Source: a virus. From it: a stretch of 34,246 nt of DNA. Below the pieces are notes generated by a model. The model ran no database searches. It was not told where the DNA came from and saw nothing but the letters and a program-made list of their open reading frames with translations. How positions within the stretch are numbered: position 1 is the first letter of the stretch; each line of letters begins with the position of its first letter. Below are positions 1 through 34,246 of the stretch, one piece after another. The position numbers and the translations under genes were made by a program. Where the stretch lies: positions 1-34,246 of the IMG/VR virus record IMGVR_UViG_3300003886_000027; one strand, given 5' to 3'.

Positions 1-91
1 AAATTGGCGTGGTCGCATTGTATTAACCTATGATAGTTAAGCCTTTTAGGAATATAGATGACAAAAAGAATTGGATTTTTAACGACTGGAT
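1..91. repeat. Left copy of 91-bp terminal direct repeat (circle closure)
   Basis: The first 91 bases are identical to bases 34156-34246. The copy holds the last codons of the 173-residue gene that ends at 34195, the intergenic spacer with its ribosome-binding site, and the first codons of the fibre gene starting at 58. An exact overlap cutting through two genes is what an assembler leaves when a circular or circularly permuted molecule is opened at an arbitrary point; 91 is also a common odd k-mer length. It is unlikely to be a biological terminal repeat, because nothing marks its borders. Confidence 0.93.
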
Positions 92-2109
92 CTAATCAAG
101 ATTCATATATGTATTTAGAAACGGCTTCAGGAGAATCGTTAGCTTTTGGAGCAGATATTGCTACTAATACTTTTAATATAAATACTTCTCCAACATCAGG
201 AGCAATTCCGAAAGAAGCGACCTCAAATTTTGCAATTGATGCGAGTTCCAATGGAGATATAGCATTTCTACCCAATGGAACAGGAAGTTCAGTTTTTGCC
301 AATGGGGATGTAGAGATATCTTCAGGAGATCTAGATTTAACTACAGCCCTTGGAGGAGCTGCTAAAATATTCTCTACTGGTGAACAAGTATTAAGTGTTC
401 AAACTCTTTTAAATAATACGTTTGTGGGCCCAAATGCGGGTGGGTCCGTACTTGCTTCTAGCAATAATACAGGAATTGGAGACAACTCATTATCAGTAGT
501 AGAAGTTGGCGCGGTTCGTAATACTGCAGTAGGTGCTAATAGCGGAATAAGCATAGAAAATGGATCTGACAACGCAATTCTTGGATATAATTCTGGTCTT
601 GATTTAGTAGATTCAAACAAAAATACGCTACTTGGATCTTCTGTTTTAAGAAATAGCGTTTCAGCAGAACGTAATTTATGTGTAGGTTATTTTTCTGGAA
701 ATAATTATGGTGCAGCAGAAAGCAACAACATATTACTTTCAAACGTTGGCCAAGCTTCAGAAAACAATACGATAAGAATAGGAACCCAGGGCGGGGGTGC
801 AGGCCAACAAAATCGTTGTTTCTTAGCTGGAGTAAGCGGAGTTACTCCATTATTGCCATCTCAAGTTGTAGTGGTAGATAGCCTAGGACAACTAGGATCA
901 ATTGTAGCTCCTGTTGCTTCTGAGTTTGCAGATAATCTATTTAGAATATTTGATGACCTAGATACAACAAAGAAGATTGCATTTCAAGCAAGTTCTATTA
1001 CGACTGGTACTACCCGTACTATAACGATGGCAGATAGAGATTTGAGTTTATCAACGCCCACGTTTGATGAAACAACTTTAACACAAAATCTTAATCTTCC
1101 TGCTACAAATGCTGCATTGACTACTGGAGTCATAACAATAGATAGTGTACGTTTTTTACATGGTAAAAGTGGAAATGTATACATAGGGCCGAGTGCAGGA
1201 AATGGAAATGCATCTAATGAAAATATTGCTATAGGAAATACTGCTATGACGGCAGTTAATGCAACTGGAGTTCAAAATGTAGCTATTGGTAGTCGAGCTT
1301 TAACGGCATTAACTACGGGAGATTCTAATGTAGCGGTTGGCTATGAATCGTTAGATGTAGTAACTACTGGAAGTGGCAACCATGGATTTGGATATCAAAC
1401 ACTAGGTTCAATTGGAACTTCAGCTTCATTTAATCTTGCAATTGGTCACGCAGCGGGTCTTAGTTTGACAACAACAGATTCTAATAACGTAATTATTAAT
1501 CATAGAGGAACAGCTGGCGATAACAATACCATTCGTATTGGAACACAAGGATCTGGAAACGAACAACAAGATACTGCCTTCATTGCAGGTATATATAATG
1601 TGGCTCCTGGTGGTGGAAATGACGGAATGGTTATTATTGATAGTTTGGGACAACTAGGATCTCAAACAGATCTGTTAATGCCAAATAATCCGGCATTTTT
1701 AGTATTACGTGATGCTGATGTTAGTAATGTTACTGGAGATGGCACTGTTTATACAGTTGTTTGGGATTCAGAAATATTTGATCAAGACTCAAATATGACA
1801 ACTACGACATTTACTGCTCCTGTTACTGGACGTTATCAATTAGCTGCAGCCATACAATCAATAGATGCTTCTGCAGCTTATATTTTTGCACTACTGCAAA
1901 TTGTAACAAGTAACCGTACGTATCAAAATAATAATATAGCTGAATTAACTACTAGAAGTCATGTGATATCGGTAACTGCAGATATGGATGCTTCGGATAC
2001 AGCTACCGTAACTCTTCGCTATGGAAATCTTACTAAGATCGTAGATATTCAAGGAAACACTGGGGCTGGTGCTACAGTAACTTATTTTAGTGGATGTTTA
2101 ATTAGTTAG
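58..2109 (+). CDS. Tail fibre-like protein with TNxAxG-type repeats and a C1q-like C-terminus
   Basis: This 683-residue protein is probably a trimeric fibre or spike that touches the host surface. Residues about 120-215 and 390-470 carry repeats of the form N-x-A-[IV]-G (NTAVGANSG, NVAIGSRAL, NVAVGYESL), typical of trimeric beta-rolls in adhesins and fibres. Each block is followed by a related module, NNTIRIGTQ then FLAGV/FIAGI then DSLGQLGS (about 235-281 and 488-540), so the protein contains an internal duplication. The last ~135 residues, from NPAFLVLRDADV through FTAPVTGRYQLAAAI, resemble a C1q/TNF-like jelly roll, a common trimeric receptor-binding head. An AGGA site precedes the ATG. 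The next gene follows 26 bp later. Family reading is from sequence pattern; the receptor is unknown. Confidence 0.8.
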   Translation: MTKRIGFLTTGSNQDSYMYLETASGESLAFGADIATNTFNINTSPTSGAIPKEATSNFAIDASSNGDIAFLPNGTGSSVFANGDVEISSGDLDLTTALGGAAKIFSTGEQVLSVQTLLNNTFVGPNAGGSVLASSNNTGIGDNSLSVVEVGAVRNTAVGANSGISIENGSDNAILGYNSGLDLVDSNKNTLLGSSVLRNSVSAERNLCVGYFSGNNYGAAESNNILLSNVGQASENNTIRIGTQGGGAGQQNRCFLAGVSGVTPLLPSQVVVVDSLGQLGSIVAPVASEFADNLFRIFDDLDTTKKIAFQASSITTGTTRTITMADRDLSLSTPTFDETTLTQNLNLPATNAALTTGVITIDSVRFLHGKSGNVYIGPSAGNGNASNENIAIGNTAMTAVNATGVQNVAIGSRALTALTTGDSNVAVGYESLDVVTTGSGNHGFGYQTLGSIGTSASFNLAIGHAAGLSLTTTDSNNVIINHRGTAGDNNTIRIGTQGSGNEQQDTAFIAGIYNVAPGGGNDGMVIIDSLGQLGSQTDLLMPNNPAFLVLRDADVSNVTGDGTVYTVVWDSEIFDQDSNMTTTTFTAPVTGRYQLAAAIQSIDASAAYIFALLQIVTSNRTYQNNNIAELTTRSHVISVTADMDASDTATVTLRYGNLTKIVDIQGNTGAGATVTYFSGCLIS

Positions 2110-2135
2110 TTAATATTAAAATTATAGGAGAAAAT

Positions 2136-2447
2136 ATGAAAGTTTCAGTAAACGACATAGAGCTATTTACTCTATCAGCTATCCATAAACAGGTAATCTG
2201 TAATGATATAGATATAGATGTATTAGAAAAGGATTTAAAAAGAAGATTACAATGGGTATTGATACATAAATATGAACAATCTTTCAAAAGGTTAAAAAAT
2301 GAATGGGATTCAAAATTGGCCGCCAATGGCGTAAAGATGATACCAACAGATGCAGATGAATATGCATCGCTCGTATTTACTCAGTCTAATTACTTAGATA
2401 GAAAGGCTAAAGATTTGCTAAATGTACAGGTGTTACCACCAGTTTAA
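2136..2447 (+). CDS. Conserved podovirus-type small protein, function unknown
   Basis: A 103-residue soluble protein with a strong AGGAG ribosome-binding site. It has an Asp/Ile-rich N-terminal half, a predicted helix with RRLQWVLIHKYEQSFKRLK, then WDSKLAANGVKMIPTDADE and a C-terminal segment AxxVFTQSNYLDRKAKD. I recall proteins of this pattern as common unassigned genes near tail genes of podoviruses, but no function is established to my knowledge. It lies directly after a fibre gene and before a lipoprotein gene, in the same direction and with short spacers, so it is probably co-transcribed with the tail/fibre group. No membrane segment or catalytic motif is visible. Confidence 0.72.
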   Translation: MKVSVNDIELFTLSAIHKQVICNDIDIDVLEKDLKRRLQWVLIHKYEQSFKRLKNEWDSKLAANGVKMIPTDADEYASLVFTQSNYLDRKAKDLLNVQVLPPV

Positions 2448-2456
2448 GGAATTTAA

Positions 2457-2702
2457 ATGAGAAAACGATTTGGATATAAAAACTCTATATTGATTTCTTT
2501 ATTAGGAATTCTTCTATGTTTGGCTGGTTGTAAATGGTTTAAGCAGATTAGAAATCAGATAGTAGAAAGAATTGATATAGATATTGATGTTGATTGGGTA
2601 AGTAAAGATGCCGATGGAAACATTACAAAGTACGATCTATTGACGTTAGATAATGTAGAAGAAACTATATTTGCCGTAGATGATAATAATGATTTAGAAT
2701 AG
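2457..2702 (+). CDS. Small lipoprotein (lipobox LAGC)
   Basis: An 81-residue protein with a classic lipoprotein signal: basic start MRKRFGYK, hydrophobic ILISLLGILLCLAG, then Cys in the lipobox L-A-G-C at about residue 25. The mature part is about 57 residues, acidic (DIDIDVDW, EETIFAVDDNNDLE) and without further membrane segments. The start is supported by AAGGAA seven bases upstream. Phage lipoproteins of this size act as outer spanins in lysis or as superinfection-exclusion factors. It lacks the Pro-rich stretch of many Rz1-type spanins, and no partner inner spanin is adjacent, so neither role can be assigned. Confidence 0.78.
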   Translation: MRKRFGYKNSILISLLGILLCLAGCKWFKQIRNQIVERIDIDIDVDWVSKDADGNITKYDLLTLDNVEETIFAVDDNNDLE

Positions 2703-2750
2703 AGTCGTGGTGGCTTATCGGTTACTTACTTCCGACCCATTCCGTTTCCT

Positions 2751-2783
2751 TTTTCCCTGTAGGTGTTATGCTTACAGGGAAAA
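2751..2783 (+). other. Perfect 11-bp hairpin in the leader of the 80-residue gene
   Basis: TTTTCCCTGTA (2751-2761) pairs perfectly with TACAGGGAAAA (2773-2783) around an 11-nt loop. The spacer 2703-2812 holds no gene. The stem sits 20 bp upstream of the AGGAG of the gene at 2813 and 48 bp after the lipoprotein stop. It is not followed by a proper T-run on either strand because its A/T bases are inside the stem. It may be a weak terminator or an mRNA processing or stability element. Confidence 0.6.
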
Positions 2784-2812
2784 TTTATCTATCATATTTA
2801 ATAGGAGAATTT

Positions 2813-3055
2813 ATGAAAATAGTTCAATCAGTTTCATTTCAACATGAAGTAGAAGGCCGCATGTACTGTTTAACATTTCCAATGCCAGCTCCTTTAGGTG
2901 AATGTTATGATGTAGCTGCAGCCGTATGTAGTGAATTTTTGAAAAAGATGAAAGAAGAAGAATTAAAACTATCCGAGTCAAGACTCGCTGAGTCAAAATC
3001 AAAAGAATCATCTGTAGAAGAAGCACCTAAAGAAGATGAAAAAGCGAGTGATTAA
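2813..3055 (+). CDS. Small protein with acidic/basic charged tail, unknown
   Basis: An 80-residue protein. I start it at ATG 2813 because TAGGAG lies eight bases upstream; an in-frame ATG at 2768 would fall inside the hairpin loop and has no ribosome-binding site. The first 50 residues look like a small mixed domain (VSFQHEVEGRMYCLTF, then ECYDVAAAVCSEFL). The last 30 are a low-complexity charged tail rich in Glu, Lys and Ser (KKMKEEELKLSESRL and onward), probably disordered or coiled. Its stop overlaps the next start (TAATG), implying translational coupling with the 119-residue gene. No function recognised. Confidence 0.68.
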   Translation: MKIVQSVSFQHEVEGRMYCLTFPMPAPLGECYDVAAAVCSEFLKKMKEEELKLSESRLAESKSKESSVEEAPKEDEKASD

Positions 3056-3414
3056 TGGCTAATTCATTAGATTTACGATTTAGTCCTTTAACGTTAAGAA
3101 GTGTAACCGGTGTAACATTGGCCAATCCCGCATTATTTTATGCAATTGGAGTTCCGTTAGAAGCTGAATGTCGTATTATAAAGTTTGATAACTTAACGAA
3201 TGTAGATGTCTTTATCTCTAGAAATGGTGTAACAGCTTTTACTATTATCCCTACAGGTGGATTTCTCTTGCTGGATATTACGGCGAACAAATCTAATCTT
3301 CAAGGTCTATTTATAGAAAAAGGTGCACAGTTTTGGGCAAATGCAGCGGTAGCTCCAACGAGTGGCTCTGTATATGTAAGTGCATTTACATCAGCTGGCG
3401 CTCTTGATGGATGA
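3055..3414 (+). CDS. Small virion-type beta protein, paralogue of the gene at 33324
   Basis: A 119-residue protein clearly related to the 113-residue product of 33324-33665: both start with a short LxLRFSPLTLRS/IRLKPEPLRS segment, share GGFLLLD[IV]xxN[KR]SNL and end SGS[VI]Y[VL]S. The pattern is all-beta. Both lie beside fibre genes, so a role in the fibre or tail tip, such as an adaptor, is plausible but inferred. The ATG overlaps the preceding stop (TAATG), and its own stop overlaps the ATG of the ERF gene, so it is translationally coupled at both ends. Confidence 0.72.
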   Translation: MANSLDLRFSPLTLRSVTGVTLANPALFYAIGVPLEAECRIIKFDNLTNVDVFISRNGVTAFTIIPTGGFLLLDITANKSNLQGLFIEKGAQFWANAAVAPTSGSVYVSAFTSAGALDG

Positions 3415-4126
3415 CTTTATTAAAAGTTTAGAAGAGTTACACGTTAAAGTAGATAAGTTAATTGGAATAGTTAAGCCGCACTCAACCGATCATAGAGAAC
3501 TATTTAAAGCTTTATCATTGGCACAAGCTGATTATACACAAGTTGATTTTAGCGGAAAGAATAGTCACTATAAAAACAAATATGCCACCTTGGGTGATCT
3601 GCAAGATGCAAGTAGAAAAGCTTTATGTTCTAATGGATTATCGGTATACCAACATCTTTATCAAGATGATAATGGCCATAACTTTTTAAAAACGGTATTA
3701 GCACATCTGAGTGGACAAACTTTAACTAGCACGGTAAGAATTGCACCCACTCAGAATAACATACATCAGATAGGAAGTTATTTAGCCTCTATGCGACGTA
3801 TGAGTTATGCATCATTGATTGGGTTATTGGTTCATGATGCGGATGATGACGATGGATTTACATGTATGGCAGATCGTGTAGATACAATTGCTAAAGGTAC
3901 AAAGCCTAGTTATACAAGTCCTAGTACAAAGAATGCTGAGTTCGATATGATTAGTAAGGCCGAGCTTGAAACATTGGAAAAATCAATGGGTTCTCATTAT
4001 GATCTGGGTGATGAGATTATAAGCGCCTACCAGATTCCTTCTTTATCCGATTTACCTAAAAGTAAATATGAGTTTGTTCTTGGCCAGATGCGCAGAAATG
4101 TAGCTCGTCGAGATGGATTGCTCTAA
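3407..4126 (+). CDS. erf: ERF-family single-strand annealing protein (first copy)
   Basis: A 239-residue recombinase of the ERF family, which anneals complementary single strands in phage recombination and genome circularisation. Diagnostic features are ELFKALSLAQADY, then HYKNKYATLGDLQDASRKAL and NGLSVYQ (roughly residues 35-90), the QxIGSYLASMRRMSYASLIG segment near 130, and an acidic HDADDDDG stretch that in this family follows the DNA-binding fold. The C-terminal ~80 residues form a separate region after a Ser/Thr-rich linker. I start at ATG 3407, overlapping the preceding stop; a GTG at 3380 is also open. A second ERF-like gene lies at 4847 across the divergent regulatory region. Confidence 0.88.
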   Translation: MDDFIKSLEELHVKVDKLIGIVKPHSTDHRELFKALSLAQADYTQVDFSGKNSHYKNKYATLGDLQDASRKALCSNGLSVYQHLYQDDNGHNFLKTVLAHLSGQTLTSTVRIAPTQNNIHQIGSYLASMRRMSYASLIGLLVHDADDDDGFTCMADRVDTIAKGTKPSYTSPSTKNAEFDMISKAELETLEKSMGSHYDLGDEIISAYQIPSLSDLPKSKYEFVLGQMRRNVARRDGLL

Positions 4127-4193
4127 CTTGTATCTATTTTTAGGTAAAATTTACTGTTGCTCCTTCTTGCTACTTCTGAGAAGAAGTGGTTAT

Positions 4194-4244
4194 TTTCCCC
4201 CCAGTTGTAATACTTCCGCCAGTTGTAATACTTCCGGGGGGAAA
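4194..4244. repeat. 9-bp inverted repeat enclosing a perfect 18-bp tandem duplication
   Basis: TTTCCCCCC (4194-4202) and GGGGGGAAA (4236-4244) form a perfect 9-bp inverted repeat. The space between is two perfect head-to-tail copies of CCAGTTGTAATACTTCCG (4201-4218 and 4219-4236). The element is the main content of the 140-bp gap between the convergent ERF gene (+) and the 92-residue gene (-). It may be a bidirectional transcription stop, although neither side has a good T-run, or a recognition site. Just upstream, at 4165-4187, lies a CTTCT/AGAAG-rich imperfect hairpin. Confidence 0.8.
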
Positions 4245-4266
4245 GACTAGCCAAACAGGCTTGTGC

Positions 4267-4545
4267 TTAAGACGTTTTTATTAATTTCCAAGTTTCAATT
4301 GATTCTTTTCGGTATATTTCTAGATCAACAGTAGAAAGTTCTGGAATCTCTTTATAGTTTACCACACCTTTTCTCATCTCTTTTAAGAAAATAAATTGAC
4401 CAGCTACAAGAGTTTCATGATTAGCAATGCTTATCAATGTATTTTTAATTTTTGCTTCTCTTTGAGCTAATTCTTTTCGTTTTTGAGATATTCTCCATAA
4501 CTCTATAGCGATAACCTCAACAGCGCTAACTTCTTGTGTATACAT
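4267..4545 (-). CDS. Small early phage protein, divergent from the Cro-like gene
   Basis: A 92-residue protein read leftwards from the divergent promoter region, with TGGAG seven bases before its ATG. An N-terminal helix (ELWRISQKRKELAQREAKIK) is followed by a beta-type segment and the motif RKGVVNYKEIPELSTVDLEIYRK. A similar G-x-V-x-Y-x-x-I-P-E-L...VDLExYRK ending occurs, as I recall, in small phage proteins and in the tails of some phage recombination nucleases. That suits its place between two ERF genes, but the function is not established. It has no helix-turn-helix, so it is not an obvious repressor even though it occupies the position where a CI-like gene would be expected. Confidence 0.75.
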   Translation of the reverse strand: MYTQEVSAVEVIAIELWRISQKRKELAQREAKIKNTLISIANHETLVAGQFIFLKEMRKGVVNYKEIPELSTVDLEIYRKESIETWKLIKTS

Positions 4546-4578
4546 ATATACTCCAGCTAAAAGTGATTATTTACTTTA

Positions 4579-4619
4579 ACTATATCATACTTGCTTATAA
4601 TTGCAACATATGATATAGT
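4579..4619. promoter_or_regulatory. Divergent promoter pair inside an 11-bp perfect palindrome (switch operator)
   Basis: ACTATATCATA (4579-4589) and TATGATATAGT (4609-4619) are perfect inverted repeats 19 bp apart. Each arm contains a -10 element. Rightward: TTGCTT (4591-4596), 17 bp, TATAGT (4614-4619). Leftward: TTGCAA (4606-4601), 16 bp, TATAGT (4584-4579). The two promoters overlap and share the same bases, so they should be mutually exclusive, and one dimeric repressor on the arms would cover both -10 boxes. The adjacent 65-residue helix-turn-helix protein is the natural candidate to bind. Promoter strength is inferred from consensus matches only. Confidence 0.75.
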
Positions 4620-4652
4620 ATAGTTATAAGTTAATTGATAAAGAGGAAAAAG

Positions 4653-4850
4653 ATGAAAAAAGACTGTGAAGAGTTGAGAGAAAGGTTATGGAAAGCATGG
4701 AAGTCTGCATTTTTAACAAAAGGCGCAATGGCAAAAGATATTGGAATTAGTTATGGAACATTTTCACGTTTTATAAATGGTTTTAATAAGATATCGATGT
4801 CTAGTTATTTAAGGATATTAGATTGGGTTGATTATAGGGAATCTCTATGA
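4653..4850 (+). CDS. Cro-like helix-turn-helix regulator
   Basis: A 65-residue DNA-binding protein made mostly of one helix-turn-helix domain: TKGAMAKDIGISYGTFSRFI fits the second and third helices of the lambda Cro/XRE type, with G-I-S at the turn. ATG 4653 is chosen because AGAGG lies immediately upstream; an in-frame TTG at 4635 has no such site. It is the first gene rightwards from the divergent palindromic promoter and overlaps the second ERF gene (ATGA). It probably regulates its own promoter and the leftward one. Size and position are those of Cro; whether the phage is temperate cannot be told from this alone. Confidence 0.82.
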   Translation: MKKDCEELRERLWKAWKSAFLTKGAMAKDIGISYGTFSRFINGFNKISMSSYLRILDWVDYRESL

Positions 4851-5404
4851 AAGATAAGTTAAATTTACTTACTGCATTGGCAAAAGCTCAAAGAAAGTTT
4901 TCCTCACTTGAAGAAAGTGCTAGAAATAATCATCAAAAGTATTCGTATGCTAAATTATGTGATCTTTATAATACGGTTAAGAAACCGTTAGATGATGCAG
5001 GTATAACTCTTACTCATCATAGATGTATAGATTCGGAGTTGGGTAAAATAATCCAAGTGACTACTATTACGCATCGTGAAAGTGGAGAGTATTTAGACGA
5101 TGAAGTTATTATCGAGAGTGAACGGCCTGGTCCACAGGGATTTTCAGCCGCATGTACATATGCAAAGAAGATGGGTATCAAGAATTTATGTGCTATTGAT
5201 GCGGGTGAAGATGATAATGATATGGTGGAAGATCATATATACATAGAGAACAAAAAGTTTGTAATAGATGTAATTAAATCTGCAGGAAATAAAGAAGTTC
5301 AAAATAATTTGTGGATAAAGTTAAAAGATAAGTTTCGTATTACAACTCTGGATAATGTTCCTGAAGATACGTTGAATAAAATGGTTAAGTTTCTTAAGAT
5401 ATAA
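4847..5404 (+). CDS. ERF-type annealing protein (second, divergent copy)
   Basis: A 185-residue protein with the N-terminal architecture of ERF recombinases: LTALAKAQRKFSSLEE, NNHQKYSYAKLCDLYNTVKK, LDDAGITLTHH, a beta pair IIQVTTITHRESGEYL, then GPQGFSAACTYAKKMGIKNL and the acidic DAGEDDND that matches the HDADDDDG of the copy at 3407. The C-terminal 55 residues are unrelated to that copy and may bind another partner. Start ATG overlaps the Cro-like stop and is preceded by AGGGA. Two ERF-like proteins in a 34-kb genome is unusual; the low similarity between them argues for separate origins or old divergence, not a recent duplication. Confidence 0.8.
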   Translation: MKDKLNLLTALAKAQRKFSSLEESARNNHQKYSYAKLCDLYNTVKKPLDDAGITLTHHRCIDSELGKIIQVTTITHRESGEYLDDEVIIESERPGPQGFSAACTYAKKMGIKNLCAIDAGEDDNDMVEDHIYIENKKFVIDVIKSAGNKEVQNNLWIKLKDKFRITTLDNVPEDTLNKMVKFLKI

Positions 5405-5426
5405 ATCTTTCTACTCCTAGGATTAT

Positions 5427-5885
5427 ATGGATTATTCACAAGAAAATATAGCTGTTATGCATAAAGAATTAAAAAAGATTCAACACCAATCTAATTCTTT
5501 AAGTGAAGTAATAAGTAATTTACCTACCCTATTTTTAATAAAAACAATAAATGGAATAAGCGAATATGATAAAGTCATCCCACCTTTTATGTTTATGATT
5601 TTAGATATTTATGAAGGAATTGACCCCGATGGTGAAAGAGGTTTAGAGAGTTTGTTATATCTCAGTGTATTAGAGTTCTTAAAGCGAATAAACGTTGTAG
5701 AAGATTACAGTCAAGATAAAGACTTTTTATCTTATTCTATAACATTTAAAACACAAATACTTTTTTCTAAAGATATTAGAAAAATAGTTAGTAAGGCTCA
5801 CAATAAGTTTAAAAGACAAGAGATATTAAGTGATAAATCGGTTGATTTAATTATTAATACAATAAGCTTTATAAAAGGTCGATAA
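5427..5885 (+). CDS. Hypothetical early protein
   Basis: A 152-residue protein, mainly alpha-helical by composition, with no motif I recognise. It begins MDYSQENIAVMHKEL (coiled-coil-like), has a hydrophobic centre (VIPPFMFMILDIYEGI, not a convincing membrane helix) and a Lys/Ile-rich end. AGGA precedes the ATG. The stop overlaps the ssb start (TAATG) and the gene lies between an ERF and ssb, so it is probably co-translated with the recombination/replication set. Confidence 0.68.
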   Translation: MDYSQENIAVMHKELKKIQHQSNSLSEVISNLPTLFLIKTINGISEYDKVIPPFMFMILDIYEGIDPDGERGLESLLYLSVLEFLKRINVVEDYSQDKDFLSYSITFKTQILFSKDIRKIVSKAHNKFKRQEILSDKSVDLIINTISFIKGR

Positions 5886-6271
5886 TGAGCTATAACAGAA
5901 TAATTATGTGGGGTAATTTAACACGAGATCCAGAAGTTAAAGAGATTGGATCTACTCAATTATGCAAGTTTACTCTGGGAGTGAATCGTAAATATAAAAA
6001 TAGAGCTGGTGAACTTCAAGAAGAGGTCTGTTTTTTGGATATAGAGGCATGGGGATCACTGGCTGATGCCTGTGGTAAGTATTTAGAAAAAGGACACTCT
6101 GTATTGGTTGAGGGTTATTTAAAACAAGAGAGATGGGATACTCCTGACGGCAGTAAGCGTAGTAAACATATTTTAAGAGCTGATAACGTTTCTTTTATGG
6201 GTAACAATAGTGTTAAAAAAAATGATAATGTTATGCAGAATCCTGAAGGCCAAGTGGAGTTACCATTCTAA
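5885..6271 (+). CDS. ssb: Single-stranded DNA-binding protein
   Basis: A 128-residue SSB with one OB fold: MSYNRIIMWGNLTRDPEVK, KFTLGVNRKYKN, EVCFLDIEAWGSLADACGKYL, VLVEGYLKQERWDTPDG and ILRADNVSFMG are in the order and spacing of bacterial SSB strands. A ~20-residue linker leads to a C-terminal tail VELPF, which keeps the hydrophobic tip bound by host repair and replication proteins but has fewer acidic residues than the usual DDDIPF. It coats single strands for annealing by the ERF proteins and during replication. AAAGG precedes the start, which overlaps the previous stop. Confidence 0.93.
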   Translation: MSYNRIIMWGNLTRDPEVKEIGSTQLCKFTLGVNRKYKNRAGELQEEVCFLDIEAWGSLADACGKYLEKGHSVLVEGYLKQERWDTPDGSKRSKHILRADNVSFMGNNSVKKNDNVMQNPEGQVELPF

Positions 6272-6357
6272 TGAATAATCATTTCTTTATATTAAATGCG
6301 ATAAAAGATGGGTGGTATTGGATAAAACGGTGGTACAGAAATAGAGAAAAAGACTAA
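6271..6357 (+). CDS. Possible 28-residue coupled peptide after ssb
   Basis: A short frame starts on the ssb stop (TAATG) and encodes 28 residues with an aromatic/basic end, DGWYWIKRWYRNREKD. A further 18-residue frame starts the same way at 6357. No good ribosome-binding site is present, only a GGAG about 13 bases upstream. The chained overlaps are the only argument for translation. The rest of 6358-6502 is A+T-rich and holds one hairpin and no other convincing gene. Confidence 0.35.
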   Translation: MNNHFFILNAIKDGWYWIKRWYRNREKD

Positions 6358-6424
6358 TGAAAAGAAATAAATTTGATATTTTCAGTAGAATATTTATTAT
6401 AAAGATATTGATCTAAATAACAAA

Positions 6425-6449
6425 AAGACCCAGGATGTACCTGAGTCTT
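6425..6449 (+). terminator. Possible terminator hairpin before the replication gene
   Basis: AAGAC-C-CAGG pairs with CCTG-A-GTCTT around a 5-nt loop: 5 plus 4 base pairs with one mismatch, followed by a weak pyrimidine stretch (CTTG). It lies between the ssb group and the gene at 6503. A true T-run is lacking, so termination would be partial. Confidence 0.4.
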
Positions 6450-6502
6450 CTTGAAATCTTTTACCAGGGCCACAGACTAGAATCAAAGCCCACTGGAAAT
6501 AT

Positions 6503-7528
6503 ATGTTTAAAGAATACCATACAAATAGAAAAAATCAAGAGAAAAAGAAAACATCTACAAAAGATGGTATTTCTTATTGTATTTCAAATAACAAGAAAAA
6601 AACGTCGCATGGTGATCACTGTGCTTATACCTGTAAAAATCCTAGAGTACATAGTCGTAAATATCGTAAACGTAGATCATTTCAAGAGTGGTCTAAATTT
6701 AAAGCTCCTAGTCCTGTAGTAAGGACTGTTAAAGAATTAGTGGGATTGTTTAAATCTTATACTCCCTATGCTTTACAAGTTTTAGATTATCTTATTTGGT
6801 GTGATTCAAGAGGAATTCCACTTTTTATGGGTCAAAAACATATTGGAAATGTAAAAGGGATGTGTAGGCAGACGGTCAATAGACATATACAGCGCTTTTA
6901 TAATGATGGATTGTTGGATATATATACACGGCCTAATGGATCTAATATATATAAGCTTTCTTCTATATTCAGAAACAAAGATGTTCAGAAAAAACTATTT
7001 AAGCTTCTTCCTGTTTTATGCTCATTATTCTTATCACTTTTAAGTGCATATTCCATTACTTCTCCTTTTCCAGATCATTTCTTTTATGGTAGTAAGACTC
7101 CATCTAGAGCTATTGGATCTATTATACAGTCTACTAAGGAGACACTATACAAGAGACAGGTATTTAATTTTATTAATAATAAGGAAGAGATAAGAAATAA
7201 TTCCCAAAAAGGGGAAGAGTTTATACACAATTTGCTATCTCAAGTTAAAAAGAAAGAGAAAGTAATGTATCAAGCACCAAAACGAATACCACAAGAGCGT
7301 ATATACTCCAACAATAAAGAATATTATGACAGTAAGCCTTCTCAGTTTGATAGAGAGCAAGCTGAGTTACGAAGGAATATATATATTAATGAGACTGATA
7401 GAATAGTGAAAGAGGCTGATGTTAGGCAAAAGGTATTAGAAATTGAACGAGGAACTGAATATGAAAAGAATAATAATGAAAAAGGTAATGCTATATTAGA
7501 AAGAGCTCTTGGATTAAAATTAGATTGA
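6503..7528 (+). CDS. Winged-helix replication initiator-like protein
   Basis: A 341-residue protein. Residues 1-65 are very basic with scattered Cys/His (SYCISNNKKK, HCAYTCKNP). Residues about 85-155 look like a winged helix: YALQVLDYLIWCDSRGIPLF, GMCRQTVNRHIQRFYNDGLL, then a beta wing DIYTRPNGSNIYKLS. This is the pattern of phage and plasmid replication initiators that recruit host helicase. Residues ~170-195 form a hydrophobic stretch (KLLPVLCSLFLSLLSAYSI) that could be a membrane segment, unusual for this role. The C-terminal third is a charged helical region. Iteron-like repeats lie 62 bp downstream. There is no helicase or ATPase motif. A transcription-regulator role is the alternative. 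Confidence 0.65.
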   Translation: MFKEYHTNRKNQEKKKTSTKDGISYCISNNKKKTSHGDHCAYTCKNPRVHSRKYRKRRSFQEWSKFKAPSPVVRTVKELVGLFKSYTPYALQVLDYLIWCDSRGIPLFMGQKHIGNVKGMCRQTVNRHIQRFYNDGLLDIYTRPNGSNIYKLSSIFRNKDVQKKLFKLLPVLCSLFLSLLSAYSITSPFPDHFFYGSKTPSRAIGSIIQSTKETLYKRQVFNFINNKEEIRNNSQKGEEFIHNLLSQVKKKEKVMYQAPKRIPQERIYSNNKEYYDSKPSQFDREQAELRRNIYINETDRIVKEADVRQKVLEIERGTEYEKNNNEKGNAILERALGLKLD

Positions 7529-7539
7529 TAACAATAACT

Positions 7540-7567
7540 TGCAATAACTACCCATATGTGTTATTAT
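7540..7567 (+). promoter_or_regulatory. Likely sigma70 promoter for the packaging gene block
   Basis: TTGCAA (7540-7545), 16 bp, TATTAT (7562-7567), with further A+T-rich -10-like bases (TATACT at 7568-7573) just downstream. It lies in the 129-bp gap after the replication-type gene and would read through the tandem repeats into the gene at 7658 and then rusA, terS, terL and portal. Confidence 0.5.
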
Positions 7568-7589
7568 TATACTATAAGAAACGTTGAAG

Positions 7590-7644
7590 AACAGAAGTTA
7601 TTAACAGAACAGAAGTGATTAAGTAACAGAAGTTATTAACAGAG
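7590..7644. repeat. Three tandem iteron-like repeats (candidate replication origin)
   Basis: Copies start at 7590, 7608 and 7625. The first and third share the 19 bases AACAGAAGTTATTAACAGA exactly; the middle one is AACAGAAGTGATTAAGT. Spacing is 18 and 17 bp, so the copies are stacked on roughly alternate helical turns. Tandem repeats of this length directly downstream of a winged-helix replication-type gene resemble iterons bound by a Rep protein. The surroundings are A+T-rich, as expected for unwinding. They could instead be operator sites for the promoter at 7540. No DnaA box of the strict TTATNCACA form is present. Confidence 0.6.
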
Positions 7645-7657
7645 CAAAAGGAATAAA

Positions 7658-7855
7658 ATGAACCAAGAACAAAAACTAGCTATTATAAAATCATTCGAAG
7701 ATAGGCTCCATGATTTTCTAGGACCTCTAGAAGTACAAAATATGCTTCGAATGTTAGACAATCTACTCAAAGATGAAATGGACGCTGTTGTTTTAAACCG
7801 TGCTATAATATTAGAAGAAAAACTAGATGCCAAAGCTGATAACTACTTAAAATAA
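7658..7855 (+). CDS. Small helical protein, unknown
   Basis: A 65-residue acidic, wholly helical-looking protein (KLAIIKSFEDRLHDFLGPLE, then LRMLDNLLKDEMDAVVLNRAI). AAAAGG sits six bases before ATG, directly after the tandem repeats. It is the first gene of the packaging block. No family recognised; the short length and leucine-rich heptads suggest a dimer or a regulatory partner. Confidence 0.65.
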   Translation: MNQEQKLAIIKSFEDRLHDFLGPLEVQNMLRMLDNLLKDEMDAVVLNRAIILEEKLDAKADNYLK

Positions 7856-7915
7856 AAACTATTCGTAGACCAATCAATTCTCAAATGGTATTGTATTTCC
7901 AAAAACGAGGTCTGA

Positions 7916-8320
7916 ATGTTTATCTTAAAGGGAAATCCAGTACCATTAGCTAGAGCTAGATTCAGTCAATACAAAGTTTATGACTCTCAAAAACATCTAC
8001 GTGTTTCAAAATGTATAGAACTAGAACAACAAGTAGAACAACAATTGCTCAGAGATCAACCAATACAGCTCCAAGCTACCTTTTTTATGCCAATCCCAAA
8101 GTCATACTCCAAAAAAAGATATAAGACTGTCCTGGGTCAACCTCATATCTTTAAACCCGATATATCTAATCTAATAAAATGGATAGAAGATCTCGCTACC
8201 GGCATAATATATCACGACGATTGTGTAATAACTCAAATCATTGCCAATAAAGTCTATGATCCAAAACCCAGAACCGAATTTAGTTTTACTATATATGAGG
8301 CAGATAGAAATGAAGACTAG
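7916..8320 (+). CDS. rusA: RusA-type Holliday junction resolvase
   Basis: A 134-residue RusA-family endonuclease, which cuts branched DNA during phage recombination and before packaging. Family features in order are GNPVPLARARFS at the N-terminus, MPIPKSYSKKR in the middle, the core KPDISNLIKWIEDLATGIIY, then HDDCVI and K-x-Y at the end. The usual core motif is P-D-x-D-N; here it reads P-D-I-S-N, so one of the metal-binding aspartates is Ser. The remaining acidic residues (the first Asp, ED, DD) are kept. GAGG precedes the ATG. The end overlaps terS by 11 bp, a typical place for a resolvase beside terminase. Confidence 0.87.
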   Translation: MFILKGNPVPLARARFSQYKVYDSQKHLRVSKCIELEQQVEQQLLRDQPIQLQATFFMPIPKSYSKKRYKTVLGQPHIFKPDISNLIKWIEDLATGIIYHDDCVITQIIANKVYDPKPRTEFSFTIYEADRNED

Positions 8321-8834
8321 TGCTGAGCTTAAAAAAACTACTAAAAGAAAAAGAAAAGCTGCGATAAAAAGCGAGCCTCTATTATATTGGAATGCTTTTG
8401 AAGAGAAGGGAATACCCCTCTCGAAGATGACTGCACTCGCAAATGATCTAGTAGATGGCGTTAAAAAAGAACGATATTATACTATTGAACGCTTTCTTGC
8501 TCATCATCATATTCCATATCAAACTTGGAAACGATGGATGAAGAAATTTCCTATCGTTAAACAAGGCGTATTGAGCGCCAAAAACATTCTATATGACAAA
8601 CGAGTTCAAATGGGCTACAAAAAAGAATGCTCAGACCGATTACTTGCCGATATGTGGCGATACTCAGAAATGCACCGCGAAGATGTAGTTTGGGAAAAGA
8701 ATCTAAGCAGCGAAAAAATAAAAAACCTTGAACTACAACTCAAAAATCAAGTAGCCCAGGGATCTAGCACAATAACTATTGAACTTGATGGCGAGAAATT
8801 TACTATAGATAACCCCACATGCAAAGAGAAATAA
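8310..8834 (+). CDS. Probable terminase small subunit
   Basis: A 174-residue protein directly upstream of, and overlapping, the large terminase gene. ATG 8310 is chosen because GAGG lies nine bases upstream; an earlier in-frame ATG at 8241 would be buried in rusA. It starts with a basic tail (KKTTKRKRKAAIKSE), followed by a helical domain with a helix-turn-helix-like stretch TIERFLAHHHIPYQTWKRWM, and ends with a short beta segment STITIELDGEKFTID. TerS proteins bind the packaging site as rings and have this DNA-binding/coil/short-beta order. The assignment rests mainly on position and layout. Confidence 0.68.
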   Translation: MKTSAELKKTTKRKRKAAIKSEPLLYWNAFEEKGIPLSKMTALANDLVDGVKKERYYTIERFLAHHHIPYQTWKRWMKKFPIVKQGVLSAKNILYDKRVQMGYKKECSDRLLADMWRYSEMHREDVVWEKNLSSEKIKNLELQLKNQVAQGSSTITIELDGEKFTIDNPTCKEK

Positions 8835-11296
8835 AACCTGATATCTGGAAGGTACCCGTGGCCACTGAATCTTCTTCTGCAAATATCAAACTTTCACGAT
8901 TTAAACCAAGGTGGTACCAAAAAAGACTCATACGTGCTCTCTTTAAGGAAGGAAAAAAAAGAGCTGTATGTGTGTGGAGCCGTAGATGTCTCGATGGAGA
9001 TACTCATATAATTATGTCTGATGGCTCTTGGAAATATTTAAAGGATATTAATATTGGAGATAAGATATTATCTCATAATGGAATATCATATGAAGAAGAT
9101 ATAGTAGTTGATCACTGGGATGCTGGTATTAAAGATGCCATAAAGCTAAATAATCGATTTTATCTCCCCTTAGTGAGTTCTGGTGATCATAAATTTGCTA
9201 CTCTCACCCGTAATAAACAATCTATAAAATGGAAAAAGCTTGATGATTTTAGTGGATCAACTTCATGCTTGCAGTTTCAACGTGGTATCTCAGGAACTGT
9301 AGATAATAAACTTACTGCCGAGCTAATTGGTTATTTGCAGGGAGACGGTTATGTTGCTGGATATCAACAGCCAAAGTTTACTAATACTAACGTTGAAATT
9401 CTTAATCGTGTTGATGAACTTGCTAGAATCCATGGTTGCGTTCCAATATGGAGAAAAAAAGGAAATGGATACGACATTGGTCTTTCTAATGGAACCCTAG
9501 GAGGCGCATCTAAGAATAATATTAAAGAGATATTTAGAGAATTTGGACAAGACGTTCCCAAGTATAAACAACGTATTCATCCCATTATATGGAATATGAA
9601 TGATGAATCTGTATTTCGCTATTTATCAGCTATAATTTCATGTGATGCTTCTATTACTTATAGATTTTCTTCATCTCCGATTGACCGTTTTAATAAAAAA
9701 GCTAATGCAGAGATTGTTATTCATTGTGGAGTTTCTGAGGATTATGCATTCGATATGTATTGGTTGCTTAGAAAGGTTGGTATTTCTCCACAGCGTCCTA
9801 AGTGCGAAAGAGGATCCAATTGGAAGATACGCATATCTAAAGTTAATTCTCTTAAGATACTACTTAATAACGGTCCTTTTGTTGGGAAAGAAGAAAAACG
9901 AAAAGAGTGCCTTAAGTTCATAGATCATTTATCAAAAGAATACCAGATTCACTTTGAAAATTATGAAGCTCTTCCGAGAAAAAATGATACTGATCCTGTT
10001 CATATGTACGATATTCGAACCAAAAAGAATCATAATTTTGTTGCAAATGGATATCTCGTCCATAATTCAGGAAAAGATTTCATGGCCTGGCAATTAGCTT
10101 TTTGGCAATGCTTAGCTCACAAATGTACTGTCTTCTATGTTTTTCCAACTCAGGCTCAAGCTAGATCGGCTATATGGTCTGGTATAACTATAGATGGTCA
10201 ATCATTTCTAGACTATATTCCCCCAGAACTTATATATAAAAAGAATGAAGCTCGTATGGAAATTACCTTCGTCAATGGATCTATATTAGCCCTTAAAGGA
10301 TCTAATAACTTTGACTCTTTACGTGGTACCAACCCATATATGTGTATATTCTCTGAGTATTCGTATCAATCTCCGGATGCCTGGACATTGTTTTTACAGC
10401 CAGTTTTACGTGCGAACGATGGAATTGCAATATTCATCTCCACACCTTTTGGAAAGAACCATTTATATTCTCTTTATGAAATTGCAAAAAATTCTCCTGA
10501 TACATGGTATTGCGATCTATTGACCGTAGAAGATACAGGTCATATAGATGTACAAGAAATTAAAGATGATGTAGCAAAAGGTCTCATATCGGAAGATCAA
10601 ATGCTTCAAGAATATTATTGTTCGTTTACTCAGGGAGTAGAGGGATCAATCTATGGTAAATATATAAATAATCTTCGTCTCGACAATAGGATTACTACTG
10701 TTCCACATGAGCCAGGGCACCCAGTGCATGTAGCATGGGATCTTGGATGGAATGATAGTACAGCTCTAATATGGTTTCAATCTATTGGGAAAGTAGTTAA
10801 TCTAATTGATACTTATGAATGTAATCGTAAGCCATTAGAGCACTATGTTAATATAATTAAAGATAAAGATTACACCTATGGAACGCATTTTCTTCCTCAC
10901 GATGGTAAAAATCATGAGCTTATTGCAGGTATATCAAGAGAGAGAAAATTACGTGATCTAGGACTTAATATTAAGATTCTTGAACGTGTACGTATTGTAG
11001 ATCGAATAGAGCAAGCACGGTGTATGTTTGCTCGTTTATGGATGGATGAAACAAAGAGTGCTCCATTGATTAAAGCTCTTGAAAATTATCGAAGAGAATG
11101 GGACGATAGGCTTAAAAGATATAAAGATAATCCACTTCACGATTGGTCTTCACATTTAAGTGATTGTTTTTCTTATATGGCTATGGCTTTACAACATACT
11201 AAGCGTGGAATGACCCAACAAGATGCGGATGAGCTACGTAGAAAAGCTCTAATGAAAAATACAGGCCAAGGACCACAATTTTTAAATTATAGTTAG
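8819..11296 (+). CDS. terL: Terminase large subunit, interrupted by an intein
   Basis: An 825-residue precursor that should splice to a 465-residue packaging motor. The N-terminal extein (1-56) ends at WSRR. The C-terminal extein begins SGKDFMAWQ at 417, so the rejoined WSRRSGKD is the Walker A loop. Further motifs are IFSEY at about 511-515 (Walker B, Ser in place of the usual Asp), AIFISTP (537-543, coupling motif), and a nuclease domain with AWDLGWND (Asp 641), PHDGKN (694-699) and HDWSSHLSDCF (774-784). The protein cuts concatemers and pumps DNA through the portal. The start overlaps terS by 16 bp with no clear ribosome-binding site, so translation is probably coupled. The unspliced protein has a broken ATP site. 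Confidence 0.93.
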   Translation: MQREIKPDIWKVPVATESSSANIKLSRFKPRWYQKRLIRALFKEGKKRAVCVWSRRCLDGDTHIIMSDGSWKYLKDINIGDKILSHNGISYEEDIVVDHWDAGIKDAIKLNNRFYLPLVSSGDHKFATLTRNKQSIKWKKLDDFSGSTSCLQFQRGISGTVDNKLTAELIGYLQGDGYVAGYQQPKFTNTNVEILNRVDELARIHGCVPIWRKKGNGYDIGLSNGTLGGASKNNIKEIFREFGQDVPKYKQRIHPIIWNMNDESVFRYLSAIISCDASITYRFSSSPIDRFNKKANAEIVIHCGVSEDYAFDMYWLLRKVGISPQRPKCERGSNWKIRISKVNSLKILLNNGPFVGKEEKRKECLKFIDHLSKEYQIHFENYEALPRKNDTDPVHMYDIRTKKNHNFVANGYLVHNSGKDFMAWQLAFWQCLAHKCTVFYVFPTQAQARSAIWSGITIDGQSFLDYIPPELIYKKNEARMEITFVNGSILALKGSNNFDSLRGTNPYMCIFSEYSYQSPDAWTLFLQPVLRANDGIAIFISTPFGKNHLYSLYEIAKNSPDTWYCDLLTVEDTGHIDVQEIKDDVAKGLISEDQMLQEYYCSFTQGVEGSIYGKYINNLRLDNRITTVPHEPGHPVHVAWDLGWNDSTALIWFQSIGKVVNLIDTYECNRKPLEHYVNIIKDKDYTYGTHFLPHDGKNHELIAGISRERKLRDLGLNIKILERVRIVDRIEQARCMFARLWMDETKSAPLIKALENYRREWDDRLKRYKDNPLHDWSSHLSDCFSYMAMALQHTKRGMTQQDADELRRKALMKNTGQGPQFLNYS
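8987..10066 (+). mobile_element. Intein with LAGLIDADG homing endonuclease in the TerL P-loop
   Basis: A 360-residue intein, residues 57-416 of the precursor. It starts with Cys57 in block A (CLDGDTHIIMSDG, then INIGDKILS), has a block B-like SSGDHKF, and ends with block F YDIRTKKNHNF and block G NGYLVHN; the next residue is Ser417. Cys1, the His-Asn end and the +1 Ser are the residues needed for standard splicing. In block B the usual Thr of T-x-x-H is Ser. Between them lies a two-motif LAGLIDADG endonuclease: ELIGYLQGDGY with Asp176 and YLSAIISCDAS with Asp276, exactly 100 residues apart, so both catalytic acids remain. The element therefore looks able to splice and to home. Confidence 0.94.
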
Positions 11297-11354
11297 CTTG
11301 CATAGTTATATAGCTCGTTTTAGACTAAGGCCATACGTATAATTAGGAGTTTAG

Positions 11355-13397
11355 ATGAAAATTTTTCCTGAAGTTGCTTCTCAGTATATAAATAATGATG
11401 ATGAAGCTAGTGGTCGCTTTGGTGAATTCGTTCGCCAATCGCTTACTCTCAATGAACAGTGGTGGACACAGGCTAACCTTGATACTCGATATGAAGCTGG
11501 TGACCAGACTTTATGGAATCAGTTTTACAATACTTGGAATATACAAGGTAATAAGCAGTTCACTTTTAATCTTATTCGGTCTCTCATTAGTATGCCTGAG
11601 GGTTATCAGCGAATGCATCGAAAGACAACTATTGCAGTTCCAAGAGAGAATTCAGATCAGGATACGGCAGATCAATTTTCAGAACTTCTTCTTTGGTTAA
11701 ATGAACAACAAGATGTATATGAAACTGTATCTACATCATTTCGAGGATCTCTTGTTACTGGAATGAATTTAATTCAGGTATGGATGGATTTTCGTAATGA
11801 TCCAATTAATGGAGATATTAAAGTAAATAACTGTCCTTATAATAGTATTATAGTGGATCCATTTTTTACTAAGATGGATTTTAGTGATTGCAAAGGTATT
11901 GTAAAAAGAACCTTTGTAACTCCTGATGAAGCAGCATCATATTTACCAGAACATGCTGATGAAATACGTTCAATGCAGGGGTTTGGGCCCGCAGAAGCAA
12001 CATTTCAATATATGCCAGAAAATTATCAGTATAGTTATGCGGATCTATTAACGTACGATGAGTTTTATTATCCAGCTTTTAGGAAACAAAGACTTCTTGT
12101 TGATACAAAAACAGGTGAAACATTAGAATGGAAAAGCAATAACGATGAAGGTCTTAGGCATTTCATTCAAGCTTATCCTGAGCTACGTTTAATTAAACAA
12201 GATGTTCCGACTACGATGCTAACTATTATTGTACAAGGTAAAGTATACTATGATGGTCCTAACCCTATGGGAATTGACCCCTATCCATTCGTTCCTGTTC
12301 TGGCTTATTATAACCCAGAGTTAGAGAACTTTGATATGCGCTGTGCAGGAATGGTTAGATCTTTAAGAGATGCACAATTCTTATATAATCATCGTAAAGT
12401 TCTAGAGCTACAAAATCTCGAGTCTACGCTTAATGGTGGTTGGATTGCTGAAGAAGATTCAGTTATCAATCCAGATGATCTTTATAAGAATCAACCTGGC
12501 CAAGTTATATATACCAAAGAAGGTAAGCTTGGAATGATTCAGAAAGTTCCTAATTCTACTGTAGATCCAAGTTGGTTCCAGGCTAGTGGTGATATGCAAG
12601 ATCTTATGAACAAGATTGCTAATATATCAGAGACTATGCTTGGTCAATCTTCTGACGCTATTTCAGGATTCCACGAACAGATGAAAACTGCTGCCGGTAT
12701 TACAGCTAACCAGAGACTATTTGATCAGTTAGATACTTCACAGAAGCTTCTTGGTAATTTATGTATTCAGTTGATCCAGAATAATTTCACTCCAGGAAAA
12801 GTTAAGCGAATACTGGGTAAAGATCCTACTCAGCAGTTCTATGATAAGACTTTTGGTAAATATGATGCCGCTGTTGAACAGGGATATAATACATCTACAC
12901 AGAAACAGATGCAGTTTGCTCAGCTTATGCAACTTAAAAGAGAAGGTGTTCCAATTCCTGATGAATCTATCATTCAAGCTTCTACTATTCAGAACAAATC
13001 AGAAGTGATGGAAACTATGCAGCAGATTCAACAACAAGCTCAGCAACAACAGCAAAAACAACAAGAGATGGAAATGATGCGTATGCAATCGGAGATTAAA
13101 TTAACTGAAGCTAGATATACCGCTGAAGTAGGAATAGGTTTAGAAAAAATGTCTCAAATAGAGTCAAATAAAGCTATGGTTGGCGAACGTCAAGCTGAAG
13201 CACAAAAAGATCGTGAGCTTGGTCTATTACATTTGGCTAAGGCTCTTTCTGAACTTGAGAGTCTTGATATTGATAAAATGAAAAGAATGGTTGAGCTTTC
13301 GCGTATGATAAAAGAAGAAACACAACGGGATATGCCGCCTGTTCCAGATCCTACTACTATTCAAGAAGATGCAAGAACTCTTAAAGAAGTTGTATAA
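11355..13397 (+). CDS. Portal protein (P22-like family)
   Basis: A 680-residue portal, the ring through which DNA enters the capsid. Supporting features are NKQFTFNLIRSLISMPEGY with RMHRKTTIAVPR near residues 60-95, NDPINGDIKVNNCPYNSIIVDPFF about 145-175, DPYPFVPVLAYYNPE near 310 and the long stem-like helix DAQFLYNHRKVLELQ about 340. The length and motif order match P22-type portals. The C-terminal third, about residues 545-680, is a Gln-rich coiled coil (QQIQQQAQQQQQKQQEMEMM) and a charged end. TTAGGAG precedes the ATG. A second, degraded copy of the very C-terminus lies 390 bp downstream (13789-13938). Confidence 0.88.
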   Translation: MKIFPEVASQYINNDDEASGRFGEFVRQSLTLNEQWWTQANLDTRYEAGDQTLWNQFYNTWNIQGNKQFTFNLIRSLISMPEGYQRMHRKTTIAVPRENSDQDTADQFSELLLWLNEQQDVYETVSTSFRGSLVTGMNLIQVWMDFRNDPINGDIKVNNCPYNSIIVDPFFTKMDFSDCKGIVKRTFVTPDEAASYLPEHADEIRSMQGFGPAEATFQYMPENYQYSYADLLTYDEFYYPAFRKQRLLVDTKTGETLEWKSNNDEGLRHFIQAYPELRLIKQDVPTTMLTIIVQGKVYYDGPNPMGIDPYPFVPVLAYYNPELENFDMRCAGMVRSLRDAQFLYNHRKVLELQNLESTLNGGWIAEEDSVINPDDLYKNQPGQVIYTKEGKLGMIQKVPNSTVDPSWFQASGDMQDLMNKIANISETMLGQSSDAISGFHEQMKTAAGITANQRLFDQLDTSQKLLGNLCIQLIQNNFTPGKVKRILGKDPTQQFYDKTFGKYDAAVEQGYNTSTQKQMQFAQLMQLKREGVPIPDESIIQASTIQNKSEVMETMQQIQQQAQQQQQKQQEMEMMRMQSEIKLTEARYTAEVGIGLEKMSQIESNKAMVGERQAEAQKDRELGLLHLAKALSELESLDIDKMKRMVELSRMIKEETQRDMPPVPDPTTIQEDARTLKEVV

Positions 13398-13472
13398 AAT
13401 ATTAGATTAACTTTAAAAACAAGCCCCTTAAATCGTAATAAGAAAATAGACTATCTACACTTATGAGGTAAT

Positions 13473-13766
13473 ATGAATAAAGAAGATATTGTTAAGAAAA
13501 TAAAGAATTGGTCGCATGAAATTATTGATAAAGAAAACATAAGAATTGTTAATCTTCCTGTCGATATGGATGAGAAGGATATTATAACGATTAGCATTAA
13601 AAGAAGCCATCTTCCATTTACAAGAAAGTATACAATAAAGGTTACAACAGAGTATCTTAATTCATTATCTCATGAAGATTTCCATATCCTGCTCAAAGCC
13701 TTTATTAAAAAAGAGGCAACGTGTTCATGTAGTGTGTTTAGTGGTCCCTTATGTCTACAAAGATAA
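13473..13766 (+). CDS. Hypothetical small protein between portal and portal remnant
   Basis: A 97-residue protein with a GAGG site before ATG. The N-terminus is charged and helical (KEDIVKKIKNWSHEIIDKEN), followed by a beta-type centre (IITISIKRSHLPFTRKYTI) and a Cys-containing end (EATCSCSVFSGPLC). No family recognised. It occupies the segment between the intact portal and a remnant of another portal C-terminus, so it may have arrived with the DNA that replaced the portal end. Confidence 0.62.
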   Translation: MNKEDIVKKIKNWSHEIIDKENIRIVNLPVDMDEKDIITISIKRSHLPFTRKYTIKVTTEYLNSLSHEDFHILLKAFIKKEATCSCSVFSGPLCLQR

Positions 13767-13788
13767 TGACGACCTATTCCATGCATAA

Positions 13789-13938
13789 GCTATTAAAGAG
13801 ATTCAATCAATAGATCTTAACCAAGTGCAGAAGCTGTTAGAGCTATCTAGCATGGTTAAAGAGAATGATCTTCCTCAGCTATCAGAAGAAGCGCAGTTCG
13901 CTCCTGAATCTGGTGGTGATCCGCAACCTTTAAGGTAA
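13789..13938 (+). pseudogene. Remnant of a second portal gene (C-terminal end only)
   Basis: An open stretch of 49 codons, bounded on the left by a stop (13786-13788) and without a start plus ribosome-binding site, reads AIKEIQSIDLNQVQKLLELS then SMVKENDLPQLSEEAQ and ends at TAA 13936-13938. It parallels the end of the intact portal (KALSELESLDIDKMKRMVEL then SRMIKEETQ) in length, charge pattern and key words (D[LI][ND]xxxxxxLxELSxM[VI]KE). I read it as the 3' end of an older or related portal gene left behind by recombination. An internal ATG at 13852 could give a 28-residue peptide but has no ribosome-binding site. Confidence 0.7.
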
Positions 13939-13941
13939 CCT

Positions 13942-14055
13942 ATGGCACAAGATTACAAACGAATGTTATACTTAATGCAAAACATCCAGAAAAAGAAGTG
14001 TCTTAAGCAGGGATGGTGGAAAAGATTGTTACGGTTTTTCCACCTCTCGCGCTAA
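13942..14055 (+). CDS. Small basic 37-residue protein
   Basis: A short frame with AAGG eight bases before ATG encodes MAQDYKRMLYLMQNIQKKKC and then LKQGWWKRLLRFFHLSR. It is strongly basic with an aromatic, amphipathic C-terminal helix, as in small membrane-surface or RNA/DNA-binding peptides. It begins three bases after the portal remnant stop and ends 20 bp before the next gene's ATG. The good ribosome-binding site is the main reason to call it. Confidence 0.5.
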   Translation: MAQDYKRMLYLMQNIQKKKCLKQGWWKRLLRFFHLSR

Positions 14056-14075
14056 TACCACTCGAAAGGCATAAT

Positions 14076-14324
14076 ATGGAAATTAAAGAACTCTGCACCC
14101 AGATTATAAAAGAAATAAATCAAGGCGTATCTGATTTTAATGAGACCTCTGATACTCATAAAGCCTTTTTTTTAGATACAAATTTCCATATAGAAACACT
14201 CGAAGATGGATCCTATATATACAAGACTAAGTGTGGTTGTCGCGTTTTAGAGATATTTACTAAAGAAGTATATGACATTGAGATTGGTGTTCGTGCAATG
14301 AATTTTGAAGACGAAGAATTATAA
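14076..14324 (+). CDS. Hypothetical acidic protein
   Basis: An 82-residue protein. ATG 14076 is chosen because GAAAGG lies eight bases upstream; the frame is open back to 14013 but would overlap the previous gene. It begins with a helix (MEIKELCTQIIKEINQGVSD), then FHIETLEDGSYIYKTKCGCRVLE, with a C-x-C pair, and an acidic end. No family recognised. The stop overlaps the spacer to the next gene by coupling (TAAGATG). Confidence 0.6.
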   Translation: MEIKELCTQIIKEINQGVSDFNETSDTHKAFFLDTNFHIETLEDGSYIYKTKCGCRVLEIFTKEVYDIEIGVRAMNFEDEEL

Positions 14325-14325
14325 G

Positions 14326-14745
14326 ATGGATTTAATACCAGCAAACGAACACCCAGCAAACAAACACCCTAAGTATCGTGAAAGTTATTATAAATTAGAA
14401 AAAATTATAAAATCAATTTATATTACTCGATGCATGGCGCCTATATGTTTAGATGTACCCGGATATCCTTACTTTACTATAATTGTAACGCTATGGAATA
14501 ATAGAACAATTAAAATGGAAACCAATATTGAAGAAGTTAGTAGGTGTTCGTATACAAATTTAAAAAAGATTATAAAAAAACTTTATAATCTTTCGTATGA
14601 AATTTCTCACAAACAGATGTCTGAACACGATTGTAATTTTAATTTACCTTATGTAGACAAGAATATGTCTGTGAAAAATGGTAAATATTTTTCATTTTTT
14701 ATCATGTCATCCATTGTATCAAGTATTGAAGGATATGAAATATAG
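14326..14745 (+). CDS. Hypothetical protein with a 15-bp tandem duplication at its start
   Basis: A 139-residue protein starting one base after the previous stop. Its N-terminus PANEHPANKHP comes from two adjacent 15-bp units, CCAGCAAACGAACAC and CCAGCAAACAAACAC (14338-14367), differing at one base, so a recent in-frame duplication. The rest is a mixed alpha/beta domain: KLEKIIKSIYITRCMAPICL, FTIIVTLWNNRTIKMETNIE, LKKIIKKLYNLSYEISHKQM. No catalytic motif or membrane segment recognised. Its 3' end overlaps the homing-type remnant at 14735. Confidence 0.62.
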   Translation: MDLIPANEHPANKHPKYRESYYKLEKIIKSIYITRCMAPICLDVPGYPYFTIIVTLWNNRTIKMETNIEEVSRCSYTNLKKIIKKLYNLSYEISHKQMSEHDCNFNLPYVDKNMSVKNGKYFSFFIMSSIVSSIEGYEI

Positions 14746-14848
14746 ATGCTACAATCCAAATCTGAAATCCTATAAGTTTTATGGGAAAAAAGGGATTAAA
14801 GTATGCTCACAATGGAGAAAAATATTATCTTTTTTTGGAATAAAATAA
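14735..14848 (+). pseudogene. Truncated HNH-type homing endonuclease fragment
   Basis: A 37-codon frame overlapping the end of the previous gene reads MKYRCYNPNLKSYKFYGKKG, IKVCSQWRKILSFFGIK and stops. The pattern RCYNPN...YKxYGxxGIKVCxxW is the N-terminal signature of a widespread group of phage HNH-associated proteins, in which a segment like IDRIDNNGxYxxxNCRW follows. That catalytic part is missing: only non-coding A+T-rich sequence follows to 14955. It could be a decayed mobile gene or a tiny functional DNA-binding relic. GAAGG is only two bases from the ATG, too close for good initiation. Confidence 0.65.
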
Positions 14849-14955
14849 CACACTATTCCATTTCTCATTTATCCGTTGTACCATACTGCTGTAGTTAGAT
14901 GTTTTTAACATTGCCTAGCGCAGTTTCTACACACGCTGGCATAACAGGAGAGGTC

Positions 14956-15261
14956 ATGGCTAAAAAACGCTATTACCAAGGTAAAAAAGACAAAATGGAT
15001 GAATCCAAAGGGATGAAAATGTACGAAGACAAAAAGATGTATAAAAAAGATATGAAGATGGATAAGAAAGAGATGAAATACCTGTCTTATGATGAGAGTC
15101 TTTTTGGTTTTCCATATGAATCTAAAGTAGTTGATTATCCAAAAAATTATTATTTCAATCAAGCTAGTGGTGCTTATAAAGATGATATTTCTGGAACTGA
15201 CTATGAGATTGATAAAGCTGTTGAAGGTTTGAATCGTAATAAATCTAATTATCGTTTTTAG
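14956..15261 (+). CDS. Lys/Met-rich small protein
   Basis: A 101-residue protein; ATG 14956 follows AGGAGAGGTC, and an upstream in-frame ATG at 14899 lacks such a site. Residues ~1-40 are extraordinarily rich in Lys and Met (KKDKMDESKGMKMYEDKKMY and KKDMKMDKKEMKY), interleaved with acidic residues. The rest is Tyr/Asp/Asn-rich (YESKVVDYPKNYYFNQASG). This composition suggests a disordered nucleic-acid or capsid-interior protein. The next two genes are also small, Lys-rich and closely spaced upstream of the scaffold, so they may form a head-assembly group. No family recognised. Confidence 0.68.
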   Translation: MAKKRYYQGKKDKMDESKGMKMYEDKKMYKKDMKMDKKEMKYLSYDESLFGFPYESKVVDYPKNYYFNQASGAYKDDISGTDYEIDKAVEGLNRNKSNYRF

Positions 15262-15290
15262 GTTAATTATTCAATTTAAAGGAGCTTGAT

Positions 15291-15449
15291 ATGCCAGGCA
15301 TGCCTCGCACAAACAAACAAGCAACGAAGATAGCTTACAAGATCTTGGGTAAACCTGAGAACATGAAAGATAATAAGAATATTCGTGTAAATAGAAATCA
15401 TAGTGGCATAAATAGATCTCTTGATAGATGGTATAATCACAAAGTATAG
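15291..15449 (+). CDS. Small basic protein (52 residues)
   Basis: A short gene with an excellent ribosome-binding site (AAAGGAG, seven bases before ATG) encoding MPGMPRTNKQATKIAYKILG, KPENMKDNKNIRVNRNHSGI, NRSLDRWYNHKV. It is basic and probably mainly helical, with no Cys and no membrane segment. It lies between the Lys/Met-rich gene and a terminator-like hairpin. The spacing and site make it a credible gene despite its size; function unknown. Confidence 0.68.
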   Translation: MPGMPRTNKQATKIAYKILGKPENMKDNKNIRVNRNHSGINRSLDRWYNHKV

Positions 15450-15459
15450 TTTTCGACCC

Positions 15460-15493
15460 GGGGGGGGTTTACCTTTTTATTCCTCCCCCCTTT
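15460..15493 (+). terminator. G-run/C-run hairpin, probable terminator
   Basis: A run of eight G (15460-15467) can pair with C-C-T-C6 (15482-15490) across a pyrimidine-rich loop, giving at least six G-C pairs, followed by TTT. It separates the 52-residue gene from the gene at 15510. The T-run is short, so termination may be incomplete. Confidence 0.5.
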
Positions 15494-15509
15494 GTTGAAA
15501 GGATAATTA

Positions 15510-15812
15510 ATGGCTTGTAGTAAATGTAAAAAAAACATGGTTAAGATTGGTAAAGATATGAAAGTATCTAAAGCTAAAGAAAAGAAGATGGAAAAGAAGG
15601 CAGGTGGAAGTAGCGTTGGAGAATACAAATCAGTATCTAAAAAAGATTTTGCCGGCCCATCAGGAGGATCTCCGGCTGGTTCATATCCAATTAATACATT
15701 ATCACGAGCAAAATCTGCATTGAAACTTGCTCATAATGCTCCAAATCCTGAAGGAATTAAGCGCAAAGTATATAAAAAATATCCACAATTAAAACCAAAG
15801 AACAAAAAATAA
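15510..15812 (+). CDS. Basic head-region protein with Cys-x-x-Cys start
   Basis: A 100-residue, strongly basic protein. The N-terminus MACSKCKKN has a C-x-x-C pair, followed by a Lys-rich helical tract (KVSKAKEKKMEKKAGG). The C-terminal half carries a motif seen in phage head-region and related proteins, DFAGP...SYPINTLSRAKSALKL, ending IKRKVYKKYPQLKPK (F-A-G-P...Y-P-I...A-x-x-A-L). It sits upstream of scaffold and capsid genes. AAAGG precedes the ATG. I know this C-terminal pattern from phage proteins but cannot give a firm function. Confidence 0.7.
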   Translation: MACSKCKKNMVKIGKDMKVSKAKEKKMEKKAGGSSVGEYKSVSKKDFAGPSGGSPAGSYPINTLSRAKSALKLAHNAPNPEGIKRKVYKKYPQLKPKNKK

Positions 15813-15824
15813 ACAGGAAACGCT

Positions 15825-16022
15825 ATGAGTCCGATAGTTTTTAAAATAGCGATGCTAATATCGTTTGAGCCACAAGTTTATGAAGCTATACAAATACAAG
15901 CTAATGAAGAAAATACAACCGTAGAGCAACTCATTCAAACGGCGATACTTAAGAAGGTAGCAAAGATCTCATCACCAGTTTCTGGAAAAATAATAGAATT
16001 AGATAGGTGTTCTAATGGTTGA
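15825..16022 (+). CDS. Ribbon-helix-helix-like small protein
   Basis: A 65-residue protein with AGGAAACGCT before ATG. The core MLISFEPQVYEAIQIQANEE followed by NTTVEQLIQTAILKKVAKI has the layout of a ribbon-helix-helix fold: a short strand, helix, turn, then a second helix. This is the Arc/MetJ class of dimeric DNA-binding proteins. It could regulate late genes or be a structural look-alike. It overlaps the next gene by eight bases. Confidence 0.55.
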   Translation: MSPIVFKIAMLISFEPQVYEAIQIQANEENTTVEQLIQTAILKKVAKISSPVSGKIIELDRCSNG

Positions 16023-16440
16023 GATGGTTAATGTTGGAGAATATAGAAAAGAGCTAGAAGGTGAGTATGAAAATGGTGTGCGTCGTGCTATTGATCGTGG
16101 AAAGACACGCTTTGACGGTAATTTCTATGTTGAGTTGGTAAACACAATAAAGAGAAAATATCGCAAACATGGAGAGATCCACCCATTTTTTTATGATAGG
16201 AAGTCATGCCCAACTCCAATGTTCGATCAAGTAGTCTATAAATATGATTCAAAAAAAGATACTCTAGATATGCTTTGGTGTTTACCAAATAAAGAGGAAT
16301 CGTTAAATTATTATCACAATAAAGATCGGGTGCCTGTATCAGAATATTCCTTATTACAACAGGTAATGGATTATTTTGATGGTAGTATTTTCGCACTTGT
16401 AGATCGTATGGAGATAGAAGATGGAACAGCAGTACACTGA
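16015..16440 (+). CDS. Conserved podovirus head-region protein, unknown
   Basis: A 141-residue protein with the motif SCPTPMFDQVVYKYDSKKD and then LDMLWCLPNKEES, followed by an amphipathic helix LLQQVMDYFDGSIFALVDRM. I recognise C-P-T-P-x-[YF]-D-Q-x-V-Y-x-Y...LWxLP as a conserved signature of podovirus genes placed between portal and scaffold; its function is not known to me. The start overlaps the previous gene and its end overlaps the scaffold gene by 20 bp. Confidence 0.72.
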   Translation: MVEMVNVGEYRKELEGEYENGVRRAIDRGKTRFDGNFYVELVNTIKRKYRKHGEIHPFFYDRKSCPTPMFDQVVYKYDSKKDTLDMLWCLPNKEESLNYYHNKDRVPVSEYSLLQQVMDYFDGSIFALVDRMEIEDGTAVH

Positions 16441-17104
16441 AAAAAACCAAGAACAAACAAATTTAGAACAAGATTTGAATAGTGTTTCACAAGATTCAGA
16501 ACCTATAACAATTGCTCAGAAACAAGACGAAGTACATAAACAAGTACGTGATAAAGAAGAAAATTTCCGTCGCATGCAAGAAAAACATGCATCTGAGAAG
16601 AAAGCATTATCAGATAAAGTAAATAAATTAGAACAGCAACTACGCAGTAATAATGGACTATCTGATGACGATATTGTTGAAGGCAGACATCTAGCTGCAA
16701 TAAGAGAATCTCAAGAACGTTTAGAAAAAGAACTTAGAGAACAAAAACAAAAACACCTAGAATCAATTCATGAAAATCAACTTAAGTCAGAAATTCCAGA
16801 TATATATGAGATAGTAAATGCAAAAAACCTTGAACGTCTTAAAGAATCTGATCCAGCGCTTTACTCCTCAATTGCTTCTGCTCCTGATCTTTATACTCGT
16901 GGTAAGCTTGCACATACTCTTATTAAGCAAGCTGGATTCATGGAGCAACAACAGAATAACGAACGTATTGATGAGAACTTACAGAAACCAGGAATAGGTA
17001 AATCCCCCGGTGCATTGAGTAAAGCTGAATCATATAGAACCTCTTTTTCTGATGAAGAAAAGAAAGCTAAATGGGCAGAAATACAAAAATACATCTCTGG
17101 ATAA
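16421..17104 (+). CDS. Probable capsid scaffolding protein
   Basis: A 227-residue, highly charged protein directly upstream of the major capsid gene. Residues ~35-130 are a long coiled coil rich in Glu, Gln and Lys (QKQDEVHKQVRDKEENFRRM, LSDKVNKLEQQLRSNNG, LEKELREQKQKHLES). The centre has PDIYEIVNAKNLERLKESDP, and the C-terminus FSDEEKKAKWAEIQKYISG forms a short helix of the sort that contacts coat protein. Composition, length and position are all those of podovirus scaffolds, which guide procapsid assembly and then leave. GGAG precedes the ATG. Confidence 0.78.
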   Translation: MEQQYTEKNQEQTNLEQDLNSVSQDSEPITIAQKQDEVHKQVRDKEENFRRMQEKHASEKKALSDKVNKLEQQLRSNNGLSDDDIVEGRHLAAIRESQERLEKELREQKQKHLESIHENQLKSEIPDIYEIVNAKNLERLKESDPALYSSIASAPDLYTRGKLAHTLIKQAGFMEQQQNNERIDENLQKPGIGKSPGALSKAESYRTSFSDEEKKAKWAEIQKYISG

Positions 17105-17115
17105 TATCTAATTTA

Positions 17116-17144
17116 TTGATTTTTACCACTCAGTGAGTTATAAC
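17116..17144 (+). promoter_or_regulatory. Strong sigma70-like promoter for the capsid gene
   Basis: TTGATT (17116-17121), exactly 17 bp, TATAAC (17139-17144). It lies 12 bp after the scaffold stop and would start RNA near 17151, leaving a leader of about 143 nt before the capsid ATG. A dedicated promoter would allow capsid protein to be made in excess of neighbours. Confidence 0.65.
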
Positions 17145-17177
17145 TATTTTAGATGTAAACACAGCTTCATCAGTTGT

Positions 17178-17244
17178 ATGGCGTAATAGACAGAATTCGC
17201 CATCTGTCAGGCGTAGCTCCTTTATAAGCGAGCAGAACTCCGCC
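17178..17244 (+). other. Structured 5' leader of the capsid mRNA
   Basis: Two hairpins can be drawn in the 189-bp gap before the capsid gene. ATGGCG (17178-17183) pairs with CGCCAT (17198-17203). Then GGCG (17210-17213) with CGCC (17241-17244) encloses GCTC (17216-17219) with GAGC (17230-17233). Both begin GGCGTA, so they may be a duplicated unit. They could stabilise the mRNA or tune translation. No known riboswitch class was recognised. Confidence 0.45.
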
Positions 17245-17293
17245 AGTTCAGATAGGTGATAAAACATTTAATCTGAATATCTAAGGTAGTTGA

Positions 17294-18478
17294 ATGATTA
17301 CAACATCCTCAATACTGCCAGCTCCAGTACAAGCTCATTTTGACAAAGCTTTACTATCTGTTCCGTATCCCAACCTTATACATGGTTTAGTTGCAGAACA
17401 ACGTAGTATGCCTTCTCATAGTGGTACTTTATGGCGTGGTAGACAATATAACGCATTAGCAACGGCCGAAGTTGCTTTGGGAGATAAAGGTATTGAACCT
17501 CCTGCTGAATCACTCACAGCAGTTGATATAGATGCAAAAGTAGAATGGTATGGTAAATCAGTAGTTCTTAACGAACAAGTGGTAATCCAGAACCAGGACC
17601 CTAAAATGTATGGGGTCGGTAAATTTTCCCTGATTGACTTGGAAGCCGAAGTAGCTTTTAGCTAACCGGTGACAGGGGCGAACCGTTAAAGTAGACGGAC
17701 GTTGAACGACTGAGTGGGAGAACCTTCACTATTGAAGGATGCGACAGTCTGAACACGACTCGATAAGGTCGTGAGGGAGATCCGAAGAGGTTTCCCCGCC
17801 AGAAATGGTCAGTAGCCGAAGGGTGAAAGTAACAGAACGGTACTTAACCAAGCAGTAAAACGTCTTGGTCAATCTTTACGTGAAACTGAAGATAAATTAT
17901 TGCGTGATATGCTGGCATCTACGGCTACATCTATTAATGCTACTGGTGGAACTAATGGTGATACTCCTACCGAAATTAGTGCAAGTGATATTGAAAAAAT
18001 AACACGTAATCTAATTGGTAATGATGCATTTACTGTTACTGACCATATTGAAGCAGAAGATAGAATTGGTACAGCTCCTGTAAGAAATGCATTTGTTGCA
18101 ATGGCACATAGTGATATTATTGGAGATCTTGAGGCAATTCCTCGTTTCCAATCAACTAATGAATATGCACAATATGAAAAACGGCTGAATTCAGAATGGG
18201 GAGCATATAGAAATGTACGATTCTTTGTCTCTTCTGCTGGTTCAGTACAAAAAAGTGCATCTGCATTAAATAAAAACGTTTACAATGTATTTATTTGTGG
18301 AATGGAATCTTATGGTAGTATCAAGCAAGATTTAGCATCAGCTAAATTTATTTATAGAGATCCTTTATATTCAGGCGCATTGGCTCTTAATGGTACGGTA
18401 GCTTATAAATTTGCATCTGCTCAGGTTATTTTCCATGATGAGTGGATTCAAAAACTACGTTGTACAATAGCTAATTAA
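17294..18478 (+). CDS. Major capsid protein (N4-gp56 family), split by a group I intron
   Basis: The gene has two exons, 17294-17602 (103 codons) and 17840-18478 (212 codons plus stop); joined they give 315 residues, a usual size for the family. Exon 1 holds FDKALLSVPYPNLIHGLVAE, WRGRQYNALATAEVALGDKG and VEWYGKSVVLNEQVVIQNQDP. Exon 2 resumes with VLNQAVKRLGQSLRETEDKL, the order expected in N4-gp56 coat proteins (…T-x-x-DP-x-L…A…L-G…R-x-x-D). The phase is intact: the break falls between two codons (Pro103/Val104). Without splicing translation would run into the intron and stop at TAA 17663-17665. AAGG precedes the ATG, and a dedicated promoter lies upstream. Exon borders rest on intron pairing and protein continuity. 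Confidence 0.9.
17603..17839 (+). ncRNA. Group I self-splicing intron, 237 nt, no internal endonuclease
   Basis: The 5' site follows T17602: exon GACCCT (17597-17602) pairs with the guide GGGGTC (17612-17617), with the obligatory U-G pair at the splice point (P1). GTAT (17608-17611) pairs with the first bases of exon 2, GTAC (17840-17843), as P10, which fixes the 3' site after G17839 (the terminal omega-G). P6-like CCGT/ACGG is at 17683-17698. P7 is GACTG (17708-17712) with CAGTC (17745-17749). P8 is CCTTCA/TGAAGG (17723-17738) with a 4-nt loop. P9 is ACGACT/GGTCGT (17755-17772). P3 and P4 were not resolved by eye. It contains no open frame for a homing enzyme. Confidence 0.9.
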
Positions 18479-18485
18479 GGAGTAA

Positions 18486-19475
18486 ATGATGGCTAAATTT
18501 CAAGGTAGATTTACTTCTACAGGCGTTAATTATGTAATTGATGTGCCTATTCAAATTGATAGAATGCATATTATTAATGAAACGCAATATAATGCTACAG
18601 GTGTTAATACTGCAATAGAATTTGATTGGCAACGTGGTATGGCTGATCAAGCTGGTGTTTATAAGTTTAAAAATGCTTCTAATGCATTATTAGGCGAAAT
18701 GAATGATGCAACTAATCCTGGATTTTCGTTAGTCAATTCGGCTGATCAAAATGTTGGAGTTGCAGTTGCAGTCACAGCTGTTTCTAATGCTACTCAATTT
18801 GTGTCTAGTACAGCATCTACAAGTGGATTAGCTACGGGCGATATTGTTCGTTTAACTAATATTGCTACACAAACTAATACTCGTGGTTTCGATTTTGAAA
18901 TTGATACAGTGGTAGCTAATACAAGCTTTGCTGCACGTTGGGCATTAGCTAGTGTTCCAGGTGGTGCTGGAGGAGCGGGTTTCTATAGAAAAGTTGATTT
19001 CGAACCAATTTTCTATCCACGAAATCGTTTTGTGGTTAATATTTCACAAGCTACTCAAGGTGTTGTTACTACATCTGTAGCTCATGGATATCAAGTTGGT
19101 CAAAAAGTAGTATTCTACTTCCCTGTTGGTCAAACTGATGGAACAAATGCATTTGGTATGGAAGAGTTGAATAATGTTGAAGCAACAATTGTTGCTGTAT
19201 CTACTGCTAATAATACATTTACGATTAATGTAGATACAAGTACATTTACAGCGTTTGCATGGCCAGATCCTATTTCAGATTTCTGCACTGTTGCACCTGC
19301 TGGAATGGATACTGCACAAGCATTGAGTTCCAATGTAAATGAAAATAGTGATGCTCGTGAAAACCAAGCCATTCGTGGAATGGTTCTTTATGCTGGTGCA
19401 TTAAGCCCCGCTGGTATTAACAATGATGTTATTTACTGGGAAGCTGAAAGCGCTGACAACGTAAGCAATCTATAG
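18486..19475 (+). CDS. Structural protein downstream of capsid, possible head decoration
   Basis: A 329-residue, all-beta-looking protein with AAGGAG before tandem ATGs (18486/18489). It starts FQGRFTSTGVNYVIDVPIQI. Two segments resemble the small beta domain that recurs in phage tail and head proteins: ATGDIVRLTNIATQ...TSFAARWAL, and VTTSVAHGYQVGQKVVFYFP...NNTFTINVDTSTF (the AHGYQxGQKVVF type also seen in the 746-residue tail protein). Low charge and many Ala, Asn, Thr suit a virion surface protein. Immediately downstream of the capsid gene and followed by a terminator, it is likely made in large amounts with capsid protein. Confidence 0.68.
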   Translation: MMAKFQGRFTSTGVNYVIDVPIQIDRMHIINETQYNATGVNTAIEFDWQRGMADQAGVYKFKNASNALLGEMNDATNPGFSLVNSADQNVGVAVAVTAVSNATQFVSSTASTSGLATGDIVRLTNIATQTNTRGFDFEIDTVVANTSFAARWALASVPGGAGGAGFYRKVDFEPIFYPRNRFVVNISQATQGVVTTSVAHGYQVGQKVVFYFPVGQTDGTNAFGMEELNNVEATIVAVSTANNTFTINVDTSTFTAFAWPDPISDFCTVAPAGMDTAQALSSNVNENSDARENQAIRGMVLYAGALSPAGINNDVIYWEAESADNVSNL

Positions 19476-19480
19476 TTTTT

Positions 19481-19510
19481 ATAGTCCTGGAATACTCTGG
19501 GACTATTTTT
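19481..19510 (+). terminator. Rho-independent terminator after the capsid/decoration unit
   Basis: ATAGTCC (19481-19487) pairs with GGACTAT (19500-19506) and runs into TTTTT (19506-19510). It closes the capsid transcript that begins at the promoter near 17116. Confidence 0.78.
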
Positions 19511-19524
19511 AATAAGGAAATTAA

Positions 19525-19905
19525 ATGACAAAAACAAAAAGCACATCAGAACACGAAAAATCAATGCGTTATAAACGTGATAGAGATAGAGAAAAAGTAA
19601 AAGGTCTTTTTCATTTTCCTGAACGTCCAGGTGGTAATCTAAAATTTGATTTTCAGCAATATGCTGGTGATCCGATGCAACAATATAATCTTTGGGATGG
19701 AGAAGTCTATGAAATTCCAAGAGGTGTTGCACGTCATTTGAACAATAGTGGATATCTTCCCAAAATGGAATATTATAAGAACGACATAGGTGAAGTTTGT
19801 TTACGGGAAGCTAGAAAAGCTAGACGATATAGTTTTGAAAATTATGACTTCTTTGAGCTGGAAGATATCGGTGAAAAGAATATATCCCAAGTAGAAAAAG
19901 TATAA
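19525..19905 (+). CDS. Conserved podovirus virion-region protein
   Basis: A 126-residue protein with AAGGAAATTA before ATG. The motif RDREKVKGLFHFPERPGGNL, KFDFQQYAGDP, YNLWDGEVYEIPRGVARHLN, NSGYLP is one I recognise from podovirus genes placed just after the capsid region; the exact role is not known to me. Charged N-terminal helix, beta-rich centre. It is closely followed (9 bp) by the adaptor-type gene at 19915, so a head-completion role is plausible. Confidence 0.7.
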   Translation: MTKTKSTSEHEKSMRYKRDRDREKVKGLFHFPERPGGNLKFDFQQYAGDPMQQYNLWDGEVYEIPRGVARHLNNSGYLPKMEYYKNDIGEVCLREARKARRYSFENYDFFELEDIGEKNISQVEKV

Positions 19906-19914
19906 GGATAGTTA

Positions 19915-20931
19915 ATGGCAGCAGATTTAAATGCAATACGTACGAAGATTCGAAGACTAACTCGTTCGCCGAGTATTCAACAGATTTCTGATGCCGACAT
20001 TGATGAGTATATAAATACTTTTTATTTATATGATCTTCCAGAATCTCTTCGATTGTTTTCTTTAAAGAAGACGTTAAGTTTTTTTACTGAGCCACATGTA
20101 GATCAATATGTTAGTGGAGAGGTTTCCGGATTAGAAGATTTTAAGAACCTATATTCTACGATTGAAACTCCAGTTTATGTTGCGGGTAATTTAGCTTACT
20201 ATGCACAATCTCGAGAAGAGTTCTTTAATCTTTATCCAATAGTTAGTTTTAGACAAACTATTGCTACAGGTGACGGTGTAACTACCGCATTTAGTGGAAC
20301 ACTTTCTAATATTCCTATTATGCAACATAGAGTTTCATTTGTATCTGAAGATATAAATGGTAATGCATTGGTTTTAGAAGATAAAACAAATTCTTCATTG
20401 GTTAATCCTAATGAAGAAGGCGATCTTATGGAGCCGGGAAAAACTACCTTAGCCGGTGGTATAGGATATGTTGATGGAAGTTATACTTTTGATTTTTATC
20501 TTAATAATGTAATTACTGCACCAGCAAATGGTGCTATTATACAAGCACAAACGAGACCTTATGTAGCTTCTATTCCACAAGCGGTTCTGTACTATGATAA
20601 TACGTTCACACTTCGTCCTGTTCCTGATAAGGCCTATAAAATAACGTTTGATGCATATATGCGACCAACTGCATTTCTAGATAACCCTTCATCAGAGCCG
20701 GAACTTGAACAGTGGTGGCAATATCTAGCATATGGAGCAGCTAAAAAGATATTTGAAGATAGGGCAGATATTGAATCAGTCCAAATAATTATGCCAGAAT
20801 TTCTAAAACAAGAAAGACTCGTATTAAGAAGAACGTTAGTTCAAAAAGCAACACAACAAGCAGCAACCATATATAATTTTCAAGGAAATGGAAATTGGTT
20901 CAATGGTGGATATTGGGGAAATAGTTCATGA
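19915..20931 (+). CDS. Probable head-tail adaptor / neck protein
   Basis: A 338-residue protein beginning LNAIRTKIRRLTRSPSIQQI, SDADIDEYINTFYLYDLPES, a pattern of conserved podovirus neck-region proteins in which an N-terminal helical adaptor-like part docks under the portal. The middle (TGDGVTTAFSGTLSNIPIMQ) is a beta domain similar to a widespread phage module, and AVLYYDNTFTLRPVPDKAYK leads into a helical C-terminus (LEQWWQYLAYGAAKKIFEDR). AAGGA precedes the ATG; the stop overlaps the next ATG. The adaptor assignment is inferred from motif memory and order. Confidence 0.66.
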   Translation: MAADLNAIRTKIRRLTRSPSIQQISDADIDEYINTFYLYDLPESLRLFSLKKTLSFFTEPHVDQYVSGEVSGLEDFKNLYSTIETPVYVAGNLAYYAQSREEFFNLYPIVSFRQTIATGDGVTTAFSGTLSNIPIMQHRVSFVSEDINGNALVLEDKTNSSLVNPNEEGDLMEPGKTTLAGGIGYVDGSYTFDFYLNNVITAPANGAIIQAQTRPYVASIPQAVLYYDNTFTLRPVPDKAYKITFDAYMRPTAFLDNPSSEPELEQWWQYLAYGAAKKIFEDRADIESVQIIMPEFLKQERLVLRRTLVQKATQQAATIYNFQGNGNWFNGGYWGNSS

Positions 20932-21305
20932 GATGTAAAATGTGTGATAAAAATACTAATTCAAGAAGGCATTACTGTAGTTTAGAATGTGCATTAAAGG
21001 CACGTACGGTAAAACATGATAATTGTTTATTTAGTAGTTCCAATTTAATTGTACATAAAAATAAAAATTATCTTCCGAATCGGTTAGCATTTGAACTATA
21101 TATAAGAAAACTGCCGAAAAATCATAGTGTATATTCTTCATGTGGAAGAAAAGAGTGTATTCAGCCACGGCATTTATATTCAAAAAAAAGAATGTATATA
21201 AAAAAACCTGAAGATAGGAAAAATATATATTGGCCTACTTTTTGGGAAAAGTTAAAGTTATACTGGTACGGATTAAAAGAAATATTAAATAAAAAAAGAG
21301 TTTAA
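20928..21305 (+). CDS. HNH-like homing endonuclease relative lacking the first catalytic His
   Basis: A 125-residue, basic, Cys-rich protein. The N-terminus has C-K-M-C and C-S-L-E-C pairs (residues 3-20), a likely zinc-binding knot. The centre, NRLAFELYIRKLPKNHSVYS then SCGRKECIQPRHLYS, matches the zinc-loop class of HNH homing endonucleases, whose usual form is V-x-H-x-C...C-x-N-P-x-H-L. Here the first His of the motif is Ser (VYSSC), while the Cys pair and C-terminal H-L remain. It may be a dead nuclease kept for DNA binding, or a variant in which the nearby His at KNHS acts. It overlaps the adaptor gene (ATGA), an insertion position typical of free-standing homing genes. Confidence 0.72.
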   Translation: MRCKMCDKNTNSRRHYCSLECALKARTVKHDNCLFSSSNLIVHKNKNYLPNRLAFELYIRKLPKNHSVYSSCGRKECIQPRHLYSKKRMYIKKPEDRKNIYWPTFWEKLKLYWYGLKEILNKKRV

Positions 21306-21324
21306 GGTAGAGAGGGTAAAATTT

Positions 21325-21951
21325 ATGGCTGTTATTACTTATAATGGGAATATACCGCAACCTAATGATGATCCGTCTCAATCACAACCACTTATTCTGG
21401 CTAACTTTTCAGGCATATTTGATTTAATTGATATTAATCATGAGCCTTTCGACAGTGCAAATGCGGGAAATCATACAATTTTAACAATGACACTCCAGGT
21501 AGCAACACCAGTTGGACTGCCCGCTAATTTTATTAATATATATAATAAAGTACCCGCTGGAGGTAATGATAAAGTAACACTAGCTACTTCAGAGATGTTT
21601 ATTCAAAGATCCGTTGCGGGAGATCGTTTCCCTTTTACAGCTTCAAGTACGGGATATACCTATTTACCTAGTGGTCAATTAATAAAATATGGAACAGCGA
21701 CGGTAAATGGTTTTGATCAGACTGTTACGTTTCCTACTGGAGTTGATATACCGCCTTTTATAGTAGCACCTTATCAGATTTTTTTGACAGTTAAGTCTAG
21801 TGCAGATAATGCAGCTGGAGTTGATCAGGGAGTATCATTGGGATCGTCAGCTTTTACTGATTTAATTTTTAAAGTAAATGCATTTACTTTATCTACTCGT
21901 GCAGCCGCTTCTGTTACATTTAGATGGATAGCTATTGGGCTAGGAGTATAA
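21325..21951 (+). CDS. Tail/fibre-associated structural protein
   Basis: A 208-residue, low-charge beta-type protein. It begins MAVITYNGNIPQPNDDPSQS, QPLILANFSGIFDLIDINHE, PFDSANAGNH, a pattern seen in podovirus virion proteins where the N-terminus attaches to the tail. The C-terminal half (LPSGQLIKYGTATV, VTFPTGVDIPPFIVAPYQIF, VTFRWIAIGLGV) resembles the small beta heads that end many tail fibres. GAGGG lies upstream. Placement between neck and tail-tube genes supports a tail role; precise function unknown. Confidence 0.66.
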   Translation: MAVITYNGNIPQPNDDPSQSQPLILANFSGIFDLIDINHEPFDSANAGNHTILTMTLQVATPVGLPANFINIYNKVPAGGNDKVTLATSEMFIQRSVAGDRFPFTASSTGYTYLPSGQLIKYGTATVNGFDQTVTFPTGVDIPPFIVAPYQIFLTVKSSADNAAGVDQGVSLGSSAFTDLIFKVNAFTLSTRAAASVTFRWIAIGLGV

Positions 21952-21952
21952 A

Positions 21953-24193
21953 ATGCCACTCCAAAAATTTTTAATTGCTCCATATGGTCAAGGACTTACG
22001 AATGATGTAAAGCCATGGCTTATTCCAGATACGTCATTTGAAATGCTCAATAATGCGTATGTATTTAGAGGACGCATGAAAAAAAGATTTGGAAGCTCAT
22101 ATCTTAACTCTACTTCTAACAATTTGCAGTCTCGTTTACGGGTTAAAATTGGAACTACTACAGCAGGAGGAGCTTTAGGAGCAGTTATTCTACCTACTTC
22201 TATTGATTTTTCTGTAGGACAAGAATTTTCTATAGGAACCAATATATATATCGTAACTTCATTAGGTGCCGTTGCTGGAATACGGCAAGTTGCAGGTACT
22301 GGAACGATTACCTTTAATACAACTACAGGTTCAGTTTCAGTAGCCGGTGCTTTAGCTGATACTGATGTGTTTTTTTATCCTATGAGTCCAGTTCTTGGTT
22401 TAGTGAGTGTGTTAGACGATTCAATTGGAATTCGAGAACTTTATGGATTTGATCAATATTTATCGTATAAATATAATATTACAACCTCTAGTTTCGAATA
22501 TAATAGTATAGTAGCTATAAATACCGGAGCGTGGAAGGGAGCAACAACAAATTATTTTACTTCAGCTGCATTCAACAATGTAGATCCTGATCAAGACTTC
22601 TTGTTTGTCACAAATAATGCTGCATTCTCCGACGGTGTATTTTCTAATACGACTCAAAATGGTATTAAGTATATTGTTGAAGGCGCATCTACATTTACTA
22701 ATTTTTCTCCAGTAATTAGAACAAATTTAAATTTAACAGGTGCAAAAATAGTCCTGTATTATAAGAGTAGGCTTCTAGTTTTTGCGCCATGGGAATCAGT
22801 TAATACAGCGGGTTCTTTTAGTGCCCCTAAACAAATTCAAAATAGAGTGCGTTATAGTTGGACAGATACAATTACTGATACATCTAACTGTTTTTTAGAG
22901 CGTGTTGGAAATGGTGGATATATCGATGGGCCAACGGCTGAAAACATAATAAGTGTAGCCACTATTAAAGATAAGATAATCGTTTATTTTGAACGTAGTA
23001 CATGGGAACTGGCATCCACAGGTAATCCTATTGCACCTTTCGGATGGCAGAGAATAAATAGTACTATTGGATCTGAATCTACACAGGGCTCTATAAATTT
23101 TGATAATGTAAGCCTTACTATCGGAAATAATGGAATCTACGCATGTAATGGCGTTAATATGAATCGCATTGATGAAAATATACCCGATGAAGTATTTAAA
23201 ATAAAAAATATTATTGGACCTACACACAGAGTTTCTGGTATTAGGGACTATTTTACTGAATTAGTATATTGGACATTTCCTGATGCAATTCGTATATCAG
23301 GTACGGTAACACAAACATATCCAAACCGAATACTAGTGTATGATTATATAAATAGAACTTGGGCCTTTTTTGACGATTCAGTTACTACATGGGGATACTT
23401 TGAACAGACCCAGGGTTTCAGGTGGAGTACATGGAATAAATCATGGAAAAATAGTAACTGGAGATGGGACACACCACGAAACATACAGAGATTCACTAGA
23501 GTTATTGGGGGAAACGCTCAAGGTTATATTTTTCAGGTAGACCCTTCCGACAGTACTAATGCAGCGGCTATGAGTGTCGAGAATATGGTTGCACCAAATA
23601 CTATTACTATTAAAGAACATAATTTAAGACCTGATGAATTCATTAGAATACATGGTGCTTCAGGTATAACAAGTTTAAATAATGTTAATGTAAAAGTTAC
23701 AAATGTGGTTGATAAGGATACAGTAAAAGTAGATACTTTTTTTACTGGTACGTATACCGGTGCCGGGGTTATGGAAAGATTAAGTCGTATAGATATGAGA
23801 TTTAAACAATTCGGATTCTTTTTGTCTGAAGGAAAAAAATGTTCTATTCCGTTTATTGAATTTTATGTATCACGAACATCTAATGGGTTGCTCGCATTTA
23901 ATTATTCTACAGATTCTTCTGTTATTAATCTTACGCAGGATAATTTCTTTTCTGGAAGTAGTCTAATTAATACACAAAATCAGTATCTAGAAACATCACC
24001 ATATCCAACAATTCCATATGAAAAGTCTTTAGACAGATTTTGGCATAGACTTTATCTACAAGCAGAAGGCGATGTTATTCAATTTAGAATATTTGCTGAT
24101 GATACTGTTATGCGATCTGGACAAGCTGTTGATAATTGGTTTGAATTACATGCAATTCTTATATATGCAACTCCAGAAGGTACCCGTTTTTAA
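21953..24193 (+). CDS. Large tail protein, probable tail tube/nozzle
   Basis: A 746-residue protein starting IAPYGQGLTNDVKPWLIPDT, SFEMLNNAYVFRGRMKKRFG, a conserved start of large podovirus tail proteins with a beta-propeller-like body. Repeated blades follow (DDSIGIRELYGFDQYLSYKY, IKDKIIVYFERSTWELASTG, NRILVYDYINRTWAFFDDSV). Residues ~525-610 hold a small beta domain, NTITIKEHNLRPDEFIRIHG...KDTVKVDTFF, shared in type with the 329-residue protein. Length and order after the neck gene fit the nozzle that closes the portal channel. GGAG precedes the ATG. Confidence 0.74.
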   Translation: MPLQKFLIAPYGQGLTNDVKPWLIPDTSFEMLNNAYVFRGRMKKRFGSSYLNSTSNNLQSRLRVKIGTTTAGGALGAVILPTSIDFSVGQEFSIGTNIYIVTSLGAVAGIRQVAGTGTITFNTTTGSVSVAGALADTDVFFYPMSPVLGLVSVLDDSIGIRELYGFDQYLSYKYNITTSSFEYNSIVAINTGAWKGATTNYFTSAAFNNVDPDQDFLFVTNNAAFSDGVFSNTTQNGIKYIVEGASTFTNFSPVIRTNLNLTGAKIVLYYKSRLLVFAPWESVNTAGSFSAPKQIQNRVRYSWTDTITDTSNCFLERVGNGGYIDGPTAENIISVATIKDKIIVYFERSTWELASTGNPIAPFGWQRINSTIGSESTQGSINFDNVSLTIGNNGIYACNGVNMNRIDENIPDEVFKIKNIIGPTHRVSGIRDYFTELVYWTFPDAIRISGTVTQTYPNRILVYDYINRTWAFFDDSVTTWGYFEQTQGFRWSTWNKSWKNSNWRWDTPRNIQRFTRVIGGNAQGYIFQVDPSDSTNAAAMSVENMVAPNTITIKEHNLRPDEFIRIHGASGITSLNNVNVKVTNVVDKDTVKVDTFFTGTYTGAGVMERLSRIDMRFKQFGFFLSEGKKCSIPFIEFYVSRTSNGLLAFNYSTDSSVINLTQDNFFSGSSLINTQNQYLETSPYPTIPYEKSLDRFWHRLYLQAEGDVIQFRIFADDTVMRSGQAVDNWFELHAILIYATPEGTRF

Positions 24194-24203
24194 GGAGTCT
24201 AAA

Positions 24204-24710
24204 ATGATATGGATAATAATGTTTGGAGTATTATCTTTATATGGAGCAGATAGTTATGTTGTTACTGTTGTAGAGGGAAGTTTACCCACAAGCAATATAT
24301 ATAATGGATCATCATTAAGTAGCCATGAAGAACTTGCTGAATTTATGATTAGTAACTATTTTCAAGGAAATGGCCAAGAGGTACGCAATGCAATTCGTCC
24401 TTTTTTGATTTCACGATTACAAACAAGACGCCCATCATCTCTTCCAAAGTTTAGTCAATCAATAAAAAGTTCAGATTCTTCAGATAAATCAGAATTATCT
24501 ATGGCAGATCATTCTTTTATTGCAGAACATGTTAGTAGTGCAATTGAAGAAGCGATTTTAGAAGAACGACGAAGATCAGAAAAAGATATTAGAAGAGCTA
24601 AAGGTGAATTGCCAACTACAAAAGTCACTATTATTGCAGGTGTATTTTCTCTTCTTACTGCAGCTATTACAGCAGGAATCACTTTAGGTGCTACATTACT
24701 TACAAAATAA
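24204..24710 (+). CDS. Exported protein with C-terminal membrane helix
   Basis: A 168-residue protein. ATG 24204 follows AAGGAG; an upstream in-frame start inside the tail gene is rejected. The N-terminus MIWIIMFGVLSLYGADS is a likely signal peptide. A Ser-rich linker (LPKFSQSIKSSDSSDKSELS) leads to a charged coiled coil (VSSAIEEAILEERRRSEKDI) and the C-terminal hydrophobic helix IIAGVFSLLTAAITAGITLG. Signal, periplasmic coil and terminal membrane helix resemble a fusion-type (spanin-like) or channel protein. It is one of three possible lysis or envelope proteins in the genome, but no family was recognised. Confidence 0.7.
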   Translation: MIWIIMFGVLSLYGADSYVVTVVEGSLPTSNIYNGSSLSSHEELAEFMISNYFQGNGQEVRNAIRPFLISRLQTRRPSSLPKFSQSIKSSDSSDKSELSMADHSFIAEHVSSAIEEAILEERRRSEKDIRRAKGELPTTKVTIIAGVFSLLTAAITAGITLGATLLTK

Positions 24711-24734
24711 ATAGTCCCATATATGATTAGTTTT

Positions 24735-25274
24735 TTAATTTCTTATAAATTGAATTGTTATATTACTGATATCATATGAACTCCAATTTTTACCTACGGT
24801 TATATATATATTGGTATTATCTATTCTTACACCTATATTTTCATTTAATACGGGAGATGAATAAGGTAGTGGTATGGAATCATTCGTAGAACTATTTGTA
24901 GCTGCCCCAATAATACGAGTGCTTGTAATTACATCATTACTAAAATCAATACCATGAGCAATTGTTTTGGTTCCTGATGCAGGTAGCGCATTTGTTTCTA
25001 TCCAAACCCGAGATTCTATTTTATCTTTAACAGATGATTTATCGTTTATATTAAATGAAAAAGCGTTTCCAGATATTATTTCTATCTGAGAGTATGATCC
25101 GATTTCTCGTTGGTTAATGGCTATAGCATGTGCTGTAATTGTATCACGTAATCTTACCAGAAATTCTTTGAATTCATCACTTTCTATATCCATATCCATT
25201 ATTATGTGTGTATCATAGAATGGGGTTGTAGAAAGGAAAAAACCTTGGGAAAAGTTTGGAAACTGTTTTGGCAT
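24735..25274 (-). CDS. Tail-tip/fibre-type protein encoded on the opposite strand
   Basis: A 179-residue protein read leftwards inside an otherwise rightward structural block. MPKQFPNFSQGFFLSTTPFY at the start and the end pattern KTIAHGIDF, TRIIGAATN, SIPLPYSS, NENIGVRIDNTNIYITVGKN followed by WSSYDISNITIQFI match a recurrent phage structural protein with a beta-sandwich end (…IAHGI…R-I-x-G…IPLPY…I…T-N-I-x-I). AAGGA precedes its ATG on the minus strand, and a TATAAT lies at 25293-25288, so it has its own transcription. It is convergent with the 168-residue gene (24 bp apart) and divergent from the gene at 25348. Confidence 0.72.
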   Translation of the reverse strand: MPKQFPNFSQGFFLSTTPFYDTHIIMDMDIESDEFKEFLVRLRDTITAHAIAINQREIGSYSQIEIISGNAFSFNINDKSSVKDKIESRVWIETNALPASGTKTIAHGIDFSNDVITSTRIIGAATNSSTNDSIPLPYSSPVLNENIGVRIDNTNIYITVGKNWSSYDISNITIQFIRN

Positions 25275-25347
25275 TATAGTCCTTGTTATTATAGCTAAAA
25301 CATATTAGTTTTATTTAAAATATGGGCTTCGTCTCTAAGGATTAAAT

Positions 25348-26211
25348 ATGGCATGTAAAAATGGAATTTGTAAACCTTCAAAACAACAAAAACGTGCAGC
25401 AAAAAATGCTCCTGTTGATAGCGCAAGAACTATAAGTGGTAATAAACCACCATTTAAGAGTTCTTCATTAGCTACAGTAACGCCCGAACAAAAAAAGATC
25501 TTTGATGCTTTAGGGTCTGAAGGATATAATCGCCTAATGTCCTTATTAGATGAAGGAGCTCCACAAGGCATTGATTTTGGCCCTCAATTACAAGGGTTAC
25601 TAGGGGGCGGTCAAAGATCTCCATATCAAGGATTTCCTCAATCGGATATAAATAGTTTATTGGGAGGAGTCCCACCTCAATTATCTCAATCATTTGATTT
25701 TTCACCTATTAGAGAGGACGCGCTTGCAAGTTTTGATCAAAGAACAACACCCCTAATTAGAGAAAAATTTGCTCAAATGAATGCTGGAAGATCTTCTGGT
25801 AGAGAGCAGGCTTTATCGCAAGCTAGACAGGACCTTGAACGAGGATTGGGTTCTCAACAGGCTCAGTTTCAACAACAAAGTCAACGAAATCTAGTAGATT
25901 TGTTCACCAATCGTCAAAGTAACCTAACTTCACTATTAAAAGATTTTGGAGGCCTTACTACACAACAAGGTCTTGGACAATTATCCTCACTAACTAATTT
26001 ATACAATACTGGAACTGGTCAACAAAGTAATCAATATAATACGCAGCTACAAACGTTGTTGAATATGCTGAATCTAAGTGGAAGACCACAGTTTGAAAAT
26101 GTTGTATCATCTCCAGGTTTATCTAAAGGCACAAAAACCTTAAATTGGTTAACAGGTCTGGGTGGTACATTGGCGGCAGGCGCCAAAGCTGCCGCACCAT
26201 TTTTTATATAA
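25348..26211 (+). CDS. Internal virion (ejection-type) protein
   Basis: A 287-residue Gln/Ser/Gly-rich protein. It starts MACKNGICKPSKQQKRAAKN, then a helical part (TPEQKKIFDALGSEGYNRLM), a Gly-rich linker, and a long Gln-rich coiled region (REQALSQARQDLERGLGSQQ, AQFQQQSQRNLVDLFTNRQS). The C-terminus LNWLTGLGGTLAAGAKAAAP is hydrophobic and could enter a membrane. These are the usual properties of podovirus proteins stored in the capsid and ejected with DNA to span the cell envelope. AAGGA precedes the ATG; the large 608-residue gene follows after 9 bp. Confidence 0.7.
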   Translation: MACKNGICKPSKQQKRAAKNAPVDSARTISGNKPPFKSSSLATVTPEQKKIFDALGSEGYNRLMSLLDEGAPQGIDFGPQLQGLLGGGQRSPYQGFPQSDINSLLGGVPPQLSQSFDFSPIREDALASFDQRTTPLIREKFAQMNAGRSSGREQALSQARQDLERGLGSQQAQFQQQSQRNLVDLFTNRQSNLTSLLKDFGGLTTQQGLGQLSSLTNLYNTGTGQQSNQYNTQLQTLLNMLNLSGRPQFENVVSSPGLSKGTKTLNWLTGLGGTLAAGAKAAAPFFI

Positions 26212-26220
26212 GGAACATAG

Positions 26221-28047
26221 ATGGCTACTTTTATTCCAGGACGTCCAGATATATCTGAGGTATTTAGAAAACAATTTCCTGATATGTTACAATCCGTGGC
26301 TGATACGACAAAGTTTATATCTTTACTTAAACAACAAAAAGCAGAAAATAAACGAATTGAGGCGGAGAAATCTGAGCTTGATAAAGCATTTAATGCCGCA
26401 AATATAAACCCTAATCTACCATTTAATGAAAAAATGAGATTATTAAAGAGATCTGAAAAATTTGCTGATCAAATTCAAATGGCCGAGCTTAAACAAAGCA
26501 TGAAGCCACAAAGCATGTTAGAGATGCTTGGATCGTATCTAAAAGGAGAAGACTCTCAGCGTGGTGAATTAAGTAGACAGCCACAACAATTTGGGGGAAT
26601 TCAAGCTGATGATGGATTAATACATTTAAATATAGGTGGTAATGACGTAGAATTAGATCCTGAAAATGTAACCCCAGAAATGAGACAAAGCCTAGAGGCT
26701 CAAGGGATAGATCTACCTCTTCCAAATACTGGATCATCAGTAGGACAATTGTTATCATCAGCAGGTGTAGGGCTAGGATCTAGACTTGGTGGAATATTTG
26801 GAGATATAGCCGATGTAGCAAGTAGTGGATTAAGTTATTTAGAACCCTCTCAAGATCCAGATCAAAGAGCTCAAATGCAACAAGTTTGGCAAAAAAGAAT
26901 GGAACAATCAGAACCAGGAACTCCAGAATATGAAGATGCAAAATTATATGCTGAATCATTAAGCAAACCAGATGTCTCTATTACTGATATACAGCAATAT
27001 ACTCCTAGTACCCAAAATATAAAAAAAATAATATCTAAAGCTGCTAAGGGAACATTTTTAGAACCTTATGTTACACCGCAAACACAAACTCAAAAACAAG
27101 CAGAACGCATAGGAGATATGATTGGACTTGTAACAAATCCAAGTGCCTCTCTTGCCAAAGGTGGTGCATTAAATTTAGTAAAAGATTTAGCAAAAGGAAC
27201 TGGTGTAGCTTTAGGAGCAGATGTAGCTGGATGGATGACACAAAGGTCTACCGGTAGCGAATTGCTTGGAGATATTGTTCGTAATGGTTCTCTATTAACT
27301 TATAATCTTTTCCCAGGAATGATGAATAAAGCGGCTGCTGATAAATATAAGAAATTTGATAAAAAAGTAATAGAACCGGCTTTAAAAACCAATAAAATGG
27401 TAGATCCTAAACTAATGGAGAAATCTTTTTCAGATATAGATAAAGATATTGGACGACTTATTCCAGGATCAGAAGCTCATAGTAAATTATATCCATATGC
27501 TGCACGATTAGATGAAATGATGCGTCAACCGCAAGGAATAGATCCTCAAGGGTTATTGAATAATACAAAAGAAATGACGAGAAATTTAAAAAATATTCCT
27601 GAAGAGGGAAAACGCATTTATGAAAAAATGCTTTCCATGCAAGAAAATGCTCTTACAAAATTTGGAAATAAAATTTCTCCTAATTCTGGAAATATCTTTA
27701 AAGATGCAATAGGCATAGAAAAAGCAGATTCTTTAGCCTCTCAAGTATTTGATAAAGTTCCTAATATGTTACGACCACGAAATGCAGGAATAGGATCTGC
27801 TATCTGGCTAGCGGGTGGATTCCCTATTTTGGTGAAAGCTGGACTTGGATATGCAGGTTCAAAGTATGTTTCAGAGATGTTAAAAAGTCCAGGAATGCGT
27901 ACTCTTATAGGACAAGCTTTTAAGGCTTCATCATCAAATAACGCAAGACTCCTTAATGATCTAGCTCGTAAAATAGACAAGAAAGCTCAGAAAGTTGATC
28001 CAGCTACTTATCAACTTCTAATGGCAACAATGAATAAACAAAAATAG
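26221..28047 (+). CDS. Large internal virion (ejection-type) protein
   Basis: A 608-residue protein, mostly helical and Gln/Lys/Asp-rich, with AAGGAACATAG before ATG. Residues ~1-100 are charged helices (LKQQKAENKRIEAEKSELDK), ~170-200 contain a Gly-rich amphipathic stretch (LLSSAGVGLGSRLGGIFGDI), and ~515-545 another hydrophobic stretch (AIWLAGGFPILVKAGLGYAG). The C-terminus is basic (ARKIDKKAQKVDPATYQLLM). Large size, low-complexity helices and patchy hydrophobic segments next to another ejection-type gene fit a protein that builds the DNA-delivery channel. No lysozyme or peptidase motif seen. Confidence 0.7.
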   Translation: MATFIPGRPDISEVFRKQFPDMLQSVADTTKFISLLKQQKAENKRIEAEKSELDKAFNAANINPNLPFNEKMRLLKRSEKFADQIQMAELKQSMKPQSMLEMLGSYLKGEDSQRGELSRQPQQFGGIQADDGLIHLNIGGNDVELDPENVTPEMRQSLEAQGIDLPLPNTGSSVGQLLSSAGVGLGSRLGGIFGDIADVASSGLSYLEPSQDPDQRAQMQQVWQKRMEQSEPGTPEYEDAKLYAESLSKPDVSITDIQQYTPSTQNIKKIISKAAKGTFLEPYVTPQTQTQKQAERIGDMIGLVTNPSASLAKGGALNLVKDLAKGTGVALGADVAGWMTQRSTGSELLGDIVRNGSLLTYNLFPGMMNKAAADKYKKFDKKVIEPALKTNKMVDPKLMEKSFSDIDKDIGRLIPGSEAHSKLYPYAARLDEMMRQPQGIDPQGLLNNTKEMTRNLKNIPEEGKRIYEKMLSMQENALTKFGNKISPNSGNIFKDAIGIEKADSLASQVFDKVPNMLRPRNAGIGSAIWLAGGFPILVKAGLGYAGSKYVSEMLKSPGMRTLIGQAFKASSSNNARLLNDLARKIDKKAQKVDPATYQLLMATMNKQK

Positions 28048-28049
28048 GA

Positions 28050-28193
28050 TTATTCTGGACAGAAGAAACAGAAAAATATGAGCATCGCCCACCCCATAAT
28101 CATTCGATCGCCACATGCTCCCCCAAATAGAATACATAATGATCCTATTACGAACACAATTACACCTTTTTCATAGTATTTAGAGTTTTCCAT
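28050..28193 (-). CDS. 47-residue membrane protein
   Basis: A short minus-strand gene with GAGG six to seven bases before its ATG. It encodes MENSKYYEKGVIVFVIGSLC, ILFGGACGDRMIMGWAMLIF, FCFFCPE: a charged start and two short hydrophobic segments separated by GDR, so probably a helical hairpin in the inner membrane. The size and topology would suit a small holin or a host-modifying membrane peptide. It begins only 17 bp after the 3' end of the tRNA gene and probably shares its transcript. It ends two bases beyond the stop of the convergent 608-residue gene. Confidence 0.68.
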   Translation of the reverse strand: MENSKYYEKGVIVFVIGSLCILFGGACGDRMIMGWAMLIFFCFFCPE

Positions 28194-28209
28194 AATCAAC
28201 CTCATTTAG

Positions 28210-28285
28210 TGGTAGCCTAGGAGGGAATCGAACCCTCTTCTTCAGGATGAAAACCTGACGATCTTAACCAATAATCCACAAGGCC
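28210..28285 (-). tRNA. tRNA-Glu (UUC) with encoded CCA
   Basis: 76 nt on the minus strand folds as a full cloverleaf: acceptor GGCCUUG/CUAGGCU with one U-U mismatch, D stem GAUU/GAUC, anticodon stem UCAGG/CCUGA with loop UUUUCAU (anticodon UUC), T stem GAGGG/CCCUC with loop UUCGAUU, discriminator A and an encoded CCA end. It reads GAA/GAG, abundant in this A+T-rich genome. It lies between two minus-strand protein genes. The encoded CCA and complete fold suggest it is functional. Confidence 0.95.
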
Positions 28286-28336
28286 GTATATATCAATAAC
28301 TATTAATAATGTACCATAATTAACAAGGTAATGCAA

Positions 28337-28501
28337 CTACTTATCATTACAGTGAAATAGGTCTGTTACCACTAGTTTAACCAAAGTCATTCTAACCAAA
28401 ACACTCAAAGATTTACCCTGAATTTTAGCCAAAAGTGAAAGTTGTTTGTGTAGCTCTTCTGGAATATCAATCGATAATCTTCGTCTATATGGATACTTCA
28501 T
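28337..28501 (-). CDS. Ribbon-helix-helix (Arc/CopG-type) regulator
   Basis: A 54-residue minus-strand gene, MKYPYRRRLSIDIPEELHKQ, LSLLAKIQGKSLSVLVRMTL, VKLVVTDLFHCNDK. RRLSIDIPEELHKQL is the strand plus first helix of the ribbon-helix-helix fold, and GKSLSVLVRMTLVKLV is the turn and second helix. Such proteins are dimeric repressors of phages and plasmids (Arc, CopG, ParG types). AAGAG precedes the ATG and an extended -10 promoter lies 50 bp upstream. It is first in a short minus-strand group with the tRNA and the 47-residue membrane gene and is probably self-regulating. Confidence 0.83.
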   Translation of the reverse strand: MKYPYRRRLSIDIPEELHKQLSLLAKIQGKSLSVLVRMTLVKLVVTDLFHCNDK

Positions 28502-28550
28502 TAATTCTCTTTTCAATATGAAACATTATCTCAAAGAATGTCACAAACCA

Positions 28551-28559
28551 ATTATAGCA
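28551..28559 (-). promoter_or_regulatory. Extended -10 promoter for the minus-strand RHH-tRNA group
   Basis: On the minus strand TGCTATAAT (28559-28551) is an extended -10 box with no obvious -35 partner. RNA would start near 28544 and read the RHH gene, the tRNA-Glu and the 47-residue gene. Confidence 0.55.
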
Positions 28560-28624
28560 ATTTATGGAAAATATACCGTAGCTGTGGTTAGATAATAAAA
28601 ATTCTAACTTTATAGGAGAAAAAC

Positions 28625-31207
28625 ATGGGAGTTACTTCAAAAACACCTATCGTATACGCAATTGATGGATCTGATCTCGAGGTGATGCCGAAGGCAATGT
28701 CTTTAAGTAGAGATCCTAATTCTGGTGATACTGGTCCGCTGGGTGTAACGGCTATTAACCAATCGGATAATAGTGTATGGGTTCTTGCATCTAAATCTGG
28801 TGGAACAAATGTATGGACGACCAGTCCTGCATCAGGTGTTGGTGCATTTACAGACGTTACTATTAATCCTGGTGATCTTACTGTTACTGCAGGAGATTCG
28901 ATATTAGGTGGAGCATTAACTGTTGCTGGTCTATCTACATTTAATGGAAATGTAACCATTGGTGCAGGTTCAACATTAACAGTAAACGGGGATTTAGATT
29001 TAAGTTCAGCGGCCTTGATTGATCTTACTTCTACTCTTGATGCTGATCCTTCTATTTATTTGCATGCTAATGGCGGTACAAGTGAAGTTATTAGACTTAG
29101 AGCCGATCAAGGTACTGCGGTAAACTCTATTGATCTTGTTTCAGATGTTGGTGGTATTACATTTACAGCAACAGGTCTTGCTTCCGCAGATGCAATTAAT
29201 CTTAGTGCAGCAGCGGGTGGTATAGATGTTGATGCAGCTCTTCAGCTTAATCTAGCATCTTCACAAAATGCCGCATCTGCAATTGTAGTAAGTGCTTCTG
29301 CTGGTGGTATAGATATGACAGCAGCTGGTGCAGCTGGCGAAGATATTGATATTGTATGCACTGCAGGTTCTGTAAACATTACGGCTGGCGAAAGTGATTC
29401 GGCTGCCATGGTATTAGACGCAAGTGGTGCAGCCGGTGCAATTCAATTAAAAGCTGGAACAGGGGGTATATTAATAGGAAATGAAGCTGATACTACTACC
29501 ATTGATCTCGGTGATTTTGCTGCTACTGCTTCGCGTACAATTACTGTTGCTGGTGGTCAACAAGTCACAGCCGCCACGACAGACTTAGTTGATATTGCTC
29601 CTGATGGTGCAGCTACAAATGCAGATTCTGTAAAACAGGTAGATATTTGTTCAGGTAATGTTTCTACGGGTCAATCACTTGTAAATATCAATACAGGTAC
29701 TGCAGCTTCAGGAACAAGTACAGTTAATATTTCTACTAACACAGGTGGTGGAACTAAAACGGTTAATGTCGGTAACGCGGATGGTTTAACGACAGTTAAT
29801 ATTGATGCCATTGCGCTTATTAATGATTCACTTAACGTTAATACCTCGATCAATACAGGAACTTCTACCGGAGTTGTTGCTATTGGTAATGGAGCTGCTG
29901 GAGCGATTACATTAGATTCAGGAGCTGGTATTTCTATTGATGGTGCAACCGCTTCTAATTTCACAGTAACTGGAGCAGGTCAAGATCTTACATTGGCATC
30001 TGCTGGTGGTTCAGTAGCTGTTAGCTCAACAGAAGATGCTGCAAGCGCTATTTCATTAACAGTAAATGGTGGCGTTAGCGAAACATTACTTCTTAGCGCT
30101 GTACAAGGTACAAGTGCTTCTTCAATTAATCTATCTTCTACTGCTGGTGGAATTACATTAACAAGTAATCTTGCAACAGCAGATGGTATTAATCTTAATG
30201 CTATTGCTGGTGGTGTTGATGTAGATTCTGCATTACAGATGAATTTAACATCTGCACAAGCTGCTGTAGCCGATTCGGTTCGTATTCAAGCTTCTGCTGC
30301 TGACGGTGGAATTGATATTGATGCAGGAACAGGCGGGATAGCTATTGATTCTACGGGTGCTGTTTCACTTGCTGGCGCCGCTGCGAGCGACTTCAGTGTT
30401 TCTGGTGCTGGAATAGATGTTAGTCTTATATCTGCAGCTGGACGTGCAGTTGTAAATGGTGAAGAAGCTGCTGTTGATGCTGTAAGATTATTATCAGTTT
30501 CAGGTGGTTTAGATGCAGATTTTGCAAATAATATTGCATTTGATAATTCTGCTGGAAATATTTCTCTTAATTCTGCAGCGGGTACAGTTTTATTAGATGC
30601 TTCAGGAGTATTAGAGCTCAATTCTTCAGCCGGTGTTATCGGTATTGGTAATGATGCCGTAGCACAAAATATTAATATTGGTACTGGAGCAGCTGCTCGA
30701 ACCATCACTGTTGGTAATGTAACAGGTGCTTCCGATGTTGTAGTGGATTGTGGTACTGGCGGTGTAAGTGTTGGTGCTTCTGCTAATGCACATACAGTTA
30801 CCGTAGGTTCTACGACTGGTGCTGCTGCTACAGTTGTACAGGCTGGTACTGGAGAACTTGCATTAACTTCAGGTACCGGAACACGCGGTCTTATTTCTGT
30901 AGATCCAGAAGTAGCTACAAATGCCGCTTCTAGTTCTCAAACGGTAAATAGCCGTGTAATCCATGTTACATTTACAGCAATTACTACTGCAGCTGGTGCT
31001 GATGAAGATATAACTATTACAAGTTCATTAATTACTACTTCTTCTGCTCTTATGTGTAATGTTTCTAGTATCAGTGGTGGCAATGATGCCGATCTTACTA
31101 TTGAAGGTGTAAGACAAGCTGCTGGTTCTATTGTCCTACATTGTATCAACAGTGGACCTGCCGCCATTAACACTGACGTACATGTGACTGTATGGGTTCT
31201 TAGTTAA
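28625..31207 (+). CDS. Giant Ala/Gly/Ser-rich beta-solenoid fibre
   Basis: An 860-residue, nearly Lys/Arg-free protein with AGGAG before ATG. Residues 1-80 form a distinct start (VYAIDGSDLEVMPKAMSLSR, NQSDNSVWVLASKSGGTNVW) that probably attaches to the virion. Then come hundreds of residues of short beta turns (AGGITLTSN, GTGGIAIDS, NINIGTGAAARTITVGN) suggesting a trimeric or single-chain beta-solenoid shaft. A block of about 100 residues is duplicated: 136-235 and 468-566 both run S-T-x-D-A…NGG…QGT…S-I-[DN]-L…GGIT…AD-x-I-N-L…GG-[IV]-D-V-D. The last ~90 residues (SRVIHVTFTAITTAAGADED, then NSGPAAINTDVHVTVWVLS) form a capping domain. Followed by a strong terminator. Confidence 0.78.
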   Translation: MGVTSKTPIVYAIDGSDLEVMPKAMSLSRDPNSGDTGPLGVTAINQSDNSVWVLASKSGGTNVWTTSPASGVGAFTDVTINPGDLTVTAGDSILGGALTVAGLSTFNGNVTIGAGSTLTVNGDLDLSSAALIDLTSTLDADPSIYLHANGGTSEVIRLRADQGTAVNSIDLVSDVGGITFTATGLASADAINLSAAAGGIDVDAALQLNLASSQNAASAIVVSASAGGIDMTAAGAAGEDIDIVCTAGSVNITAGESDSAAMVLDASGAAGAIQLKAGTGGILIGNEADTTTIDLGDFAATASRTITVAGGQQVTAATTDLVDIAPDGAATNADSVKQVDICSGNVSTGQSLVNINTGTAASGTSTVNISTNTGGGTKTVNVGNADGLTTVNIDAIALINDSLNVNTSINTGTSTGVVAIGNGAAGAITLDSGAGISIDGATASNFTVTGAGQDLTLASAGGSVAVSSTEDAASAISLTVNGGVSETLLLSAVQGTSASSINLSSTAGGITLTSNLATADGINLNAIAGGVDVDSALQMNLTSAQAAVADSVRIQASAADGGIDIDAGTGGIAIDSTGAVSLAGAAASDFSVSGAGIDVSLISAAGRAVVNGEEAAVDAVRLLSVSGGLDADFANNIAFDNSAGNISLNSAAGTVLLDASGVLELNSSAGVIGIGNDAVAQNINIGTGAAARTITVGNVTGASDVVVDCGTGGVSVGASANAHTVTVGSTTGAAATVVQAGTGELALTSGTGTRGLISVDPEVATNAASSSQTVNSRVIHVTFTAITTAAGADEDITITSSLITTSSALMCNVSSISGGNDADLTIEGVRQAAGSIVLHCINSGPAAINTDVHVTVWVLS

Positions 31208-31238
31208 TTGGCTTAAACAGCTTAATATTTTATGATCA

Positions 31239-31265
31239 GGGGGAGGATTCGTCCTCTCCCTTTTT
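31239..31265 (+). terminator. Strong rho-independent terminator with UUCG loop
   Basis: GGGGGAGGA (31239-31247) pairs over nine positions (one G-U) with TCCTCTCCC (31252-31260) around the extra-stable loop TTCG, followed by TTTTT (31261-31265). It isolates the 860-residue fibre gene from the next fibre gene. Confidence 0.93.
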
Positions 31266-31275
31266 ACATGAAACC

Positions 31276-33312
31276 TTGCAAGGAGATAAAATGAGCCAGT
31301 CAGGATCATATTTTGGTGGCGGGACGCCGTTACCAGATATAGAAACACTAACAGGAAATGTTGGTGGAGCAGTTGGGCCAGATGGTGCCAATAATATTGA
31401 TATTAGTGGAGTAGATCCAGTTTTAGTGACAGGTACGCCTGCATCTAATTCTTTAGACATTAGCGTAGACGTTGCCACTGAGGTCGATGATGGGATTATG
31501 CGCTTTGCTACAATTGCTGAAACATTAACGGGAACTATTGGTGATGCAGCAGTTCATCCATTAGGACTGAATACAAAACTGGGAGTACAAACTTTAAATA
31601 CTTTAGCGTATGGTAATGGACCAAACAATGCCATTCAATGGCTTCCAGATGCATTTACAGGGGAAGTTCTCCTAGGATCTACAGGTAATCCTCCTGTATG
31701 GACTGGGCCGGCCTTAGATGGTGAAGTTCTAATTGGTAATACTGGTGGAGATCCAATATGGGCAAATTTAGTAGCTGGAACTAATGTAACTATTACAAAT
31801 ACTGCTAATCAAATTGTTATCTCTAGTACAGGAGGAGGTGGTCCAAGTTTAGGTATAACTACCTTAGTATGTGATTCAGGAACTGCAATTGATCCAGGTA
31901 CAGGAATTGTTGAACTTCTGGGAGATACCAATATAACTACCCAGGGAGCAGCAGATTTAGCCCAAGTTACTCTTAATGACAATGTAACTATATTGGGAGA
32001 TTACTCTTCTTTAAATGGACATTTAAACTTACCTACGACCACTTCCGCATTAGCTGCTGGGACTATTCAATGGAATAGCGTTACTTATATTCATAATTAT
32101 GGAACAGATAACTTTTTTGCTGGTTCATTAGCGGGAAATGGAACCCTTATAAATGCTTTTGATAATGTTGGAATAGGTAAAAATGTATTAACAAGTTTAA
32201 CTACAGGAAATTCAAATTCTTCTGTAGGAAATAGTAGTTTAACGGCATTAACGTCTGGTAAAGGCAACTGCGTTCTAGGAATTCAAGGAGGTAGCTCAAT
32301 AATTTCTGGGGATAATAATGTCCTTGCAGGAAAAGATGTAGCACAGTTTTTAGTTTCTGGTGATAATAATATTATTATAGGCTGGAACGCTGGAATCAAC
32401 TATGGAACATCAGAATCTAGCAACATTTTATTAAGTAATAATGGAATCGCTTCAGAATCAAACGTTATGCGTTTAGGTGATGACGGAGTTGGAGTAAACC
32501 AAATTAATGATACTTATGTAGCGGGAATATATCAACGTACGCCATCATCAACGTCTGAAGTAACATTAACTGATACGGATGGAAAAGTTACTACTACTGG
32601 AGCAGCAATAAATGGAGAGGTATTAATTGGACGTACAGGATTAGATCCGGTATGGAGCACCCTTACTGCTGGAAGTAATATTGGAGTTACTAATGCAAGT
32701 GGAGCGATTACTATTGGCACTACTGGATTTACTAATAATGGTTTAACAGTTGGAACAGCTGGTGGAAACTTGGCTTCATTAGCGGCTGCTACTAATGGAC
32801 AATTGCCTATTGGGTCTTCGGGAGCCGATCCTATAGTGGCCACCTTAACTGCAGGTGCTGGTATAAATATTACGAATGGCGCTGGTTCTATTACGATTGA
32901 GAATACGGGAGCTGTAATTTCAGAGGGTGGTTGGACGCCCACATTATCATTTGTTGGTCAAACTGTTGCTCCTACATGGTCAGTAACATCGGCTCGTTAT
33001 ATAAAAATAGGAAATCTAGTTCATATTAATTTAGATTTAAGTATTAGCAGTAAAGGAACAGCTCCTAGTACTGCAATTTTTTCTATTTCAGGATTTCCAT
33101 TTTCAACAAATGGCTTAGACTGTCGAATGACTAATGGATTAGTTAATACTGCATTTACTAATAGTTATTCTACTGTTTATTATGTATTGGTTGGTACAAG
33201 TGCAACTTTACAACGACTAAATAATAACGTATCTAACAGTCCTTTAACTTGGAATGAGATTCCAACGTCAGGAAAATTTACATTGTCTAACACGTATGCT
33301 ATTGCCCCTTAA
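31276..33312 (+). CDS. Tail fibre with TNxAxG-type repeats and receptor-binding head
   Basis: A 678-residue fibre with AAGGAGATAAA before ATG. Residues ~1-80 (MSQSGSYFGG, GNVGGAVGPDGANNIDISG) resemble the start of the 173-residue protein at 33674 and likely attach to the virion. Middle modules (DGEVLIGNTGGDPIWANLVA, GSNIGVTNASGAITIG, GAGINITNGAGSITIEN) are tandem copies of a phage fibre repeat. NVGIGKNVLTSLTTGNSNSS, SNILLSNNGIAS and TYVAGIYQRTPSS are the same modules as in the gene at 58. The end, GGWTPTLSFVGQTVAP, YIKIGNLVHINLDLSISSKG, is a well-known tail-fibre head pattern. It probably recognises the host. Confidence 0.8.
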   Translation: MQGDKMSQSGSYFGGGTPLPDIETLTGNVGGAVGPDGANNIDISGVDPVLVTGTPASNSLDISVDVATEVDDGIMRFATIAETLTGTIGDAAVHPLGLNTKLGVQTLNTLAYGNGPNNAIQWLPDAFTGEVLLGSTGNPPVWTGPALDGEVLIGNTGGDPIWANLVAGTNVTITNTANQIVISSTGGGGPSLGITTLVCDSGTAIDPGTGIVELLGDTNITTQGAADLAQVTLNDNVTILGDYSSLNGHLNLPTTTSALAAGTIQWNSVTYIHNYGTDNFFAGSLAGNGTLINAFDNVGIGKNVLTSLTTGNSNSSVGNSSLTALTSGKGNCVLGIQGGSSIISGDNNVLAGKDVAQFLVSGDNNIIIGWNAGINYGTSESSNILLSNNGIASESNVMRLGDDGVGVNQINDTYVAGIYQRTPSSTSEVTLTDTDGKVTTTGAAINGEVLIGRTGLDPVWSTLTAGSNIGVTNASGAITIGTTGFTNNGLTVGTAGGNLASLAAATNGQLPIGSSGADPIVATLTAGAGINITNGAGSITIENTGAVISEGGWTPTLSFVGQTVAPTWSVTSARYIKIGNLVHINLDLSISSKGTAPSTAIFSISGFPFSTNGLDCRMTNGLVNTAFTNSYSTVYYVLVGTSATLQRLNNNVSNSPLTWNEIPTSGKFTLSNTYAIAP

Positions 33313-33323
33313 GGAGAATAATA

Positions 33324-33665
33324 ATGAGTTTATTAAATATTCGTTTAAAACCAGAACCATTACGCAGTCTTGCTTTCGGATCAATTACTGGATCGTATGC
33401 TAATATTGGAACTGGATTTGCGCATCCATCTGTTATTTTACACGTACAAAATGATACGAATGCTGCGTTATTAATTTCATTTTCTCAAGAAGTAGATCAT
33501 GAATTTTTAGCAGCTGGAGGATTTCTTTTGTTAGATGTAGCATCTAATCGTAGTAATTTATCTGAATCACGTAGTTTTTCACAGGGAACTATAATTCAAG
33601 TTAAATCTGCATCAGGAAATCCATCTTCTGGAAGCATCTATCTTTCTACATATTATGCAGGTTAG
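33324..33665 (+). CDS. Small virion-type beta protein, paralogue of the gene at 3055
   Basis: A 113-residue protein with GGAG before ATG. It shares LRSLAFGSITGS-type start, AAGGFLLLDVASNRSNLSES and GNPSSGSIYLSTYYAG with the 119-residue product of 3055-3414 (GGFLLLDITANKSNL, SGSVYVS). Likely a compact beta barrel. Both copies sit next to fibre genes, so each may be the adaptor or accessory for one fibre. Identity is modest, indicating old duplication or import. Confidence 0.72.
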   Translation: MSLLNIRLKPEPLRSLAFGSITGSYANIGTGFAHPSVILHVQNDTNAALLISFSQEVDHEFLAAGGFLLLDVASNRSNLSESRSFSQGTIIQVKSASGNPSSGSIYLSTYYAG

Positions 33666-33673
33666 GAGATAAA

Positions 33674-34195
33674 ATGAGTCAAAGTGGATCAATTAGTGGT
33701 GCTCAAGCTGGAACAGGCGATTTATTAACGCTTACTGCTGATAGCGGAGGAGTTATTCAGCCAGATATAAATGGTAATATTAATATTGTAGGTGATGATG
33801 GTATTGTTACTGTTGGAGATAATCCTAGCAATACAATTACCATTAGAGGAGAAGGCGATATTGTAACGGTAACAACGACCGATGCAGCAACTACAGTGTT
33901 ATTTAGTGTAGGATTAAATGAAGATCAAGCTCTCAATGTTCGTGGGGATATTGTGGGAACTATTAATGATTATTCAGGTTCTATAGGTGGTACAATTACT
34001 GCTATTTTCAGACGTCCTACAGCAGGGGTGGCTACATTAGTTGGATTACCCATAGTTATGTTTACAGAAGATATGCCAAATAATCCATCATTCAGTGCTA
34101 ATGTTTCAGGAAATAATGTGCGTATTATTGTAAATGGAATTATTGGAAACACGGTAAATTGGCGTGGTCGCATTGTATTAACCTATGATAGTTAA
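33674..34195 (+). CDS. Short fibre-like virion protein with MSQSGS start
   Basis: A 173-residue protein with TAGGAGATAAA before ATG, the same leader as the 678-residue fibre. Its start (MSQSGSISGAQAGTGDLLTL, then GGVIQPDINGNINIVGDDGI) parallels that fibre's start, MSQSGS...GGAVGPDGANNIDISG. It then diverges into a beta head (GTITAIFRRPTAGVATLVGL, NVRIIVNGIIGNTVNWRGRI). It looks like a short fibre or cap using the same virion attachment module. The gene crosses the chosen contig end; its last codons are repeated at 1-39. Confidence 0.72.
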   Translation: MSQSGSISGAQAGTGDLLTLTADSGGVIQPDINGNINIVGDDGIVTVGDNPSNTITIRGEGDIVTVTTTDAATTVLFSVGLNEDQALNVRGDIVGTINDYSGSIGGTITAIFRRPTAGVATLVGLPIVMFTEDMPNNPSFSANVSGNNVRIIVNGIIGNTVNWRGRIVLTYDS

Positions 34196-34246
34196 GCCTT
34201 TTAGGAATATAGATGACAAAAAGAATTGGATTTTTAACGACTGGAT
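34156..34246. repeat. Right copy of 91-bp terminal direct repeat (circle closure)
   Basis: Identical to bases 1-91. Removing one copy gives a circle of 34,155 bp in which the gene ending at 34195 is followed, 17 bp later, by the fibre gene that starts at 58. Confidence 0.93.

Follow-up and report, generated by a model that had tools for sequence, protein, structure and literature searches.

A probable self-splicing group I intron in an N4-gp56-type capsid gene and its relatives in phage coat genes

Background

Group I introns in capsid and tail genes of phages have already been published. In Cluster J mycobacteriophages, group I-like introns occur in virion genes and are spliced in vivo, with RT-PCR evidence (Pope 2013, PMC3706429); the capsid intron of LittleE, which was assigned there as most likely group I, carries an antisense LAGLIDADG gene, and the intron in the minor tail gene of BAKA is 265 bp long and lacks an endonuclease (PMC3706429). 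The crAss-like phages of the Delta and Zeta groups can have several group I introns in a single MCP gene, one such gene being split into five fragments (Yutin 2021, PMC7886860). The staphylococcal Kayvirus phages 812 and PM25 have an annotated Intron_gpI in a capsid/tail tube gene, which the phage 812 record (EF136582) names 'truncated capsid protein'. A recent survey still states that phage group I introns prefer DNA-metabolism genes (PMC12350094).

Here we analysed a stretch of viral DNA of 34,246 nt, referred to as the window (IMG/VR virus record IMGVR_UViG_3300003886_000027, positions 1 to 34,246), in which the major capsid gene is interrupted. We consider, with a probability of about 95% and judging from the sequence, that a group I intron, compact and self-splicing, forms the interruption and is an allele of a mobile family that colonises coat genes. 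It resembles the LittleE intron in lying in a virion gene and differs from it by the absence of the antisense LAGLIDADG gene, and it resembles the BAKA intron in having no endonuclease; Cluster J is another phage group, and the likeness is one of description. The staphylococcal introns likewise lie in a structural gene. The crAss-like introns were found through their endonuclease domains, whereas members of the family described here are mostly compact, ORF-less and located in N4-gp56-type and P22-type coat genes. As capsid introns in phages are already known, the single intron of the window is ordinary in kind. The first-pass annotation had presented both the capsid location and the lack of an endonuclease as unusual, and the published cases lend it no support on either point. 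The literature searched held no description of this family or of its many N4-gp56 sites, which is not proof of absence.

Results and discussion

The interrupted gene encodes an N4-gp56-type major capsid protein

Joining the two exons (Table 1) gave an in-frame protein of 315 amino acids, which matched the N4-gp56 major capsid model TIGR04387 with an E value of 1.3e-45 (156.1 bits, cut-off 60) over positions 1-321 of 324, that is, over its full length. The protein also matched phrog_1357 (E 2e-34) and Pfam Phage_capsid_4, and the host gene had thus been named correctly. Without splicing, the capsid frame runs past QNQDP at 17602 to a stop at 17663, so that translation of the unspliced RNA would end after 123 residues; stops are present in all three frames of the insert.

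The junction is contiguous and free of any insert in L003, an IMG/VR relative with 52% identity, and NQDP|VLN or a close variant of it is contiguous in 78 of 80 further relatives fetched, a set selected for an uninterrupted gene middle, which favours intact genes and shows the form of intact alleles rather than their frequency. Because these 78 relatives have nothing between NQDP and VLN, the residues encoded by the insert are not part of the protein, and the comparison with intron-free capsid genes suggested earlier came out in favour of the intron. The proposed reading-on from QNQDP to VLNQAVKRLG is borne out by the same relatives and L003. The spliced protein and the relatives agree that the boundaries first proposed, exactly between two codons, are right to the base. 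No direct or inverted repeats were found at the intron borders.

Table 1. Positions of the capsid gene exons, the intron and its structural elements in the window
Feature	Position	Strand	Paired segments or content	Evidence
Exon 1, N4-gp56 family major capsid gene	17294..17602	+	residues 1-103 (...QNQDP)	spliced translation, TIGR04387, phrog_1357
Group I intron	17603..17839	+	237 nt, phase 0 (between codons)	structure, uninterrupted relatives, leave-out model
Exon 2, capsid gene	17840..18478	+	VLNQAVKRLG... to stop	spliced translation, TIGR04387, phrog_1357
P1	17597..17617	+	5' exon 17597-17602 (GACCCU) / internal guide 17612-17617 (GGGGUC)	
P10, guide half	17608..17611	+	pairs with 3' exon 17840-17843	
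P3	17624..17722	+	17624-17630 / 17716-17722	
P4	within 17638..17676	+	17638-17641 / 17673-17676	
P5	within 17638..17676	+	17645-17647 / 17668-17670	
P6	17677..17703	+	17677-17680 / 17700-17703	
P7	17706..17750	+	17706 and 17708-17712 / 17745-17750, bulged C17707	
P8	17723..17738	+	17723-17727 / 17734-17738	
P9-region hairpins	17755..17825	+	17755-17760/17767-17772; 17775-17782/17789-17796; others	minimum-energy fold only
Terminal G of intron	17839..17839	+		as in group I introns

Structure of the window intron

All of P3, P4, P5, P6, P7 and P8 form in the window copy with zero mismatches. As in other group I introns, the 5' splice site lies at a U.G pair in P1 (U17602.G17612), the intron ends in G, and P7 has a bulged base beside a G-C pair, G17708-C17749, which we take from the known group I P7 to be the guanosine-site pair. 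P1 with its U.G pair, P10, P7, P8 and the terminal G, all read directly from the sequence at the outset, were upheld; the P9 reported with them comes from the minimum-energy fold only. That fold is unremarkable (z -1.24), and folding energy alone is uninformative for this intron. In introns of subgroup IA (T4 td and Twort type), extra P7.1/P7.2 elements separate the 5' strand of P7 from the 3' strand of P3; these are absent from the window intron, which has only 3 nt (17713-17715) at this place.

Covariation and model searches

A core motif was derived via the relative in the coat gene of ctn9Y15, and a scan of IMG/VR with it yielded more than 120 stretches. We aligned 51 family cores, with the secondary structure written by hand. 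Since these rows were picked by fixed motifs, one at the junction of P3 and P4 and one in the 3' strand of P7, invariance there is partly a matter of selection, while the varying 5' partners were free. In the 51 relatives, 97.0% of the P3-P8 cells were paired, compared with 38-50% when the structure was slid along the alignment, and changes on both sides of a pair occurred at 18 of the 29 pairs. Double-change cells numbered 229 (68 in shuffles, 25-43 when slid), and the covariation score reached 0.454, where shuffles gave 0.175 and slid structures no more than 0.106. P5 was the weakest helix, with 83% of its cells paired. The P7 pair beside the bulge exchanges A-U for G-C in 6 of the 51 relatives; the G-site G-C pair is invariant in all 51 rows, where invariant letters are in part due to the row selection. 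The family thus has both P3-P8 and P4-P6 of the group I core, with covariation, as well as the bulged P7.

A covariance model made from 44 other members, with the window left out, gave the window 85.4 bits (E 4e-18); the window intron is therefore not a chance match. Searched with Rfam Intron_gpI, on the other hand, the window gave no match at the gathering threshold (50 bits) nor up to an E value of 10, and searches of further loci up to E 10 or 1 gave almost no matches. Among about 19 introns of the family that were searched, the Rfam model reached a single one, that of L048 (35.3 bits, E 1.9e-5), below the threshold. Conversely, the family model found the annotated Intron_gpI of the staphylococcal phages with E 0.0067. 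Over 40 nt of the core, on the P8-P7-P9 side, the Kayvirus introns share 90% identity with L048; these introns differ in carrying the endonuclease I-812I, in scoring 17.9 bits by the family model and in host gene and site. As all structural features of group I are present, we read the Rfam miss of the window intron as a sensitivity limit of the Intron_gpI model. The first-pass annotation had named the lack of a covariance match among the grounds for giving up the intron; used in that way the search would have misled, the intron being real.

Pairing at the splice sites

Among 58 introns that lack a P2 hairpin, 57 have a guide that forms 6 bp or more with the 5' exon of the same intron, a figure partly built in, since a search for P1 had been used to place the guide; swapped guides, which serve as the control, matched the 5' exon in 110 of 3258 combinations (3.4%). 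A terminal G was present in all 17 phase-0 introns whose alignment, by protein homology, starts exactly at the junction. Three alleles at the window's site (the window, L013 and L012) have different P10 pairings, each matching its own 3' exon.

Endonuclease genes at the same site

There is no ORF or endonuclease gene inside the 237-nt intron, and the window copy itself is not an endonuclease-bearing homing intron. The earlier description of the intron as endonuclease-free holds for this copy and fails for the site: in both L106 and L014 the intron at this position has an antisense LAGLIDADG gene within the P6 loop, supported by Pfam LAGLIDADG_1 for L106 (E 1.2e-6, above the cut-off) and weakly for L014 (E 0.032). 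In L013 a remnant of the C-terminus of 10 codons was found (NFRFHEHHFK, compared with NSRWHDHPLK), scoring above all 2000 shuffles, and the P6 loop of L012 holds an unrelated ORF of 72 codons. On the simplest history, the intron at this capsid site is mobile, and the endonuclease was most likely lost from the window copy.

A relative of the window coat gene, L004 3462-4300, has two family introns at other sites, one of them with an antisense LAGLIDADG gene. In the window, a small Cys-rich ORF of 125 aa with an HNH-like pattern, CGRKECIQPRHLY, is located at 20928-21305; it had no significant Pfam or NCBIfam match, and it is possibly a free-standing endonuclease, 3 kb after the intron.

Host genes, insertion sites and spread of the family

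Among 118 introns with a usable exon, 25 interrupted coat genes of the N4-gp56 type and 37 those of the P22 type, and other exons matched further head proteins and the ribonucleotide reductase, tape measure and portal families; these counts rest on the first 120 stretches that a single motif scan gave, near-duplicates included, and apply to this sample rather than to nature at large. With L003 as the reference, the N4-gp56 gene of about 315 codons has about 17-19 insertion sites between residues 24 and 305, and the P22-type coat genes have about eight. Some single coat genes contain three or about four introns. Even at the 80 loci chosen for an intact gene middle, 17 had a match to the family model, 12 of them at E <1e-6.

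Phase 0 was found in 23 of 28 mapped N4-gp56 introns (L003 678-1613, residues 24-305), perhaps an effect of third-position U, which can match P1 without a change of the protein; no such preference is seen in the P22-type gene.

When the intron was compared with phage records by blastn, one real relative was obtained, in ctn9Y15 (MW202674), where a same-family intron lies in a P22-type coat gene that the record splits into two CDS; both gene and site differ from those of the window. This is also true of another family intron, in the cultured marine Roseobacter phage CRP-118 (OR420741; L244 2527-2642, 99 bits with the family model), which lies between two CDS that are both annotated as ribonucleotide reductase. 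When bacterial genomes were scanned with 16-mers, most of the matches were due to chance, with a model match at 4 of the 80 loci tested, 3 of them strong.

The pairwise identity of the cores was 0.705 for the same site in different phages, 0.656 for different sites in the same phage and 0.648 for neither. With values so mixed, the spread is not explained by homing alone, nor by copying within a genome alone. An evenly balanced proposal is that these introns may form a distinct compact group I lineage, largely invisible to Rfam, which uses coat genes as a landing ground and gains new sites by retargeting of the guide. Reverse splicing or trans-acting endonucleases, for example, could bring about such retargeting, and endonuclease genes would be both acquired and lost along the way.

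Proposed splicing and alternative explanations

By analogy with known group I introns, we infer that the window intron splices, and does so with guanosine. In the transcript, the guide would form P1 with the last bases of exon 1 and P10 with the first bases of exon 2. The first attack, after U17602, would come from an external guanosine bound in P7. The freed exon 1 would then attack after G17839, which would join ...NQDP to VLN... and give the 315-residue coat protein. The same-site relatives with a LAGLIDADG gene in the P6 loop suggest that the window copy is an allele of a mobile element that most likely lost its endonuclease, in a family that has colonised the coat genes of many uncultured phages repeatedly and at many sites, the guide matching each new site.

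If the intron were instead decayed and no longer spliced, the capsid gene would be broken or the protein would come from elsewhere. The window copy retains no endonuclease, as decay would have it; however, the core helices, U.G pair, P10 and terminal G are intact without a mismatched pair, both exons are open and conserved, and no other capsid-like gene was noticed in a non-exhaustive look through the window, which makes decay very improbable. Two further readings are still harder to accept: that the insert is coding, or that it is an intron of another class, either group II or an unnamed ribozyme. The Rfam miss would fit another class, but P3-P8, the bulged P7, the U.G splice pair, P10 and the terminal G are the group I set, and family member L048 does reach Intron_gpI; a coding insertion is at odds with the stops that interrupt every frame of the insert. 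Group II intron, coding insertion and pseudogene were accordingly rejected.

It might also be supposed that the intron persists for a regulatory effect of its splicing on capsid synthesis; the first-pass annotation had suggested that splicing efficiency could set capsid levels. The host is indeed a structural gene, in which unspliced RNA stops after 123 codons. However, the site is empty in 78 of the 80 relatives fetched (a set that favours intact genes), and the family's sites are scattered over the whole gene, as those of a mobile element would be, with no link to regulation. We regard this explanation as very improbable, and a capsid level governed by splicing is speculation.

Implications for annotation and intron mobility

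What is new, given a compact mobile group I intron, is the scale: about 17-19 sites in one gene, with up to about four introns per gene. Rfam mostly misses the family, so that annotation presents such coat genes as broken or divides them into two CDS, and split coat genes should be expected by gene callers and by capsid-based phage taxonomies. A single short gene here offers many insertion sites, many phages and many stages in the loss of the endonuclease, which makes the old question of the route by which group I introns reach new sites directly testable.

Other features of the window

The terminase large subunit ORF at 8819-11296 contains an intein with traces of LAGLIDADG, inserted in the ATPase motif (SRRC...HN|SGKD); it scored 31.8 bits with Pfam Intein_splicing, just below the cut-off, and was above the cut-off for the intein C-terminus model TIGR01443. 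Inteins in the terminase are likewise found in crAss-like phages (PMC7886860). In addition, the window has a tRNA-Glu (ttc) on the minus strand at 28210-28285 and two separate ORFs of ERF-family recombinases, at 3380-4126 and 4847-5404.
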